From Klenkia marina (lineage in GTDB: Bacteria > Actinomycetota > Actinomycetes > Mycobacteriales > Geodermatophilaceae): a DNA stretch of 64,000 bases. Position numbers and translations under genes: made by a program. The notes under the pieces are model-generated. The model was not told the DNA's origin, did not search any database, and saw nothing but the letters and a program-made list of their open reading frames with translations. Where the stretch lies: contig NZ_FMUH01000003.1 of the NCBI RefSeq assembly GCF_900101025.1, forward strand, positions 372,001 to 436,000, read 5' to 3'. Below, piece by piece: positions 1 to 64,000 of this stretch. Within the stretch, counting starts at the first letter, position 1; every line of letters begins with the position of its first letter.

Positions 1-1
1 G

Positions 2-2758
2 AAGACCGCCGCCGAGATGCGCTCGCTGTTCCGCGAGATGCCCGAGGCCTGCGACAACACGCTGCTGGTGGCCGAGCAGTGCGAGGTGACCTTCACCGAG
101 GGTGCCGACCTCATGCCGCGGTTCCCGCTGCCCGAGGGCGAGGACGAGACCTCCTGGTTCATCAAGGAGGTCGAGCGCGGGCTGCACAAGCGGTGGCCCG
201 GCGGCATCCCCGACCACGTGCGCAAGCAAGCCGACTACGAGACCGGGATCATCGTCCAGATGGGCTTCCCGGGGTACTTCCTCGTGGTCGCCGACTTCAT
301 CAACTGGGCCAAGGACAACGGCATCCGGGTCGGCCCGGGTCGTGGTTCGGCCGCCGGGTCGCTGGCCGCGTACGCGATGGGCATCACCGACCTCGACCCG
401 CTGGCCCACGGCCTGATCTTCGAGCGGTTCCTCAACCCTGAGCGCGTCTCCATGCCCGACGTCGACATCGACTTCGACGAGCGCCGGCGCGGCGAGGTCA
501 TCAGGTACGTGTCGGAGAAGTACGGCGAGGAGCGGGTCAGCCAGATCGTCACCTACGGCACGATCAAGGCCAAGGCCGCGATCAAGGACGCCGGCCGGGT
601 GCTCGACCGGCCCTTCTCCGTCGGCGACGAGCTGACCAAGCTCCTGCCGCCCGACGTCATGGGCAAGGGCATCCCGCTGACCGGTGTCTTCGACCCCGCC
701 CACCCGCGCTACAAGGAGGCCGCCGAGTTCCGGGCCCGCTACGAATCCGACCCCGGCGCCGCCGAGGTGGTCGACCAGGCCCGCAAGCTCGAGGGCCTGA
801 AGCGGCAGTGGGGCGTGCACGCCGCCGGCGTCATCATCGGGCGGTACCCGCTCATCGACAGCGTGCCGATCATGCGGCGCGAGGCCGACGGCGCGATCAT
901 CACGCAGTTCGACTACCCGACCTGCGAGACGCTCGGCCTGCTCAAGATGGACTTCCTGGGCCTGCGCAACCTCACCGTCATCGACGACGCGCTGCGCAAC
1001 ATCGAGATCAACGGCAAGCCCGCGATCGACCTCGACGAGCTCAGCAAGGAGCTCACCGACCCCAAGACCTACGAGCTGCTGTCCAAGGGCGAGACCCTGG
1101 GCGTCTTCCAGTTCGACGGCGGGCCCATGCGGTCGCTGCTGCGCCTGATGCGCCCGGACAACTTCGAGGACATCTCCGCCGTCGGTGCGCTCTACCGGCC
1201 CGGCCCGATGGGCGCGAACTCGCACACCAACTACGCGCTGCGCAAGAACGGCCAGCAGGAGATCACCCCGATCCACCCCGAGCTGGCCGAGCCGCTCGAG
1301 GAGATCCTGGGCCAGACCTACGGCCTGATCGTGTACCAGGAGCAGGTCATGGCGATCGCGCAGAAGGTCGCCGGGTACTCCCTCGGCAAGGCCGACCTGC
1401 TGCGCCGGGCCATGGGCAAGAAGAAGAAGTCGGTGCTGGACGCCGAGTTCGTCGGCTTCGAGGCCGGCATGAAGGCCAACGGCTTCTCCGGGGCTGCGGT
1501 CAAGACGCTCTGGGACATCCTGGTCCCCTTCGCCGACTACGCCTTCAACAAGGCGCACTCGGCCGCCTACGGCCTGGTCTCGTACTGGACGGCCTACCTC
1601 AAGGCCAACTACCCGGCCGAGTACATGGCCGGCCTGCTCACCAGCGTGGGCGACGACAAGGACCGCCGCCCGGTCTACCTGGCCGAGTGCCGCCGCATGG
1701 GCATCAAGGTGCTCCCGCCCGACGTCAACCAGTCCTCCTGGGACTTCACCGCCGTCGGCGACGACATCCGCTTCGGTCTGGCGTCGGTGCGCAACGTCGG
1801 CCACAACGTGGTCGCCTCGATCGTGAAGGCCCGCGAGGAGAAGGGCGCGTTCCGCGACTTCGCCGACTTCATGCGCAAGATCGACACGGTGGCCTGCAAC
1901 AAGAAGGTCATCGAGTCCCTGGCCAAGGCCGGCGCCTTCGACTCCCTGGGTCACTCCCGGCAGGGCATCGCGGCCATCCACGCCCAGGCGGTCGACTCGG
2001 CCATGGGCCTGAAGCGTCGTGAGGCCGAGGGCCAGTTCGACCTGTTCGGCGGCGGTGACGACCTGGGGGCCGACGACCCGCTGTCCGCGGCGCTGAACAT
2101 CCCGATCCCGACCGCCGACTGGTCCAAGGCCGAGCGGCTGGTCTTCGAGCGCGACATGCTCGGGCTGTACGTCTCCGACCACCCGCTGCACGGGGTCGAG
2201 CACGTGCTCACCAGCCACGCCGACACGGCGCTGGCCGAGATCCTGGCCGGCGGGGTCGAGGACGGCGCGAACGTCACCGTCGCCGGCATCCTCACCGCGG
2301 TGTCCCCGCGCACCAACAAGCAGGGCGCGCCCTGGGCCATCGCCACCATCGAGGACCTCGAGGCCGGCATCGAGGTGCTGTTCTTCCCCAAGACCTGGCT
2401 CGAGGTGCAGGACAAGGTGGCCCGCGACCAGATCGTGGTGGTCAAGGGACGCATCTCGCGCCGTGACGACACCCCGTCGATCTTCGGCTCCGAGGTGACC
2501 ATCCCCGAGCTCACCGAGGGCCCGCGGGGTCCGGTGCTGGTCTCCATGCCGGCCGCCCGGTGCACCCCGCCGGTGGTCGAGCGGCTGCGCGAGGTGCTCG
2601 GCAGCCACCCCGGCACCACCGAGGTCCAGCTCAAGCTGATCAACGGCCAGCGCGAGACGGTGCTGCGGCTGGACCAGCGGCTGTCGGTGCGGCCCAGCAC
2701 TGCGCTGATGGGCGACATCAAGGCGTTGCTGGGGCCCACCAGCGTCGCGATCCTCTGA
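2..2758 (+). CDS. dnaE: DNA polymerase III alpha subunit (DnaE), 3' part
   Basis: Catalytic subunit of the replicative DNA polymerase. The frame is open through the left edge (from base 2), so the gene is cut: about 918 residues are present against roughly 1,150-1,200 for the family, and the N-terminal PHP domain is missing. Seen in order: the palm motif PDVDIDFDE (around bases 450-480), carrying the catalytic aspartates; the FNKAHSAAYG block (near 1540-1570); a helix-hairpin region; and a C-terminal OB-fold (NVTVAGILTAVS, near 2270-2310). This is the DnaE1-type replicative enzyme rather than the error-prone DnaE2, judged by the OB-fold and family-typical blocks. The first Met in the window is internal and is not a start. 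A membrane protein gene follows 24 bases after the stop. Confidence 0.97.
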   Translation, partial: KTAAEMRSLFREMPEACDNTLLVAEQCEVTFTEGADLMPRFPLPEGEDETSWFIKEVERGLHKRWPGGIPDHVRKQADYETGIIVQMGFPGYFLVVADFINWAKDNGIRVGPGRGSAAGSLAAYAMGITDLDPLAHGLIFERFLNPERVSMPDVDIDFDERRRGEVIRYVSEKYGEERVSQIVTYGTIKAKAAIKDAGRVLDRPFSVGDELTKLLPPDVMGKGIPLTGVFDPAHPRYKEAAEFRARYESDPGAAEVVDQARKLEGLKRQWGVHAAGVIIGRYPLIDSVPIMRREADGAIITQFDYPTCETLGLLKMDFLGLRNLTVIDDALRNIEINGKPAIDLDELSKELTDPKTYELLSKGETLGVFQFDGGPMRSLLRLMRPDNFEDISAVGALYRPGPMGANSHTNYALRKNGQQEITPIHPELAEPLEEILGQTYGLIVYQEQVMAIAQKVAGYSLGKADLLRRAMGKKKKSVLDAEFVGFEAGMKANGFSGAAVKTLWDILVPFADYAFNKAHSAAYGLVSYWTAYLKANYPAEYMAGLLTSVGDDKDRRPVYLAECRRMGIKVLPPDVNQSSWDFTAVGDDIRFGLASVRNVGHNVVASIVKAREEKGAFRDFADFMRKIDTVACNKKVIESLAKAGAFDSLGHSRQGIAAIHAQAVDSAMGLKRREAEGQFDLFGGGDDLGADDPLSAALNIPIPTADWSKAERLVFERDMLGLYVSDHPLHGVEHVLTSHADTALAEILAGGVEDGANVTVAGILTAVSPRTNKQGAPWAIATIEDLEAGIEVLFFPKTWLEVQDKVARDQIVVVKGRISRRDDTPSIFGSEVTIPELTEGPRGPVLVSMPAARCTPPVVERLREVLGSHPGTTEVQLKLINGQRETVLRLDQRLSVRPSTALMGDIKALLGPTSVAIL

Positions 2759-2782
2759 GGTCGGTGTGGTTGCATCGCCGCC

Positions 2783-3478
2783 GTGAGCGCCCCTGACCCC
2801 CTGTCGACCGGTCCGGCTCACCCAGCCGGTCCGGTCCGTCCGCCCGCGGTCCCGGTCGGGTCGGGCCTGCGCGGCGGCCGCGGCGACGTGCGCTTCGCCT
2901 CGCTGACCGTCGTGGCGCTCGGCGTCCTCGGGTTCGGGGCCGGCCTGCTCTGGGTGTGGCTGGCCCCCCGGGCGCAGTTCACCGTCACCTCCGCCGACGG
3001 TGGTCTGGAGGTCGTCGGCGGCGGCCTGGTCGACCCCGAGCTGTTCATGGCCGACGACGGGGTCTACGTGCTGCTCATGGCGGGTCTGGGCCTCATCGCC
3101 GGGCTGGCGGTCTGGTCGAGGTCTGCTCGCCGCGGGGTCGTGGCGCTGGTCGGGCTGGCGCTGGGCATGGTGGTCGCGTCGGTGAGCGCGATGCAGCTCG
3201 GTTCGCTGCTGGGTCGACCGCCCTCCGACGAGCAGCTGTCCACCGTCGGTGCCGTGGTCACCACCGCGCTCGACCTGAACATGCTGGCGGCGCTGGCCGT
3301 GGGGCCGTTCGTCGCCGTGCTCGTCCAGGTCGTGGCCGCGGTCGTGGCCGGTCGCGACGACCTCGGTCGGCCCGGGACCGACCTCGTGCCGGTTGCCGAG
3401 CCGGCCGTCGCGCAGGCCCCGGCGCCGTCCGGGGTCGTGGCGCAGGCGAGGCCCGCGGGACCGACGATCCAGGAGTGA
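2783..3478 (+). CDS. Membrane protein, possible DUF2567 family
   Basis: A 231-residue protein starting at GTG. After a Pro-rich cytoplasmic N-terminus of about 35 residues there are four hydrophobic segments: VVALGVLGFGAGLLWVWLAP (about residues 43-62), VLLMAGLGLIAGLAVW, VVALVGLALGMVVASVSAM, and a segment around MLAALAVGPFVAVLVQVVAAVV. An extracytoplasmic loop lies between the first two, and the tail is Ala/Pro-rich. The pattern resembles the actinobacterial DUF2567 membrane proteins, but that assignment is from memory of the family and not proven. No enzymatic motif is visible. It sits between dnaE and an LCP protein and may share a transcript with dnaE. Function unknown. Confidence 0.8.
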   Translation: MSAPDPLSTGPAHPAGPVRPPAVPVGSGLRGGRGDVRFASLTVVALGVLGFGAGLLWVWLAPRAQFTVTSADGGLEVVGGGLVDPELFMADDGVYVLLMAGLGLIAGLAVWSRSARRGVVALVGLALGMVVASVSAMQLGSLLGRPPSDEQLSTVGAVVTTALDLNMLAALAVGPFVAVLVQVVAAVVAGRDDLGRPGTDLVPVAEPAVAQAPAPSGVVAQARPAGPTIQE

Positions 3479-3515
3479 CGGAACGGGGCCGCTGCGCTCC
3501 GCGTCGCTCCGTCAC
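3475..3515 (+). terminator. Hairpin after the membrane protein gene
   Basis: GTGACGGA (3475-3482) pairs with TCCGTCAC (3508-3515) and overlaps the stop codon of the preceding gene. There is no T-run, so it is only a possible terminator. The rest of the 123-base gap before the LCP gene shows nothing clear. Confidence 0.35.
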
Positions 3516-3601
3516 CGCCCGCATTCGAGCTGTCACCCTCGGTCCGTGCTGCTGCGTCCTGCCTCCACGCCCTCGTCGGTCGGCCCCCACCGGGTGACCC
3601 C

Positions 3602-5158
3602 GTGAGCCGCCCGGGGACCCCCGACGGCGGCGCGGACCGCGAGGTGCTCCCGGCCCGGCTGGACCCGCGACTGGGCCGACCGTCGGGACGGAGCGCCGGT
3701 GGCCGCGGTGGCCGGCGCGTGGCCCTGGCCGTCCGGCTGCTCGGTGGCGTGCTCAGCGTGCTGCTGGTCACCGGCAGCGGCTGGGGCTGGTACCTGGTGC
3801 GGGTGGCCGAGGCCAGCGTGAACCGCACCGACGCCATCCCGACCACCGGCAACACCGACGTCAACGGCGAGGTGCACGCCGGTCAGGCGATGAACATGCT
3901 GCTGGTCGGCGTCGACTCCCGTGCGGGGCTGACCCCCGAGCAGGTCGAGGAGTACGCCACCGGCGATCCCGAGGGCCTGCACAACACCGACACGATGATG
4001 CTGGTGCACGTCCCCGCCGACGGGTCGGCTGCCTCCTTCGTGTCCTTCCCCCGCGACATGTACGTGTCCATCCCGGGGCAGGGTCGCGCCAAGCTCAACT
4101 CGGCCTACAGCTTCGGGTACGACGGCACGGACGGCGACGAGGACGCGAAGCGGGCCGGTGGCGCCCGGCTGCTGATCCAGACCATCAGCGGCATCACCGG
4201 TCTGCAGATCGACCACTACGCCGAGATCAACCTGCTCGGCTTCATCAACCTCACCGAGATCGTCGGCGGGGTCGACGTCGACCTGTGCCAGGCCAGCGAC
4301 GACAGCGTGACCGGCGCGCACTTCGACGCCGGCCCGCAGACCCTCACCGGGAGCCAGGCGCTGCTGTTCGTCCGGCAGCGGCACGGCGTGGGGGAGCGGT
4401 CCTCGGACTTCGACCGCGTCGCACGCCAGCAGGTGTTCATCGGCGGCATGCTGCGCAACCTGCTCTCCTCGAACCTGCTGCTGGACCCGACCAGGCAGCG
4501 CCAGGTCGTGGAGCAGGTGGGCTCCAGCGTCACCCTCGACCAGGGCCTGGACATCTTCCAGCTGGCCGGCCAGATGCAGGGCGTGCGGCCCGACGCGATC
4601 ACCTTCCAGACCATCCCCGGTCTCACCGACGCCGAGGTCGACGGCGTCGCCGTCCTGAAGCTGCCCCCGGCGCAGGTGCTCACCGACTTCTTCTCCGACC
4701 TGACGGCCGACCCCGAGCCCGCCGCGGCCGCGCCCACGAGCGGGGCCCCGGCGGCCCCGGCGGCCCCGGCGACGGTGGCGCCCTCGGCGGTCACCGTGTC
4801 GGTGCTCAACGGGTCCGGGGTCTCCGGCGCGGCCGCGGGCACCGCCACCGAGCTGACCGGGCTGGGGTTCCGGGCGAGCACCGGCGGCAACGCCGACGCG
4901 ACCCCCACCACGACGATCACCCACCGCACCGGCGACGACGCCGTCGCGGCCACGCTGGCCGCCCAGGTCCCCGGAGCGGCACTGGCGGTGGACGACACCC
5001 TCGGTCGGGGGCAGCTGACGCTGACCCTGGGCACCGACTTCGACGGCGTGGGGGTCGCCGTGGCCACGGCCTCGCCCACCCCGACCGAGGAGCCCGCGGT
5101 CCCCGGCGCCTACGTCAACCCCGAGCGCACCGCCGCCGACACCAGCTGCATCAACTGA
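3602..5158 (+). CDS. LytR-CpsA-Psr (LCP) family protein with LytR_C domain
   Basis: Predicted cell-wall ligase of the LCP family, which attaches undecaprenyl-linked polymers such as arabinogalactan, teichoic acid or capsule to peptidoglycan outside the membrane. It has 518 residues: a basic cytoplasmic N-terminus, one membrane segment (about residues 40-63), then the LCP domain beginning at NMLLVGVDSR. Family landmarks include NTDTMMLVHV, SFPRDMYV with its Arg-Asp pair, the GGVDVDL block and LLFVRQRHG. After an Ala/Pro linker comes a C-terminal LytR_C domain (TVSVLNGSGVSGAA, about residue 398 on). It starts at GTG 3602 just after a GTGA-like context. The gene faces the Lon-N-domain gene, and 11-bp tandem repeats lie between their ends. 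Confidence 0.93.
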   Translation: MSRPGTPDGGADREVLPARLDPRLGRPSGRSAGGRGGRRVALAVRLLGGVLSVLLVTGSGWGWYLVRVAEASVNRTDAIPTTGNTDVNGEVHAGQAMNMLLVGVDSRAGLTPEQVEEYATGDPEGLHNTDTMMLVHVPADGSAASFVSFPRDMYVSIPGQGRAKLNSAYSFGYDGTDGDEDAKRAGGARLLIQTISGITGLQIDHYAEINLLGFINLTEIVGGVDVDLCQASDDSVTGAHFDAGPQTLTGSQALLFVRQRHGVGERSSDFDRVARQQVFIGGMLRNLLSSNLLLDPTRQRQVVEQVGSSVTLDQGLDIFQLAGQMQGVRPDAITFQTIPGLTDAEVDGVAVLKLPPAQVLTDFFSDLTADPEPAAAAPTSGAPAAPAAPATVAPSAVTVSVLNGSGVSGAAAGTATELTGLGFRASTGGNADATPTTTITHRTGDDAVAATLAAQVPGAALAVDDTLGRGQLTLTLGTDFDGVGVAVATASPTPTEEPAVPGAYVNPERTAADTSCIN

Positions 5159-5187
5159 ACGAGTACCCCGTTCGGGTATGCCCGGCC

Positions 5188-5220
5188 GGGTCCTTCTGGG
5201 GTCCTTCTGGGGTCCTTCTG
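5188..5220. repeat. Three perfect 11-bp tandem repeats
   Basis: GGGTCCTTCTG occurs three times head to tail (5188-5198, 5199-5209, 5210-5220), ending exactly at the stop codon of the convergent gene. A second array with the same 11-bp period lies at 24249-24281, also between convergent genes. Confidence 0.9.
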
Positions 5221-6114
5221 TCAGTTGGGGGTCATGGGGGTGGCGAAGCGCTGCAGGGGGACCGGGACGGCGCCCAGTTCGCGCAGCAGGGTGAGCTCGC
5301 GCCGCAGCAGCCGTGACTCGGCCGCCAGCCGCCGCCGCGTCGCCGACTCGGCCAGCAGCGCCTGCCGGTCGTCGGTGGTCAGCAGCGCCGCCGAGGCCAC
5401 CAGGTAGGACAGCCCGCGGGCGTCGTCGCCGACCTGGCGCAGCAGGGCGGCGGCGGCGGAGTCGGCCGTCTCGGCGGCTGCGTCGTCCCCCTCGCCGTCG
5501 AGGCCGTCGAGGCCGAGGTCGGCCAGCAGCTCGGCCTCCTCCTCGTCGTCGACCTCGATCGGGCCGCCTCCGCTGCGCAGCACGGCCACCTCGGTGACGT
5601 ACCGGGAGAACAGGTCCGAGACGTTGCCCACGAGCAGGTCGAGCGAGCCCTGGGCCACCGATGCGGCGAGGGCGTCGTCGACCGGGGTCAGGCCCCCGGG
5701 CGGCGGGGTCAGCCCGTCGGCGTCGCCGGCGGCCTCCTCCGCTGCCTCCTCCTCGCCCAGCCACTCGACCTCGGCCTGCAGGTAGGGCGGGTCGTCGGCG
5801 ACCACGACGTCGAGCAGCCGGAAGCGGTCACCGCCCACGGTGACCAGCCGGTACCCGCCGTCGGCCTGCGGCGTCACCGCCCGGACGACGGCCGTGCACC
5901 CGACGTCGAACAGTGCCTCGGCCGGCGCGACCCGCTCGACCTCCCAGCCCTGGCGGATGGCGACCACGCCGAACGAGCGGGGCCCGCTGCCCTCGGGGCG
6001 GGCCACGAGGTCGGCCACCAGCCGGCGGTACCGCGGCTCGAAGATCTGCAGCGGCAGCACGACGCCGGGGAACAGGGGGCTGCCCAGCGGGAACAACGGG
6101 ATCAGGTCGCCCAC
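5221..6114 (-). CDS. LON peptidase substrate-binding domain protein
   Basis: A stand-alone Lon N-terminal (LON/PUA-like) domain protein of 297 residues with no AAA or protease domain. The start of the domain is clear: [26 protein letters not shown] (split here as [13 protein letters not shown] followed by the IFEPRYR motif). The middle contains an acidic low-complexity insert (Asp/Glu/Ala rich), and the end is a helical Arg/Leu-rich region. Such proteins are thought to bind unfolded or partner proteins; the exact role is unknown. I chose GTG 6114 over a longer upstream ATG because a TAGGGT box ends exactly 7 bases before it and because the domain begins at once. It diverges from hisD across 89 bases. 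Confidence 0.9.
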
Positions 6115-6121
6115 GGCCCGA

Positions 6122-6127
6122 ACCCTA
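6122..6127 (-). promoter_or_regulatory. -10 box (TAGGGT), probably leaderless mRNA
   Basis: On the minus strand TAGGGT is followed by 7 bases and then the GTG start at 6114. This spacing puts the transcript start at or next to the start codon. One of ten such arrangements in the window. Confidence 0.6.
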
Positions 6128-6163
6128 CGGGGGAGGGCGGGCGGCGGCCCAGCGCCGCGCAAC

Positions 6164-6169
6164 TACCCT
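6164..6169 (+). promoter_or_regulatory. Candidate -10 box (TACCCT) for the his operon
   Basis: TACCCT lies 34 bases before the hisD GTG, leaving a short leader with a good ribosome site (GGAGG, 6194-6198). No convincing -35 box is seen. It is back to back with the -10 box of the divergent Lon-N-domain gene. Confidence 0.4.
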
Positions 6170-6203
6170 GGACCCGTCTGTTGCCCGTCTTCCGGAGGTA
6201 CCC

Positions 6204-7505
6204 GTGCTCACCCGCATCGACCTGCGCGGATCCCAGCTGCCAGGGGTGCGTGAGCTGTCCGGGCTGCTGCCCCGGGCCAGCACCGACGTCGAGAGCGTCG
6301 AGGCGGTGGTCCGCCCGGTCCTCGAGGACGTCCGGCTGCGCGGCGCGGCAGCCGTGCGCGAGATCACCGCCCGCTTCGACGGGGTCGACGCCGAGGACTT
6401 CGCCGTCCCGCAGGCCGCCCTCGACGAGGCGCTGGCCACCGTCGACCCCACCCTGCGCGAGGCGCTCGAGGAGGCCGTGGCGCGGGTGCGGAAGGTGCAC
6501 GCCGACCAGCGTCGCACCGACACCACCACCCAGGTCGTCCCCGGCGGCACCGTCACCGAGCGCTGGGTCCCCGTCCGCCGGGTCGGCCTGTACGTGCCCG
6601 GTGGTCTGGCCCCGCTGCTGTCCAGCGTCGTCATGAACGTCGTGCCGGCCCAGATCGCCGGGGTCGAGTCGATCGCAGTGGCCACCCCGCCGCAGCGCGA
6701 CAACGGCGGGCTGCCCGACGCCGGCGTGCTGGCCGCGTGCGCCCTGCTCGGCGTGACCGAGGTCTACGCCGTCGGCGGTGCACAGGCCATCGCCGTCTTC
6801 GGCTACGGCGCGGGGGCCTGCGAGCCGGTCGACCTGGTCACCGGACCGGGCAACGTCTACGTCACCGCGGCCAAGCGGCTGCTGCGCGGGCTGATCGGCA
6901 TCGACAGCGAGGCCGGCCCCACCGAGGTCGCCGTCCTGGCCGACGACACCGCCGACCCCGTGCACGTCGCCGCCGACCTCATCAGCCAGGCCGAGCACGA
7001 CCCGCTGGCCGGGGCGGTGCTGGTGACCACCAGCGAGGCCCTGGCCGACGCGGTGCTCGAGCTGGTGCCCGGCCAGGTCGCGGCCACCAAGCACAGCGAC
7101 CGCATCGACACCGCGCTGGCCGGCACCCAGTCGGGCATCGTGCTGGTCGACGACCTCGACGCGGGGCTGGCCGTGGTCGACGCCTACGCCGCCGAGCACC
7201 TCGAGATCCAGACCCGCGACGCCCGCGCCGTGGCCGAGCGGGTGCGCAACGCCGGCGCGGTCTTCGTCGGGCCGTGGTCCCCGGTCTCCCTCGGCGACTA
7301 CGCGGCCGGCTCCAACCACGTGCTGCCCACCGGCGGCTGCGCCCGGCACTCCAGCGGCCTCTCGGTGCAGACCTTCCTGCGCGGCATCCACCTGGTCGAG
7401 TACGACGAGGCCGCGCTGGCCGACGTCGCCCGGCACGTCGACGTCCTGGCCCACGCCGAGGACCTCCCGGCGCACGCCGCCGCCGTCGCCGTCCGGCAGA
7501 AGTGA
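6204..7505 (+). CDS. hisD: Histidinol dehydrogenase
   Basis: Catalyses the last two steps of histidine synthesis, oxidising L-histidinol to histidine with two NAD+. It is a zinc enzyme of 433 residues, the normal length. Family blocks are present: [28 protein letters not shown]-like ([15 protein letters not shown]), [10 protein letters not shown], and the zinc/catalytic region [11 protein letters not shown] with [13 protein letters not shown]. The start is GTG 6204, six bases after GGAGG; the open frame runs further upstream but lacks family similarity. The stop overlaps the start of hisC (GTGA), so the two are translationally coupled. Confidence 0.97.
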
Positions 7506-8623
7506 GCGCGCTGCCGGTCCGGCCGGAGCTCGTGGGCAAGTCGCCCTACGGGGCGCCGCAGGTGCCCGCGCAGCACCGGCTGAACACCAACGAGAACCCG
7601 CACCCGCTGCCCGACGAACTGCTCGCCGACCTCGGTGCGGCGCTCGGGGCGGCGGCGCTGGGGCTGAACCGGTACCCCGACCGCGACGCCGTCGCGCTGC
7701 GCACCGACCTCGCGACCTACCTGACCCGCTCGGGCACGCCCGTGACCGCGGAGCAGGTCTGGGCCGCCAACGGCTCGAACGAGATCCTGCAGCAGCTGTC
7801 GCAGGCCTTCGTCGGGGCCGGGCGCACCGCGCTGGGCTTCACGCCGTCGTACTCGATGCACCCGCTGATCACCGAGGCCACCGGGGGCACCTTCGTCGAC
7901 GGCCACCGCAGGGCCGACTTCACCATCGACACCGGGGCCGCGGTGGCCCAGGTGCGGGAGCTGCGGCCCGACGTCGTGTTCGTGACCAGCCCGAACAACC
8001 CCACGGGGACGGCGGTGGCGCTGGAGACCATCACCGCGCTGCACGACGCCACCGACGGCATGGTCGTGGTCGACGAGGCCTACGCCGAGTTCGCCCGCGC
8101 GGCCACGCCGTCGGCCCTGACGCTGCTGGCCGGTCGCCCCCGGCTGGTCGTGAGCCGCACGATGAGCAAGGCGTTCGGCATGGCCGGTCTGCGGCTGGGC
8201 TACCTGGCCGCCGACCCCGCCGTCGTCGACGCCCTGCAGCTCGTGCGGCTGCCCTACCACCTCTCGAGCCTCACCCAGGCCGCCGCCCGCACCGCGCTGG
8301 CGCACACCGACGCCCTGCTGGCCACCGTCGACGCCGTCAAGCACGAGCGCGACCGCATCGTCGACGCCCTGCCCGGCCTCGGGCTCACCAGCGTGCCCAG
8401 CGACGCCAACTTCGTGCTGTTCGGCGGGTTCGCCGACGCCCCGGCCGTGTGGCGCGCGCTGCTGGACCGCGGGGTGCTCGTGCGCGACGTCGGCCTGCCC
8501 GGCTGGCTGCGGGTCACCGCCGGCACGGCGGAGGAGACCGACGCCTTCCTCACCGCCCTGGGTGAGGTCGTCGCCTCGGCCCACCTGGGTGACGCCGTCG
8601 CCTCCGGCGACCTGGGAGGATGA
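7502..8623 (+). CDS. hisC: Histidinol-phosphate aminotransferase
   Basis: PLP-dependent fold-type I aminotransferase of 373 residues making histidinol phosphate from imidazole-acetol phosphate. Visible are LNTNENP near the N-terminus, [10 protein letters not shown], the TSPNNPTGT block, DEAYAEFA, and the PLP lysine in [17 protein letters not shown]. The GTG start at 7502 overlaps the hisD stop by four bases. It ends at the first ATG seen before hisB. Some actinobacterial HisC paralogues act on aromatic amino acids, but its place in the operon favours the histidine role. Confidence 0.97.
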
Positions 8624-8628
8624 CCGCC

Positions 8629-9225
8629 ATGAGCCGCACCGCCCGCGTCGAGCGCACCACCAACGAGACGAAGCTGGTCGTCGAGGTCGACCTCGACGGC
8701 ACCGGCACCAGCTCGGTCTCCACCGGGGTCGGGTTCTACGACCACATGCTCACCGCGTTGAGCAAGCACAGCGGCATCGACCTGCGGGTGCAGGCCGACG
8801 GCGACCTGCACATCGACGCCCACCACACCGTCGAGGACGTCGCCATCGCGCTGGGGGTGGCCTTCGCCGAGGCGCTGGGCGACAAGCGCGGCATCACCCG
8901 CTACGGCGACGCGACCATCCCGATGGACGAGGTGCTGGTGCAGGCCGCCGTCGACCTCTCGGGCCGGCCGTACTTCGTGCACGCCGAGCCCGAGGGCATG
9001 ACCCCGATGATCGGCCCGGACTACCCGACGTCGCTGACCAAGCACGTGCTCGAGAGCTTCGCGTTCAACGCCCGCATCTCGCTGCACGTGCGGGTGCTCT
9101 ACGCCGGCCGGGACGCCCACCACATCGTCGAGGGCCAGTTCAAGGCGCTCGCCCGTGCGCTGCGCACCGCGGTCGCCCTCGACCCCCGGGTCACCGACGT
9201 GCCCTCCACCAAGGGCGCCCTGTAG
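8629..9225 (+). CDS. hisB: Imidazoleglycerol-phosphate dehydratase
   Basis: Dehydrates imidazole glycerol phosphate to imidazole-acetol phosphate. This is the monofunctional HisB form (198 residues) without a phosphatase domain. Both duplicated metal-binding motifs are present: [16 protein letters not shown] and [16 protein letters not shown] prefer ATG 8629 to ATG 8620. The strong GGGAGG (8614-8619) is 9 bases from 8629 but abuts 8620, and the family start is at [10 protein letters not shown]. The 8620 ATG overlaps the hisC stop and cannot be excluded. It is followed with no gap by a 57-codon membrane protein gene. Confidence 0.96.
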
Positions 9226-9399
9226 GTGGGCTTCGCCTCCGCGCTGATCGCCATCGGGCTCTTCCTGCTGGGCGGGGCGTGGTCGATCTTCCGGGCCGAC
9301 GACCCCGTGCGGGGGCGCACCTCGGGCCAGTGGGTGTTCGCCGGCGTCCTGCTGGTCGCCGCCGCGCTGTCGATCGCCTCCGGCGTCCTCAGGTTCTGA
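9226..9399 (+). CDS. 57-residue membrane protein immediately after hisB
   Basis: A small open frame starting at GTG directly after the hisB TAG stop. The product is a hairpin of two hydrophobic segments: ASALIAIGLFLLGGAWSIF (about residues 4-22) and WVFAGVLLVAAALSIASGVL (about 36-55), joined by a short charged loop (RADDPVRGRTSG). Codon third positions are almost all G or C, as in the neighbours, which supports real coding. Its last 11 bases overlap the 3' end of the convergent merR gene. No function can be assigned; it is a fourth gene of the hisDCB transcript by position. Confidence 0.7.
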   Translation: MGFASALIAIGLFLLGGAWSIFRADDPVRGRTSGQWVFAGVLLVAAALSIASGVLRF

Positions 9400-9733
9400 G
9401 CCGCCCCGCGAACGCCTCGGCTGTGGCCAGCTGGGCGCGCAGGGCCTCGACCCGGTCGGCGGCCGCGGCGCGGTAGTGCGCGAGCCGGTCGGCCGGGCCG
9501 CCGTCGGCAAGGGCCTGCAGCAGCTCGCGCATCTCCTCGAGCGAGAAGCCCAGCGGCTTCATCTGCATGATCACCCGCAGCCGCTCGACGTCGTCCTCGG
9601 TGTAGAGCCGGAACCCGCCCTCCGACCGGGCCGACGGCACCGCCAGGCCGACCTCCTCGTAGTACCGGATCGTGCGCAGCGAGAGCCCGATCCGGTCGGC
9701 GACCTCGCCGATCTGCAGCATGCCGTGCCCCAT
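9389..9733 (-). CDS. MerR family transcriptional regulator
   Basis: A DNA-binding regulator of 114 residues with the MerR winged helix-turn-helix at its N-terminus: LQIGEVADRIGLSLRTIRYYEE followed by GLAVPSARSEGGFRLY and DDVERLRVI. A coiled-coil dimerisation helix follows. The tail is short and has no obvious Cys-rich metal site, so it is not a classical mercury or copper sensor. The ATG at 9733 shares its A with the sulP stop (TGATG), so the gene is coupled to sulP; an internal ATG at 9721 is the alternative start. It likely controls its own operon through the 26-bp palindrome at 11285-11310. The inducer is unknown. Confidence 0.92.
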   Translation of the reverse strand: MGHGMLQIGEVADRIGLSLRTIRYYEEVGLAVPSARSEGGFRLYTEDDVERLRVIMQMKPLGFSLEEMRELLQALADGGPADRLAHYRAAAADRVEALRAQLATAEAFAGRLRT

Positions 9734-11217
9734 CAGTGGCCGCCGCCCAGCTGACCGGCCAGCCGCCGGTGGTAGTGCCCGGTCTCGTCGGTGAGCCCGA
9801 CGACGTCGACCACCGTGCCCCGGGCCGCGTACTTGTGCTCGACGGCGTCCAGCACGGCGACGCTGGAGGCGTCCCACACGTGCGCGCCGCTCAGGTCGAC
9901 GACGACGTGCGCGGGGTCGGTGCCGTAGTCGAACTGGCCGACCAGGTCGTTGGTGGAGGCGAAGAAGAGGGCGCCGCGCACCACGTAGGTGCGGGTGCCG
10001 TCGACGACCTCGCCACCGGTGACGGTGACCAGGTGGGCCACCCGCCGGGCGAACAGCACGCAGGCGGTCAGCACCCCGACGCCCACGCCGATGGCCAGGT
10101 TGTCGGTGGCCAGCACCACCGCCACGGTCACCAGCATCACCGCGGTCTCGCTGCGCGGCATGCGGCGCAGGGTGCGCAGGCTGTGCCAGTCGAAGGTCGC
10201 GATCGACACGAACATCATGACCGCGACCAGGGCGGCCATCGGGATGACCGCCACGAGGTCACCGAGGGCGACCACGAGCACCAGCAGGAAGACGCCGGCC
10301 AGGAACGTCGACACGCGGGTCCGGGCGCCGGATCGGACGTTGATCATGGTCTGCCCGATCATGGCGCAGCCGCCCATGCCGCCGAAGAACCCGGTGACGA
10401 CGTTGGCGACGCCCTGCCCGACCGACTCGCGGGTCTTGGAGGACCCCGTGTCGGTGAGGTCGTCGACCAGCTTGGCGGTCATGAGCGACTCCATCAGCCC
10501 GACGAGTGCGAGCCCGAGGGCGTAGGGCAGCACGATCTGCAGCGTCTCGAGGGTGAACGGGACGTCGGGCCACAGCAGCGCGGGCAGGCTGTCGGGCAGG
10601 GCACCCTGGTCACCGACCGTGGGCACGTCGATGCCGGCGGCCACGGCGGTCGCGGTGAGGACGACGATCGCGACCAGCGGCGCCGGGACGGCGGTGGTCA
10701 ACCGCGGCAACCCGAAGATGATCAGCAGGCCGACCGCGGCCATCGGGTAGACCAGCCACGGGACGTCCACCAGCTGCGGCACCTGGGCGGCGAAGATGAG
10801 GATCGCCAGCGCGTTGACGAAGCCGACCATCACGCTGCGCGGCACGAACCGCATCAGCCGGGCCACGCCGAGCAGCCCGAGGGCGATCTGCAGCAAACCG
10901 CCCAGCAGGACGGCGGCGATCAGGTAGGGCAGTCCGTGGTCGGCCACCAGGGGGGCGATGACCAACGCGACCGCACCGGTGGCCGCGGAGATCATCGCCG
11001 GGCGGCCGCCGACGACGGCGATGGTCACGGCCATCGTGAAGCTGGCGAACAGGCCGACCCGGGGGTCGACGCCGGCGATGATGGAGAAGCTGATCGCCTC
11101 GGGGATGAGGGCGAGGGCGACCACCAGGCCGGCGAGCACCTCGGTGCGCAGCCGGCGGGGGTCGCGCAGGGCGGCGACCCAGTCGGGGGTCGAGCGGGGG
11201 AGCAGGGCAGACGTCAT
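9733..11217 (-). CDS. SulP family anion transporter with STAS domain
   Basis: Inner-membrane transporter of the SulP/SLC26 family, 494 residues. The N-terminal two thirds hold about ten or more membrane segments with the family block [20 protein letters not shown] and the conserved [21 protein letters not shown] loop. The C-terminus (from about residue 395) is a cytoplasmic STAS domain with [20 protein letters not shown]. The substrate may be sulfate, bicarbonate or another anion; the sequence alone does not decide. It forms a two-gene operon with merR, which overlaps its stop. The start is ATG 11217, with a leader of about 70 bases from the palindrome. Confidence 0.92.
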
Positions 11218-11284
11218 GGCACCGTTCTCGTCGATCAGGGGGAGGGTCGGCCGCGCGCCGCGGTGCGGGGGCCGGACCGGGCAG

Positions 11285-11310
11285 ACCCTACCCTCACGTG
11301 AGGGTAGGGT
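11285..11310. promoter_or_regulatory. Perfect 26-bp palindrome, probable MerR operator
   Basis: The half-site ACCCTACCCTCAC (11285-11297) is followed immediately by its exact reverse complement (11298-11310). Each outer edge contains a TAGGGT -10-like box, one reading towards sulP-merR and one towards the nucleotidyltransferase gene, whose ATG is only 2 bases away. MerR regulators bind dyads inside their promoters. The link to the merR gene at 9389-9733 is inferred from position. Confidence 0.7.
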
Positions 11311-11312
11311 TG

Positions 11313-11873
11313 ATGGACGAGGCCGCGTTCCTCGCGCTGGTGCGCGCCGACCCGGTGGCCACCGGCGTCCTGGACCGTGCGCCCGAGCTGGGGCTCCCCG
11401 ACTGCTGGCTCACCGCCGGGGTGCTGTTCCAGGCGGTCTGGAACGGGCTGACCGGCCGGGCGCCGGGCACCGGGGTGCGTGATGCCGACGTCTTCTACTT
11501 CTCGGCCGACACGTCCTGGGAGGCCGAGGACGCCGTCATCGGCGCCGCCGCCGAGCTGTTCGCCGACCTGCCGGTGCCGGTCGAGGTGCGCAACGAGGCC
11601 CGGGTGCACCTCTGGTACGCCGAGCACTTCGACTCCCCGATGCCGCGCCCGTTCCGCGACTGCCGCGACGCGATCGACCACTTCGCCGCGGCGTGCTGCT
11701 GCGTGGGGATCGAGGTGGTCACGGGCGAGGTGTACGCCCCGCACGGGTTCGCCGACCTGGCCGACCTCGTGGTGCGGCCGAACCGGGTGCTGGCGCCGCA
11801 GCACGTCTACGAGGCCAAGGCCGCCCGCTGGCAGCAGCAGTGGCCCGAGCTGACCGTGCTGCCCTGGACGTGA
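11313..11873 (+). CDS. Nucleotidyltransferase family protein (NTP_transf_6 type)
   Basis: A 186-residue protein matching the DUF925/NTP_transf_6 family of predicted nucleotidyltransferases. Recognisable blocks are [59 protein letters not shown] and YEAKAARW. The paired Asp in RDADVFYF probably belongs to the catalytic site. Its substrate is unknown. I chose ATG 11313 over GTG 11298 because the latter lies inside the palindrome. With the palindrome 2 bases upstream, translation must begin on a very short or absent leader, or transcription starts further upstream. Confidence 0.85.
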
Positions 11874-12005
11874 TCACCCCGGGTCCAGCGCTGCCTCGGG
11901 ACGTCGGGGGCAGCGACTGGTCCGTGCTGATCACCGGTCGGCTGACGGTGCGGACGCCCGGCAAACCGGCAGACCGGGTGGCTGCCGGTCGGTGGCCTGC
12001 GCGCC

Positions 12006-12397
12006 GTGCCCACCACCGCGACGCTCGTCGCCTTCCCGCTCGCCAGCCGGGCGCTGACCGTCGTCCCCGGCCCGCTCGGGCGCGCACCCGGGCCCGGACG
12101 GCGTTCCTGCGGGCGCTGCCGGTCGGGGCGCTCAACCCCGGGACGGCCGTCTTCCACCTCGCGTTCCTCCCGCAGTTCGTCGACCCGGCGGCCGGGGCGG
12201 TGCCCCTGCAGCTGACCGTGCTGGGTCTGCTGTTCATGGTGCTGGCCACCGCGGTCGACGTGCGGTGGGCGCTGCTGGGCGGGTCGTCGCGGCGGTTGCT
12301 GCCGGGCCTGCGCATGCGGGTGCTGGACCGGATCACCGGCACGGTGCTGGGGGCGCTGGCCGTGCTGACCCTCCGGTCCTCCCGCGCCGCCGGGTAG
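12006..12397 (+). pseudogene. LysE/RhtB amino acid exporter remnant
   Basis: The N-terminal signature of a LysE-family exporter starts at GTG 12006 (VPTTATLVAF, then ALTVVPGP). The frame breaks after about 25 residues. A second frame (+2 relative, from about 12088) carries the family C-terminal third: [20 protein letters not shown] followed by two hydrophobic segments, ending at 12397. About 100 central residues and the frame are lost, so the gene has an internal deletion and is dead. The 132 bases before it hold only an 8-bp inverted repeat (11965-11972 with 11982-11989). It separates the nucleotidyltransferase gene from hisH. Confidence 0.75.
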
Positions 12398-12407
12398 CGC
12401 TGCTGGG

Positions 12408-12413
12408 TAGCGT
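12408..12413 (+). promoter_or_regulatory. -10 box (TAGCGT) for hisH, leaderless
   Basis: TAGCGT ends exactly 7 bases before GTG 12421. It gives hisH its own promoter after the interruption of the his operon. Confidence 0.6.
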
Positions 12414-12420
12414 GGTGCGG

Positions 12421-13056
12421 GTGAAGAAGGTCGTCGTCCTGGACTACGGATCGGGCAACCTGCGCTCGGTCGAGCGTGCGGTCGCCCGGGTGGGTGCCGA
12501 CGTGGAGGTCACGGCCGACCCGCACGCCGCGGTCGAGGCCGACGGGCTCGTCGTCCCCGGCGTGGGTGCCTTCGCCGCCTGCATGGACGGCCTGCGCGCC
12601 GTCGAGGGGCCCAGGATCATCGGCAAGCGGTTGGCCGGTGGACGGCCGGTGCTGGGCATCTGCGTCGGCATGCAGATCCTCTTCGACCGCGGCGTCGAGC
12701 ACGGCCAGGACAGCGCCGGCTGCGCCGAGTGGCCCGGCACCGTCGAGCAGCTGCAGGCGCCGGTGCTGCCGCACATGGGCTGGAACACCGTCGAGACCCC
12801 CACCGACACCGTGCTGTTCGACGGCATCGCCGACCAGCGGTTCTACTTCGTGCACTCCTACGGCGTGCGCGACTTCCCGCTGGGCCGCGACGGCACCGGC
12901 CCGCTCAGGCCACCCGCGGTCACCTGGGCCGAGCACGGCGACCGCTTCGTCGCCGCGGTCGAGAACGGCGCGCTGTCGGCGACCCAGTTCCACCCCGAGA
13001 AGAGCGGGGACGCCGGCGCCGCCCTGCTCACCAACTGGCTGGGCACGCTGGGCTGA
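12421..13056 (+). CDS. hisH: Imidazole glycerol phosphate synthase, glutaminase subunit
   Basis: Class I glutamine amidotransferase of 211 residues that releases ammonia for HisF in the HisHF complex, the fifth step of histidine synthesis. The oxyanion/PGVG strand ([12 protein letters not shown]), the nucleophile Cys81 in [10 protein letters not shown] and the His-Glu pair in FHPEKSG form the expected triad. The start is GTG 12421, chosen because of the family start [13 protein letters not shown] and the -10 box 7 bases upstream; the open frame continues upstream without similarity. It is separated from hisB by about 3.2 kb and from priA by two minus-strand genes. It ends 3 bases from the convergent oxidoreductase gene. 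Confidence 0.96.
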
Positions 13057-13059
13057 GCG

Positions 13060-14124
13060 CTACTGCAGCGGGAACGGCGGCTGCAGCCACCACGGCGAGT
13101 CGAGCACCTCGACCCGGTCCACCCACTTCACCCACCACACACCGCGCCGGCCCGGGGCCACCAGACGCACCGGCGCGCCGTGGCCGGGCGACAGAGGTCG
13201 TCCGGCGGCGTGGGTGGCCAACAGGGTGCGGCCGGCGTCGCGCAGCGGGATCCGCCGGCTGAAGCCGGTCACCGAGGTGACCCGGATGCACTGCGCGGCG
13301 GCACCCGCCCCACCCAGCTGCTCGGCGACGAGCCGCTGCAGGGTGGTGCCCCGCCACTGCTGGTCGGCGTACCAGCCGCCGGTGCAGTCCAGCCGGGCCC
13401 GCACCTCGTCCCCGCGGTCGAGGTCGCGTGCCCGCAGCACGACCTCGCAGCCCCCGGCGACGAGCCGCACCTCGCCGGACGCACCGTCGGGCGGGTCCTC
13501 GGGCACGGTGTCCGAGGCCCACTGGGTGACCGGCATGGCCGCGGGGTCGTCGGTGCCGCGCTCGTAGGAGCCGGTGCCGCTGCGCCGCGCTCCAGGTGCG
13601 CCGGTCAGCCGCCAGACGCCCTCGGTGACGCCCCACAGCGCCAGCGACCCTCCGGCCAGCGCTCCGGCGCCGAGCAGGGTGCGGCGTCGCAGGTCGACCG
13701 TCCGCGGGCGCTGGTGCCGGCCCCAGGTGTGCGCGACCAGGGCGACGGTGAGCACGATCGCCGCGCCGACGTGCACCTGCAGCGCCGCGACCGGGGTGCC
13801 GCTGGTGGCCCAGGTGCCCGCGGCGCCGGCCGAGTGCAGCACCCCGCTGACGATGCAGACCGCGACCAGCCCGGTGAGCCAGTACGCCGCCGACGGCGCC
13901 CGCAGCGCGGCGGGCCGGGCCCGCGCCCGCCGGACGACGACGGTCTTCCAGGGCACGAGCAGCAGCAGCCCGAGCCCGGCCGCGCCGTGCGCGACGGCGA
14001 CCACCCGCCCGGCCGTCGGGGTGCCGAGCGCGAACCCGAGGACCCCGGTGCCCCCGGCGAGCAGCAGCAGCCCGAGCAGCGCGAGGTTCGACCGCCGCCC
14101 CGCGCGCTGCAGTCCCCGTGCCAC
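13060..14124 (-). CDS. Membrane-anchored molybdopterin oxidoreductase (SuoX/YedY fold)
   Basis: A 354-residue protein. Residues 1-150 hold about four hydrophobic segments (LALLGLLLLAGGTGVLGFAL is the first), then RRRTLLGAGALAGGSLALWG, a further signal-anchor-like segment with a twin-Arg-like stretch. The C-terminal half resembles the sulfite-oxidase-type molybdopterin domain: LDCTGGWYADQQWRGTTL contains the probable molybdenum-ligand Cys, and SVTGFSRRIPL, GAPVRLVAPGRRG and VKWVDRVEV follow. The substrate is unknown. GTG 14124 starts 4 bases after the nitroreductase stop, so the two form an operon. The active domain probably faces outward. Confidence 0.8.
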   Translation of the reverse strand: MARGLQRAGRRSNLALLGLLLLAGGTGVLGFALGTPTAGRVVAVAHGAAGLGLLLLVPWKTVVVRRARARPAALRAPSAAYWLTGLVAVCIVSGVLHSAGAAGTWATSGTPVAALQVHVGAAIVLTVALVAHTWGRHQRPRTVDLRRRTLLGAGALAGGSLALWGVTEGVWRLTGAPGARRSGTGSYERGTDDPAAMPVTQWASDTVPEDPPDGASGEVRLVAGGCEVVLRARDLDRGDEVRARLDCTGGWYADQQWRGTTLQRLVAEQLGGAGAAAQCIRVTSVTGFSRRIPLRDAGRTLLATHAAGRPLSPGHGAPVRLVAPGRRGVWWVKWVDRVEVLDSPWWLQPPFPLQ

Positions 14125-14128
14125 CCGT

Positions 14129-14758
14129 TCAGTGTGCGTCCGTGCCGCTCCAGCGGCCGCGGTGGACGACCTCGTCGACACCTCGACGGCCGCGCCTGAG
14201 CGACGGCGAGCGGCGGTCGGCGTCCCCGGGGTAGCCCACCGACACGCACCCGACGGGGGAGAACCGCTCCGGGACGCCGAACGCCGCGCGCAGTGCTCCG
14301 ACCCGGTCACCGGGCACGCCGAAGAAGCAGGCGCCCAGTCCTTCGTCGACGGCGGTGAGCAGCATGAGCAGCGACGCCATGCCGGTGTCGACGTCCCAGT
14401 AGGGCACCGGCCAGCGTGCGGCGACGGCGGCGGGGTCGCGGTCGGTCCAGCCCTTGTCGGGCTCGGCGTACCGCTCGAGGTAGGCCGACCTGTCGCTGAA
14501 GGGCACCACCAGCAGCGGAGCGCGGCGCATGCGGGTGAGCCAGGCGTCCGGGGCGCCTGCGGTGGTGGTCGCCGACCAGAAGGCGTCGCGCTCGGCGGCG
14601 GACTCGAGCACCAAGAACGCCCAGCCCTGGCTGAACCCGGCACTCGGGGCGCGCAGGGCGTGGGCGAGCAGCCGCTCCCGCACCTCGGGCGGCACCGGCT
14701 GGTCGGGGTCGTAGTCGCGCACCATCCGGCGCCGGCGCAGCACCTCCGCGAACTCCAC
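14129..14758 (-). CDS. Nitroreductase family protein
   Basis: A 209-residue FMN-dependent nitroreductase-fold protein. It begins [17 protein letters not shown], with the Arg-rich FMN phosphate site typical of the family. [19 protein letters not shown] is the usual substrate/FMN block, and [24 protein letters not shown] is the conserved glycine-rich helix. The electron acceptor is not predictable; the family also includes BluB-like flavin destructases. I start it at GTG 14758 because the upstream extension is basic and unconserved. It lies directly upstream of, and probably in an operon with, the molybdopterin oxidoreductase, and diverges from priA. Confidence 0.88.
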
Positions 14759-14878
14759 CCCGCCAGCCTGCCCGATGGCCCTGGCACGCACCTGCTCCCG
14801 GGTGCGCCCACCGCCGGGCGCAGGCGGCACGGGGATGCGTCGGGGGCAGGCGCGGGCAGGGCGCTCCCGCCCGCTCCC

Positions 14879-14884
14879 TACGCT
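14879..14884 (+). promoter_or_regulatory. -10 box (TACGCT) for priA, leaderless
   Basis: TACGCT ends 7 bases before GTG 14892. It supplies the priA-rid-hisF operon. Confidence 0.6.
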
Positions 14885-14891
14885 GTGCGTC

Positions 14892-15626
14892 GTGCCGAAG
14901 CTGCAGCTGCTCCCCGCCGTCGACGTCGCCGAGGGCCAGGCCGTGCGCCTGGTGCAGGGGGAGGCCGGCAGCGAGACCTCCTACGGCGACCCGCTCGAGG
15001 CGGCCATGACCTGGCAGCGCGATGGCGCCGAGTGGGTCCACCTGGTCGACCTCGACGCCGCCTTCGGGCGTGGCTCGAACCGTGAGCTGCTGGCCCGCGT
15101 GGTCGGCGAGCTCGACGTCGACGTCGAGCTCTCCGGCGGCATCCGCGACGACGCCTCCCTGGCCGCCGCGCTGGCCACCGGCTGCCGGCGGGTCAACCTG
15201 GGCACCGCGGCGCTGGAGTCGCCCGAGTGGTGCGCCCGGGCCATCGCCGAGCACGGCGACCGCATCGCCGTCGGCCTCGACGTGCGCGGCACGCGACTGG
15301 CCGCCCGCGGCTGGACCCGCGAGGGCGGTGAGCTCTACGAGACGCTGGCCCGCCTGGACGCCGAGGGCTGCGCGCGCTACGTGGTCACCGACATCACCAA
15401 GGACGGCACGCTGAAGGGCCCCAACCTCGAGCTGCTGCGCGAGGTCTGCGCGGCCACCGACCGGCCGGTCATCGCCTCCGGCGGCGTGAGCAGCCTCGAC
15501 GACATCCGTGCGCTGGCCGGGCTGGCCGACATCGGCGTCGAGGGCGCGATCGTCGGCAAGGCGCTCTACGCCGGCCAGTTCACGCTGCCCCAGGCGCTCG
15601 CGCTGACCGTCGAGGTCGCCTCGTGA
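14892..15626 (+). CDS. priA: Bifunctional phosphoribosyl isomerase PriA (HisA/TrpF)
   Basis: A (beta-alpha)8-barrel isomerase of 244 residues. In actinobacteria PriA isomerises both ProFAR (histidine) and phosphoribosyl anthranilate (tryptophan). Catalytic aspartates are Asp11 (LLPAVDV) and Asp167 ([10 protein letters not shown]), with the LSGGIRDD and [12 protein letters not shown] phosphate loops. Arg19 and the Arg139-Gly140-Trp141 trio match positions known from mycobacterial PriA to allow the second substrate. The trp cluster here has no trpF, which fits. The GTG start follows a leaderless-type promoter. The stop overlaps the rid start (GTGA). Confidence 0.94.
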
Positions 15627-16012
15627 CCACCCAGCGGCTCGGCTCGGGCTCGCCCTGGGAGGACGTCGTCGGCTACAGCCGGGTCGTGCGCACCGGCGAC
15701 CTGGTGTTCGTCAGCGGCACCACCGGCACCCGCGACGGCGTCCTGGTCGAGGGCGGCGTCGCCGAGCAGACCCGCCAGGCGCTGGAGAACGTCGTCGCTG
15801 CGCTGGCCAGGGTCGGGGCCACGGCCGCCGACGTCGTCCGCACCCGCCTCTACGTCACCGACATCGCGCAGTGGGAGACGGCGGGCCGCGTGCACGGCGA
15901 GTTCTTCGGCGCGCACCGGCCGGCCACGGCCATGGTGGAGGTCGCGAAGCTCATCGACCCCGCCATGGTCGTCGAGGTGGAGGTCGACGCGGTGGTGGGG
16001 GCCGGGTCGTGA
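15623..16012 (+). CDS. Rid (YjgF/YER057c) family protein without the RidA arginine
   Basis: A 129-residue small trimeric-fold protein of the Rid family. Blocks include [32 protein letters not shown] and [11 protein letters not shown]. In RidA itself an arginine in the P-A-R-S segment makes the salt bridge needed to hydrolyse reactive imines. Here the aligned segment is [12 protein letters not shown], with Thr102 in that place. It therefore belongs to one of the non-RidA subgroups and its reaction is unknown. It is coupled by four-base overlaps to priA before it and hisF after it, so it is probably made in step with the histidine enzymes. Confidence 0.9.
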
Positions 16013-16809
16013 GCCTGGCCGTGCGGGTGATCCCGTGCCTGGACGTCGACGCCGGCCGCGTGGTCAAGGGCGTGAACTTCGTCGGGCTGCGCGACGCCGG
16101 TGACCCGGTCGAGATGGCCCGGGTCTACGACGCCGAGGGCGCCGACGAGCTCACCTTCCTCGACATCACCGCCTCCTCCGGCGACCGGGCCACCACCTAC
16201 GACGTCGTCTCCCGCACCGCCGAGAGCGTGTTCATCCCGCTCACCGTCGGCGGGGGCGTGCGCAGCGCCGGCGACGTCGACAAGCTGCTGCGCGCCGGCG
16301 CCGACAAGGTCGCGGTCAACACCGCTGCGGTGGCGCGGCCCGAGCTCATCGCCGAGATCGCCGACCGGTACGGCAACCAGGTGCTGGTGCTCTCGCTGGA
16401 CGCCCGCCGCTGTTCCGACGGCGCGGTCACCGACTCCGGCTTCGAGATCACCACCCACGGCGGGCGCCGGGGCACCGGCCGCGACGCCGTCGAGTGGGTC
16501 GTGCAGGCCGCGCAGCTGGGCGTCGGCGAGGTGCTCATCAACTCGATGGACGCCGACGGCACCAAGGCCGGCTTCGACCTCGAGCTCATCGAGAAGGTGC
16601 GCCGCGAGGTCGCCGTCCCGGTCATCGCCAGCGGGGGAGCGGGCGCCGTCGGGCACTTCGCCCCGGCGGTGGCCGCGGGCGCCGACGCGGTGCTGGCCGC
16701 CAGCGTCTTCCACTTCGGCGACCTGCGCATCGGTGACGTCAAGCAGGCGCTGCACGACGCCGGCGTGCCGGTGCGGCGCGAGGCCGACCACCCCGCCCAG
16801 GCCTCCTGA
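16009..16809 (+). CDS. hisF: Imidazole glycerol phosphate synthase, cyclase subunit
   Basis: A (beta-alpha)8-barrel cyclase of 266 residues that, with HisH, turns PRFAR and ammonia into IGP and AICAR. The start [21 protein letters not shown] contains the first catalytic Asp (CLDVD). Other landmarks are [15 protein letters not shown], the [15 protein letters not shown] block with the second catalytic Asp, and [16 protein letters not shown] 16009 overlaps the rid stop. The last base of its stop is adjacent to the stop of the convergent gene at 16810. Confidence 0.97.
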
Positions 16810-17412
16810 TCAGGAGACCTCGACCCGGGCGGCGTCCTCGCGGCCGCTGACCCACAGCAGCACCTCCAGCGGCTCACCGGCGACCGTGGTCACCGGGGAC
16901 CCCTCGCGGAGCACCTGGGTCGCGCCGGTGTCGGTGCGCCGCACCTGCAGCCCGCGGTCCGAGCGCGGCCGGGTGCGCGCGAGGAAGTCGACCTGGTCCC
17001 AGAGGAAGTCCTGCGCGGCACGGGGCAGTTCCCGCGGCGCCCAGTCGGCCTGTGCCCGGCGCACGTCCTCGTGGTGGATGGTCATCTCGGCGCCGTTGAC
17101 CAGGCGGTCCACCGGCCCCCACGCGGTGGGCACGAACACCGGCGGTCCGGCACGCAGCTGGTCGACCAGGTGGGGCCACGGCGTGCGGTCGCGGGTGCGG
17201 GCGAGCACGCGGTCGGTCCACCGGCCCAGCGGCCCGCCCAGCACGGCCCCGGGGGCGGTGTCCGGGCGCCGGTCGCGGATGACCAGGTGGGCGGCCAGGT
17301 CGGCCGTCGTCCAGCCCGCGCAGCAGGTCGGGGCGTCGGGCCCGAGCTCGACCAGCAGGTCGGCGAGCGCCGCGCGCTCGGTCACGGACAACGGTGCGGG
17401 GGAGTCGCTCAC
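16810..17412 (-). CDS. TIGR03085-like maleylpyruvate isomerase-fold protein
   Basis: A 200-residue protein of the mycothiol-dependent maleylpyruvate isomerase/DinB-like helical bundle type, best matching the actinobacterial TIGR03085 group. Recognisable are CCAGWTTADLAAHLVIRDRRPD, which carries the first metal-ligand His, and GAEMTIHHEDVRRAQ, which carries the His-His-Glu cluster. It is probably a metal-binding thiol-linked enzyme or stress protein; the substrate is unknown. The start is GTG 17412, with GTG 17418 as alternative. A TACAAC box 7 bases before 17412 weakly supports the shorter form. It is convergent and touching with hisF. Confidence 0.8.
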   Translation of the reverse strand: MSDSPAPLSVTERAALADLLVELGPDAPTCCAGWTTADLAAHLVIRDRRPDTAPGAVLGGPLGRWTDRVLARTRDRTPWPHLVDQLRAGPPVFVPTAWGPVDRLVNGAEMTIHHEDVRRAQADWAPRELPRAAQDFLWDQVDFLARTRPRSDRGLQVRRTDTGATQVLREGSPVTTVAGEPLEVLLWVSGREDAARVEVS

Positions 17413-17509
17413 GCACACCGTTGTACCGCGCCCCCGGAATCGTGTAGCCGAGGTAACGACCGCGGGTAGTCTCGGGCGACACCCAGCAGCACCACCCGTA
17501 GGGAGACGC

Positions 17510-19363
17510 GTGTCCGCGCGCAGCACCGGCAACACCGTGGTCCGCAGCGAGCGCGAGCAGAAGAAGGTCATGCGTCGGGGGTTCCGGCACATCGGCCTGG
17601 CCGTCCGCGAGCAGCCGGCCATGTTCACCTGGGCCGTGCTCGGCAGCAGCCTGTACGGCGGCATGACCGTGGCCAGCGCGTACGTCATCGGCGGCGTCGC
17701 CGACCGGGTCATCCTGCCCAGCATCGAGCGCGGCTCGGTGGGCACGAGCGCCCTGGTGCTGGCCGCCACCGCCATCCTCGTCGTCGCCGTCCTGAAGATC
17801 GTCGGCATCATCGGCCGCCGGTTGTTCGCCGGGATCATGAGCTACCGGCTGCAGGCCGAGTACCGCCGCCGGGTCACCGGCGCGTACCTGCGGCTGCCGC
17901 TGTCCTGGCACCAGCGCCACCCCGCCGGCCAGCTGCTGAGCAACGCCAACTCCGACGTCGAGGCCAGCTTCTTCTTCGTCGCCCCGCTGCCGTTCGCCTG
18001 CGGGGCGCTGGTCATGGTCGCGATCACCGTCGTCGCGCTGTTCCTCACCGACCCGCTGCTGGCCCTGGTCGGGCTGGTGGTCTTCCCGCTGGTGTTCCTC
18101 GCCAACGGCCTCTACTCGCAGGTGATGAGCCCCCGCATGGCACGCGCCCAGCAGCTGCGCGCCGAGGTCTCGGAGATCGCCCACGAGTCCTTCGACGCCG
18201 CGCTGGTGGTCAAGACCCTGGGCCGCGAGGCCGACGAGGCCGAGCGCTTCGGCGAGCGCGCCGACGAGCTGCGCGACGGCCTGGTCGCCGTGGGCAGGGT
18301 GCGCGGGCTCTTCGACCCGCTGATGGAGGCGTTGCCCAACCTCGGCACCCTCGCCGTCCTGCTGGTCGGCGCCGAGCGGGTGGTGGCCGGTGCCACGAAC
18401 GCCGGTGACCTGGTGTCCATCGCCTACCTGTTCACCCTGCTCGCGCTGCCCATCCGGGCCATCGGCTGGGTGCTGGCCGACCTGCCGCGCGCGCTGGCCG
18501 GGTTCGACCGGGTCACCCCCGTGCTGGCCGCCGACGAGGAGACCCCCCACGGCCCGGGCGCCGCACCGGGTGGCAGCGGGGGCGCCGAGCTCGGCGTGCG
18601 GGACGTCGACTTCGCCCACACCGACGCCGTCGGCCGCCCCGCCCCGGTGCTGCACGGGGTCACCTTCGACGTCGCCGCCGGGCGCACCGTCGCCGTCGTC
18701 GGCCCCACCGGGTCCGGGAAGTCCACCCTCGCGGGGCTGCTGGTGCGCCTGGTCGACCCGCGCAGCGGCGAGGTGCTGCTCGACGGGGTCGACCTGCGCA
18801 GCCTGCGCGAGGGCGAGGTGCCCGGGCAGGCCGCCTTCGTGGCGCAGAGCACGTTCCTGTTCGACGACACGGTGCGCGGCAACATCACCCTGGGGGCCGA
18901 CCTCCCCGACGCCAAGGTCCACGAGGCGCTGCGGGTCGCCGCGGCCCAGGACTTCGTCGACCGGTTGCCCGAGGGCCTGGACACCAGGGTCGGCGAGCGC
19001 GGTGCCAGCCTGTCGGGCGGCCAGCGCCAGCGACTGGCCCTGGCCCGCGCCGTCGTCCGCCGTCCCCGGCTGCTGGTGATGGACGACGCGACCAGCGCCG
19101 TCGACCCCAGCGTCGAGGCCCGCATCCTCGACGCCCTGCGCGATGCCGACCGGCCGGCCACCGTGGTGGTCGTCGCCTACCGGCAGGCCACCATCGCGCT
19201 GGCCGACGAGGTCGTCTGGCTCGAGGGTGGCCGGCTGGTGGCCCGTGGCAGCCACGCCGAGCTGCTGGCCCAGGTGCCCGGCTACGCCCGGCTGGTGCAG
19301 GCCTACGCGCCACCGGACGAGATCACGCCCGCCGAGCCCGAGACCGCCGGGGCGCAGGCATGA
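17510..19363 (+). CDS. ABC exporter half-transporter with degenerate ATP site
   Basis: A 617-residue type I ABC exporter subunit: six membrane segments followed by the nucleotide-binding domain. Walker A is GPTGSGKST, the Q-loop is [11 protein letters not shown] and the signature is a canonical LSGGQRQR. Two catalytic residues deviate: Walker B reads [13 protein letters not shown] with Asp where the catalytic Glu should be, and the H-loop reads [11 protein letters not shown] with Tyr in place of the switch His. This is the pattern of the inactive partner in heterodimeric exporters. GTG 17510 follows a GGGAGA ribosome site. The partner gene starts at the overlapping ATGA. Substrate unknown. 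Confidence 0.93.
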
Positions 19364-21165
19364 CCGCCACCGTCCCGGCCGCCCTGGAGGACCGGCCCAC
19401 CGAGTCCGCCACCGCGACCCTGCGGCGCGGCCTGCGGATGATGCCCGAGTTCCGGCGCGGCCTGCCCGCCACCTTCGCCCTCGCCCTGGTGGCGACCGCC
19501 GGCCGCGTGGTCGTGCCGATCGCGGTGCAGCAGACCCTCGACCGCGGGCTCGGTGCCGCCGGGGGGCCCGACATCCCGCTGGTGCGCGAACTGGTCGCGG
19601 TGTGCGCGCTGGTCGTGCTGGTCACCGCCGTGGCGGTGTACCGGATGAACGTCCGGCTGTTCCGCACCACCGAGACCGCGCTGGCCAACCTGCGCACCCG
19701 GGCCTTCCGGCACGTGCACGACCTGTCGGTGCTGCACCAGCAGGGCCAGCGCCGCGGCACCCTGGTCTCCCGGGTCACCAGCGACGTCGACCAGCTGTCG
19801 GTCTTCATGCAGTGGGGCGGCGTGCTCGGACTGGTCAGCCTCGGCCAGCTCGTGGTCGCCACCGTCGTGATGGCGGTCTACTCCTGGCAGCTCACCCTGC
19901 TCGTGCTGGTCTGCTTCGTGCCGCTGGGCTACGCGGTGAAGTGGTTCGCGAAGCGGCTGGCCGAGGTCTACGGCGTGGTGCGCGAGCGGGTCGGCGACGT
20001 CCTGGCCGCGGTGGGGGAGTCCGTCGTCGGGGCCCCGACGGTGCGTGCGTACGGCATCCGCGGGCGCACCGCCGCCCGCATCGACACCGCCATCGACCAG
20101 CACTACCGCGCCTCGGTGCACGCCCAGCGGGTCACCGCCGGCGTCTACGTCAGCGGTGAGTTCGTCGCCGCCGTGGCCAACGCGGCGGTGGTCGTGGTCG
20201 GCGTGCTCCTCGGCGTGGCCGGGGAGATCTCCGCCGGCACGCTCGTGGCCTTCCTGTTCCTGGTCACCCTGTTCGTCGCGCCGGTGCAGACCGCCAGCGA
20301 GGTGCTCAACGAGGCGCAGAACGCCGTGGCCGGCTTCCGGCGGGTGCTCGACGTCCTGGACACCGAGCCCGACGTCCGCGACCCCGAGGACGGCGTGCAG
20401 CTGCCGCCGGGCCCGCTCGGGGTGCGCTTCGACCACGTCACCTTCCGGTACGCCCCCGGGGCCCGCGCCGCGCTCGAGGACGTCGACCTGGAGATCGCCC
20501 CGCGCACCCGGGTGGCCGTGGTCGGCGAGACCGGCTCGGGCAAGACCACGTTCGCCAAGCTGCTCACCCGGCTCATGGACCCGGCCGAGGGCCGGGTGCT
20601 GGTCGGCGGCGTGCCGCTGCACCGGGTGGCGTTCTCCTCCCTGCGCGAGCGGGTGGTGATGGTGCCCCAGGACGGCTTCCTGTTCGACGCCTCGGTGGCC
20701 GACAACGTGCGCTACGGCAAGCCGGGCATGACCGACGCCCACGTCACCGCGGCCTTCGACGAGCTCGGCCTGGGCGCATGGGTCGAGGGCCTGCCCGACG
20801 GCGTGGCCACCCCGGTGGGCCAGCGCGGCGAGTCGTTGTCGGCGGGGGAGCGCCAGCTGGTCGCCGTGGCCCGCGCCTACGTGGCCGACCCCGACCTGCT
20901 CGTGCTCGACGAGGCCACCAGCGCCGTCGACCCGGCCACCGAGGCCCGGCTCACCCGGGCGCTGGACACGCTCACCGACGGCCGGACGACGATCACCATC
21001 GCGCACCGGCTCTCCACCGCGGAGCGGGCCGACGAGGTGCTGGTGGTCGAGGCTGGGCGGGTCGTGCAGCGGGGCAGCCACCGCGAGCTGGTCGACGTCC
21101 CCGGGGTGTACGCCGGCCTGCACGCCTCGTGGCGGCGGGCCTCCGGCGCGGCCGCGACCGTCTGA
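19360..21165 (+). CDS. ABC exporter half-transporter with canonical ATP site
   Basis: A 601-residue partner of the preceding subunit, with six membrane segments and a C-terminal ATPase. Walker A is GETGSGKTT, Walker B LLVLDEATSAVD with the catalytic Glu, and the H-loop TITIAHRLSTAERAD is normal. Its signature motif is altered to LSAGERQ. In a heterodimer this weak signature faces the degenerate Walker B of the partner, while its own good Walker B faces the partner's LSGGQ. That gives one working and one non-hydrolysing site. ATG 19360 overlaps the upstream stop by four bases. Cargo unknown; the family moves lipids, peptides or drugs. Confidence 0.94.
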   Translation: MTATVPAALEDRPTESATATLRRGLRMMPEFRRGLPATFALALVATAGRVVVPIAVQQTLDRGLGAAGGPDIPLVRELVAVCALVVLVTAVAVYRMNVRLFRTTETALANLRTRAFRHVHDLSVLHQQGQRRGTLVSRVTSDVDQLSVFMQWGGVLGLVSLGQLVVATVVMAVYSWQLTLLVLVCFVPLGYAVKWFAKRLAEVYGVVRERVGDVLAAVGESVVGAPTVRAYGIRGRTAARIDTAIDQHYRASVHAQRVTAGVYVSGEFVAAVANAAVVVVGVLLGVAGEISAGTLVAFLFLVTLFVAPVQTASEVLNEAQNAVAGFRRVLDVLDTEPDVRDPEDGVQLPPGPLGVRFDHVTFRYAPGARAALEDVDLEIAPRTRVAVVGETGSGKTTFAKLLTRLMDPAEGRVLVGGVPLHRVAFSSLRERVVMVPQDGFLFDASVADNVRYGKPGMTDAHVTAAFDELGLGAWVEGLPDGVATPVGQRGESLSAGERQLVAVARAYVADPDLLVLDEATSAVDPATEARLTRALDTLTDGRTTITIAHRLSTAERADEVLVVEAGRVVQRGSHRELVDVPGVYAGLHASWRRASGAAATV

Positions 21166-21178
21166 GGCCGCGGACCCC

Positions 21179-21184
21179 TACGGT
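21179..21184 (+). promoter_or_regulatory. -10 box (TACGGT), leaderless
   Basis: TACGGT ends 7 bases before ATG 21192, just after the ABC operon stop. Confidence 0.55.
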
Positions 21185-21191
21185 CTGCGGC

Positions 21192-21611
21192 ATGACGCAG
21201 CCCGTTCCCGTCCGCCGGCTCCCGCCGATCCCCGCGGGCATCGCCGCGCTGTGCGGCCTGCTCGGGGCCCTGCCGGTGGCGGTGTTCTCGTTCATCGCCG
21301 GGGTCTTCGCGCTGGCCGGGCAGGTGTGGGTGGGCGTGCTGCTGAGCGCGGTCCCCGCGGCGGTCGCCGTGGTCATCGCGGTGGGGGCCGTGCTGCTGCT
21401 GATGGGCCGGTCGTGGGTGGTGCTCGTGGTCGGCGCGGTGCTCACGCTCGGCCTGGTGGTGTGGGCGGTGGCCTACGGGGCCGCCGACGACGACCCGGTC
21501 TCGCTGGCCGTCCTGGTCGGCGGCCCGCTGCTGGCCGCGGTGCTGGGCTCCCTGCCGTCGGTGCGGGCGTGGGTCGCCGCCCGCCGTGCCGAGCGGGGCG
21601 CCCGGGTCTGA
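21192..21611 (+). CDS. Four-segment membrane protein of unknown function
   Basis: A 139-residue protein. After a short N-terminus (MTQPVPVRRLPPIPAG) there are four hydrophobic segments: about residues 17-40, 43-66, 70-94 and 100-121. A basic tail follows (WVAARRAERGARV). No family is recognised. The ATG is fixed by the -10 box 7 bases upstream. Its stop codon lies in the loop of a strong hairpin shared with the convergent cupin gene. Confidence 0.75.
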   Translation: MTQPVPVRRLPPIPAGIAALCGLLGALPVAVFSFIAGVFALAGQVWVGVLLSAVPAAVAVVIAVGAVLLLMGRSWVVLVVGAVLTLGLVVWAVAYGAADDDPVSLAVLVGGPLLAAVLGSLPSVRAWVAARRAERGARV

Positions 21612-21624
21612 CCCCGGGCGCCCC
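21595..21624. terminator. Bidirectional terminator hairpin
   Basis: A perfect 12-bp G+C stem, GGGGCGCCCGGG (21595-21606) with CCCGGGCGCCCC (21613-21624), and a 6-base loop that contains the stop codon of the plus-strand gene. It lies between convergent genes and has no T-run. Confidence 0.7.
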
Positions 21625-21632
21625 GGCAGTCC

Positions 21633-22037
21633 TCAGGCCGGGGGCTCGTCCTGGCCGGACTCCTCGAGCTCGTCGGCCTCCTCCTTGGTGTGGTGCACCG
21701 CGCCGTCGGCGTGGTCGGCCGGGCCGTAGACGGTGTAGAGCACCCACGGGTTGGGGCCGTCGTTGACGAAGTTGTGCTTCGTCCCGGCGGGGACGACGAC
21801 GATGTCGCCCGGCTTGACCGTCTTGGTCGAGCCCTCGATCACGGCCTTCCCGATGCCGCTGACGAAGCTGAGGATCTGGTCGTTCTCGTCGTGGACCTCC
21901 TCGCCGATCTCCCCGCCCGGCGGGATCGTCATGATCACCAGCTGAGTGTGCTCGCCGGTCCAGAGCACCCGACGGAAGTCGGCGCTCTTCTCGGCCACGG
22001 TCGCGATGTCGAAGTGCACGATGTCCTTGCTAGCCAT
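21633..22037 (-). CDS. Cupin domain protein
   Basis: A 134-residue single-domain cupin. Motif 1 is in GGEIGEEVHDENDQILSFVSG, with one His and acidic residues rather than the usual His-X-His. Motif 2 is PGDIVVVPAGTKHNFVND. It probably binds a metal and a small ligand, but no reaction is predictable. The tail is very acidic and Glu-rich (EEADELEESGQDEPPA). The start at ATG 22037 is set by the near-perfect ribosome site AAGGAGGT just upstream; a longer frame from 22070 is less likely. Confidence 0.88.
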   Translation of the reverse strand: MASKDIVHFDIATVAEKSADFRRVLWTGEHTQLVIMTIPPGGEIGEEVHDENDQILSFVSGIGKAVIEGSTKTVKPGDIVVVPAGTKHNFVNDGPNPWVLYTVYGPADHADGAVHHTKEEADELEESGQDEPPA

Positions 22038-22097
22038 GGCACCTCCTTGCCCCGCGGGGATGTGGATCATTCACGGACCCCGTCCAGCCCGGGCCCC

Positions 22098-22103
22098 TAC
22101 GCT
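22098..22103 (+). promoter_or_regulatory. -10 box (TACGCT), leaderless
   Basis: TACGCT ends 8 bases before ATG 22112. Confidence 0.5.
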
Positions 22104-22111
22104 GCGGGCCC

Positions 22112-22570
22112 ATGGCGAAGCAGTCCCGCACCGCACCCGTGCGGCGCTCCCCGAAGGCCGCCCGTCCGCAGCGCCCGGTGACCCCGGTCGCCGAACGGCC
22201 CGTCGCCGCGGTGTGCGCGGCGGTCTTCGGCGTGCTGGTCGCCGCCGAGGTGCTCTACCTGACCTGGCTGCTGGCCGAGCCCGACGCCGACCTCGTGGGC
22301 GTGCCCGGGTGGCTGGTCGGCGTCCTGGTGGCGGTCGCGCTGTGGCCGCTGGCCGGCGCGGTGCTCGTGGTGCTCGGCCGGCGGTGGGGCTGGGCCGTGC
22401 TGGTCACCGGCAGCCTGCTGCCGCTGCTCGGGTTGCTGGCCGTGGCCGTGCTGTTCGGCTCCCTGGGTGCCGGCACGGCCACGTGGTGGGCGGTGCTGCT
22501 GGCGGTCGGTCCGCTGGGCGGGCTGGTGCTGGGCGCGCAGCGCTCGGTGCGGGAGTGGACGGGTCGCTAG
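22112..22570 (+). CDS. Small membrane protein of unknown function
   Basis: A 152-residue protein with a basic N-terminus (MAKQSRTAPVRRSPKAARP) and four hydrophobic segments, the first being VAAVCAAVFGVLVAAEVLYLTWLL split around residue 40. The others lie at about 64-86, 93-116 and 122-141. It ends in a short charged tail (RSVREWTGR). No conserved family was recognised. Its TAG stop forms the first half of the -10 box of the next gene. Confidence 0.75.
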   Translation: MAKQSRTAPVRRSPKAARPQRPVTPVAERPVAAVCAAVFGVLVAAEVLYLTWLLAEPDADLVGVPGWLVGVLVAVALWPLAGAVLVVLGRRWGWAVLVTGSLLPLLGLLAVAVLFGSLGAGTATWWAVLLAVGPLGGLVLGAQRSVREWTGR

Positions 22571-22573
22571 CCT
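22568..22573 (+). promoter_or_regulatory. -10 box (TAGCCT) overlapping a stop codon, leaderless
   Basis: TAGCCT ends 7 bases before GTG 22581. Its first three bases are the stop codon of the upstream gene. Confidence 0.55.
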
Positions 22574-22580
22574 CGGTGCC

Positions 22581-24239
22581 GTGACCACCGACACAGCCGA
22601 CGTCGTCGTCGTCGGGGCCGGGCTCGCCGGTCTCGTCGCCACCGCCGAGCTCGCCGACGCCGGCAAGCGGGTGCTGCTGCTGGACGCCGAGCCCGAGCAG
22701 AACCTGGGGGGTCAGGCGTTCTGGAGCTTCGGCGGCCTGTTCCTCGTCGACTCGCCCGAGCAGCGCCGCCTCCGGGTGCACGACTCCCTCGAGCTCGCCC
22801 GGCAGGACTGGCTGGGCACCGCCGGCTTCGACCGGCCCGAGGACCACTGGCCGAGGGCCTGGGCCGAGGCCTACCTGCAGTTCGCCGCGGGGGAGAAGCG
22901 CTCGTGGCTGCACCAGCAGGGCGTGCGGTTCTTCCCGGTCGTCGGCTGGGCCGAGCGCGGTGGGTACACCGCCACCGGCCACGGCAACTCCGTGCCCCGG
23001 TTCCACATCACCTGGGGCACCGGCCCCGGCGTCCTCGCGCCCTTCGAGCGACGGGTCCGCGAGGCGGCCGCCCGCGGGCTCGTCGAGTTCCGGTTCCGGC
23101 ACCGGGTCACCGGGCTCGTGACCTCCGGCGGCGCCGTCACCGGGGTGCGCGGCGAGGTGCTCGAGCCCGACGACGCCCCCCGCGGCGAGGCCACCTCGCG
23201 CACCGCCGCGGGGGAGTTCGAGATCGCCGCGCAGGCCGTCGTCCTCACCTCCGGCGGCATCGGGGCCAACCACGACATGGTGCGTCGCAACTGGCCCGCC
23301 CGGCTGGGGCCGGCGCCGCAGCGGCTGCTCTCCGGCGTGCCGGCGCACGTCGACGGGTCGGGGCTGGCACTGGCCGAGCGGGCCGGGGCCAGCGTGGTCA
23401 ACCCCGACCGCATGTGGCACTACACCGAGGGCATCGAGAACCACTCGCCGATCTGGGCCCGGCACGGCATCCGCATCCTGCCCGGCCCCAGCTCGCTGTG
23501 GCTGGACGCCACCGGTCGGCGGTTGCCCGTCCCGCTCTACCCGGGCTTCGACACCCTCGGCACGCTCGCCCACATCGGCACCACCGGGTACGAGCACACC
23601 TGGTTCGTGCTCGACCAGAAGATCGTGGAGAAGGAGTTCACGCTCTCGGGCTCCGAGCAGAACCCCGACCTCACCGGCAAGGACCTCAAGCTGCTGCTCA
23701 CCCGGGTCCGCAAGGGTGCGGCGGCCCCGGTCCAGGCGTTCCTGGACTCCGGCGTCGACTTCGTGACGGCGACGACGGTCGGCGAGCTGGTGGAGGGCAT
23801 GAACCGGGTCACCGGTGGCACCCCGCGGTTGGACCCCGCCGTCGTCGAGGCCGAGGTCGTGGCCCGCGACCGCGAGATGGCCAACACCTTCTCCAAGGAC
23901 GGCCAGGTCACCGCCATCCGGGCGGCGCGCAGGTTCCTGGGCGACAAGCTCATCCGGGTGGTGCCGCCGCACCGCATGCTCGACCCGGCGAACGGCCCGC
24001 TCATCGCCGTCCGGCTCAACCTGCTGACCCGCAAGACCCTCGGCGGGCTGGAGACCGACCTGTCCGGTCGGGTGCTGCAGCCCGGCGGCGAGGTGTTCGA
24101 GGGCCTGTACGCCGCGGGCGAGGTGTCCGGCTTCGGCGGCGGCGGGATGCACGGCTACCGCTCGCTGGAGGGCACCTTCCTCGGCGGCTGCATCTTCTCG
24201 GGCCGGGTGGCCGGCCGGGCCGTCGCCGCCGCTCTGTAG
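22581..24239 (+). CDS. FAD-binding dehydrogenase (KstD/fumarate reductase flavoprotein type)
   Basis: A 552-residue flavoprotein. The N-terminal dinucleotide fold is clear: TADVVVVGAGLAGLVATAELADAGKRVLLLD, given here by its core VVVGAGLAGLVA. The FAD-binding C-terminal block is GLYAAGEVSGFGGGGMHGYR followed by SLEGTFLGGCIFSGRVAGR. It belongs to the actinobacterial FAD-binding dehydrogenase group related to 3-ketosteroid delta-1-dehydrogenase and fumarate reductase flavoprotein. The actual substrate is unknown, and no steroid genes are nearby. GTG 22581 is fixed by the -10 box 7 bases upstream. It is convergent with the diguanylate cyclase gene. Confidence 0.9.
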   Translation: MTTDTADVVVVGAGLAGLVATAELADAGKRVLLLDAEPEQNLGGQAFWSFGGLFLVDSPEQRRLRVHDSLELARQDWLGTAGFDRPEDHWPRAWAEAYLQFAAGEKRSWLHQQGVRFFPVVGWAERGGYTATGHGNSVPRFHITWGTGPGVLAPFERRVREAAARGLVEFRFRHRVTGLVTSGGAVTGVRGEVLEPDDAPRGEATSRTAAGEFEIAAQAVVLTSGGIGANHDMVRRNWPARLGPAPQRLLSGVPAHVDGSGLALAERAGASVVNPDRMWHYTEGIENHSPIWARHGIRILPGPSSLWLDATGRRLPVPLYPGFDTLGTLAHIGTTGYEHTWFVLDQKIVEKEFTLSGSEQNPDLTGKDLKLLLTRVRKGAAAPVQAFLDSGVDFVTATTVGELVEGMNRVTGGTPRLDPAVVEAEVVARDREMANTFSKDGQVTAIRAARRFLGDKLIRVVPPHRMLDPANGPLIAVRLNLLTRKTLGGLETDLSGRVLQPGGEVFEGLYAAGEVSGFGGGGMHGYRSLEGTFLGGCIFSGRVAGRAVAAAL

Positions 24240-24248
24240 CAGCCGCAG

Positions 24249-24281
24249 CCGCAACCGGGCCGCAACCGGGTCGCAGCCGGG
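24249..24281. repeat. Three 11-bp tandem repeats between convergent genes
   Basis: CCGCAACCGGG (24249-24259), CCGCAACCGGG (24260-24270) and TCGCAGCCGGG (24271-24281): two perfect copies and one with two changes. Unit length equals that of the array at 5188-5220, but the sequence differs. Confidence 0.8.
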
Positions 24282-24301
24282 CCGTGGCGGGCCGCCGCCG
24301 G

Positions 24302-25426
24302 TCAGCCGGCGTCGGCCACCCGGTCGCGGCCGTCGGCCTTGGCCCGGAACAGGGCGGCGTCGGCGACGGCCACCGCGTCGGCGACGGCCTGCGCGGCGGC
24401 GACGTCGCTCCCCGGCTCGGGGTGAGCGCCGTGCACGCCCAGGCTGAGCGTCAGCCCCGAAGCCGGGTCGTCGGCGTCGGCGCCGGCCCGCAGCTCGCGG
24501 GCCGCGGTCAGCAGCCCGGTGGCCAGCTCGCCGGCGCCCGCGTCGTCCGTGCCCGGCAGCAGGAGGCCGAACTCGTCGCCACCCAGCCGGGCGGCCAGGT
24601 CGCCCGGACGGCGCAGCGTGCCCCGGAGCAGGCCGGCGACGTGCTCGAGCGCGCGGTCCCCGCCCGGGTGCCCGAAGGCCTCGTTGAGCTGCTTGAAGTG
24701 GTCGACGTCGACCAGCACGAGGCCCAGCGGCGTGCCGGTGCGGGCCGCGCGGGCCCACTCCCGGGTCAGCGCCGACTCCCAGGCCCGCCGGTTGGGCAGG
24801 CCCGTCACCGGGTCGTGGGAGGAGAGGCGTGCCAGCTCCTCGGTCTGCGCGAACAGCAACCGGGCCTGGGCCGCGACCCGGTGGGCCGCGGCCAGCCCCA
24901 CCAGGTTCACCGAGGCGACCATCGCGACCGCCGTGGTGAGGTCCCGGCCGTCGACGGCGGAGGTGCTGGCCGCCAGCAGGCTCGCCACCGACCACGCCGG
25001 CACCAGGGTGGCCGTCACGGGGAACGGCAGCCGGGCGTGCAGGCACAGCACGGCCGCGGTCTGCAGGCTCAGCAGGACCCACCCCGTGGGGGTCCGGTCA
25101 CCGCCGAGCGCGAGGGCGACCACGGCGTAGACGACGAACCCGCCCACGAGCGCGCGTGCGGTCGTGCGGTAGCTGGCGGTGCGGCGCACCAGCACCGCCA
25201 GGACCACGCTGGCCGTGCCGACGACGACGTGGTCGCTGAGCGCCACGAGCCCCCAGGCCGGCCCGCGCACGAGGTTGACCACGAAGAAGACCGCGTTGTA
25301 GGCGAGCACCAGCCCGGCGACCAGCTGCACGTCGCGCCGGAGCCCGGGCAGCTGGGTGGCCAGGAAGCGGTCCTCCTGCGCCGGGTCGACCAGCCGCGCC
25401 GAGCGGGGGTTCAGCGCGGCGGGCAC
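24302..25426 (-). CDS. Membrane diguanylate cyclase (GGDEF)
   Basis: A 374-residue protein predicted to make cyclic di-GMP from two GTP. The N-terminal part (about 33-180) has around six hydrophobic segments forming an unassigned membrane sensor. A short helix leads into the GGDEF domain (about 200-365). The active site GGDEF is at 282-286. An RXXD product-inhibition site (RPGD, 273-276) sits exactly five residues before it, so the enzyme should be feedback-inhibited. The start is GTG 25426. The gene diverges from hisI across 113 bases. No EAL partner is nearby. Confidence 0.93.
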
Positions 25427-25539
25427 AGCTCATGATGGGCACGGGTGCGTTGTGCGCAACCGGGGGGCCCTGCGGGCCGTCGCCGCGGGGCCGGGCCACC
25501 CGGTCGGGGACCCACCGCCGGGCTGCCAGACTGGAGGGC

Positions 25540-25896
25540 GTGCCCCCAGCCCTCGCCCCCGCGGTCGCCGACCTGCTGCGCCGCAGCCCCGACGGCCTGG
25601 TGGCCGCGGTCGCCCAGCAGCACGACACCGGTGAGGTGCTGATGCTGGCCTGGATGGACGACGAGGCGCTGCGCCGCACGCTGAGCACCGGGCAGGCCAC
25701 CTACTGGTCGCGCAGCCGCGGCGAGTACTGGGTCAAGGGCGCCACCTCCGGCCACCACCAGGCCGTGCGCGAGGTGCGGCTGGACTGCGACGGCGACGCC
25801 CTGCTGCTGCTGGTCGACCAGACCGGCCCGGCCTGCCACACCGGCGAGCGCTCGTGCTTCCACCGCCCGCTGGAGGTGTCCCGTGCGGCTGGGTGA
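25540..25896 (+). CDS. hisI: Phosphoribosyl-AMP cyclohydrolase
   Basis: Third-step histidine enzyme that opens the purine ring of PR-AMP; a zinc protein. It has 118 residues, the monofunctional HisI form without HisE. Seen are [35 protein letters not shown], and the metal cysteines in [20 protein letters not shown] and GERSCF. GTG 25540 is preceded by GGAGG (25533-25537) and is preferred to upstream ATGs without similarity. It overlaps the start of trpE by 14 bases, so the histidine and tryptophan genes are physically coupled here. Confidence 0.95.
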
Positions 25897-27382
25897 GACC
25901 ACCCCGTTCGACCAGCTGGGGGCCGGCCCGGTCGTCCCGGTGACCCGCCGGCTGCTGGCCGACTCCGAGACCGCCGTCGGCATCTACCGCAAGCTGGCCG
26001 GCAACCGGCCGGGCACCGTGCTGCTCGAGTCCGCCGAGCAGGGGAAGCAGTGGGCCCGGTACAGCTTCGTGGGCGTGCGCAGCGCCGGGGTGCTGACCGA
26101 GGTCGGGGGCCGAGCCCGGTGGCTCGGGGACACCCTGCCGGGGACCACCGACGACCTGCCCGCCGACCCCCTCGACGCCGTCCGCACCCTGGCCCGGCGG
26201 CTGCGCACCCCGCGCGCCCCGGGGCTGCCCCCGTTGACCGGGGGCCTGGTCGGCTACCTGGGCTACGACGTCGTCCGCCGGCTCGAGCGGCTGCCCGCCA
26301 CCGCCACCGACGACCTCGGCATGCCCGAGCTGGCGCTGAGCCTGGTCACCGACCTGGCGGTGCTCGACCACCACGACGCCACCGTGCTGCTCATCGCCAA
26401 CGCGTTCAGCACCACCCGCGAGGCCTACGACGACGCCGTGGCCCGCCTCGACGCGATGGCCGCCGACCTCACCCAGGCCGCGCCGCCCGGGGTCGCCGCC
26501 CTGGTCACCGCCGACCCGGCGACGGTCTACGACGGCGTCACCAGCAACATGGCCCCCGGGGAGTTCGAGGCCGGGGTCGAGGCCGTGCGCGAGCACGTGC
26601 GCGCCGGCGACGTGTTCCAGACCGTGCTCGCCCAGCGCTTCAGCCGGCCCACCGACGTCGACGCCCTCGACCTGTACCGGGTGCTGCGGGCCAGCAACCC
26701 CTCGCCGTACATGTACCTGCTCCGGTTCGCCGGCCGCGAGTCGCCCTTCGACGTCGTCGGTTCCTCCCCGGAGGCGCTGGTGACCGTCACCGGGGACCAC
26801 GCCGTGGTGCACCCGCCCGCCGGCACCCGGCCCCGCGGCTCGGGCCCCGAGGACGACGCCCGGCTCACCGCCGAGCTGCTCGCCGACCCCAAGGAGCGCG
26901 CCGAGCACGTCATGCTGGTCGACCTGGCCCGCAACGACCTCGGCCGCGTGTGCGTGCCGGGCACCGTCGAGGTGGCCGACTTCATGCGGGTCGAGCGGTA
27001 CAGCCACGTGATGCACCTGGTGTCCACCGTCGCGGGGCAGGTCGAGCCCGGCCGCGACGCCCTCGACGTCTTCGACGCCACCTTCCCGGCCGGCACGGTG
27101 TCCGGCGCGCCCAAGCCCCGGGCGATGGAGGTGATCGAGTCCCTCGAGCCCACCCGCCGGGCGCTCTACGCCGGCACGGTCGGGTACGTCGACGCCAGCG
27201 GCGACATGGACATGGCCATCGCCATCCGCACCGCGGTGCTGCACCAGGGCACCGCGTACGTGCAGGCCGGCGCCGGCGTGGTGGCCGACAGCGACGCGGC
27301 CGCCGAGGAGGCCGAGACCCGGCACAAGGCCCGGGCCGTGCTGTCGGCCATCGCCACCGCCGAGGGGCTGCGCGAGCTGTGA
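25883..27382 (+). CDS. trpE: Anthranilate synthase component I
   Basis: Converts chorismate to anthranilate with the TrpG glutaminase, the first committed step to tryptophan. It has 499 residues. The N-terminal LLESAEQG motif belongs to the feedback site for tryptophan. The C-terminal chorismate-binding domain shows [67 protein letters not shown] and [12 protein letters not shown] 25883 lies inside the end of hisI. trpG is not in the window. Its stop overlaps the GTG of the following membrane protein gene. Confidence 0.97.
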
Positions 27383-27990
27383 GCGCGCCGTCCGCCCGCC
27401 GCGAGCTCACCGTCGCGGTCGTGCTCTGCGCGGCGGCCGGCGGGCTGGCCCTGTCCGCCGGGGGCCAGCCCTGGGCCGACGTCGCGGTCACCCGTGAGGC
27501 ACCGCTGCCCCCGGTCGAGCTCGCGCTGACCGGCGGCCAGCTCGCCCCGCTCGTACCGGCGACCGGTCTGCTCCTGCTGGCCGCCGCGGTGGCGCTGTTC
27601 GCCGTCCGGGGGCGGGGCCGCACGGCGGTCGGGGTGGCCCTCGTCGCGGCCGGGCTGACCACGGCCGTCTCGGCGGTGCGGGTGCTGGTCGGGGCGGTGC
27701 AGGTCGGGCCCGCGGACCTCGGTGACCAGGTCGGCCTGCGGGGCGCCGACGTCGCCGTCGCCGTCGCCGCCGGCTGGCCGGTGCTGGGCCTGGTCGCCGG
27801 CGTGCTGGGCGTGCTGGGCGGTCTGCTCGTGGTCGCCCGGGGGCACCGCTGGCCGGGCATGGGTCAGCGCTACCAGCGCGCCGGGGCCGCCCCCCGCCGC
27901 CCGGTCACCGACGAGGACCGGCACCAGGCGGCCTGGAAGGCACTGGACGGCGGGACCGATCCCACCGACGACGACGACGCCCTGCGGTGA
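27379..27990 (+). CDS. Trp-operon-associated membrane protein (Trp_oprn_chp)
   Basis: A 203-residue membrane protein of the type found in actinobacterial trp clusters (TIGR02234/PF09534). Four hydrophobic segments are visible: AVVLCAAAGGLALSAGG near the N-terminus, then LVPATGLLLLAAAVALFAV, TAVGVALVAAGLTTAVSAV and GWPVLGLVAGVLGVLGGLLVVA. The segment GQPWADVAV after the first one is typical of the family. The C-terminal tail is hydrophilic and ends in an Asp run. GTG 27379 overlaps the trpE stop. Function unknown; conservation with trp genes suggests a link to tryptophan. Confidence 0.88.
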   Translation: MSAPSARRELTVAVVLCAAAGGLALSAGGQPWADVAVTREAPLPPVELALTGGQLAPLVPATGLLLLAAAVALFAVRGRGRTAVGVALVAAGLTTAVSAVRVLVGAVQVGPADLGDQVGLRGADVAVAVAAGWPVLGLVAGVLGVLGGLLVVARGHRWPGMGQRYQRAGAAPRRPVTDEDRHQAAWKALDGGTDPTDDDDALR

Positions 27991-28070
27991 CCCGCCCCCG
28001 GCTGCCGCGCCCGCCCGCCGACCTCTCTATGGTGTCCACACCGATCCGACCGGGTGAGGGAGCGACCCTG

Positions 28071-28112
28071 ATGAACGCCACCGCAGAGCAGACCCGGGGT
28101 ACCCGGTCGTGA
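28071..28112 (+). CDS. 13-codon leader ORF coupled to trpC
   Basis: An ATG with a good ribosome site (GAGGGAG, 28056-28062, 8 bases upstream) opens a frame encoding [13 protein letters not shown]. It stops at TGA 28110-28112, overlapping the trpC GTG at 28109 (GTGA). trpC has no ribosome site of its own, so the small frame probably serves to deliver ribosomes. It contains no Trp codon, so it is not a classical attenuation peptide. A TATGGT box at 28029-28034 could be its promoter. Confidence 0.5.
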
Positions 28113-28918
28113 ACGTCCTGATGGACATCGTCGCCGGCGTCCGCGAGGACGTCGCCGCCCGCCAGGCCGCCCTCCCGCTGGCCGAGGTGCAGGCCGCCGC
28201 CCGCGACGCCCGCCCCGCGCGCGACGCCCTCGCCGCGCTGCGGGCCCCCGGGGTCGGCGTCATCGCCGAGGTCAAGCGCACCAGCCCCTCCAAGGGCGCC
28301 CTGGCCGCCATCGACGACCCCGCCGCGCTCGCCGCCCGGTACGCCGACGGCGGCGCCCGGGTGATCAGCGTGCTCACCGAGCGGCGCCGCTTCCACGGCA
28401 GCCAGGCCGACCTCGCCGCCGTGCGCGCCGCCGTCGACGTCCCGGTGCTGTGCAAGGACTTCGTCGTCTCCAGCTACCAGGTGCACGAGGCCCGGGCGAT
28501 CGGCGCCGACGTCGTCCTGCTCATCGTCGGCGCGCTCGAGCAGAACGCGCTGGTCGGGCTGCGCGAGCGCATCGAGAGCCTGGGCATGACCGCGCTGGTC
28601 GAGGTGCACACCGAGGCCGAGGCGTCCCGGGCGCTCGAGGCCGGTGCGTCGGTGATCGGGGTCAACGCCCGCGACCTCACCACGCTCGAGATGCACCACG
28701 AGACCTTCGAGCGCATCGCCCCCGGCCTGCCCACCGACGTGGTCAAGGTCGCCGCCTCCGGGGTGCGCGGCCCGCGCGACCTCATCAAGTACGCCGGCGC
28801 CGGGGCCGACGCCGTCCTGGTCGGCGAGGGTCTGGTCACCGCCCCCGATGCCCGGCAGGCCGTCGCCGACCTGGTCACCGCCGGGTCGCACCCCGCCACC
28901 CCCCGCGCCGCACGCTGA
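28109..28918 (+). CDS. trpC: Indole-3-glycerol phosphate synthase
   Basis: Monofunctional (beta-alpha)8-barrel TrpC of 269 residues that closes the indole ring. Landmarks are [13 protein letters not shown] with the catalytic Glu and Lys, [25 protein letters not shown] with the second catalytic Lys, [18 protein letters not shown] and AASGVRG. The start GTG 28109 gives the family N-terminus [18 protein letters not shown] 28121 is a weaker alternative. No TrpF domain is fused, which agrees with PriA doing that step. Confidence 0.96.
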
Positions 28919-28940
28919 CGCACCGGCGGACAATGGGGCG

Positions 28941-30299
28941 GTGACCACCACCGCACCCGTGCCCCCGCCCGACGCGAGCCTGCTGCGGCCGCGCCCGGAG
29001 TGGCCGGACGCGACCGGCCACTTCGGCCGGTTCGGCGGCCGGTTCGTGCCCGAGGCGCTCATCGCCGCCCTCGACGACCTCACCGAGGCCTACGAGGCCA
29101 TGCGGGTCGACCCGGTCTTCCTGGCCGAGTTCGAGCGGCTGCACCGTGACTACACCGGTCGGCCGTCGCCGATCACCGAGGTGCCGCGGTTCGCCGAGCA
29201 CTGCGGCGGCGCCCGGGTGCTGCTCAAGCGCGAGGACCTCAACCACACCGGCTCGCACAAGATCAACAACGTGCTGGGCCAGGCGCTGCTGACCCAGCGG
29301 ATCGGCAAGAAGCGGGTCATCGCCGAGACCGGAGCCGGTCAGCACGGCGTCGCCACGGCCACCGCCGCGGCCCTGCTGGGCCTGGAGTGCGTGGTCTACA
29401 TGGGCGAGGAGGACACCCGCCGGCAGGCGCTCAACGTCGCCCGCATGCGGCTGCTGGGCGCCGAGGTCATCCCGGTGACCACCGGCTCGCGCACCCTCAA
29501 GGACGCCATCAACGAGGCCTTCCGCGACTGGGTCACCAACGTCGACACCACCAACTACGTGTTCGGCACCGTCGCCGGTCCGCACCCCTTCCCGGCCATG
29601 GTGCGCGACTTCCAGCGGGTCATCGGCGACGAGGCGCGCGCCCAGGTGCTCGACCGCGAGGGCCGGCTGCCCGACGCGGTGCTGGCCTGCGTGGGCGGCG
29701 GCTCGAACGCCATCGGCATCTTCACCGCCTTCGTGCCCGACGCCGACGTCCGGCTGGTCGGCCTGGAGGCCGGTGGCGACGGCGTGGAGACCGGCCGGCA
29801 CGCCTCCTCCATCACCGGCGGCGAGCCGGGCGTGCTGCACGGGGCGAGGTCCTACCTGCTGCAGGACGAGCACGGCCAGACCGTCGAGTCGCACTCGATC
29901 TCCGCCGGCCTGGACTACCCCGGCGTGGGCCCCGAGCACAGCCACCTGCACGACCTCGGCCGGGCCGAGTACCGGCCGATCACCGACAGCCAGGCCATGG
30001 AGGCCTTCGCGCTGCTGTGCCGCACCGAGGGCATCATCCCGGCCATCGAGAGCGCGCACGCCCTCGCCGGCGCCGTCCAGCTCGGTCGCGAGCTGGGCCC
30101 GGACGCGCTGCTGCTGGTGAACCTGTCCGGCCGGGGGGACAAGGACGTCGAGACCGCAAGCGCCTGGTTCGGCCTGGGGGCGAGCACGGCGCCCACCGAC
30201 GGCGACGACCGCGCCGTCGAGGCCGGCCGTGGCGGTGACCCGGGCGCCCCGCTGGGCGACGCCGACACCACCACCGTGCAGGACGGGGACGCGCTGTGA
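28941..30299 (+). CDS. trpB: Tryptophan synthase beta chain
   Basis: PLP enzyme joining indole and serine. It has 452 residues, longer than the usual ~400 because of an unconserved N-terminus and a roughly 45-residue hydrophilic tail after ASAWFGL. Key blocks are [31 protein letters not shown] with the PLP lysine, [19 protein letters not shown] (phosphate site), [13 protein letters not shown] and NLSGRGDKD. The start is GTG 28941; GACAAT 6 bases upstream is a weak -10 candidate. The stop overlaps trpA. Confidence 0.97.
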
Positions 30300-31096
30300 C
30301 CGCCTCGCCCAGCCGGCTCGCCGACCGCATCGGCGCCGCCCGCGCCGAGGGCCGCTCGGCGCTCATCGCCTACCTGCCGGCCGGCTACCCCGATGTCCCC
30401 TCCTCGATCGAGGCGATGGTGGCCGCGGTCGAGGGCGGGGCCGACGTCGTCGAGATCGGCGTCCCGTACTCCGACCCCGGCATGGACGGCCCGACCATCC
30501 AGGAGGCCGTCGAGGTCGCCGTCCGGGCGGGCACCGGCATGGCCGACGTCCTGGCCGCCGTGTCGGCGGTCGCGCAGGCCGGCGCCGTCCCGGTCGTGAT
30601 GAGCTACTGGAACCCCGTGGAGCGCTACGGCGTCGACCGGTTCGCCACCGACCTCGCCGCCGCCGGGGGAGCGGGCGCCATCACGCCCGACCTCATCCCC
30701 GACGAGGCCGCCGAGTGGATCGCCGCCAGCGACGCCGCCGGGCTGGACCGGGTGTTCCTGGTGGCCCCCTCGTCCACCGACGCCCGGCTGGCCGCCACGG
30801 TCGGTGCCTGCCGCGGCTTCGTCTACGCGGCATCGACCATGGGCGTCACCGGCACCCGCACCACCGTGGGCGACACCGCCCAGGTGCTCGTCGACCGCAC
30901 CCGGGAGGTCGGTTCCGACGTCCCGGTCTGCGTCGGTCTCGGCGTGAGCAACGGCGACCAGGCCGCCGAGGTGGCCGCCTTCGCCGACGGCGTGATCGTG
31001 GGGTCGGCCTACGTGCGCCAGCTGCTCGACGGCCACGGCGCCGACGGCGTCCGCCGGTTGTCGCAGGACCTCGCGGCCGGGGTGCGTCGGCGATGA
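30296..31096 (+). CDS. trpA: Tryptophan synthase alpha chain
   Basis: Cleaves indole-3-glycerol phosphate to indole, which passes through a tunnel to TrpB. It is a 266-residue barrel. The catalytic Glu and Asp lie in [18 protein letters not shown]. Others are [51 protein letters not shown] and [13 protein letters not shown] 30296 overlaps trpB, and its own stop overlaps the lgt start. The frame thus runs trpB-trpA-lgt as a tightly coupled unit. Confidence 0.97.
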
Positions 31097-32073
31097 CCGC
31101 CGAGCTGCTCGCCTCGATCCCCAGCCCGGCCCAGGGCGTCTGGCACCTCGGGCCCTTCCCGCTGCGCGCCTACGCCCTGTGCATCATCGCCGGCATCGTG
31201 CTGGCCGCCTGGATCGCCGAGAAGCGGTTCGTGGCCCGCGGGGGTGCCCCGGGCGACGTGCTCGACATCGCCGTGTGGGCGGTGCCCTTCGGCATCGTCG
31301 GCGGCCGGCTCTACCACGTCGTCACGACCCCCGAGCCCTACTGGGGCGAGAACGGCGACCCGGTCAGGGCGCTGTTCATCTGGGAGGGCGGCCTTGGCAT
31401 CTGGGGCGCCATCGCCCTGGGCGGTGTCGGCGCCTGGATCGCGTGCCGCCGCCGCGGCATCCCGCTGCCGGTCTTCGCCGACGCCCTGGCCCCCGGGCTG
31501 CTGGTCGCCCAGGCGGTGGGCCGGCTGGGCAACTGGTTCAACCAGGAGCTCTTCGGCGGTCCGACCACGCTGCCCTGGGGCCTGGAGATCGCGCCGCGGT
31601 TCCGCCCGGCCGGCTACGAGCAGTTCGCGACGTTCCACCCCACGTTCCTCTACGAGCTGGTGTGGAACCTGGCCGCCGCGGCCGTCGTGGTGTGGGCCGA
31701 CCGTCACTTCCGGCTCTCGCACGGGCGGGCCTTCGCCCTCTACGTGGCGCTCTACTGCCTGGGTCGCGGCTGGATCGAGATGCTGCGCATCGACACCGCC
31801 GAGCAGTTCCTGGGTCTGCGGCTCAACGTCTTCACCTCGGTCGTGGTCGGGCTCGGGGCGGTCGCCTACCTGGTCTGGCAGCGCGGTCGCCCGCGCGAGG
31901 AGCTGACCCGGGGCGCCGAGGCCGCGGCCGCGGCGTCCGGCACCCCGGCCGCCACGGCCGGCGAGGCCCCGGTGACCCCGGCGGACGAGGCCCCGGCGAC
32001 GGCGGGGTCCGATCCGGGTGCGTCCGGGAGCACCCGGGCGAGCACGGAGGACAGACCCTCCGACGAGGTCTGA
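31093..32073 (+). CDS. lgt: Prolipoprotein diacylglyceryl transferase
   Basis: Membrane enzyme that attaches diacylglycerol to the lipobox Cys of prolipoproteins. It has 326 residues and about seven membrane segments. The Lgt signature VGRLGNWFNQELFGGPTTLPWG is visible (core GRLGNWFNQELFG), plus RLYHVVTTP, HPTFLYELVWNL and the C-terminal RGWIEMLRID. The last 50 residues form an Ala/Pro/Glu cytoplasmic tail. It should act on the lipoproteins predicted at 43674 and 58222. ATG 31093 overlaps the trpA stop. Placement after trpA is common in actinobacteria. Confidence 0.96.
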   Translation: MTAELLASIPSPAQGVWHLGPFPLRAYALCIIAGIVLAAWIAEKRFVARGGAPGDVLDIAVWAVPFGIVGGRLYHVVTTPEPYWGENGDPVRALFIWEGGLGIWGAIALGGVGAWIACRRRGIPLPVFADALAPGLLVAQAVGRLGNWFNQELFGGPTTLPWGLEIAPRFRPAGYEQFATFHPTFLYELVWNLAAAAVVVWADRHFRLSHGRAFALYVALYCLGRGWIEMLRIDTAEQFLGLRLNVFTSVVVGLGAVAYLVWQRGRPREELTRGAEAAAAASGTPAATAGEAPVTPADEAPATAGSDPGASGSTRASTEDRPSDEV

Positions 32074-32403
32074 AGGAGACGTTCGCCTCACTGCTCGGGC
32101 GTGTCGGAGCCGTGTCGGTTCTGTGTACTCTCGGCGCGCAGCCACCCGGAGATCCCGGGCCGGCAGCCGACCGTCGGAACCGGGCCAGCGACGCCCCGCG
32201 CCACGACAACCCGCGGGGGAGCACCCCTGCGGTGCGCGAGAGCTCCGGCGAGCCGGCCACCCAGCCGACGCCGTCCGAACCACCGAACCACCCGGTGCGC
32301 CAGCCCCCTGCCTACCCCTGACCACCACCCGGCCGGGCCCCTCGGGCCCCCGCCCTCGCTCCGGTCCGCCGGCGCGACGGGACAGCCGTTCGACGGGAGT
32401 GAC
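32074..32403 (+). other. 330-base gap before gltB
   Basis: No gene is evident. It probably holds the gltBD promoter: TGTGTACTCT at 32122-32131 contains a TACTCT -10-like box with an extended TG. That would give a leader of about 270 bases. The gltB frame is open upstream to 32101, but that stretch is Arg/Pro-rich and unlike any GltB. I could not find a convincing riboswitch fold by eye. Confidence 0.4.
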
Positions 32404-35400
32404 ATGTCCACCTCCAGCACGCCGAACCAGGATCTCGCTCCCACCGTGGCTCGTCCCGGGACCGCGGTGCCCTTCTCGGCCGTCCCGCAGGCCACGGGTC
32501 TCTACGACCCGGCGAACGAGCACGACGCCTGCGGCGTGGCCTTCGTGGCCGACGCCCAGGGCCGCCGCTCGCGCTCGATCGTCGCCATGGGGCTCACCGC
32601 CCTGCACAACCTGGACCACCGCGGTGCGGCCGGTTCCGAGCCCAACTCCGGCGACGGCGCCGGCATCCTCACCCAGGTCCCCGATGCGCTGCTGCGCGCC
32701 GAGGCGGACTTCGACCTCCCGCCGATGGGCGAGTACGCCGTCGGCGTCGCCTTCCTGCCCCAGGACGACGCCGAGCGCGCCGCCCGCCTGGCCGACGTCG
32801 ACCGCCTCGCCGCCGAGGAGGGCCTGGTCGTCCTCGGCTGGCGCGAGCTCCCCGTCGACCCCGAGGGCGCCGACATCGGCCCCACCGCGCTCGCGGTGAT
32901 GCCGCACTTCGCCCAGCTGTTCGTCGCCGAGGCCACCCGCGCCCGCGCCGACGAGACCGCCTTCGGCGGCACCGCGGTCAACCACGGCGTCACCCGGCTC
33001 GAGCGGCGCGCCTTCGTGCTGCGCAAGCGCGCCGAGCGCGCGGCCACCGAGGCCGGCAGCTCGCTGTACTTCACCTCGCTGAGCTCCCGCACCATCACCT
33101 ACAAGGGCATGCTGACCACCGACCAGCTGCCCGCGTTCTTCCCCGACCTCACCGACGAGCGCTACGCCTCGGCGATCGCGCTGGTGCACAGCCGGTTCTC
33201 CACCAACACCTTCCCGAGCTGGCCGCTGGCGCACCCGTTCCGGGCCATCGCGCACAACGGCGAGATCAACACCATCAAGGGCAACCGCAACCGCATGCGG
33301 GCCCGCGAGGCCAAGCTGCACACCGACCTCTTCGACGGCCCCGCAGGCCCGGCCTCGGAGCTGGGTCTCGAGCGCATCTTCCCGCTGACCGCCGGCGACT
33401 TCAGCGACTCGGCCACCTTCGACGAGGTGCTCGAGCTGCTGCACCTGTCGGGCCGCTCCATGCCGCACGCCGTGCTGATGATGATCCCCGAGGCGTGGGA
33501 GAACCACGCCGAGATGGACGCCGCCCGCCGCGCGTTCTACCGCTTCCACTCCGCGGTGATGGAGCCCTGGGACGGCCCGGCCTGCGTGTGCTTCACCGAC
33601 GGCACGCTCATCGGTGCGGTGCTCGACCGCAACGGGCTGCGCCCGGGTCGCTGGTGGCGCACCAAGGACGACGTCGTCGTGCTGGCCTCCGAGGTCGGCG
33701 TGCTGGACATCCCCGCCGCCGACGTCGTCGCCAAGGGCCGGCTCAAGCCCGGTCGCATGTTCCTGCTGGACACCGCGCAGGGCCGCATGATCAGCGACGA
33801 CGAGGTCAAGGGCGCCCTGGCCGCCGAGCACCCCTACGACGACTGGCTGCACGCCGGGCTGATCCACCTGCCCTCGCTGCCCGAGCGCCGCCGCTCGCGG
33901 CCCAGCCACGAGTCCGTCGTGCGGCGTCAGCTGCTGTTCGGCTACACCGAGGAGCAGCTGCGTGTGCTGCTGCAGCCCATGGCCGCCAGCGGCGCCGAGT
34001 CGATCGGCTCGATGGGCACCGACACCCCCATCGCGGCGCTCAGCGACCGCTCGCGGTTGCTCTACGACTACTTCAACCAGCTCTTCGCCCAGGTCACCAA
34101 CCCGCCGCTGGACGCCATCCGCGAGGAGCTGGTGACCAGCCTGGGCCGCACCTTCGGGCCCGAGGGCAACCTGCTGGAGGCCAACCCGGCCTCGTGCCGC
34201 CAGGTCGTGCTGCCCTTCCCGGTCATCGACAACGACGAGCTCGCCAAGATCCTGCACATCGACGACGACGGCGACCTGCCCGGCTTCGCCGCCGTGCGGA
34301 TCACCGGGCACTTCGACGTCGACGGCGGCGGTGCGGCGCTGGAGCAGGCCGTGCGCGACCTGCAGACCAAGGTCAGCAAGGCCATCGCGGCCGGCGCCCG
34401 GGTCATCGTGCTCTCCGACCGCGACTGCGACGAGAAGCGCGCGCCCATCCCGTCGCTGCTCATGACCGCCGCGGTGCACCACCACCTGGTGCGCGAGCGC
34501 ACCCGCATGGAGGTCGGCCTCGTCGTCGAGTCCGGCGACTGCCGCGAGGTGCACCACGTCGCGCTGCTGCTGGGCTACGGCGCCGCCGCGGTCAACCCCT
34601 ACCTGGCCTTCGAGAGCGTCGAGGACCTCATCCGCGACGGCCTGCTCACCGGCGTGCAGCCGGCCCAGGCCGTGCGCAACGTGGTCAAGGCCATGGGCAA
34701 GGGCGTCCTGAAGGTCATGAGCAAGATGGGCATCAGCACCGTCGGCTCGTACACGATGGCCCAGATCTTCGAGGCCGTCGGCCTCTCCCACGACGTCGTC
34801 GAGAAGTACTTCACCGGCACGTCGTCGACCCTGGGCGGCGTGGGCCTCGACGTCCTCGCCGAGGAGGTGGCCATGCGCCACCGCCGGGCCTACCCCTCCA
34901 ACCCGACCGAGGTCGCGCACCGCAAGCTCACCGTGGGCGGTGAGTACCAGTGGCGCCGCGAGGGCGAGATCCACCTGTTCAACCCCGAGACCGTCTTCCT
35001 GCTGCAGCACGCCACCCGGTCGCGGCAGTACGACGTCTTCCAGAAGTACACCGACGCCGTCGACCAGCTCTCCCGCGACGCCTCGACCCTGCGCGGCCTG
35101 TTCGGCTTCAAGGAGGGCGTGCGCCCGCCGGTGCCGCTGTCGGAGGTCGAGCCGGTCAGCGAGATCGTCAAGCGGTTCTCCACCGGCGCGATGAGCTACG
35201 GCTCGATCTCGCAGGAGGCGCACCAGACCCTCGCCATCGCGATGAACCGCCTCGGCGGCAAGTCCAACACCGGCGAGGGCGGCGAGGACCCCGACCGCTT
35301 CACCCCCGACGAGAACGGCGACCTGCGCCGCTCGGCGATCAAGCAGGTGGCCAGCGGCCGCTTCGGCGTCACCAGCGAGTACCTGGTCAACGCCGACGAC

Positions 35401-37083
35401 ATCCAGATCAAGATGGCCCAGGGAGCCAAGCCGGGCGAGGGCGGGCAGCTGCCGGGTTCGAAGGTCTACCCGTGGGTGGCCCGCACCCGGCACTCGACGC
35501 CGGGCGTCGGCCTGATCTCGCCGCCGCCGCACCACGACATCTACTCCATCGAGGACCTCAAGCAGCTCATCCACGACCTCAAGAACGCCAACGACGAGGC
35601 GCGGGTGCACGTCAAGCTGGTCTCCGAGGTCGGCGTGGGCACGGTTGCGGCGGGTGTCTCCAAGGCGCACGCCGACGTCGTCCTGATCTCCGGGCACGAC
35701 GGCGGCACCGGTGCCGCGCCGCTCACCTCGCTCAAGCACGCCGGTTCGCCCTGGGAGCTCGGCCTGGCCGAGACCCAGCAGACGCTGCTGGTCAACGGGC
35801 TGCGCGACCGCATCACCGTGCAGGTCGACGGCCAGATGAAGACCGGCCGCGACGTCGTCGTCGCCGCCCTGCTCGGCGGGGAGGAGTTCGGCTTCGCCAC
35901 CGCACCGCTGGTGGTCAGCGGCTGCGTGATGATGCGCGTCTGCCACCTGGACACCTGCCCGGTCGGCGTCGCCACCCAGAACCCCGAGCTGCGCAAGCGC
36001 TTCACCGGCCAGCCCGAGTTCGTGGTCACCTTCTTCGAGTTCCTGGCCGAGCAGGTGCGCGAGATCCTCGCGCAGCTGGGCTTCCGCTCGATCGAGGAGG
36101 CCGTCGGCCAGGTCGAGGTGCTCGAGACCCGCGCCGCCGTCGAGCACTGGAAGGCCGCCGGCCTCGACCTCGCGCCGGTGCTCGCCCTGCCCGAGCTGCC
36201 CGAGGGCGCCCCGCGCCGCCGGGTGCGCGGTCAGGACCACGGCCTCGACGTCGCGCTGGACCAGACGCTCATCCAGCTGTGCGAGGGTGCGCTGCTCGAC
36301 GCCCGCCCGGTCAGCCTGCAGCTGCCGGTGCGCAACGTGAACCGCACCGTCGGCACGATGCTGGGCGCCGAGGTCACCCGCCGCTTCGGAGGCGAGGGCC
36401 TGCCCGAGGGCACCATCGACCTCACCTTCGAGGGGTCGGCCGGCCAGTCCTTCGGCGCCTTCGTGCCCGCCGGCATCACCATGCGGCTGCTCGGCGACGC
36501 CAACGACTACGTCGGCAAGGGCCTGTCCGGTGGGCGCATCGTCGTCCGCCCGGCGCCGGAGGCCAGCTTCGCCGCCGAGGACGCCGTCATCGCCGGCAAC
36601 GTCATCGGCTACGGCGCCACCGGTGGCGAGATCTTCCTGCGCGGGCGGGTCGGCGAGCGCTTCTGCGTCCGCAACTCCGGGGCGCTGGCGATCGTCGAGG
36701 GTGTGGGCGACCACGCCTGCGAGTACATGACCGGCGGCCGGGCGATCATCCTGGGTGAGACCGGCCGCAACGTGGCGGCGGGCATGAGCGGCGGCATCGC
36801 CTACGTGCTCGACCTGGCCGTGCACCGGGTCAACCGCGAGATGGTCGACGTCGAGACGCTCTCGACCGAGGACTCGCTGTGGCTGCGGGAGACCCTGACC
36901 CGCTACCGCGAGGAGACCGGCTCGACCGTGGCCGCCTCGTTGCTGGCCGACTGGGGCCGCTGGTCGGAACGATTCAGCGTGATCATGCCGCGGGACTACC
37001 GCCGTGCCCTGGAGGCCCGCCAGGCCGCCGAGGCCGCCGGGTACGACGTGGACCGAGCAGTGATGGAGGCGGCACGTGGCTGA
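32404..37083 (+). CDS. gltB: Glutamate synthase large subunit
   Basis: Makes two glutamates from glutamine and 2-oxoglutarate with GltD. It has 1,559 residues. Cys43 in [12 protein letters not shown] is the class II amidotransferase nucleophile, so about 42 residues should be removed to mature the enzyme. The amidotransferase domain shows [17 protein letters not shown] and HNGEINT. The FMN/synthase domain shows [16 protein letters not shown] and GHDGGTGA. The [3Fe-4S] cysteines lie in [17 protein letters not shown], and a C-terminal beta-helix of glycine-rich repeats (GGRIVVRP) ends it. The start is ATG 32404 after GGGAG. It overlaps gltD by 8 bases. Confidence 0.98.
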
Positions 37084-38560
37084 CAGCACCGGGTTCCTGA
37101 AGTACGACCGTTCGACGCCGCCGCGGCGGCCCGTCGACGTCCGCATCCGGGACTGGAAGGAGGTCTACCTCGAGCGCCAGGCCGGCGGCGAGGACCTCTT
37201 CCCCTCGGCGACGCTGCGCACCCAGGCGGCGCGCTGCATGGACTGCGGCATCCCGTTCTGCCACCACGGCTGCCCGCTGGGGAACCTCATCCCCGAGTGG
37301 AACGACCTGGTGCGCCGCGACGACTGGCGCGAGGCGATCGAGCGGCTGCACGCGACGAACAACTTCCCGGAGTTCACCGGGCGGCTGTGCCCGGCGCCCT
37401 GCGAGGGCTCGTGCGTGCTCAACCTGACCGAGGCGCCGGTGACGATCAAGCAGATCGAGGTCGAGATCATCGACCGCGCCTTCGCCGAGGGCTGGGTGAC
37501 CCCGCAGCCGCCGGCGGAGCTGTCGGGCAAGAAGGTGGCCGTGGTCGGGTCCGGCCCGGCCGGGTTGGCCGCTGCCCAGCAGCTCACCCGGGCCGGCCAC
37601 GAGGTCACCGTCTTCGAGCGGGCCGACGCCGTCGGCGGGCTGATGCGCTACGGCATCCCCGAGTTCAAGATGGAGAAGCGCCACCTGGACCGCCGGCTGG
37701 ACCAGATGCGCGCCGAGGGCACCCGCTTCGTCACCGGCGTGGAGGTCGGCGCGGCCGGCTCCGACGTCACCGTCGAGCAGCTGCGTGCCGAGTTCGACGC
37801 CGTCGTCCTGTCCGGCGGTGCCACCATCGGTCGCGACCTGCCCGCGCCGGGTCGTGAGCTGCGGGGCATCCACCTGGCCATGGAGTTCCTGCCCTACGGC
37901 AACAAGCAGGCCCTGGGCGAGCTGGACACCCCGCCGATCGACGCCGCCGGCAAGCACGTCGTGATCATCGGCGGTGGCGACACCGGCGCCGACTGCCTGG
38001 GCACCTCGCACCGGCAGGGTGCGGCCTCGGTCGCGCAGCTGGAGATCATGCCCGAGCCGCCGTCGTCCCGGGGTCCGAAGAACCCCTGGCCGACGTACCC
38101 GATGATCATGCGGGTGTCCTCCGCGCACGAGGAGGGCGGCGACCGGGTCTACGCGGTCAACACCGAGCGCTTCGTCGACGACGGCGCCGGCAACGTCAAG
38201 GCCGTGCTGGTGCACGACGTGGAGATGGTCGACGGGAAGTTCCAGAAGGTCGAGGGCACCGAGCGCGAGCTGCCGGCCGACCTGGTGTTCCTGGCCATGG
38301 GCTTCACCGGCGCGCAGAAGGAGGGCCTCGTGGAGGGCCTCGGCGTCGAGGTCGACGGGCGCGGCAACGTCGTGCGCGACGCCGAGTTCATGTCCACCGT
38401 GCCCGGTGTGTTCGTGGCCGGGGACATGGGCCGTGGCCAGTCGCTGATCGTGTGGGCCATCGCCGAGGGGCGTGCCGCCGCCGGTGCCGTGGACACCTGG
38501 CTGACCGGGTCCTCGATGCTCCCGCGGCCGATCACGCCGACCGCGGTGGCGCTCCGCTAA
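37076..38560 (+). CDS. gltD: Glutamate synthase small subunit
   Basis: NADPH-dependent electron-delivery subunit of 494 residues. The N-terminal adrenodoxin-reductase-like iron-sulfur region has two Cys clusters, [18 protein letters not shown] and [11 protein letters not shown]. The FAD fold follows with [17 protein letters not shown], and an NADPH fold with [15 protein letters not shown]. The final FAD block is [19 protein letters not shown]. The start GTG 37076 lies inside gltB, after GGAGG. A strong hairpin follows before pyk. Confidence 0.97.
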
Positions 38561-38598
38561 CCGCATTCCTGCAGGTAGGACGTCCAAGACGTCTGTCC

Positions 38599-38641
38599 CG
38601 ACACCCTCTCGACTCCGCCTCCCGGAGTCGGGAGGGTGTCG
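38599..38641 (+). terminator. Long hairpin between gltD and pyk
   Basis: A stem of about 18 bp: CGACACCCTC (38599-38608) pairs with GAGGGTGTCG at the right end, and GACTCC pairs with GGAGTC next to the loop, with one G-U step. There is no T-run. It probably ends gltBD; it stands upstream of the pyk -10 box, so it is not in the pyk transcript. Confidence 0.7.
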
Positions 38642-38651
38642 TGCTCTGCAC

Positions 38652-38657
38652 TAGCGT
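38652..38657 (+). promoter_or_regulatory. -10 box (TAGCGT) for pyk, leaderless
   Basis: TAGCGT ends 7 bases before ATG 38665, just after the gltBD hairpin. Confidence 0.6.
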
Positions 38658-38664
38658 GGGCACC

Positions 38665-40080
38665 ATGAGCCGTCGCGCCAAGATCGTCTGCACCCTCGGG
38701 CCCGCCGTGGGGTCGGCCGAGCAGATCACCGCCCTCGTCGAGTCCGGCATGGACGTCGCCCGGCTGAACTTCAGCCACGGCGAGCACGCCGACCACGAGC
38801 GCAACTACCACCTGGTCCGCCAGGCCTCGGACTCCGTGGGCCGTGCGGTCGCCGTCCTCGCCGACCTGCAGGGCCCCAAGATCCGCCTCGGGCGGTTCAA
38901 GGACGGCCCGGTCGTGTGGGAGACCGGCTCCCGCGTGTGCATCACCGTCGAGGACGTCGAGGGCACCGCCGAGCGGGTCGGCACCACCTACAAGAACCTG
39001 GCCAACGACGCCCGCGTGGGCGACCGCCTGCTGGTCGACGACGGCAACCTGGCCCTCACCGTGGTCGAGGTCGACGGCCCCGACGTGTGGTGCCTGGTGC
39101 TCGAGGGCGGCAAGGTCTCCAACAACAAGGGCCTGTCGCTGCCCGGCGTGGCCGTCAGCGTCCCGGCCATGAGCGAGAAGGACGAGGAGGACCTCCGGTT
39201 CGCCCTCACCCTCGGGGTCGACTTCATCGCGCTGTCCTTCGTTCGCCGCGCCGAGGACGTCGAGCTGGTCCGCGAGGTCATGCGCCAGATGGACGTCGAC
39301 CTGCCGGTCATCGCCAAGCTGGAGAAGCCCGAGGCGGTCGAGAACCTCGAGGCCATCGTCGAGGCGTTCGACGGCGTCATGGTCGCCCGCGGTGACCTGG
39401 GCGTCGAGCTGCCGCTGGAGCAGGTGCCGCTGGTGCAGAAGCGCGCGGTGCAGGTCGCCCGCGAGCGCAACAAGCCGGTCATCGTGGCCACCCAGATGCT
39501 CGAGTCGATGATCACCTCGTCGCGGCCCACCCGGGCCGAGGCCTCCGACGTCGCCAACGCCGTGCTCGACGGCGCCGACGCCGTGATGCTGTCGGGGGAG
39601 ACCTCGGTGGGCAAGTTCCCGATCGCCGCGGTGCGCACGATGGAGCGGATCATCGACGCCGTCGAGACCGACGCGGTGCGCGTGCCCGAGCTCGCGCGGC
39701 CCTCCCGCTCCCGGTCCGGCGCGATCGTGCGGGCCGCCCGCGAGGTGGGCGAGGCCCTCGACGTCGACGCGCTCGCCGCGTTCACCATGACCGGCGACAC
39801 CGTGCGCCGGCTGGCCGCGCTGCACACCCGCCTGCCCATCCTGGCCTTCACCACCGACCCCCGCGTGCGCAGCCGCATGGCGCTGTCGTGGGGTGTCGAG
39901 ACCTTCCTGGTGCCGCAGGTCGGGCACACCGACGACATGGTCGGCCAGGTCGACTTCTCGTTGATGTCGATCGGGCGGCTCAGGGAGGGTGACCGGGTGG
40001 TCGTCGTGGCCGGCTCCCCGCCCAACATCCAGGGCTCGACCAACCTCATCCGGGTGCACGAGATCGGCACGCACGCCTGA
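38665..40080 (+). CDS. pyk: Pyruvate kinase
   Basis: Last enzyme of glycolysis, transferring phosphate from PEP to ADP. It has 471 residues with the usual barrel, B and C domains. It starts MSRRAKIVCTLGPA, then GMDVARLNFSHG, LADLQGPKIRLG, the catalytic region FVRRAEDVELV and VIAKLEKPEAVEN, and the metal site GVMVARGDLGVELP. VATQMLESMI, SRPTRAEASDVANAV and MLSGETSVGKFP follow. The C domain carries the allosteric site. ATG 38665 is fixed by the -10 box; the frame is open further up but has no similarity. Confidence 0.98.
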   Translation: MSRRAKIVCTLGPAVGSAEQITALVESGMDVARLNFSHGEHADHERNYHLVRQASDSVGRAVAVLADLQGPKIRLGRFKDGPVVWETGSRVCITVEDVEGTAERVGTTYKNLANDARVGDRLLVDDGNLALTVVEVDGPDVWCLVLEGGKVSNNKGLSLPGVAVSVPAMSEKDEEDLRFALTLGVDFIALSFVRRAEDVELVREVMRQMDVDLPVIAKLEKPEAVENLEAIVEAFDGVMVARGDLGVELPLEQVPLVQKRAVQVARERNKPVIVATQMLESMITSSRPTRAEASDVANAVLDGADAVMLSGETSVGKFPIAAVRTMERIIDAVETDAVRVPELARPSRSRSGAIVRAAREVGEALDVDALAAFTMTGDTVRRLAALHTRLPILAFTTDPRVRSRMALSWGVETFLVPQVGHTDDMVGQVDFSLMSIGRLREGDRVVVVAGSPPNIQGSTNLIRVHEIGTHA

Positions 40081-40093
40081 CCCACGACGCCCC

Positions 40094-40123
40094 GCCCCGC
40101 CGCCGGCACGCTGGTGGCGGGGC
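40094..40123 (+). terminator. Hairpin after pyk
   Basis: CCCCGCCGCCGG (40095-40106) pairs with CTGGTGGCGGGG (40111-40122), loop CACG, with two G-U pairs and one extra outer pair. No T-run follows. Confidence 0.6.
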
Positions 40124-40152
40124 CCCGCAGGGGGTCCGGTAAGAAGGACGGC

Positions 40153-41025
40153 ATGACGAACGAGCAGCCCGCGGCTGCGCTGATGCAGGTGCTCGCGCTG
40201 ACCGAGCGCGAGCCCGACCTGTTCGTCGGCTGGACGCCGGAGACCCCGCTGCAGCGGATCTTCGGCGGCCAGGTCGCCGCCCAGTCGCTCATGGCGGCCA
40301 TCCGCACCGTCCCGGCCGGGCGGGGGGTGCACTCGCTGCACTCGTACTTCCTGCGCCCGGGTGACCCGCACGCCGAGATCCGCTTCGAGGTCGACCGCAT
40401 CCGCGAGGGCCGCACCTTCAGCACCCGGCGGGTGCTGGCCCGGCAGACCCGCAAGGGCGAGGACGTCGCCATCTTCGCGCTGACCGCCGACTTCACGGCG
40501 GGGGAGCGGCCGGTGGTCGAGCACTCGCTGCCCATGCCCCGGGTGCCGGGCCCCGAGGGGCTGCCCGGTGTCGACGAGATCGCCGCCGCCCACCCGGGCC
40601 GGGCCGAGGGTGCTCGGGCGCTGGCGGTGGCCGTCGAGCAGCGCTACCTCGAGGACCCGTTCGACCCCGAGCCCAAGGTGCACCCGCACACCCAGAGCCG
40701 CGGCTGGTTCCGGGTGTCCGGCCGGCTGCCCGACGACGAGGGCGTGCACGCCGCCGCGCTGACCTTCGTCTCCGACCTCACCCTGCTCTCGGCCGGGCTG
40801 GCCCGGGTGGGCGGGGGCTGGGGTGGGGGGCACGTGGGTGCGAGCCTCGACCACGCCGTCTGGTTCCACCGTCCGGTGCGCGCCGACCAGTGGTTCCTCT
40901 ACGAGACCGACAGCCCGGCCGCCTCGAGCGGCCGGGCCATGTGCCTGGGGCAGATCTGGGCCGAGGACGGCACCCACGTGGCGACCGTGGCCCAGGAGGG
41001 CCTCATCCGCTCACTCGAGGGCTGA
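40153..41025 (+). CDS. tesB: Acyl-CoA thioesterase II
   Basis: Double-hotdog thioesterase of 290 residues that hydrolyses acyl-CoA to free acid and CoA. Family blocks are RIFGGQVAAQSLMAA, VHSLHSYFLRPGDP, TRRVLARQ, the LTFVSDLTLL segment with the active-site Asp, and GASLDHAVWFHRPVRADQW. AMCLGQIWAEDGTHVATVAQEG carries the Gln of the catalytic triad near the end. Start ATG 40153 follows an AAGAAGGA ribosome site. Its last 15 bases overlap the end of the convergent decarboxylase gene. Lying next to pyk is a common actinobacterial arrangement. Confidence 0.94.
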   Translation: MTNEQPAAALMQVLALTEREPDLFVGWTPETPLQRIFGGQVAAQSLMAAIRTVPAGRGVHSLHSYFLRPGDPHAEIRFEVDRIREGRTFSTRRVLARQTRKGEDVAIFALTADFTAGERPVVEHSLPMPRVPGPEGLPGVDEIAAAHPGRAEGARALAVAVEQRYLEDPFDPEPKVHPHTQSRGWFRVSGRLPDDEGVHAAALTFVSDLTLLSAGLARVGGGWGGGHVGASLDHAVWFHRPVRADQWFLYETDSPAASSGRAMCLGQIWAEDGTHVATVAQEGLIRSLEG

Positions 41026-42708
41026 GTCCTCCGGCTGAGCCGGTGCCCCGGGCGCGGCCTCGTGGTCGCCCACGGTCTGGAACTCCACCGGCGCGGGCTC
41101 CTCGGCGAGGGTCTCGGTGGCGGCGGTGTCGGCGGCGGTGTCGGTGGCGGCGGTCCCGGTGGCGGCTGCCGCGGCGTCGGCGGCGGCTGCCTCGGCCGCG
41201 GCGACCGCGGCGGCCTCGCGCTCGGCGCGGGCGGACGCGGCGGCCTGCTCGGCCGCGGCGGCGGCCTCGGCGAAGTCCCGGGCCAGCCAGTCGTGGTTCT
41301 CGGCCAGCAGCACCCACAGCCGCTCGACGTGCCGGCGCTCGGTGGCCGGCGACCCGATGGCCACCCGCAGCACGACCTCGCCGGAGACCGTGGTGTGGGT
41401 CAGGAAGACCTCGCCGCCGTCGGCGAGCCGCTCGAGCAGCGTCATCGTCGCGACGTCGGCGTCCACCCCGCGGGCCCACCGCGGCTTGAGGCACACCAGC
41501 GACAGCGGGTGCGGGGCGACGACGTCGAACCGGTCGTCGGCCCGGGCCCACGCGGCCAGCTCCTGCGCCAGGGCCACGTGGGCGCGCACGTGCTCGCGCA
41601 GGCCCTCGGCGCCGTACCAGCGCAGCACGAACCACAGCTTCAGCGCCCGGAACCGGCGACCCAGCTCGATCTGCCAGTCGCGGTAGTCGACGACCGCGCC
41701 GCTGTCGGTGGCCGCGTTGCGCAGGTACTCGGGCAGGATCGCCAGGGCCCCGGTGAGGGCGGCCCGATCGGCGGTCCAGAACAGGGTGGCGTCGAACCCG
41801 GTGAGCAACCACTTGTGGGCGTCGGTCGTGTAGCTGTCGGCCCACTCGACCCCCTGCTGCAGGTGGCGCAGCTCGGGGGCGACGGCCGAGACCCCGGCCC
41901 ACGCGGCGTCGACGTGCAGCCAGACCCCGCGGTCGCGGCAGACCGGCCCGATCGCGGCCAGTGGGTCGAACGCGCCCGTGGACGTCGTCCCCACCGTGGC
42001 GCAGACCAGCACCGGGGTGAAGCCGCGGGCGACGTCGGCGTCGATGCGGCGGGCCAGCTCCTCGGGACGCATCGCGAGGTCGCCGTCCACCGGGACCACC
42101 CGGACGGCGTCGGTGCCCAGCCCGGCGACGCGGGCGGCCTTCTCCATGCTCGAGTGGGTCTGCGCACTGACGTAGACGGTCATGGCCCCGGGCTCGACCC
42201 CGCTGCGCACGGTGGCCCCGCCGGTGGCCCGGTGCAGGGCGGCCAGCAGCGCCACCAGGTTGGCCCCGGAGCTCGAGTCCTGCACCACACCGCCGCCGGT
42301 GCTGCCGTGGGTGAAGGCCTCGGGCAGGCCGAGCAGGTCGACGAACCAGTCCATCAGGTGCTGCTCGAGCTCGGTGCAGGCCGGGCTGGTCACCCAGGAC
42401 ATGCCCTGCACGCCGAGGGCCGAGCTGACCAGGTCGCCGAGCACCGAGGGCCCGGAGGTGTTGGCCGGGAAGTACCCGTAGAAGCCGGGGTGCTGCCAGT
42501 GCGTCAGCCCGGGGACCACGACCCGCTCCAGGTCGGCCAGGACGTCGGCCACCGACCCGCCCTGCTCGGGGGCCGACGCCGGCAGCGCCGCCCGGACGTC
42601 GCCCGGGGCCACCTGCGAGCGCACGGGGAGCGACTCGACCCGTGCCATGTGGTCGGCCACCCAGTCGACCACCTCGTGCCCGTGGCGGCGGAACTCGTCG
42701 GGTGTCAT
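41011..42708 (-). CDS. Group II PLP-dependent amino acid decarboxylase
   Basis: A 565-residue fold-type I decarboxylase of the aromatic-L-amino-acid/DOPA decarboxylase group. The N-terminus is typical (MTPDEFRRHGHEVVDWVADH), then GLTHWQHPGFYGYFPAN, the STGGGVVQDSSSGANLVALL stretch (core DSSSGANL), VHVDAAWAG-like LHVDAAWAG and the PLP lysine in TTDAHKWLLTGFDATLFW. The substrate could be Trp, Tyr, Phe or DOPA. The last 85 residues are an Ala/Glu/Thr-rich tail with no family match. The start could also be GTG 42720, only 2 bases from the tRNA-like gene upstream on the same strand. Confidence 0.93.
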   Translation of the reverse strand: MTPDEFRRHGHEVVDWVADHMARVESLPVRSQVAPGDVRAALPASAPEQGGSVADVLADLERVVVPGLTHWQHPGFYGYFPANTSGPSVLGDLVSSALGVQGMSWVTSPACTELEQHLMDWFVDLLGLPEAFTHGSTGGGVVQDSSSGANLVALLAALHRATGGATVRSGVEPGAMTVYVSAQTHSSMEKAARVAGLGTDAVRVVPVDGDLAMRPEELARRIDADVARGFTPVLVCATVGTTSTGAFDPLAAIGPVCRDRGVWLHVDAAWAGVSAVAPELRHLQQGVEWADSYTTDAHKWLLTGFDATLFWTADRAALTGALAILPEYLRNAATDSGAVVDYRDWQIELGRRFRALKLWFVLRWYGAEGLREHVRAHVALAQELAAWARADDRFDVVAPHPLSLVCLKPRWARGVDADVATMTLLERLADGGEVFLTHTTVSGEVVLRVAIGSPATERRHVERLWVLLAENHDWLARDFAEAAAAAEQAAASARAEREAAAVAAAEAAAADAAAAATGTAATDTAADTAATETLAEEPAPVEFQTVGDHEAAPGAPAQPEDSALE

Positions 42709-42721
42709 GTGGCCTGTCACG

Positions 42722-42794
42722 TGCCCCCGGTCCGACTCGAACGGACACTGTGCGGGTTTTGAATCCGCTCCCTCTGCCATTGGGGTACGGGGGC
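42722..42794 (-). tRNA. Unusual tRNA with CAA (Leu) anticodon and short variable loop
   Basis: A cloverleaf can be drawn: a 7-bp acceptor stem GCCCCCG/CGGGGGC, a D arm with GG in the loop, a perfect T arm (GTCCG TTCGAGT CGGAC) and discriminator A. The anticodon arm is GCGGA-TTCAAAA-CCCGC, giving CAA at 34-36, with an A-C mismatch at the base pair next to the loop. The variable region is only five bases (ACAGT). All normal bacterial tRNA-Leu have a long variable arm. No CCA is encoded. It may be a divergent tRNA or a tRNA-like RNA. Confidence 0.65.
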
Positions 42795-42833
42795 TCTCCG
42801 GGGAGAGTACGGGCACCGACGACGGCGTCTCGA

Positions 42834-42839
42834 TAGGGT
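42834..42839 (+). promoter_or_regulatory. -10 box (TAGGGT) for the ANTAR regulator, leaderless
   Basis: TAGGGT ends 6 bases before GTG 42846. It lies back to back with the tRNA-like gene. Confidence 0.6.
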
Positions 42840-42845
42840 GAGCGG

Positions 42846-43448
42846 GTGAGCAACGAGCCGACCCGGGTCCTCATCGCCGAGGACGAGGCACTGATCCGTC
42901 TGGACCTCAAGGAGATGCTCGAGGAGGAGGGCTACGCCGTCGTGGGCGAGGTGGGCGACGGCCAGGCGGCGGTCGACACGGCCCGCGAGCTGCGCCCCGA
43001 CCTCGTGATCCTCGACGTCCAGATGCCGGTGCTCGACGGTCTGTCGGCTGCCGAGCAGATCGCCTCGGCCCGCATCGCGCCGGTCATCGTGCTCACCGCG
43101 TTCTCCCAGCGCGAGCTGGTCGAGCGGGCCCGCGACGCCGGCGCCATGGCCTACCTGGTCAAGCCGTTCTCCAAGGCCGACCTGGTCCCCGCGATCGAGG
43201 TCGCCCGCGCCCGGTTCGTCGAGATGACCGCCCTGGACGCCGAGGTCGGCGACCTCAAGGAGCGCCTGGAGGCGCGCAAGGTCGTCGAGCAGGCCAAGGG
43301 CAAGCTCATGGCCGACCACGGGATCACCGAGGCCGAGGCCTTCCGCTGGATCCAGCGCACCGCGATGAACGAGCGCACCTCCATGAAGGCCCTCGCCGCC
43401 CTGGTGCTCACCGGCGACGCCGGGCCCGCGGAGACCGCCGGCTCCTGA
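42846..43448 (+). CDS. pdtaR: ANTAR-domain response regulator (PdtaR type)
   Basis: A 200-residue two-domain regulator. The receiver domain (about 1-125) has the acidic pair in VLIAEDEALIRLDLKE, the phospho-acceptor Asp in DLVILDVQMPVLDG, the Thr in VIVLTAFSQRE and the Lys in AYLVKPFSKADL. The C-terminal ANTAR domain (about 140-190: ARKVVEQAKGKLMADHGI, then EAFRWIQRTAMNERTSM) binds paired RNA hairpins to prevent transcription termination. In mycobacteria its kinase is PdtaS, encoded elsewhere. The GTG start is fixed by the -10 box. The neighbours match those of pdtaR in other actinobacteria. Confidence 0.95.
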   Translation: MSNEPTRVLIAEDEALIRLDLKEMLEEEGYAVVGEVGDGQAAVDTARELRPDLVILDVQMPVLDGLSAAEQIASARIAPVIVLTAFSQRELVERARDAGAMAYLVKPFSKADLVPAIEVARARFVEMTALDAEVGDLKERLEARKVVEQAKGKLMADHGITEAEAFRWIQRTAMNERTSMKALAALVLTGDAGPAETAGS

Positions 43449-43500
43449 CCTCCGGCTGCACCCGAGCGCCTCCGGGTCCCCCCGGGTGGGGATCGTGTGT

Positions 43501-43537
43501 CGGTTGTGCGTCGTGGGGGTTGCTCAGGTCACAACCG
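43501..43537. promoter_or_regulatory. Inverted repeat upstream of the solute-binding protein
   Basis: CGGTTGTG (43501-43508) and CACAACCG (43530-43537) are exact reverse complements separated by 21 bases. They lie about 140 bases before the lipoprotein ATG and could be an operator or a leader hairpin. A TAGGTT box at 43583-43588 may be the -10. Nothing else stands out in the 225-base gap. Confidence 0.35.
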
Positions 43538-43673
43538 CATCACGGTGCGGTCCGAGGGGCCGATCCGGTCTCAGTTCGCGGTTAGGTTCTCGCCACTGAC
43601 CGGACAGGTCGGGGTGCTCCGGCGCCCGGATCCGCCCGGCCGAGCGATGAACCACCACACTGGGAGTCACTTG

Positions 43674-45011
43674 ATGCGCACTGGCACCTCCGCCCGCGTC
43701 GTCGCCCTGACCGGTGCCGTCCTGCTCGCTGCGACCGCCTGCGGCGGCGGCAGCGACAGCGACAACTCCGGCTCCGGGTCCACCGACGGCGACAGCGGCA
43801 GCAAGCAGGTCAACGTCTACGGCGTCGACGGCAACATGGGCAACGCCCTCGGTGCCGACTTCACCGAGGAGGGCGCCCTGGCCGGCATGAAGGGCACCAC
43901 GCCCCTCACCGAGCTCGCCGGCGACTTCAAGGACCGGCTGCTCGAGATCGACCCCGAGCTGCAGGACTACAACTACGCCGGCGAGTCCTACGACGCCGTG
44001 ATCATCACCGCTCTCGCCGCCCAGGCCGCCGGCACCAACCAGGCCACGGCCTTCGGCCCGTACGTCAACGGCATCACCTTCGGTGGTGACCAGTGCGAGG
44101 ACTTCGCCGCCTGCCTGGCCATCATCAACAACGGTGGCAACGTCGACTACGACGGCATCACCGGCCCCCTGAGCTTCGCCGACGCCGGTGAGCCGGCCGA
44201 GGCGTCCTTCGGCCTGCTGCAGTTCGGCGACGACAACCAGCTCGACGACAGCCTCACCGAGTACGTCATCGCCGGCGACGAGGCCAACGCGGCCTCCGAC
44301 GAGGGCCCGGCCTACGCCGCCCCCGGCACCACCGGCCCGGCGCTGACCATCGGCACCCTGCTGCCGCTGACCGGCAACCTGGCCTTCCTCGGCCCGCCGG
44401 AGGTCGCCGGCGTGCAGCTGGCGATCAACGACATCAACGCCGCCGGCGGCGTCCTGGGCCAGCCGGTCGCCCTCGTCGAGGGTGACTCGGGCGACGCCTC
44501 GACCGACACCGCCACCCAGACCGTCGACCGCCTCCTGCAGTCCGGCGTCAACGCGATCATCGGTGCCGCCTCCTCGGGCGTGAGCCTCACCGTCATCGAC
44601 GCCATCACCGGCGCCGGTGTGCTGGAGTTCTCGCCGGCCAACACCTCCGACCAGTTCACGACCTACGACGACAAGGGTCTGTACTTCCGCACCGCGCCCG
44701 CGGACACGCTGCAGGCCCGTGCGCTGGCCGACCTGATCGGTGCCGACGGCAACAACACCATCGGCATCCTGGCCATCAACGACCCGTACGGCACCGGGCT
44801 GGCCGAGAACACCAAGAACAACCTGATCAGCGACGGTCTGTCCGAGGACAGCATCAACCTGATCACCTACGACCCGCAGGCTGCGAACTTCGACTCCGAG
44901 GTGCAGCAGATGGTCGACTTCAACCCCGACGCCATCGTGGTCATCGGCTTCGAGGAGTCGTCGCGGATCATCCAGGGTCTCAACGCCCAGGGCATCGGCC
45001 CGCAGCGCTGA
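43674..45011 (+). CDS. Branched-chain amino acid-type solute-binding lipoprotein, circularly permuted
   Basis: A 445-residue lipoprotein of the Peripla_BP_6/LivK class. A signal peptide ends at Cys23 (LLAATAC) and a Ser/Gly/Asp linker runs to residue 43. The order that follows is abnormal. Residues 44-200 (KQVNVYGVDGNMGNALG to DDSLTEYVIAG) match the C-terminal lobe of this family. Residues about 222-445 (ALTIGTLLPLTGNLAFLG to GLNAQGIGPQR) match the N-terminal lobe, and the frame stops exactly where the C-terminal lobe should begin. All secondary-structure blocks of one full protein are present once. The start is ATG 43674 after GGGAG. It is tail-to-tail with the liv operon, which has no binding-protein gene of its own. 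Confidence 0.9.
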   Translation: MRTGTSARVVALTGAVLLAATACGGGSDSDNSGSGSTDGDSGSKQVNVYGVDGNMGNALGADFTEEGALAGMKGTTPLTELAGDFKDRLLEIDPELQDYNYAGESYDAVIITALAAQAAGTNQATAFGPYVNGITFGGDQCEDFAACLAIINNGGNVDYDGITGPLSFADAGEPAEASFGLLQFGDDNQLDDSLTEYVIAGDEANAASDEGPAYAAPGTTGPALTIGTLLPLTGNLAFLGPPEVAGVQLAINDINAAGGVLGQPVALVEGDSGDASTDTATQTVDRLLQSGVNAIIGAASSGVSLTVIDAITGAGVLEFSPANTSDQFTTYDDKGLYFRTAPADTLQARALADLIGADGNNTIGILAINDPYGTGLAENTKNNLISDGLSEDSINLITYDPQAANFDSEVQQMVDFNPDAIVVIGFEESSRIIQGLNAQGIGPQR

Positions 45012-45045
45012 CCCCAGCTCCACAGCACCACGGCTCAGCACGGCC

Positions 45046-45081
45046 CGACGGCCCGGTCCCCGCGAGGGGGCCGGGCCGTCG
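45046..45081 (+). terminator. Strong terminator hairpin
   Basis: A 16-bp stem (CGACGGCCCGG... with ...CCGGGCCGTCG; one T-G pair) and a GCGA tetraloop, 34 bases after the lipoprotein stop and 7 bases before the end of the convergent gene. No T-run. Confidence 0.8.
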
Positions 45082-45087
45082 GCTCGT

Positions 45088-45516
45088 TCAGGCCAGCACC
45101 AGCCAGCCCGCCGCGACCAGGTGCGCCGTCGCCGCGGCCGTGCGCACCGAGTCCACCCGCAGCAGGCGGCGGTGCGCACCGGCGTCCCACCCGCGGTCGA
45201 GCACGCGGTGCTGCGGCACCGCGCCCAGCGCCGTCGTGCCCAGCACGAGCGCCAGGCAGGCGGCCCCGGCCAGCACGGGCAGGGCCGGCGCCGTGCCGCG
45301 GACGGCGAGCACCAGCAGCCAGACCGTCGTGAGGCCCTGGCCGACGAACAGCGGGCCGACGACGTGGGTGACCCGGCGCTGGTGGGCCCGCTCGTACCCG
45401 GCGAAGCCCTCGGTCACCTCGGCGAACTGCGGGTAGACCAGGGCCCGCACCGTCCACTGGAACCCCGCGTAGGCCGCCACCACCACCAGGTGGACGACGG
45501 CGAGCGTCGACGTCAC
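45088..45516 (-). CDS. Membrane protein of unknown function (142 residues)
   Basis: Four hydrophobic segments: STLAVVHLVVVAAYAGFQW at the N-terminus, VGPLFVGQGLTTVWLLVLAV, ALPVLAGAACLALVLGTTAL and a last one, TAAATAHLVAAGWLVLA. The first loop is YPQFAEVTEGFAGYERAHQR and the third loop holds VPQHRVLDRGWDAGAHRRLLRVDSVRT in part. The His- and Arg-rich loop pattern recalls small DUF1772-like membrane proteins, but I would not assign it. GTG 45516 overlaps the stop of the gene upstream (GTGA), so the pair is coupled. Confidence 0.75.
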   Translation of the reverse strand: MTSTLAVVHLVVVAAYAGFQWTVRALVYPQFAEVTEGFAGYERAHQRRVTHVVGPLFVGQGLTTVWLLVLAVRGTAPALPVLAGAACLALVLGTTALGAVPQHRVLDRGWDAGAHRRLLRVDSVRTAAATAHLVAAGWLVLA

Positions 45517-45830
45517 CGGGTGCGCTTCGCGGGCTTGCCGCGCCAGGCGAGGCTCTGCGCGTCCAGGGCGCGCAGCAGGACGTCGCCGTCGGCGTCGATG
45601 CGCTCGGCGAGCTGCACGGCCGCGGTCAGCCGGATGTCGTCCAGCTCGGCGAACGCGGGGGAGCGGCGCCGGTCGAGGACGTCGTACCAGCAGCCGCCCA
45701 CGGCGTGGTCGAGCACGATGCGGCCGAAGCAGTGGTCGGCGGTGACCACCCAGCCCTCGGCCCGGGCCCGGTCCGGCAGGCGGTGCAGCACCAGCTCGCG
45801 GTAGCGGGCCAGCAGCTGCTCCCGGTTCAC
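45513..45830 (-). CDS. Conserved-looking hypothetical protein (105 residues)
   Basis: A soluble 105-residue protein, unrecognised. It starts MNREQLLARYRELVLHRLP and has HCFGRIVLDHAVGGCWYDVL in the middle, with two Cys, His and Trp that look conserved, then DDIRLTAAVQLAERID and LDAQSLAWRGKPAKRTR. Third codon positions are strongly G/C. No catalytic motif can be named with confidence. It starts at GTG 45830 and is coupled to the membrane protein gene downstream. A structured region separates it from livF. Confidence 0.75.
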   Translation of the reverse strand: MNREQLLARYRELVLHRLPDRARAEGWVVTADHCFGRIVLDHAVGGCWYDVLDRRRSPAFAELDDIRLTAAVQLAERIDADGDVLLRALDAQSLAWRGKPAKRTR

Positions 45831-45840
45831 CGACCCATGA

Positions 45841-45919
45841 CAGCACGCTGCCGGCCGCCCCGCGTGGGGACGACCGGCAGAGGACGTGCTGCCACGGCCC
45901 CCTCCCAGGGGCCCGTGGC
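45841..45919 (-). terminator. Double hairpin after livF
   Basis: First hairpin: GCCACGG-CCCC (45891-45901) with GGGG-C-CCGTGGC (45908-45919), one bulge. Second: CAGCACG CTGCCGG (45841-45854) with CCGGCAG and CGTGCTG (45874-45880, 45885-45891) around an inner CCCC/GGGG pair. It lies just downstream of the liv operon and probably ends it. Confidence 0.6.
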
Positions 45920-45957
45920 GTGCGGAGCGCGTCGTGGGCTGGGAGGGGGTCCTCCTG

Positions 45958-46809
45958 CTACTGGGCCTTGGCGAGGGTGCCCAGGTAGAGCTCGACGACC
46001 TTGGGGTCGTTCATCAGCGCCTTGCCCTTGTCGGTGTAGGCGTTGCGGCCCTGGTCGAGCACGTAGCCGCGGTCGCAGATCTGCAGGCACCGGCGGGCGT
46101 TCTGCTCGACCATGATGATCGAGACGCCGGTGGCGTTGATCCGCCGGCAGCGGATGAACACCTCGTCCTGGTAGGCCGGCGACAGGCCCGCCGAGGGCTC
46201 GTCGAGCAGCAGCACCGACGGGTCCATCATGAGCGCGCGGCCCATGGCCACCATCTGCCGCTCACCACCCGACAGCGCCCCGGCCTTGCCGTTGCGCCGC
46301 TCGCCGAGCAGCGGGAACAGGTCGACGACGTAGTCGAACCGCTCCTTGAACGTCTTGGGCCGCAGGTAGACGCCCATCTGCATGTTCTCGGCGATCGTCA
46401 ACGACGGGAACACGTTGTTGTTCTGCGGCACGTACCCGACACCGAGCTGCACCAGCTTGTGGGCCGGTGCCGAGGTGATGTTCTCCCCGCGCAGCGTCAC
46501 GGCTCCCGAGCGCACCGGGATCAGCCCGAAGAGGGTCTTGAGCAGCGTCGACTTGCCGGCACCGTTGGGGCCGATGATGCCGACCAGCTCGCCGTCCTGC
46601 AGGTAGAAGTCGCACCCCCGCAGGATGTTGACGCCGGGCACGTAACCGGCGACCAGGTCGTCGGCCCGCACCAGGGCGCCCTCGGCGAGCTTGAGGTGCT
46701 CCTCGCGGGTGGCGGCCTTCTCGGCGGGGGAGAGCTCCGCGGAGACCGCCTGGTCGGCGCGGGTGAGGTCCTCGCCCGACTCGTCGACCTCGAACAGTGG
46801 CTCGCTCAT
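45958..46809 (-). CDS. livF: Branched-chain amino acid ABC transporter ATPase LivF
   Basis: Cytoplasmic ATPase of the high-affinity leucine/isoleucine/valine-type uptake system, 283 residues. About 45 residues of charged N-terminal extension precede the ATPase domain. Walker A is GPNGAGKST, the Q-loop region YVPQNNNVFPSLTI, the signature LSGGERQM and Walker B VLLLDEPSAGLSP; the H-loop region is normal except that the family reads VEQNARR, as is usual for LivF. The start overlaps the livG stop by four bases. It is the last gene of the operon. Confidence 0.95.
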   Translation of the reverse strand: MSEPLFEVDESGEDLTRADQAVSAELSPAEKAATREEHLKLAEGALVRADDLVAGYVPGVNILRGCDFYLQDGELVGIIGPNGAGKSTLLKTLFGLIPVRSGAVTLRGENITSAPAHKLVQLGVGYVPQNNNVFPSLTIAENMQMGVYLRPKTFKERFDYVVDLFPLLGERRNGKAGALSGGERQMVAMGRALMMDPSVLLLDEPSAGLSPAYQDEVFIRCRRINATGVSIIMVEQNARRCLQICDRGYVLDQGRNAYTDKGKALMNDPKVVELYLGTLAKAQ

Positions 46810-47795
46810 GGCTTGTGCTCCTCGCTGGAGATGGTCCCCGCCGTGGTGCCGCCCGGGGCGGCACCCTCCTCGCGGGCGATCGCGGCCTCGGCCTCGGCCA
46901 GGACGCGGTCCTCCTCCTCGTTGGTCAGCGGTGCGTCGTGGTGGGCGCCGAGGTAGGCGTCGACCACGGCCTTGTTCTGCGAGATCGACTCCGGCGGGCC
47001 CTCGGCGATGACCTTGCCGGCGGCCATGACGACCACCCAGTCGCTGATGTCGCGGACGACGTCCATGTCGTGCTCGACGAAGACCACGGTCATGCCCTCC
47101 TCGCGGAGGTCCTTCACGTGGCCGAGCAGCGACTGGGTCAGCGCCGGGTTCACCCCGGCCATCGGCTCGTCGAGCATGACGACCTTGGGGTCGCTCATGA
47201 GCGCGCGGGCCATCTCGAGGAGCTTGCGCTGCCCGCCGGACAGGATGCCGGCGAAGTCGTCCTTCTTGGCGTCGAGCTTGAACCGGCGGAGCAGGTCCAT
47301 GGCCTTCTCGGTGTTGGCCTTCTCCTGCGCGCGCCAGGTGCCGGGCACCAGCGCCTTGAGGAAGGACTCACCGGCCTGGTCCTGCGCGCCGAGCAGCATG
47401 TTCTGCAGCACGGTGAGCCGGGACAGGGCCTTGGTCAGCTGGAAGGTGCGCACCACGCCGAGCCGGGCGACCTGGTGGGGGGACATGCGGCCCAGCGACC
47501 TGCCGTCGAAGGTCCAGGTGCCGGTGTTGGGCTGGTCGAACCCGGTGAGCAGGTTGAACAGCGTCGTCTTGCCGGCACCGTTGGGCCCGATGAGGCCGGT
47601 GATGCCGCCCCGCTGGATCTCCAGGTGGTCCACCGACACGGCGGTGAGGCCGCCGAAGGTGCGGGTGACCTTGTCCACGACCATGGCCGGGTCGGGCTTG
47701 GCGACCCCGACCTCCCAGGGGAGGTCGGCCAGGGCCTTCTGCGCCAGCCGGGCCGGGGCCGCGGCGTGGGAGCCGGTGTTCGGGTCAGCGGGCAT
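46806..47795 (-). CDS. livG: Branched-chain amino acid ABC transporter ATPase LivG
   Basis: The second ATPase of the transporter, 329 residues. About 35 residues of N-terminal extension precede VDKVTRTFGGLTAV. Walker A is GPNGAGKTT, then VVRTFQLTKALSRLTVL (LivG-type Q-loop), signature LSGGQRK, Walker B VVMLDEPMAGVNP and the H-loop FVEHDMDVVRDISD. The C-terminal 40 residues are an acidic tail not found in short LivG proteins. The start overlaps livM by 11 bases. Confidence 0.95.
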   Translation of the reverse strand: MPADPNTGSHAAAPARLAQKALADLPWEVGVAKPDPAMVVDKVTRTFGGLTAVSVDHLEIQRGGITGLIGPNGAGKTTLFNLLTGFDQPNTGTWTFDGRSLGRMSPHQVARLGVVRTFQLTKALSRLTVLQNMLLGAQDQAGESFLKALVPGTWRAQEKANTEKAMDLLRRFKLDAKKDDFAGILSGGQRKLLEMARALMSDPKVVMLDEPMAGVNPALTQSLLGHVKDLREEGMTVVFVEHDMDVVRDISDWVVVMAAGKVIAEGPPESISQNKAVVDAYLGAHHDAPLTNEEEDRVLAEAEAAIAREEGAAPGGTTAGTISSEEHKP

Positions 47796-48783
47796 CGAGC
47801 ATCACCTCTCGGCGGTCACCGAAGATGCCCTGCGGTCGGAAGACCAGCAGCAGCATGAGTCCGATGCCGACCAGCACGAATCGGATCTGGGCCACGTCGG
47901 TGGAGGACAGCAGCGCCTCGGGGATGACCCCGTTGCTGATGAACGCGCGCAGCAGCGTGTCGGCGAACTGCAGGATGAACAGCAGGATGATCGACCCGAC
48001 GACCGGGCCGAGCACGCGTGCCGCGCCACCGAGGATCAGGGCGGCGTAGGCCAGGAACGTGTTGGCGTTCTGGTACTGGTCGGGGATGGCCGACCCGGTG
48101 CCCACGGCGTAGACCATGCCGCCCAGGGCGCCGAAGACCGCACCCAGCACGAGCGCCTGCATCTTGTAGCTGTAGACGTTCTTGCCCAGCGCGCGGACGG
48201 CGTCCTCGTCCTCGCGGATGGCCTTGAGCACGCGGCCCCACGGGCTGCGCATGAGCAGCCACACCAGCAGGCAGGACAGCGCGACCAGGGTCCAGCCGAC
48301 CAGCGCCACCCAGAGCTCACCGCCGCTCCACGAGGTGCCCAGCAGGTCGTAGCGACGCTGGGTGTCCCAGGGGGCGAGGGCGATGAAGGAGCCGTTGAAC
48401 GCCGAGAGCCCGCGGGTGCCGTTGGTGACCGGCGTGGCCGACACCGAGCGGAACAGCAGCCGGAGCCCCTCGGCGGTGGCGATCGTGACGATGGCCAGGT
48501 AGTCCGCGCGCAGGCGCAGGGTGGGCAGGCCGAGCAGCAGCGCCAGGACGACCGCGGCGACGATGCCGACGATCACCCCCACCCAGAACGGCAGGCCCCA
48601 CTGGCTGACCGAGATGGCGATGCCGAAGCCGCCGAGCATGGCGAACGCGATCTGGCCGAAGTTCAGCAGACCGGTGTAGCCGAAGTGCACGTTGATGCCG
48701 ATGGCCAGCAGGGCGAAGAAGATGGCCTGGAACCCCAGGCCCGACTTCACCCCGATGGCGAGGGCGTCGAGGACGTCGCTCAT
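47785..48783 (-). CDS. livM: Branched-chain amino acid ABC transporter permease LivM
   Basis: Membrane permease of 332 residues with about nine hydrophobic segments. LivM landmarks are GYTGLLNFGQIAFAMLGGFG, PTLRLRADYLAIVTIATAEG, WGRVLKAIREDEDAVRALGKN and FRPQGIFGDRREV at the C-terminus. It pairs with LivH to form the channel. It starts 4 bases after livH stops. Confidence 0.95.
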   Translation of the reverse strand: MSDVLDALAIGVKSGLGFQAIFFALLAIGINVHFGYTGLLNFGQIAFAMLGGFGIAISVSQWGLPFWVGVIVGIVAAVVLALLLGLPTLRLRADYLAIVTIATAEGLRLLFRSVSATPVTNGTRGLSAFNGSFIALAPWDTQRRYDLLGTSWSGGELWVALVGWTLVALSCLLVWLLMRSPWGRVLKAIREDEDAVRALGKNVYSYKMQALVLGAVFGALGGMVYAVGTGSAIPDQYQNANTFLAYAALILGGAARVLGPVVGSIILLFILQFADTLLRAFISNGVIPEALLSSTDVAQIRFVLVGIGLMLLLVFRPQGIFGDRREVMLDAR

Positions 48784-48787
48784 GGCC

Positions 48788-50140
48788 TCAGCCGATCCGG
48801 GCCCGGCTGCCCAGGATGCCCTGGGGCCGGATGACGAGGATGACGATCAAGAGGAGCAGACCTCCGACGTACTTGGTGTCGTCCGGGATGACCAGGGTGG
48901 ACATCTGGACGAACACACCGATGATGACGCTGCCGACCAGGGCGCCGTAGGCGGTGCCGAGACCGCCCAGGGTGACGCCGGCGAACATGAGCAGCAGCAG
49001 GCGGAAACCCATGTCCCACTGCACCTGGTCCGACAGACCCAGGAGGACGCCGCCGAGCGCGGCGAGCGCGCCGCCCATCATCCAGACGACCAGGATGACC
49101 CGGTTGACGTCGATGCCCGACGAGGCGGCGAGGTCGCGGTTGTCGGCGACGGCCCGCATGGCCTTGCCGATCTTGGTGCGCTGCAGCATGAGCGCGACCA
49201 GGACGAGGACGACGACGGCGATGACGATCGAGGCCAACGCGCGGTTGGTCATCGTGAAGACGCCGTAGTTGACGGCCTGCTGCGACTGGTACTCGCCGTA
49301 GGGGTTGGAGAACCCGCCGTAGACGATCTGGATGGCGTAGCGCAGCAGCAGCGACAGACCGATCGAGACCACGAGCGCGGCGACGAGGCCGGTGCCCCGC
49401 TTGCGCAGCGGCCGCCACAGCGCCAGTTCGTGCAGTGCACCCACACCGGCACCCACGACCATCGCGATGAGCGTGGCCGCGATGAGCGGCACCCCGCCCT
49501 GCACGTTGATGTACCAGGCGACGATGGCGCCGATGGTGACCAGCTCGCCGTGCGCGAAGTTGGTCAACCCGGTGGTGCCGAAGATCAGCGAGAGGCCCAC
49601 CGCGCAGACGGCGATGATGAGGCCGAACCGCAGGCCGTCGACCAGCAGCTGGACGGCGCGGATGCCGCCGCCCCCGCTGTTGGTGGAGCCGTCCTCGAGG
49701 CCGAAGAGGACGTTCTGCTGGGCGTTGGGCTGCACGGTGACCGTGCGCTCGGCGCCGGCGTCCCCGAGCTCGACGCCGTCGGGCAGGGCGTCGGCGTCGA
49801 TGCTGACGGTGTACTCACCCGGCCCGTCGGGGAGCTCGACGCGGAACCGGCCCTCGTCGTCGGTCTCCACCGAGCCGACCTCGTCGCCGGAGGAGTCGGT
49901 CACGGTGACCTCGACGCCCTCGATGGGGCCGGACTTGCTGGTCTGCAGGGTGCCGCGCACCGCCTCGCCCTCGGCGTTGGCGATGCCGGCCGGCAGCAGG
50001 GTGGCCAGTGCCATGGCGAACGCGGCGACCAGCAGGGCGAGCACCAGCGGGCGGCGACCGCGGGCGGCCCGTCCGGACGGGGCGCCCGGCGGGCCCGTGC
50101 GTTCACCGTGCACGAGGGCACGGTGCGGTGCGTGCGTCAC
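48788..50140 (-). CDS. livH: LivH permease fused to an extracytoplasmic beta-sandwich domain
   Basis: A 450-residue protein. Residues 160-450 are a standard LivH permease (GLSLIFGTTGLTNFAHGEL, KIGKAMRAVADNRDLA, AFGGVTLGG-like LMFAGVTLGGLGTAYGALVG). Unusually, this is preceded by a signal peptide (about 31-55, ending GIANA) and a domain at about 58-148. That domain (RGTLQTSKSGPIEGVEVTVT, DEGRFRVELPDGPGEYTVSI) looks like a carboxypeptidase-regulatory-like/SdrD-B-type beta-sandwich. It would face outside, next to the channel. GTG 50140 follows AGGAGG; the open frame continues upstream without meaning. Confidence 0.92.
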   Translation of the reverse strand: MTHAPHRALVHGERTGPPGAPSGRAARGRRPLVLALLVAAFAMALATLLPAGIANAEGEAVRGTLQTSKSGPIEGVEVTVTDSSGDEVGSVETDDEGRFRVELPDGPGEYTVSIDADALPDGVELGDAGAERTVTVQPNAQQNVLFGLEDGSTNSGGGGIRAVQLLVDGLRFGLIIAVCAVGLSLIFGTTGLTNFAHGELVTIGAIVAWYINVQGGVPLIAATLIAMVVGAGVGALHELALWRPLRKRGTGLVAALVVSIGLSLLLRYAIQIVYGGFSNPYGEYQSQQAVNYGVFTMTNRALASIVIAVVVLVLVALMLQRTKIGKAMRAVADNRDLAASSGIDVNRVILVVWMMGGALAALGGVLLGLSDQVQWDMGFRLLLLMFAGVTLGGLGTAYGALVGSVIIGVFVQMSTLVIPDDTKYVGGLLLLIVILVIRPQGILGSRARIG

Positions 50141-50220
50141 TCGACCTCCTGGGCCGTGGGTGGTGTGCGGGTGTCCGACCGGGGGTGACCCGGTGGACAA
50201 CGGGTATCGATCGGACCGGG

Positions 50221-50226
50221 ACACTA
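50221..50226 (-). promoter_or_regulatory. Candidate -10 box (TAGTGT) for the liv operon
   Basis: On the minus strand TAGTGT lies about 80 bases before the livH GTG. The leader contains an imperfect inverted repeat (GTGTCC near 50169 with GGACAC near 50218). No good -35 is seen. Confidence 0.35.
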
Positions 50227-50338
50227 ACCCACCTGTGTTGCGGTTCTGGGTCGGGAACGTGGTCCGTGACACAAATGCGACCCACGACCCCGGGCGCAGC
50301 CGGGATGAACCGGGCCCTCCCGGGGCCTGCGCGCCTGG

Positions 50339-50740
50339 TCAGGCGTCCTTGAGGAACGTGGTGAGCCGTGCGCTGGCCGTGGGGCGCCCCTGGTCGTCGC
50401 TCATCTCGATGCGGAACGTGGCCAGGGTGCGGCCGCGCTTCACCGGCGTGCAGACGGCGGTCACCGTGCCGTCGGTCGCACCGCGCAGGTAGCTCACGTT
50501 GAGCTCGACGCCGACCACCTGCCGGCCGGGCCCGGCGTGCAGCGCGCCGGCCCACGAGCCCACCGTCTCGGCGAGCGCGCACGTGGCGCCGCCGTGCAGC
50601 AGGCCGAAGGGCTGCTCGTTGCCGGCCACCGGGATCGTGGCCACCAGCCGGCCGGGGTCGAAGTCGGTGATCTCGATGCCCAGCTTGCGGTCCAGCGGGC
50701 TCAGGTCGGCGGGGGCCCAGTCGGGGCGCGGCGTGCTCAC
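50339..50740 (-). CDS. Hotdog-fold thioesterase (PaaI type)
   Basis: A 133-residue single-hotdog acyl-CoA thioesterase. The core motif is PFGLLHGGATCALAETVGS, with HGG and the downstream acidic residue typical of PaaI/YdiI-like enzymes, followed by GVELNVSYLRGATDG. The substrate may be a phenylacetyl-type, aromatic or menaquinone-precursor CoA ester. GTG 50740 is preceded at 6 bases by a TAGCGT box. It diverges from polA with only 58 bases between the starts. Confidence 0.9.
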   Translation of the reverse strand: MSTPRPDWAPADLSPLDRKLGIEITDFDPGRLVATIPVAGNEQPFGLLHGGATCALAETVGSWAGALHAGPGRQVVGVELNVSYLRGATDGTVTAVCTPVKRGRTLATFRIEMSDDQGRPTASARLTTFLKDA

Positions 50741-50746
50741 GGGCGC

Positions 50747-50752
50747 ACGCTA
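50747..50752 (-). promoter_or_regulatory. -10 box (TAGCGT) for the thioesterase, leaderless
   Basis: On the minus strand TAGCGT ends 6 bases before GTG 50740. Confidence 0.55.
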
Positions 50753-50785
50753 GCCATCGCGCCCGGTCCTGTCGTACCCCCGCCA

Positions 50786-50791
50786 TACGAT
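50786..50791 (+). promoter_or_regulatory. -10 box (TACGAT) for polA, leaderless
   Basis: TACGAT ends 7 bases before ATG 50799. An in-frame ATG at 50790 overlaps the box itself, so it cannot be on the transcript; this decides the polA start. Confidence 0.65.
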
Positions 50792-50798
50792 GGCCCCG

Positions 50799-53540
50799 AT
50801 GTCTGCACCGGTGTCCGAGACGGCCCCCCCATCCACCACCGTGCCGGCGGGTCAGCGCCCCCGCCTGCTGCTGCTCGACGGCCACTCGCTGGCCTACCGG
50901 GCGTTCTTCGCGCTGCCGGTGGAGAACTTCTCCACGACCACCGGGCAGCCCACCAACGCCGTCTACGGCTTCACCTCGATGCTCATCAACGTGCTGCGCG
51001 ACGAGGCGCCCTCGCACCTGGCCGTGGCCTTCGACGTCGGCCGCAAGACCTTCCGCAGCGAGATCTACGCCGACTACAAGGCCAACCGCGCCGAGAGCCC
51101 CACCGACTTCCGCGGCCAGGTCAGCCTCATCCAGGAGGTCCTGGCTGCCCTGCGGGTCCCGGTGCTCACCGCCGAGGGCTACGAGGCCGACGACGTCATC
51201 GCGACGCTCACCGTGCAGGCCGTCGAGGCCGGCATGGACGTGCTGATCTGCACCGGTGACCGCGACGCCCTGCAGCTGGTGAACGACCACGTCACGGTGC
51301 TCTACCCGCGCAAGGGCGTCTCCGACCTCACCCGGTTCACCCCCGAGGCGGTCGAGGAGAAGTACGGGCTGAGCCCGGTGCAGTACCCCGACTTCGCGGC
51401 GCTGCGCGGCGACCCCTCGGACAACCTGCCCGGCATCCCGAGCGTGGGGGAGAAGACCGCCGCCAAGTGGGTGCGCGAGTACGGCTCGCTCGACGCCCTG
51501 GTGGACCAGGTCGACACCGTCAAGGGCAAGGTCGGGGAGAAGCTGCGCGAGCACCTGTCCTCGGTGCTGCAGAACCGCCGGCTCACCGAGCTCGACCGCA
51601 CCGTCGCCCTCGAGCTGCACCCCACCGACCTGGCAGTGCAGGCCTGGGACCGCACCGAGGTGCACACGCTGTTCGACAACCTGCAGTTCCGCGTGCTGCG
51701 CGACCGGTTGTTCGCCACCCTGACCAGCGCCGAGCCCGAGGTCGACGGCGGCATCGACGTCACCGTCGACGAGGTCCCCGCCGGCGGGCTGGGCGACTGG
51801 CTGACCGCGCACGGCCGCAAGGGGCACACCGGCATCGTGTTCCGCGGCCGCTGGGGCCGTGGCACCGGTGAGCTGACCGGCATCGCGCTGGCCGCCGCCG
51901 ACGACCACACCGTCTTCGTCGACCTCGGTCCCGACCTCGACACCGCCGACGAGCAGGCGCTGGCCGCCTGGCTGGCCGACCCGGCCGCGAAGAAGGTCGT
52001 GCACGAGGAGAAGGGCCCGCTGCTGGCGGTCTGGGCGCGCGGCTGGGAGCTGGAGGGCGAGGTCAGCGACACCGCCCTGGCGGCCTACCTCGCGCTGCCC
52101 GGGCAGCGCTCGTTCGACCTCGGCGACCTCGCGGTCCGCTACCTGCGCCGCGAGCTGACCGAGGCCACCCCGACCGAGACCCAGCTGACCCTCGACGGCT
52201 TGGGCCCCACCGAGGCCGACCTGGCCCAGGAGGCCGCCGTCGCCGACGCCCGCAAGGCCGTCGCGGTCAACGACCTCTCCGACGCCCTCGAGCAGCTGCT
52301 GGGCCAGAAGGGCGGCGACCAGCTGCTCACCGGCCTCGAGCTGCCGCTGACCAAGGTGCTGGCCCGCATGGAGGCCCGCGGCATCGCCGCCGACCTCGAG
52401 CTGCTGCACGACCTGCAGTCCGAGTTCGCCGGCAAGGTCGCCGAGGCCGCAGCCGACGCCTACGAGGCCATCGGCACCGAGATCAACCTCGGCTCGCCCA
52501 AGCAGCTGCAGGCCGTGCTGTTCGACCAGCTCGGGCTGCCCAAGACCAAGAAGAACAAGACCGGGTACACCACCGACGCCGACGCCCTGGCCTGGCTGCA
52601 GGAGACCAGCCCGCACCCCTTCCTCGAGGCGCTGCTGCGCCACCGCGACGTCACCCGGCTGCGCACGGTCATCGACGGCCTCATCCCGATGGTCGACGAC
52701 GCCGGGCGCATCCACACCACGTTCCAGCAGACCATCGCGGCCACCGGCCGGCTGTCCTCCACCGACCCCAACCTGCAGAACATCCCGATCCGGTCGGCCG
52801 AGGGCCGGCGCATCCGGCAGGCCTTCGTCGTCGGAGCGGGCTACGAGTCGCTCATGACCGCCGACTACAGCCAGATCGAGATGCGCATCATGGCCCACCT
52901 CTCCGAGGACGCCGGGCTCATCGAGGCGTTCACGTCGGGGGAGGACCTGCACACCTTCGTCGCCGCCCGCGCCTTCGACATCCCCATCGAGCAGGTCGAC
53001 CCCGAGATGCGCCGGCGCATCAAGGCGATGAGCTACGGCCTGGCCTACGGGTTGAGCGCCTACGGCCTCTCCCAGCAGCTCAAGATCACCCCCGAGGAGG
53101 CCCGTGTGCAGATGCAGGCCTACTTCGAGCGCTTCGGCGGCATCCGCGACTACCTCGACACCGTTGTCGAGGACGCCCGGCAGACCGGCTACACCCAGAC
53201 CACCATGGGCCGCCGCCGTTACCTGCCCGACCTCACCAGCGACAACAAGCAGCGCCGCGACATGGCCGAGCGCATGGCCCTCAACGCCCCCATCCAGGGG
53301 TCGGCCGCCGACGTCATCAAGGTCGCCATGCTGCGGGTCGAGCAGGGCATCGCCGAGCGGCGGCTGAGGAGCCGCATGCTGCTGCAGGTCCACGACGAAC
53401 TGGTGCTCGAGGTCGCCCCCGGCGAGCGCGAGCAGCTCGAGGATCTCGTGCGCACCGAGATGGCCGGCGCCGCCGACCTCTCGGTCAGCCTCGACGTCTC
53501 CGTCGGCGTCGGCCAGAGCTGGGACGCCGCCGCGCACTGA
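50799..53540 (+). CDS. polA: DNA polymerase I
   Basis: Repair and Okazaki-fragment polymerase of 913 residues. The N-terminal 5'-3' nuclease domain shows LLLLDGHSLAYRAFFALP, DVGRKTFRSEIYADYKANR, EADDVIATL and CTGDRDALQL. The middle 3'-5' exonuclease-like domain lacks the acidic motifs of E. coli Pol I, as in other actinobacteria, so proofreading is probably absent. The polymerase domain shows LSSTDPNLQNIPIR, motif A DYSQIEMRIMAHLS, motif B RRIKAMSYGLAYGLSAYGLS and motif C LQVHDELVLEV. The start at ATG 50799 is chosen from the promoter position. Confidence 0.98.
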   Translation: MSAPVSETAPPSTTVPAGQRPRLLLLDGHSLAYRAFFALPVENFSTTTGQPTNAVYGFTSMLINVLRDEAPSHLAVAFDVGRKTFRSEIYADYKANRAESPTDFRGQVSLIQEVLAALRVPVLTAEGYEADDVIATLTVQAVEAGMDVLICTGDRDALQLVNDHVTVLYPRKGVSDLTRFTPEAVEEKYGLSPVQYPDFAALRGDPSDNLPGIPSVGEKTAAKWVREYGSLDALVDQVDTVKGKVGEKLREHLSSVLQNRRLTELDRTVALELHPTDLAVQAWDRTEVHTLFDNLQFRVLRDRLFATLTSAEPEVDGGIDVTVDEVPAGGLGDWLTAHGRKGHTGIVFRGRWGRGTGELTGIALAAADDHTVFVDLGPDLDTADEQALAAWLADPAAKKVVHEEKGPLLAVWARGWELEGEVSDTALAAYLALPGQRSFDLGDLAVRYLRRELTEATPTETQLTLDGLGPTEADLAQEAAVADARKAVAVNDLSDALEQLLGQKGGDQLLTGLELPLTKVLARMEARGIAADLELLHDLQSEFAGKVAEAAADAYEAIGTEINLGSPKQLQAVLFDQLGLPKTKKNKTGYTTDADALAWLQETSPHPFLEALLRHRDVTRLRTVIDGLIPMVDDAGRIHTTFQQTIAATGRLSSTDPNLQNIPIRSAEGRRIRQAFVVGAGYESLMTADYSQIEMRIMAHLSEDAGLIEAFTSGEDLHTFVAARAFDIPIEQVDPEMRRRIKAMSYGLAYGLSAYGLSQQLKITPEEARVQMQAYFERFGGIRDYLDTVVEDARQTGYTQTTMGRRRYLPDLTSDNKQRRDMAERMALNAPIQGSAADVIKVAMLRVEQGIAERRLRSRMLLQVHDELVLEVAPGEREQLEDLVRTEMAGAADLSVSLDVSVGVGQSWDAAAH

Positions 53541-54003
53541 GCGCACTGTCGTCCTCCGGACTCCCACCGCGGCCAGCAGCCGTGCCCCGGCGGCGACGAG
53601 CGTCGCTGCTCCCGCCTCGGCGAGGGGCACTCGTTCCTCGGCCCCTCCCCTCGGCGGGCGGGGGCGAGCCCCTCCTCGGGGACCCTCCGGGCCCCGCTCG
53701 TCGCGGCTCCGGGCTTCCGGCCGGCCTCGGTGCTCACGCTGCACCGTGAGTTCGGGGTTCGAGGGGTCCTGGGCTGCGCCGAGGGGCCGCGAACCCTGAT
53801 CCCGGCGTGCGGGGACGGCCTCGAGGGCTCGTGCACACCGATCCTGGGGTTGTCGCCCCCTCGCCCACCGGCGAGAGGGCGAGAACCCCGGAATCCGGGT
53901 GCGCCGACCCAGCGGGCGGGGTCCTCGCCGCCGACCGGGCGGGGTCATCGCCTCCGCGCCGGAGGGGTGCGCGCCGGCGCGGGCTCAGGGGCAGGATGCG
54001 GGG
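53541..54003. other. 463-base gap rich in inverted G+C blocks
   Basis: No gene. The first half has repeated GGGGC/GCCCC blocks (e.g. around 53620-53690). The second half has GGGTTCG (near 53756) facing CGAACCC (near 53790), and the long hairpin described separately. CAGGAT ends 6 bases before the next gene's ATG and may be its -10 box. Frames through this region lack typical codon use. It could hold a REP-like intergenic element. Confidence 0.5.
53846..53889. repeat. Long imperfect hairpin, possible REP-like element
   Basis: GGGGTT (53846-53851) pairs with AACCCC (53884-53889). Inside it TCGCCC and CTCGCC pair with GGCGAG and GGGCGA around a CACC loop. The stem is about 20 bp with a G-G and an A-C mismatch. 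Whether the element recurs in the genome cannot be seen from this window. Confidence 0.5.
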
Positions 54004-55674
54004 ATGAGGATCGTGGACCGCATCGCGTCGCGGGTGCTGGGGCTGCCGCCGGCCACCACCCGGTACACCGTCGAGCGAGGGTTGAGGGTTCCCGTGCGCG
54101 ACGGCGTCGAGCTCGTCGCCGACCGCTACGTCCCGACCGGTCGGGTGCTGGGGACGCTGCTGGTGCGCGGGCCCTACGGGCGGGCGTTCCCCTTCTCGTT
54201 CTTCTTCGCCACGGCCTTCGCCGCCCGCGGCTACCAGGTCGTGCTGCAGAGCGTCCGCGGCACCTACGGGTCCGGCGACGAGTTCCAGCCCATGTTCCGC
54301 GAGGTCGACGACGGCGCCGACACCGTCGCCTGGCTCCGGGACCAGCCCTGGTTCACCGGCACCTTCGGGACCGTCGGGCTCTCCTACCTCGGCTTCACCC
54401 AGTGGGCGATGCTGGCCGACCCGCCCCCGGAGCTGGTCGCCTCCGTCGTCCTGGTCGGGCCGCACGACTTCTCCCGCGCCACCTGGGGCACCGGGGCCTT
54501 CACCGTCAACGACTTCCTGGGCTGGAGCGACATGGTGGCCCACCAGGAGGACCCCGGCCGCCTGCGCGGCATGCTCCGCCAGCTCACCGCGGCCCGACGC
54601 CTCGGACCGGCCCTCGACGCCCTCCCGCTGGGTGACGCCGGCGAGCGGTTGCTGGCCGGCCGTGGGCGCTGGTACCGCGACTGGGTCGCCCACCCCGACC
54701 GCACCGACCCCTGGTGGGCGCCGGTCCAGCTCGACCGCGCCCTCACCCGGGCCCAGGTGCCCGTGCTGCTGATCGGTGGCTGGCAGGACCTGTTCCTCGA
54801 GCAGACCCTCGACCAGTACCGGAGGTTGAGGGATGCTGGTGCCGACGTCGCGCTCACGGTGGGTCCCTGGACCCACGTGGAGACGCTGTCCAAGGGCGGT
54901 GGGCAGATCACCAGGGAGTCCCTGGACTGGCTCGGCGAGCACCTCGCCGGCACCGCAGCCGGCAGCGCACCCGGCAGCGCAGACGGCACCGGCCCCCGGC
55001 GCCGTCGCGCACCGGTGCACGTGCACGTCACCGGCGCCGGGCAGTGGCGCGACCTGCCCGACTGGCCGCCGGCCACCGCCGACCGCACCCTGTTCCTCGC
55101 CGACGACGGCCGGCTGGCCGACACCCCGGCCGGGCCCGGGACCCCGGCGGTGACCTTCCGCGCCGACCCGGCCGTGCCCACCCCGAGCATCGGCGGCCGA
55201 CTGCTGGACAACCGCAGCGGCGGCTACCGCGACGACACCGCGCTGGCCGCCCGCGACGACGTCGCCGGCTGGCTGTCCGATCCGCTGCCCGCCGACCTCG
55301 AGGTGCTCGGCTCCCCGGTCGTCGAGCTGACCCACGGCACCGACGTGCCGCACGTGGACGTCGCCGTCCGGCTGTCCCAGGTCGACGCACGGGGCCGGTC
55401 CCGCAACGTGAGCGACGGCTACGTGCGGCTCGCGCCGGGCGAGGAGGGCACCACCCCGGACGGCGGCGTCGTGCGGCTGGAGCTGGACCCGGTGGCCCAC
55501 CTCTTCCCGGCCGGCTCGCGGCTGCGGCTGGTGGTCGCGGGCTCGTCGCACCCGCACTGGGCGCGCAACACCGGCACGGGGGAGCCGCCCGAGACCGCCG
55601 TGCGCACGGTGGTGAGCAGCCGCACCGTCACCGTGGCCGACGGGGCGTCCCGGCTGGTGCTGCCGGTGGGGTGA
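54004..55674 (+). CDS. CocE/NonD family hydrolase (peptidase S15)
   Basis: An alpha/beta hydrolase of 556 residues with the X-Pro dipeptidyl-peptidase (S15) catalytic domain and a C-terminal jelly-roll (from about residue 360). The nucleophile Ser is in GTVGLSYLGFTQW, the Asp in LLIGGWQDLFLE and the His in GPWTHVE. The early blocks VPVRDGVELVADRYVP and VLQSVRGTYGSGDEF are typical. It may act on acyl esters or peptides; the true substrate is unknown and no signal peptide is seen. The start is ATG 54004. It is convergent with a methyltransferase gene, 6 bases apart. Confidence 0.93.
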   Translation: MRIVDRIASRVLGLPPATTRYTVERGLRVPVRDGVELVADRYVPTGRVLGTLLVRGPYGRAFPFSFFFATAFAARGYQVVLQSVRGTYGSGDEFQPMFREVDDGADTVAWLRDQPWFTGTFGTVGLSYLGFTQWAMLADPPPELVASVVLVGPHDFSRATWGTGAFTVNDFLGWSDMVAHQEDPGRLRGMLRQLTAARRLGPALDALPLGDAGERLLAGRGRWYRDWVAHPDRTDPWWAPVQLDRALTRAQVPVLLIGGWQDLFLEQTLDQYRRLRDAGADVALTVGPWTHVETLSKGGGQITRESLDWLGEHLAGTAAGSAPGSADGTGPRRRRAPVHVHVTGAGQWRDLPDWPPATADRTLFLADDGRLADTPAGPGTPAVTFRADPAVPTPSIGGRLLDNRSGGYRDDTALAARDDVAGWLSDPLPADLEVLGSPVVELTHGTDVPHVDVAVRLSQVDARGRSRNVSDGYVRLAPGEEGTTPDGGVVRLELDPVAHLFPAGSRLRLVVAGSSHPHWARNTGTGEPPETAVRTVVSSRTVTVADGASRLVLPVG

Positions 55675-55680
55675 GCCGGG

Positions 55681-56517
55681 TCAGCCGGGCAGGTCGCACA
55701 CGAGCACGAGCGTCCCGGGGACCAGCGCCCCGCGGGCCGCGGACCACTGCCCCCAGGTCTCGGTGCGCCCGGGGGTCCACTCGGGCTCGACCAGGTCGGT
55801 GAGCACGAACCCAGCACCCACGACGTCGCGCACCCAGTCGCCGACCGTGCGGTGGTGCTCGACGTACACGACCGTGCCGGCTCCGTCGGTCTCCACGTAG
55901 GGAGTGCGGTCGAAGTAGGAGCCCACCACCGTCAGGTCGGCGGGGTCGGGGGAGTCGGGGAACGGCCAGCGCAGGGGGTGGTTCACCGACGCCACGAACC
56001 GACCGCCGGGGCGCAGCACCCGGGCCACCTCGCGCAAGGCGCCCCGGGCGTCGGCGACGAAGGGCAGACCGCCGAACGCCGAGCACGCCAGGTCCACGCT
56101 GCCGCTGGCCAGCGGCAGGGCCCCGACGTCGGCCTGCAGCAGCGTCGGGGCCAGCCCGGTCGTGCCGTTCAGCTCGGCCGCGCGGGCGAGCATGCCGGCG
56201 GAGAGGTCCAGCGCCACGACCTGCGCCCCGGCCGAGACCAGCCACCGCGCGCAGGGGGCCGACCCGCAGCCGACCTCCAGCACCCGGCGTCCGGCGACGT
56301 CGCCGAGCAGCCCGGCCTCGGACTCGCGCAACCCCTCGGGACCCCACAGGAAGTCGGCGTCGCCGAGGTCGGCTCCGTGCTCGGCGAGGTAGGCCGGGGC
56401 CGCGGCGTCCCACCAGCCCCGGTTGGCCCGCACCGACTCCTGCTCGGCCACCGCCCGGCGCTCGACGCCGCCGGCGAGCGGGTAGCCGTCCGAGGCCAGG
56501 GGCAGGGGAGCGGGCAT
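55681..56517 (-). CDS. Class I SAM-dependent methyltransferase
   Basis: A 278-residue methyltransferase. SAM motif I is VLEVGCGSAPCARWLVSAG, the acidic residue is in VVALDLSAGML, then LLQADVGALPLASGSVDLAC and a motif REVARVLRPGGRFV. The sequence WWDAAAPAYLAEHGADLG near the N-terminus is a common actinobacterial variant. The substrate is unknown. ATG 56517 has CACGAT ending 6 bases before it on the minus strand. It diverges from rpsA. Confidence 0.92.
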   Translation of the reverse strand: MPAPLPLASDGYPLAGGVERRAVAEQESVRANRGWWDAAAPAYLAEHGADLGDADFLWGPEGLRESEAGLLGDVAGRRVLEVGCGSAPCARWLVSAGAQVVALDLSAGMLARAAELNGTTGLAPTLLQADVGALPLASGSVDLACSAFGGLPFVADARGALREVARVLRPGGRFVASVNHPLRWPFPDSPDPADLTVVGSYFDRTPYVETDGAGTVVYVEHHRTVGDWVRDVVGAGFVLTDLVEPEWTPGRTETWGQWSAARGALVPGTLVLVCDLPG

Positions 56518-56573
56518 CCCGGCATCGTGGCACGGCCTCCGGGCCGGTGGTGGACCCACCCGGTGGGGGTACG

Positions 56574-56579
56574 TACGAT
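56574..56579 (+). promoter_or_regulatory. Candidate -10 box (TACGAT) for rpsA
   Basis: TACGAT lies 136 bases before the rpsA ATG, leaving a leader of about 130 bases. S1 often regulates its own leader in other bacteria, but no structure is proven here. Confidence 0.4.
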
Positions 56580-56715
56580 GGGCCTCGCGCCCGAGGTCTG
56601 CGGTGCGACCCGGCACGGGTCCCCGGACCACCTCTCTCGCACAACCTTCCCCGGCCCTCCCCGGTCGGGGTGCGTCCCTGTCCCTCCACACCCCCCGTCC
56701 GGAGCTACCGACCAC

Positions 56716-58209
56716 ATGACCTCCACCCAGGTCCGTCCCGACAGCACCTCCACGCCGCAGGTCGCCATCAACGACATCGGCACCGAAGAGGACTTCCTCG
56801 CGGCCATCGACCAGACGATCAAGTACTTCAACGACGGCGACATCGTCGAAGGAGTCATCGTCAAGGTCGACCGCGACGAGGTGCTGCTGGACATCGGCTA
56901 CAAGACCGAGGGCGTCATCCCCTCGCGCGAGCTGTCCATCAAGCACGACGTCGACCCCAACGAGGTCGTCACCGTCGGCGACGAGGTGGAAGCCCTCGTC
57001 CTCCAGAAGGAGGACAAGGAAGGCCGTCTGATCCTGTCCAAGAAGCGTGCGCAGTACGAGCGCGCCTGGGGCACCATCGAGGCGAAGAAGGAAGCCGACG
57101 AGGTCGTCACCGGCACCGTCATCGAGGTCGTCAAGGGCGGCCTCATCCTCGACATCGGCCTGCGCGGGTTCCTCCCCGCCTCGCTGGTCGAGATGCGTCG
57201 CGTCCGCGACCTGCAGCCCTATGTGGGCCGCGAGCTCGAGGCCAAGATCATCGAGCTGGACAAGAACCGCAACAACGTGGTCCTGTCCCGTCGCCAGTGG
57301 CTGGAGCAGACCCAGTCCGAGGTGCGCAGCGAGTTCCTCAACAAGCTCGCCAAGGGCCAGGTCCGCACCGGTCAGGTCTCCTCGATCGTCAACTTCGGTG
57401 CCTTCGTGGACCTGGGCGGCGTCGACGGCCTGGTGCACGTCTCCGAGCTGTCCTGGAAGCACATCGACCACCCGTCCGAGGTCGTCGAGGTCGGCCAGGA
57501 GGTCACCGTCGAGGTCCTCGACGTCGACCTGGACCGTGAGCGCGTCTCCCTGTCGCTGAAGGCGACCCAGGAGGACCCGTGGCGTCAGTTCGCCCGCACG
57601 CACCAGATCGGGCAGGTCGTGCCCGGCAAGGTCACCAAGCTGGTGCCCTTCGGTGCGTTCGTGCGCGTGGACGAGGGCATCGAGGGCCTGGTGCACATCT
57701 CGGAGCTGGCCGAGCGCCACGTCGAGATCCCCGAGCAGGTCGCGCAGGTCGGCGACGAGCTGCTGGTCAAGGTCATCGACATCGACCTCGACCGTCGCCG
57801 CATCTCGCTGTCGCTCAAGCAGGCCAACGAGGGCGTCATCGCCGAGGACGACCAGTTCGACCCGGCCGCCTACGGCATGGCCGCCTCGTACGACGAGCAG
57901 GGGAACTACGTGTACCCCGAGGGCTTCGACTCCGAGACCGGCGAGTGGCTCGAGGGCTTCGAGGCCGCCCGCGAGGCGTGGGAGAAGCAGTACGCCGACG
58001 CCCAGGCCCGCTTCGAGGCGCACCAGAAGCAGATCGTCGCGGCCCGCGAGGCCGACGCCGAGGCTGCGGCCGGTGGCAGCTACTCCAGCGACGCGGCGAC
58101 CTCGGACTCCGGTCCGGCCGCCAGCACCGGTTCCTCGAGCGGCGGCGGCACCCTCGCCTCCGACGAGGCGCTGGCCGCGCTGCGGGCCAAGCTCGCCGGC
58201 GGCGAGTGA
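56716..58209 (+). CDS. rpsA: 30S ribosomal protein S1
   Basis: mRNA-binding ribosomal protein of 497 residues with four S1 (OB-fold) domains: about residues 40-110 (IVEGVIVKVDRDEVLLDIGYK), 125-195 (VVTGTVIEVVKGGLILDIGLR), 212-280 (VRTGQVSSIVNFGAFVDLGG) and 297-365 (VVPGKVTKLVPFGAFVRVDEG). An actinobacterial tail rich in Glu, Ala, Ser and Gly follows. It has fewer domains than the six of E. coli, as usual in actinobacteria. The start is ATG 56716 with GGAG upstream. The next gene begins 12 bases after the stop. Confidence 0.97.
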   Translation: MTSTQVRPDSTSTPQVAINDIGTEEDFLAAIDQTIKYFNDGDIVEGVIVKVDRDEVLLDIGYKTEGVIPSRELSIKHDVDPNEVVTVGDEVEALVLQKEDKEGRLILSKKRAQYERAWGTIEAKKEADEVVTGTVIEVVKGGLILDIGLRGFLPASLVEMRRVRDLQPYVGRELEAKIIELDKNRNNVVLSRRQWLEQTQSEVRSEFLNKLAKGQVRTGQVSSIVNFGAFVDLGGVDGLVHVSELSWKHIDHPSEVVEVGQEVTVEVLDVDLDRERVSLSLKATQEDPWRQFARTHQIGQVVPGKVTKLVPFGAFVRVDEGIEGLVHISELAERHVEIPEQVAQVGDELLVKVIDIDLDRRRISLSLKQANEGVIAEDDQFDPAAYGMAASYDEQGNYVYPEGFDSETGEWLEGFEAAREAWEKQYADAQARFEAHQKQIVAAREADAEAAAGGSYSSDAATSDSGPAASTGSSSGGGTLASDEALAALRAKLAGGE

Positions 58210-58221
58210 CCTGCTGATCGC

Positions 58222-58941
58222 ATGACCGTGCGCCGTCCACCCACCCGGGTGGGCGGCGCACTGTCGTCCCTGGGGCTGGTGGGCCTGGTGAGCCTGACCG
58301 GGTGCGCCGGCTTCGCCGGGTCGGCCCCGGCCGCAGCCCCCACGACGACCGGGACGACGAGCAGCGCACCGACGACCGCGCCGGCCACCACCACCGCCGT
58401 CCCCACCTACGAGCTCCCGGAGACCTGTGCCGGGCTGCTCACCTCCCGGCAGCTCGACGACGCCCTCGGGGCGCGCCTGCCGGGCACCAGCACCTACGTC
58501 GTCGGCACCCCGGAGCCGGGCATCGGCCGCACCGGACGGGTGACCTGTGGGTTCGGGGTCACCCCCGCGACGGCCACTGCCGGGGCCAGTGATCCGCTGC
58601 TCGAGGTGTCGGTGTTCACCTACACCGACGCCGCAGCCGCCGACGAACGGCTCGAGGCGCTGACCGCGGTGCAGGAGGGCCACGGCGTGCCCGCGGGGAC
58701 GGCGGCCGTCCCCGGGGCGCAGAGCGTGCTCTTCGCCGGCCCGGCCGACACCACGCTGGTGGCCACCGTCGAGGCGCGCACGGTCTCGGTCACGCTCGTG
58801 CCCGGTCTGCTGGACGCCGCGGGCACCCGCACCGCGCTGGAGCGGTTGGCCGCAGCCGTGCTGGGCACCGCGCCTGCAGCGACGACGTCCCCGCAAGCCG
58901 AGCGGCCTGCGGGGACGTCGGGGCCCACCTCCACCGGCTGA
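58222..58941 (+). CDS. Putative lipoprotein
   Basis: A 239-residue exported protein with a lipoprotein signal peptide: basic [12 protein letters not shown], hydrophobic [12 protein letters not shown] and lipobox LTGC. A Thr/Ala/Pro-rich linker follows. The C-terminal domain has two Cys ([17 protein letters not shown] and [10 protein letters not shown]), likely a disulfide, recalling DUF3558-like actinobacterial lipoproteins; this is a guess. A 12-bp inverted repeat lies in its last codons, and another hairpin (58228-58261) spans its first codons, which may terminate rpsA. Substrate for Lgt. Function unknown. Confidence 0.75.
58884..58919 (+). terminator. Hairpin inside the 3' end of the lipoprotein gene
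   Basis: GACGTCCCCGCA (58884-58895) pairs perfectly with TGCGGGGACGTC (58908-58919), 12 bp with a 12-base loop. It lies in the last 20 codons, so it would terminate the message slightly early unless readthrough occurs. Confidence 0.4.
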
Positions 58942-58957
58942 TCGGCCGGCGGGGGGC

Positions 58958-59230
58958 TCAGAGGCTGAGGATGATGGCGAACGCCGTGCGCGGGCGACCG
59001 CCGGCGTTGCTCAGGAAGTCCCAGGTGTGCCGACCGGCGGGGACCGTCGGCCACAGCGCGCGCAGCAGGGCCACCAGGCCCGTGCGAGGGGTGCTGGTCC
59101 GCTCCAGGCGGGCCGCGACGGCGGGCAGGTCCGAGCAGCGGACCCCACCGGCGACGTCGAGCCGGTGCCGGCCGGGGGCACGGTGGCCGGCGGTGGCCGG
59201 CAGGGTCTCCGGCGACGTGGAACGGGACAT
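58958..59230 (-). CDS. Small hypothetical protein (90 residues)
   Basis: Unrecognised. Starts [20 protein letters not shown], continues with a likely helix ([33 protein letters not shown]) and ends [22 protein letters not shown]. Third codon positions are nearly all G/C, and an AGAGAGGT ribosome-like site stands upstream, which supports coding. It is convergent with the lipoprotein gene. The 186 bases between it and coaE contain no other gene. Confidence 0.55.
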
Positions 59231-59416
59231 GGTCGTGCCTACCTCTCTCGGTGGCGCCCCCCGGTGGGGCAGGCGTCGAGGCAGAACCTAGGTCGTGTGA
59301 CTCGTGGGGCTGGTGCGACGCGCCGGGCGCACGGTGCTCCTGACGCGTCGTCACCGAATCGTTACCGCTCGATGGTCATGATCGCCGCGGATCGAGGGAT
59401 GTGCGATGGTCGAGGC

Positions 59417-60010
59417 ATGCTGAGGATCGGGCTGACCGGGGGCATCGGATCGGGCAAGAGCACCGTGGCCGAGTTGCTGGTCGCGCACGGGGCGCACCTG
59501 GTCGACGCCGACCGCATCGCCCGCGAGGTGCTCGAACCCGGGACCCCGGGCCTGGCGGCGGTGGCCGAGGCGTTCGGCCCCGGCGTGCTCGGCCCCGACG
59601 GTGCGCTCGACCGGCCGGCCCTGGCTGCCGTGGTCTTCGGTGACCCGCAGCAGCGGGCCAGGTTGGACGCGATCGTCCACCCACTGGTGCGCGCCCGGGC
59701 CGCCGAGCTCGTCGCCGCCGTCCCGCCGGACGCCGTGGTGGTCCAGGACGTGCCGCTGCTGGTCGAGACCGGCCAGGCGGACTCGTACGACCTGGTGGTG
59801 GTGGTGCAGGCCCCGCTCGACGTCCGTCTCGAACGCCTGGCCGGGCGCGGCACGGCCGAGGACGACGCCCGTGCGCGCATCGCGTCGCAGGCCACCGACG
59901 AGCAGCGGGCGGCGGTCGCCGACGTGGTGCTCACCAACGGCGGGAGCCGGGCCGAGCTGGCCGCCCAGGTGGACGCGCTGTGGGCCGAGAGGGTGGAGCC
60001 GGCTCGCTGA
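59417..60010 (+). CDS. coaE: Dephospho-CoA kinase
   Basis: Last step of CoA synthesis, phosphorylating the ribose 3'-OH of dephospho-CoA. It has 197 residues, the compact form without a UPF0157/GrpB fusion. Walker A is [12 protein letters not shown]; then [42 protein letters not shown] and the LID region [14 protein letters not shown] 59417 gives the family start MLRIGLTGG. It follows rpsA at a distance, as in many actinobacteria. Confidence 0.96.
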
Positions 60011-60030
60011 GCACGCCCCCCGTGAACGGC

Positions 60031-60062
60031 GCAGGCCCCGGAGCCGGAGCTGCGGGGCCTGC
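60031..60062. terminator. Terminator between coaE and the tRNA cluster
   Basis: GCAGGCCCCG (60031-60040) pairs with CGGGGCCTGC (60053-60062), loop 12 bases. It can serve coaE and the convergent tRNA operon. No T-run. Confidence 0.65.
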
Positions 60063-60067
60063 TGCGC

Positions 60068-60138
60068 TGGTGGGCGATACTGGGATCGAACCAGTGACCT
60101 CTTCCGTGTCAGGGAAGCGCGCTACCGCTGCGCCAAAA
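60068..60138 (-). pseudogene. Broken second copy of tRNA-Val(GAC)
   Basis: Bases 60066-60136 are identical to 60177-60247, which include most of the intact tRNA-Val. The D, anticodon, T arm and CCA are present, but the first six bases of the acceptor strand (GGGCGA) are replaced by unrelated T-rich sequence. The acceptor stem cannot form, so the RNA should not be a working tRNA. Confidence 0.85.
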
Positions 60139-60178
60139 AGACACACCTGACGACTCGACGTCGTCCAGGCGGTGGTGC

Positions 60179-60253
60179 TGGTGGGCGATACTGGGATCGA
60201 ACCAGTGACCTCTTCCGTGTCAGGGAAGCGCGCTACCGCTGCGCCAATCGCCC
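60179..60253 (-). tRNA. tRNA-Val(GAC)
   Basis: 75 bases with encoded CCA. Acceptor GGGCGAT/ATCGCCC, anticodon arm CTTCC-CTGACAC-GGAAG, T arm CACTGG TTCGATC CCAGT-like. It is the last intact gene of a minus-strand cluster Gly-Cys-Gly-Val. Confidence 0.95.
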
Positions 60254-60287
60254 GTGCACCGGTCGGCGAGACCGATGATCGTTCCCG

Positions 60288-60359
60288 AGCGGACGACGGG
60301 ATTCGAACCCGCGACCCTCACCTTGGCAAGGTGATGCTCTACCACTGAGCCACGTCCGC
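60288..60359 (-). tRNA. tRNA-Gly(GCC)
   Basis: 72 bases to the discriminator T; CCA not encoded. Acceptor GCGGACG/CGTCCGC, anticodon arm TCACC-TTGCCAA-GGTGA, T arm CGGG TTCGAAT CCCG. Identical to the copy at 60512-60583. Confidence 0.95.
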
Positions 60360-60401
60360 AGTGTTGACCGGCCCCGCCTCGATCGAACCGGGAGGCCGTC
60401 G

Positions 60402-60472
60402 AGGTGGAGACGGGATTTGAACCCGTGTAGACGGCTTTGCAGGCCGTTGCCTCGCCTCTCGGCCACTCCACC
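60402..60472 (-). tRNA. tRNA-Cys(GCA)
   Basis: 71 bases; acceptor GGTGGAG/CTCCACC, anticodon arm ACGGC-CTGCAAA-GCCGT, T arm CGGG TTCAAAT CCCG, discriminator T as expected for Cys. CCA not encoded. Lies between two identical tRNA-Gly genes. Confidence 0.95.
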
Positions 60473-60511
60473 GCACGTGGGTGCTGACCCGAGGGCCAGT
60501 ACCCACTTCCG

Positions 60512-60583
60512 AGCGGACGACGGGATTCGAACCCGCGACCCTCACCTTGGCAAGGTGATGCTCTACCACTGAGCCACGTCCGC
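60512..60583 (-). tRNA. tRNA-Gly(GCC), second copy
   Basis: Identical in sequence to 60288-60359. First gene of the minus-strand cluster, about 80 bases downstream of the SsgA-like gene, so it could be cotranscribed with it. Confidence 0.95.
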
Positions 60584-60663
60584 AGTGCGTCGCCAACTCT
60601 AGACGACCCGGATCCAGCCCTCGCACGGGGGGTGCCCGGCGCGCATCGGCCCAGCTCGGTGGG

Positions 60664-61098
60664 TCATTCGTCCTGCAGCAGGGCGAGCAGCTCGGGGTCC
60701 ATGTCGGCGGCGTCGGACTCCCCGCCCAGGGGCACGAGCTGCTCGGTGGTGGCGAGGAAACCGGCCAGCACGGCGCGCGAGAGCTCGAAGAGGGCGTGGC
60801 CCGAGGGCGCCCGGAGCTCGAGGAAGAGGACGTCGGCCGCGGTGCGGGCCGGCCACAGCCGCACGTCCCCCTCACCGCTGGGGCGGGTCAACCCCGCGTG
60901 CAGCAGGTCGCGGGCCACCAACCACTCCACGCCGTCGTCGTCGGTGCCGTCGGAGGACCGGCCGCCGAAGCGGACGCGGACCGCGAAGGGGTCGCGGGGG
61001 TCGTAGGTCAACGTCGCCGTCACCCGGGTCCACGCCGTGGGACCGACCAGCTGGAGCACGGCCCGGGTCGAGCAACCCGGCGCAGCAGGACTCGCCAT
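60664..61098 (-). CDS. SsgA-family sporulation/cell division regulator-like protein
   Basis: A 144-residue SsgA-like protein (SALP). Recognisable are TATLTYDPRDPFAVRVRF, VEWLVARDLLHAGL, GEGDVRLWPA and APSGHALFELSRAVLAGFLATTEQLVPLG. In Streptomyces SsgB recruits FtsZ to division sites. Sporulation is not implied for this organism; single SALPs of SsgB type occur widely in actinobacteria. The start is ATG 61098. It diverges from the sigma factor gene. Confidence 0.88.
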   Translation of the reverse strand: MASPAAPGCSTRAVLQLVGPTAWTRVTATLTYDPRDPFAVRVRFGGRSSDGTDDDGVEWLVARDLLHAGLTRPSGEGDVRLWPARTAADVLFLELRAPSGHALFELSRAVLAGFLATTEQLVPLGGESDAADMDPELLALLQDE

Positions 61099-61211
61099 GC
61101 CCGCTCAACGACCGGCCGGGACGGAGGTGACGCCCGCAGGCCACCCGCCCGGGGGACGCGCACCCGGCCGTGAACCGATCGGCGGTCCCGCGCCGAACAT
61201 CGCGTGTGACC

Positions 61212-61847
61212 ATGGGACTCGTGACCCGCCCTCCGCGGCGCGCCGACGACGCGGCCGCCGACACCGAGCTGATGCGCCGCGTGCGGGCCGGCGACCGGGG
61301 TGCGGTCGACGACCTCTACGAGCGCTTCCGGCGTCCGGCGTTCGCGCTGGCCCGGCGGGTGCTCAGCGACGACACGTTGGCCGAGGACGTGCTCCAGGAC
61401 GTTTTCCTGGCGGTCTGGAAGGACCCGGCAGCCTTCGACGGCGCCCGGGGCAACGTCGCGTCCTGGCTGCTGGCGATGGTCCACCACAAGGCGGTCGACG
61501 CCGTCCGGCGGGAGGAGAGCCACCGCCGGCGCCAGACCCGCGCCGAGGACGACCTGCGGCTGTCCGAGCCCACGGCGCAGGGCGACGTCGAGGACGAGGC
61601 CGCCGACCGGGTGGTGTCCCAGCGGGTGCGCGCGGCCCTGCAGGCCCTGCCGGCCGCCCAGCGCGAGGCCCTCACGCTCGCCTACTACGGCGGGTACACC
61701 CAGCGCGAGGTCGCCGCGCTCACCGGCACCCCCCTGGGCACCGTCAAGACGCGCATGCTCGCGGGCATGCGGCGGCTCAAGGAGAGCCTGGGCGGCGTCG
61801 CTGCCCAGGCCCTGGGCACCCCGGCCATCGAGGGGGGACGGCGATGA
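61212..61847 (+). CDS. ECF RNA polymerase sigma factor (SigK-like)
   Basis: A 211-residue extracytoplasmic-function sigma factor. Region 2 runs through ELMRRVRAGDRGAVDDLYERF, LAEDVLQDVFLAVWKDP and NVASWLLAMVHHKAVDAVRR. Region 4 is LPAAQREALTLAYYGGYTQ, REVAALTGTPLGTVKTRMLA (helix-turn-helix). The paired anti-sigma gene overlaps its stop by four bases. I prefer ATG 61212 to GTG 61170, because the extra 14 residues are unconserved. The regulon is unknown; such sigma factors usually drive their own operon. Confidence 0.93.
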   Translation: MGLVTRPPRRADDAAADTELMRRVRAGDRGAVDDLYERFRRPAFALARRVLSDDTLAEDVLQDVFLAVWKDPAAFDGARGNVASWLLAMVHHKAVDAVRREESHRRRQTRAEDDLRLSEPTAQGDVEDEAADRVVSQRVRAALQALPAAQREALTLAYYGGYTQREVAALTGTPLGTVKTRMLAGMRRLKESLGGVAAQALGTPAIEGGRR

Positions 61848-62767
61848 GCCCGCGCCAGCGCCCGTCGAGGGACCACGAGCGGGACCACGAGGAGTACGAC
61901 GAGCTCGCCGTCGGGTGGGCGCTGCACGTCCTGGAGCCCGAGGACGAGGCCGGGTTCGCCGGCCACCTCGCCGGCTGCGAGCGGTGCGCCCGCATCGTCG
62001 CCGACACCCACGAGGTGATGGCGTCGATGGCCGACGACCTCCCGGCGGCCGAGCCGTCCGAGGGGCTGCGCGAGCGGTTGCGGGCCGCGGTCGAGGAGAC
62101 CGAGCAGGTGGTCGAGCCCACCCGGGCGCCCGAGGTCGCCGCCCGCGAGGTCACCGGGCACGAGCTGGGCAACGACGAGGTCACCGGCCGCCGGGTCACC
62201 GCCGCCGAGGTCGGCGACGTCGTCGCCTTCCGCCCGGCCGGCACGACCGGGCGGCGGGCGGCTCGGCGCCGCGCGGGCACCTCGGGGTGGCGCCGGGTCG
62301 CTCCGCGTGCGGTCCTGGCCGCCGGGGTCGCGGCGGTGCTGGGCCTCGGCGTCTGGAACGTCACGCTGGTGCGCGACCGGGACGCCGCCCAGGCCACCGC
62401 GGCCAGCCAGTCGTCGATGATGTCGGCGCTGCTGTCCCCGGGGCGCATCACCGTCGCACCCATGGAGCACGACGGCCGCACGGTGGCCACCGTGGTCGCC
62501 CGCGACGGCCAGGCGCAGGTGCTGGTCGACGGCATGACGCCCAACGACGTGGCCGACAGCACCTACGTGCTGTGGGGGGTCACCGCCGACGGCCCCGTCG
62601 CGCTCGGGACGTTCGACGTGGTGGCCGACGGCACCGACCTGCGGACCGTAGGCTCCGACGCGACCGGGCTGGACGAGTTCTCCGCCTACGGCATCAGCAT
62701 CGAGCCCGGTCGCAACGCGCCGTCGACCCCGACGGACATCGTCGCGAACGGACAGGTGACCAGTTGA
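61844..62767 (+). CDS. Anti-sigma factor (RskA-like)
   Basis: A 307-residue membrane anti-sigma. The N-terminal zinc-finger-like domain has the His-X3-Cys-X2-Cys motif in GHLAGCERC (about residues 40-48). An acidic and Val/Glu-rich linker follows, then one membrane segment (AVLAAGVAAVLGLGVWNVTL, about 153-172). The outer domain resembles the RskA C-terminal domain: ADSTYVLWGV, PVALGTFDVVADGTDL and FSAYGISIEPG. It should hold the sigma factor at the membrane until proteolysis. ATG 61844 overlaps the sigma stop and follows a G-rich ribosome site. Confidence 0.93.
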   Translation: MSPRQRPSRDHERDHEEYDELAVGWALHVLEPEDEAGFAGHLAGCERCARIVADTHEVMASMADDLPAAEPSEGLRERLRAAVEETEQVVEPTRAPEVAAREVTGHELGNDEVTGRRVTAAEVGDVVAFRPAGTTGRRAARRRAGTSGWRRVAPRAVLAAGVAAVLGLGVWNVTLVRDRDAAQATAASQSSMMSALLSPGRITVAPMEHDGRTVATVVARDGQAQVLVDGMTPNDVADSTYVLWGVTADGPVALGTFDVVADGTDLRTVGSDATGLDEFSAYGISIEPGRNAPSTPTDIVANGQVTS

Positions 62768-63285
62768 GCAGCAGCGGGTCCGGCACGTCGACCGTCCCGG
62801 GCGGCGGCCGCCCCCGGGAGACCGGCGGCGGCCGCCGCCCCCGGGAGACCGGCCAGGAACGTCGTACCCGCTACGACAGCGACGAGGTCGACAGCCTGCG
62901 CGAGCGCATCGGCCGCCGTCCGTGGCGCAGGCGCCTGGCGGCCAACAAGACCTTCGACACGGCCTACCGGGCCGGGGTCGGCGTGGTCGGCACCCTGCTG
63001 CTGGTCTTCGGGCTGATCACCATCCCGCTGCCGGGCCCGGGCTGGCTCACGGTCATCGCGGCCTTGTTCGTGCTGGCCACCGAGTTCACCTGGGCCGAGC
63101 GCCTGCTCGAGTTCACCAAGCGCAACGTGAAGCGCTGGACCGACTGGCTGGGTCGTCAGCCGGTCTGGGTCCGGGTGCTCGTCGCCCTGCTCACGGCCGC
63201 GTTCGTCTACGGCGTCATCGTCGTCGTGATGCACGTCCTCGGCGTCCCGTCCTGGGTGCCGGGGTGGGTGCCGATGTGGCGATGA
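62764..63285 (+). CDS. PGPGW/TIGR02611 family membrane protein
   Basis: A 173-residue protein. About 60 residues of Gly/Arg-rich cytoplasmic N-terminus come first. Then there is a membrane segment (GVGVVGTLLLVFGLITI), the signature LPGPGWLTVIAALFVLATEF and a last segment (VLVALLTAAFVYGVIVVVM). The only in-frame start near the family beginning is TTG 62764, which overlaps the anti-sigma stop (TTGA). The start is thus less certain than the gene. Function unknown. It forms a three-gene operon with the sigma and anti-sigma genes. Confidence 0.85.
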   Translation: MSSSGSGTSTVPGGGRPRETGGGRRPRETGQERRTRYDSDEVDSLRERIGRRPWRRRLAANKTFDTAYRAGVGVVGTLLLVFGLITIPLPGPGWLTVIAALFVLATEFTWAERLLEFTKRNVKRWTDWLGRQPVWVRVLVALLTAAFVYGVIVVVMHVLGVPSWVPGWVPMWR

Positions 63286-63317
63286 GCGTCTGGCACACTG
63301 TTCCAGGCACCGCAGCC

Positions 63318-63392
63318 GGGCGATTGGCTCAGCGGTAGAGCGCTTCGTTCACACCGAAGAGGTCACTGGTTCGATCCCAGTATCGCCCACCA
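63318..63392 (+). tRNA. tRNA-Val(CAC)
   Basis: 75 bases with encoded CCA. Acceptor GGGCGAT/ATCGCCC, anticodon arm CTTCG-TTCACAC-CGAAG. The 3' half is identical to that of tRNA-Val(GAC) at 60179-60253, showing common origin. Confidence 0.95.
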
Positions 63393-63395
63393 CGA

Positions 63396-63425
63396 ACGGC
63401 CCCCGTCTCCGCGGACGGGGGCCGT
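63396..63425 (+). terminator. Terminator after tRNA-Val(CAC)
   Basis: ACGGCCCCCGTC (63396-63407) pairs with GACGGGGGCCGT (63414-63425), loop TCCGCG. A 12-bp perfect stem between the tRNA and the convergent RibD-like gene. Confidence 0.75.
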
Positions 63426-63433
63426 CGTCGTCC

Positions 63434-63970
63434 TCAGGCGGGGCCGTGGACCAGGTGCACGACGCCGTTGCTGAGCTGGCTGACCCCCAGCAGCGTCAGC
63501 GGGGTGCGCGGCGCGCCCTCGGGGAACAGCCGGATCCCGCTGCCGACGGCGACCGGGTAGACGAACTGGTGCAGCTCGTCGACCAGGCCGTCGGCTAGCA
63601 TCGCCCGCACCAGCGTCGCGCTGCCGCTGACGTAGAGGTCGTGCTCGGCCTTCAGGGCCCGCAGCGCGTCGACGTCGTAGGGGAGCACGCTGGCCGGGCC
63701 CCACTGCGGGTCGGTGAGGGTGGCCGACACGACGTGCTTGGGGGTGTCGTTGAAGAACGGGGCGCCCGGGTCGTCCTCGACCGTGCGCGTGGACCACGCC
63801 GGGCCGAACATCTCGTAGGTGGTGCGGCCGAGCAGGATGCCGTCGGCGCCGGCGGTCAGCGTGCCGATGGCGGCGGCGAGGTCGTCGGGGAAGCCGTAGT
63901 CCATCGTCCACATCGGGGCGTCCACGACGCCGTCGACGGTGGTGAACTCGTGCACCTTGATGCTGCCCAT
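63434..63970 (-). CDS. Dihydrofolate reductase family / RibD C-terminal domain protein
   Basis: A 178-residue NADPH-dependent reductase-fold protein of the RibD C-terminal (DHFR-like) type. Visible blocks are MGSIKVHEFTTVDGVVDAP, GILLGRTTYEMFGPAW, KHVVSATLTD, DLYVSGSATLVRAMLADGLVDEL and the end region VYPVAVGSGIRLFPEG. It is a stand-alone member, not a riboflavin enzyme by context. ATG 63970 follows a GAGGAG site 10 bases upstream. Substrate unknown. Confidence 0.92.
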   Translation of the reverse strand: MGSIKVHEFTTVDGVVDAPMWTMDYGFPDDLAAAIGTLTAGADGILLGRTTYEMFGPAWSTRTVEDDPGAPFFNDTPKHVVSATLTDPQWGPASVLPYDVDALRALKAEHDLYVSGSATLVRAMLADGLVDELHQFVYPVAVGSGIRLFPEGAPRTPLTLLGVSQLSNGVVHLVHGPA

Positions 63971-64000
63971 GGGGTGTCGCTCCTCGATCTGCGTGGTCGT

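Follow-up and report, generated by a model that had tools for sequence, protein, structure and literature searches.

The question raised by the window, that is, the whole stretch of 64,000 nucleotides of Klenkia marina DNA that was analysed and which sits in a 14-contig genome, is whether a binding-protein gene with the parts of its fold in swapped order is a natural gene, what it serves and how such an order comes about. The gene (43674-45011, + strand), an open reading frame already delimited by a sequence-only reading of the same DNA, encodes a 445-aa solute-binding lipoprotein of the LivK/HAAT type. The signal peptide (residues 1-22) and the lipobox Cys23 occupy 43674-43742; the lipobox is found in the sequence as LLAATAC, A22 and C23 are invariant in 18 permuted alignment rows, and it is from this motif that the protein is presumed to be a lipoprotein. 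These are followed, on the same strand, by a Ser/Gly/Asp-rich tether (residues 24-43; 43743-43802), by the C-terminal part of the LivK fold, now N-terminal (residues 44-203; 43803-44282), which starts KQVNVYG and carries the invariant D52, by a linker (residues 204-223; 44283-44342) that alignments of relatives place between the old C-terminus and the old mature N-terminus, and by the N-terminal part of the fold, now C-terminal (residues 224-445; 44343-45008), which ends in GIGPQR before the stop codon. A scan of 43300-46000 for promoters and terminators found none; a GC-rich inverted repeat, seen by eye, lies right after the stop codon (45040-45085).

The Pfam family Peripla_BP_6 is matched in a single stretch, residues 224-443 corresponding to profile positions 2-217 of 343 (E=5.1e-33), so that the N-terminal two thirds of the family lie at the C-terminus of the protein; ANF_receptor (Pfam) is matched in two stretches, the better of which is 247-431. 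The homologue of residues 44-203 in normal-order relatives is their C-terminal part (blastp; 35-57% identity among the canonical ORFs listed). In these canonical relatives the equivalent of 224-445 comes first and runs directly into the equivalent of 44-203; in L056, query residue 443 is directly followed by query residue 43, a seamless join at the cut. The parts are thus matched in swapped order, and the chain of the window protein is rotated with each part present once, which confirms both the inverted order and the single, non-duplicated fold that had been proposed. Homology to the Peripla_BP_6 family extends across the whole fold (N part by Pfam, C part by blastp), and the departure from it is in the chain order along the profile, the C part preceding the N part. 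The candidate explanation that both halves match the same part is rejected, since consecutive, different parts of the canonical relatives are matched. The same parts, rotated, each once and without duplication, are found in related genomes, as in a natural permutant. Two sequence searches of the PDB returned no solved permuted homologue among the best 60 of 63 and the best 60 of 106 distinct chains, and in the best 60 of each the best-scoring stretch lies within query 202-441, i.e., the N part and the end of the linker.

An assembly or scaffolding artefact in the window genome, put forward by the sequence-only reading as the main alternative, has a practically negligible probability and is rejected, the same order being present in many independent assemblies, including the single-contig assemblies G005 and G010. 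In the order sample, full-length colinear matches occur in 92 of 298 genomes, namely 46 of the own family, Geodermatophilaceae (51 genomes listed), to which the genus Klenkia belongs, 45 of family f16 and one of f13. The genome scan kept 80 named loci, 79 of which passed the completeness filter, and all 79 complete ORFs are permuted. The permuted order is thus conserved, and dN/dS values of 0.08-0.41, obtained from the codons of 12 permuted pairs by NG86, indicate purifying selection. A natural circular permutation is therefore upheld by the colinear full-length orthologues, the seamless join in the rotated canonical relatives, these ratios and the prediction of one confident, compact model. 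The rearrangement recurs across the phylum, so that its reading as a single oddity does not hold: full-length permuted matches are found in 11 of 394 genomes of the class sample (E<=1e-25), in 8 of 396 of the phylum sample (E<=1e-90), in 7 of 247 of the class of G946 (E<=1e-40), and in family f49 (11 of 85 genomes) and one f41 genus (9 of 147), in each of which one match is truncated by a contig end. In that f41 genus the best match of the other 73 matching genomes is confined to the N part and the end of the linker. Four genomes of the genus Klenkia (G001, G002, G005, G006) hold a second permuted gene, 65-70% identical to the window protein; the copy in G005 (L065 7001-8767; G005:C1:1961803-1963119) has no liv genes within 7 kb.

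The cut that separates the two parts defines two types of permuted protein. In type A, to which the window protein belongs, it lies before the strand VNVYG. For this type AlphaFold2, run with 18 permuted sequences, predicts one confident and compact model (mean pLDDT 85.6, pTM 0.85), the sole segment below pLDDT 50 being residues 1-41, i.e., the signal peptide and most of the tether. The best Foldseek matches of this model are LivK-type binding proteins, which assigns the matched half to that type; in the first of them the alignment spans no more than 225 columns (TMq 0.44), about half of the chain, which is the outcome to be expected from a sequential aligner faced with a rotated protein. In the window protein the cut falls between helix 429-438 and strand 47-51, and position 440 corresponds to residue 218 of Escherichia coli LIVBP in the PDB profile match, which puts the cut at about LIVBP 222, inside lobe 2 by the LIVBP lobe limits that we take as reference. 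The two segments that had been described as the lobes of the protein do match different parts of the fold and are sequence halves rather than lobes, the cut being within lobe 2. In type B permutants the start is shifted by some 20-25 residues, to the position that corresponds to GMKGTTP, and the chain closes after the strand and helix VYGxDGNxGNALGxxF; these permutants are found in Desertimonas flava, in an Ilumatobacteraceae MAG and an Acidimicrobiia MAG, in f81, f122 and f164 (class of G946) and in f68. Their predicted model, from 10 sequences, has pLDDT 83.5 and pTM 0.83, and type B is the same set of elements rotated by one beta-alpha unit with respect to type A. The type B protein of D. 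flava (L170 3958-5385) has no lipobox cysteine after its signal-like segment and may therefore be secreted rather than lipid-anchored. D52 and N323 are kept in all 41 permuted and all 85 canonical representatives, S320, Y372 and F426 in 41 of 41 and 84 of 85, and E428 in 41 of 41 and 82 of 85; these conserved motifs presumably line the pocket, as in the LIVBP/LBP structures.

The binding-protein gene is preceded by a gene for an ANTAR response regulator (42846-43448, + strand; Pfam Response_reg and ANTAR), which by synteny marks the upstream end of the slot, and is followed on the opposite strand by genes for a LivF-type ATPase (45958-46809, - strand; ABC_tran), a LivG-type ATPase (46806-47795, - strand; ABC_tran and BCA_ABC_TP_C), a LivM-type permease (47785-48783, - strand; BPD_transp_2) and a LivH-type permease (48788-50272, - strand; BPD_transp_2 at 210-478). 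This set of LivF, LivG, LivM and LivH genes (45958-50272) is also kept beside the orthologues. The N-terminal CarboxypepD_reg-like domain of LivH (residues 105-189) sits behind a hydrophobic segment; the extension has a tblastn match in 21 of the 28 loci inspected, both permuted and canonical, is clearly missing in L060 and L062, and might serve as a domain on which the binding protein docks.

Canonical and permuted versions fill the same slot, i.e., ANTAR regulator, binding protein and convergent LivF, within one genus: in g117 (f41) eight permuted loci (L187-L193, L301) and 13 canonical loci (L195-L207) lie between the ANTAR and LivF genes, L194 is cut by a contig end, and eight further canonical loci (L208-L215) have no adjoining ANTAR gene. 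Among the loci read, canonical genes have ANTAR and LivF genes on either side in f8, f15, f31 and f49, as do permuted genes in Geodermatophilaceae, f13 and f49. The slot varies between groups: the genes of L170, L171 and L307-L310 (type B) and of L303 (f39) are convergent with LivF, with no ANTAR gene found, and none was found adjoining the canonical f41 genes of L268 and L269 either. In total, four of the five permuted groups include genes that are convergent with LivF in the same place. The f68 type B genes (L305 of G749 and L306 of G981) are located on the LivH side and divergent from LivH, unlike those of the other groups. The f16 permuted loci L045, L047, L048 and L050 have no liv genes within 7 kb, and genome G250 holds, besides the orphan permuted copy L050, a canonical copy next to liv genes (L051).

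The window protein is thus very probably a natural and functional circular permutant of a HAAT (LivK-type) lipoprotein that serves the neighbouring LivFGMH importer, the delivery of an amino-acid-like solute to LivHM being predicted from homology, pocket motifs and neighbourhood. The mature protein, which would capture nutrients at the surface of soil actinobacteria, would act as an ordinary Venus flytrap, in which an amino-acid-like ligand would bind between the lobes and then pass to LivHM; the linker, of about 20 residues in the window protein, would bridge the old termini, and the lipid tether would now enter lobe 2 instead of lobe 1. It is improbable that the permuted protein has left the Liv importer to become a receptor or a sensor: the f16 permuted copies and the second Klenkia copy L065 lie away from liv genes and an ANTAR response regulator is encoded upstream, but the window copy and the Geodermatophilaceae orthologues read stay beside LivFGMH like the canonical ones, the pocket motifs are unchanged and the ANTAR gene flanks canonical slots too. 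A tentative and rather doubtful proposal is that the permutation is adaptive, with a lipid tether on lobe 2 rather than lobe 1 making export or docking easier. Recurrence at one region agrees with it, and a tethering idea has been put forward for a permuted treponemal protein, TpMglB-2 (PMC4990184); however, canonical lipoproteins are encoded next to this transporter in congeners, and the point of attachment might not matter if the tether is flexible.

The number of origins was addressed with trees of proteins put in canonical order before tree building. The 297 complete ORFs, which include genes present more than once under different locus ids, were reduced by identity to 126 representatives, 28 of which were left out of the careful trees as long or redundant branches, including the permuted L225 and L240 (type B, judged by its end) and four permuted rows of the own family. 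In the resulting maximum-likelihood tree, of 98 rows and 378 columns, the chain order has to change five times, each of the five changes being forced by starred branches, and five to six times in the bootstraps; the quick tree of all 126 representatives also needs five changes, four of them forced, and the trees of the N part and of the C part alone, noisier than the joint tree, need seven changes each (four and three forced, respectively). The canonical order would be the ancestral one, as suggested by the Pfam profile, by the matched solved structures and by most of the tree being in this order. On these sequence comparisons, several independent permutations, for which the tree requires five or more changes of order, are strongly supported; their cuts are always in lobe 2, at one of two adjacent loops.

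A single origin of all permuted forms is rejected by the AU tests (all permuted proteins as one clade, p=2.6e-85), as are type A as one clade (p=1.9e-7), type B as one clade (p=2.8e-4), and the unions of f41 with own-family/f16 (p=1.1e-8), of f41 with f49/f39 (p=5.3e-5) and of own-family/f16 with f49/f39 (p=6.8e-33). The rejection is less strong when own-family/f16 type A is united with the main type B group (p=0.006, a value to be read with care since the groups of the AU tests were named after the first tree), so that these two could be one event with a shifted cut. One ancient permutation behind all permuted forms, with their scatter due to horizontal transfer or repeated reversion, is accordingly unlikely. 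It is favoured by the nearly identical cut within each type, by the single branch (95/55), with the same cut, formed by the own-family and f16 permuted proteins, by the position of the f16 copies outside the slot, consistent with transfer, and by the N-part tree, where the own-family permuted group encloses four canonical f8/f15 rows. Against this, and beside the AU tests, the f41 permuted proteins nest among the f41 canonical ones in the whole tree, and both of their halves group with the f41 canonical proteins in the separate N-part and C-part trees; the permuted f41 protein L090 is 69.6% identical to the f41 canonical protein L282, whereas its halves are 53% and 43% identical to those of the window protein; and a reversion would call for a second permutation, precise enough to bring back the ancestral termini. 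The f16 permuted proteins form a long branch, and in the N-part tree they are placed elsewhere, apart from those of the own family. Neither f49/f39 nor the main type B group forms a single clade in the C-part tree.

As to the route, tandem duplication followed by trimming is likely. Three slots, chosen as examples and not as a measure of rate because the search showed neighbouring matches in them, hold tandem canonical copies that are 76%, 88% and 84% identical, and the linker of the f41 permuted proteins still shows both old ends, a YITGQI-like C-terminus and a GDG-LTVGTLLP-like start of the mature protein, some 15 residues apart. Linker remnants and tandem copies fit duplication, fusion and trimming: the binding-protein gene would first be duplicated in tandem, the two copies would then fuse, and the outer parts would finally be trimmed to leave a rotated gene. 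The duplication and subsequent loss suggested in the sequence-only reading are plausible and partly supported by the tandem copies in the slot; no doubled half-way ORF was found among the 306 ORFs. In L264 (1056-3989, G1184), likewise an example chosen for its neighbouring matches, a permuted gene is directly followed by a canonical gene on the same strand of the same slot; as the two are only 36% identical in canonical order, they are not a fresh intermediate. One binding-protein gene has probably been permuted independently at least five times in the Actinomycetota, at two neighbouring loops of lobe 2, which would make this gene a natural hotspot by way of repeated tandem duplication.

Natural permutation of a tethered binding protein has a precedent, and its recurrence beside one transporter is the unusual part. 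TpMglB-2 (Tp0684) of Treponema pallidum is described by Brautigam and co-workers (PMC4990184) as a permuted type I glucose-binding lipoprotein which binds D-glucose and changes conformation, and for which the name "Type Ic/Cluster Bc" was proposed; its cut lies in the N lobe, with strands one to three now at the C-terminus and the hinge crossed a fourth time. Like the window protein, for which a type I fold is predicted, it is a natural circular permutation of a tethered ligand-binding protein; it differs in belonging to the glucose-binding MglB family and in its N-lobe cut, and the passages of the paper considered here report no recurrence in one orthologous slot. The window protein, a HAAT protein with a lobe-2 cut at about LIVBP 222, thus falls outside the MglB-type Type Ic/Cluster Bc. 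The canonical HAAT/LivK proteins (E. coli LIVBP/LBP, Brucella 4n0q, 4gnr) are homologous to it in both parts, and its canonical relatives have the pocket motifs, the lipoprotein signal and the LivFGMH neighbourhood in common with it; the difference is the rotated chain, with new termini in lobe 2 and the old termini joined by a linker. Biosensors engineered from periplasmic binding proteins, according to the accessible portions of their descriptions, likewise use the fold as a scaffold for rearrangement, but they are man-made, several of them with inserted circularly permuted fluorescent proteins, and the case of the window is natural, conserved and linked to transport. Laboratory permutation of binding proteins themselves is known as well. 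Searches of a partial, open-access literature yielded no paper that deals with a permuted LivK/HAAT protein, and the available sections of the permutation surveys PMC12667903 and PMC13133429 name no permuted LivK-type protein.

Most natural circular permutations are inferred from comparisons of distant proteins, which makes it difficult to test by what route they arose and what selective value they have. The same slot, transporter and pocket motifs in congeners provide near-natural pairs of canonical and permuted proteins, which allow one to ask how permutations arise, what they cost in folding or export, and whether the shift of the tether matters. In one f41 genus, rotated and normal genes occupy one slot in different species. 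If the proposed recurrence is true, the binding-protein gene would be a natural hotspot, where viable rotated genes have been produced again and again by tandem duplication. More such proteins may be overlooked, given that sequential profile and structure searches saw about half of the permuted protein.

Among plasmids, 74 records of the collection searched matched the window protein, one of them over at least 80% of the query; 18 of the 20 records listed match the N part alone, and the other two are H1 (Nonomuraea) and H2 (Arthrobacter, L304), the latter in canonical order. A public record labelled Bacillus sp. AZ43 (UNVERIFIED_ORG; L101) contains a 79% identical permuted gene of the Geodermatophilaceae type and is probably a mislabelled genome.
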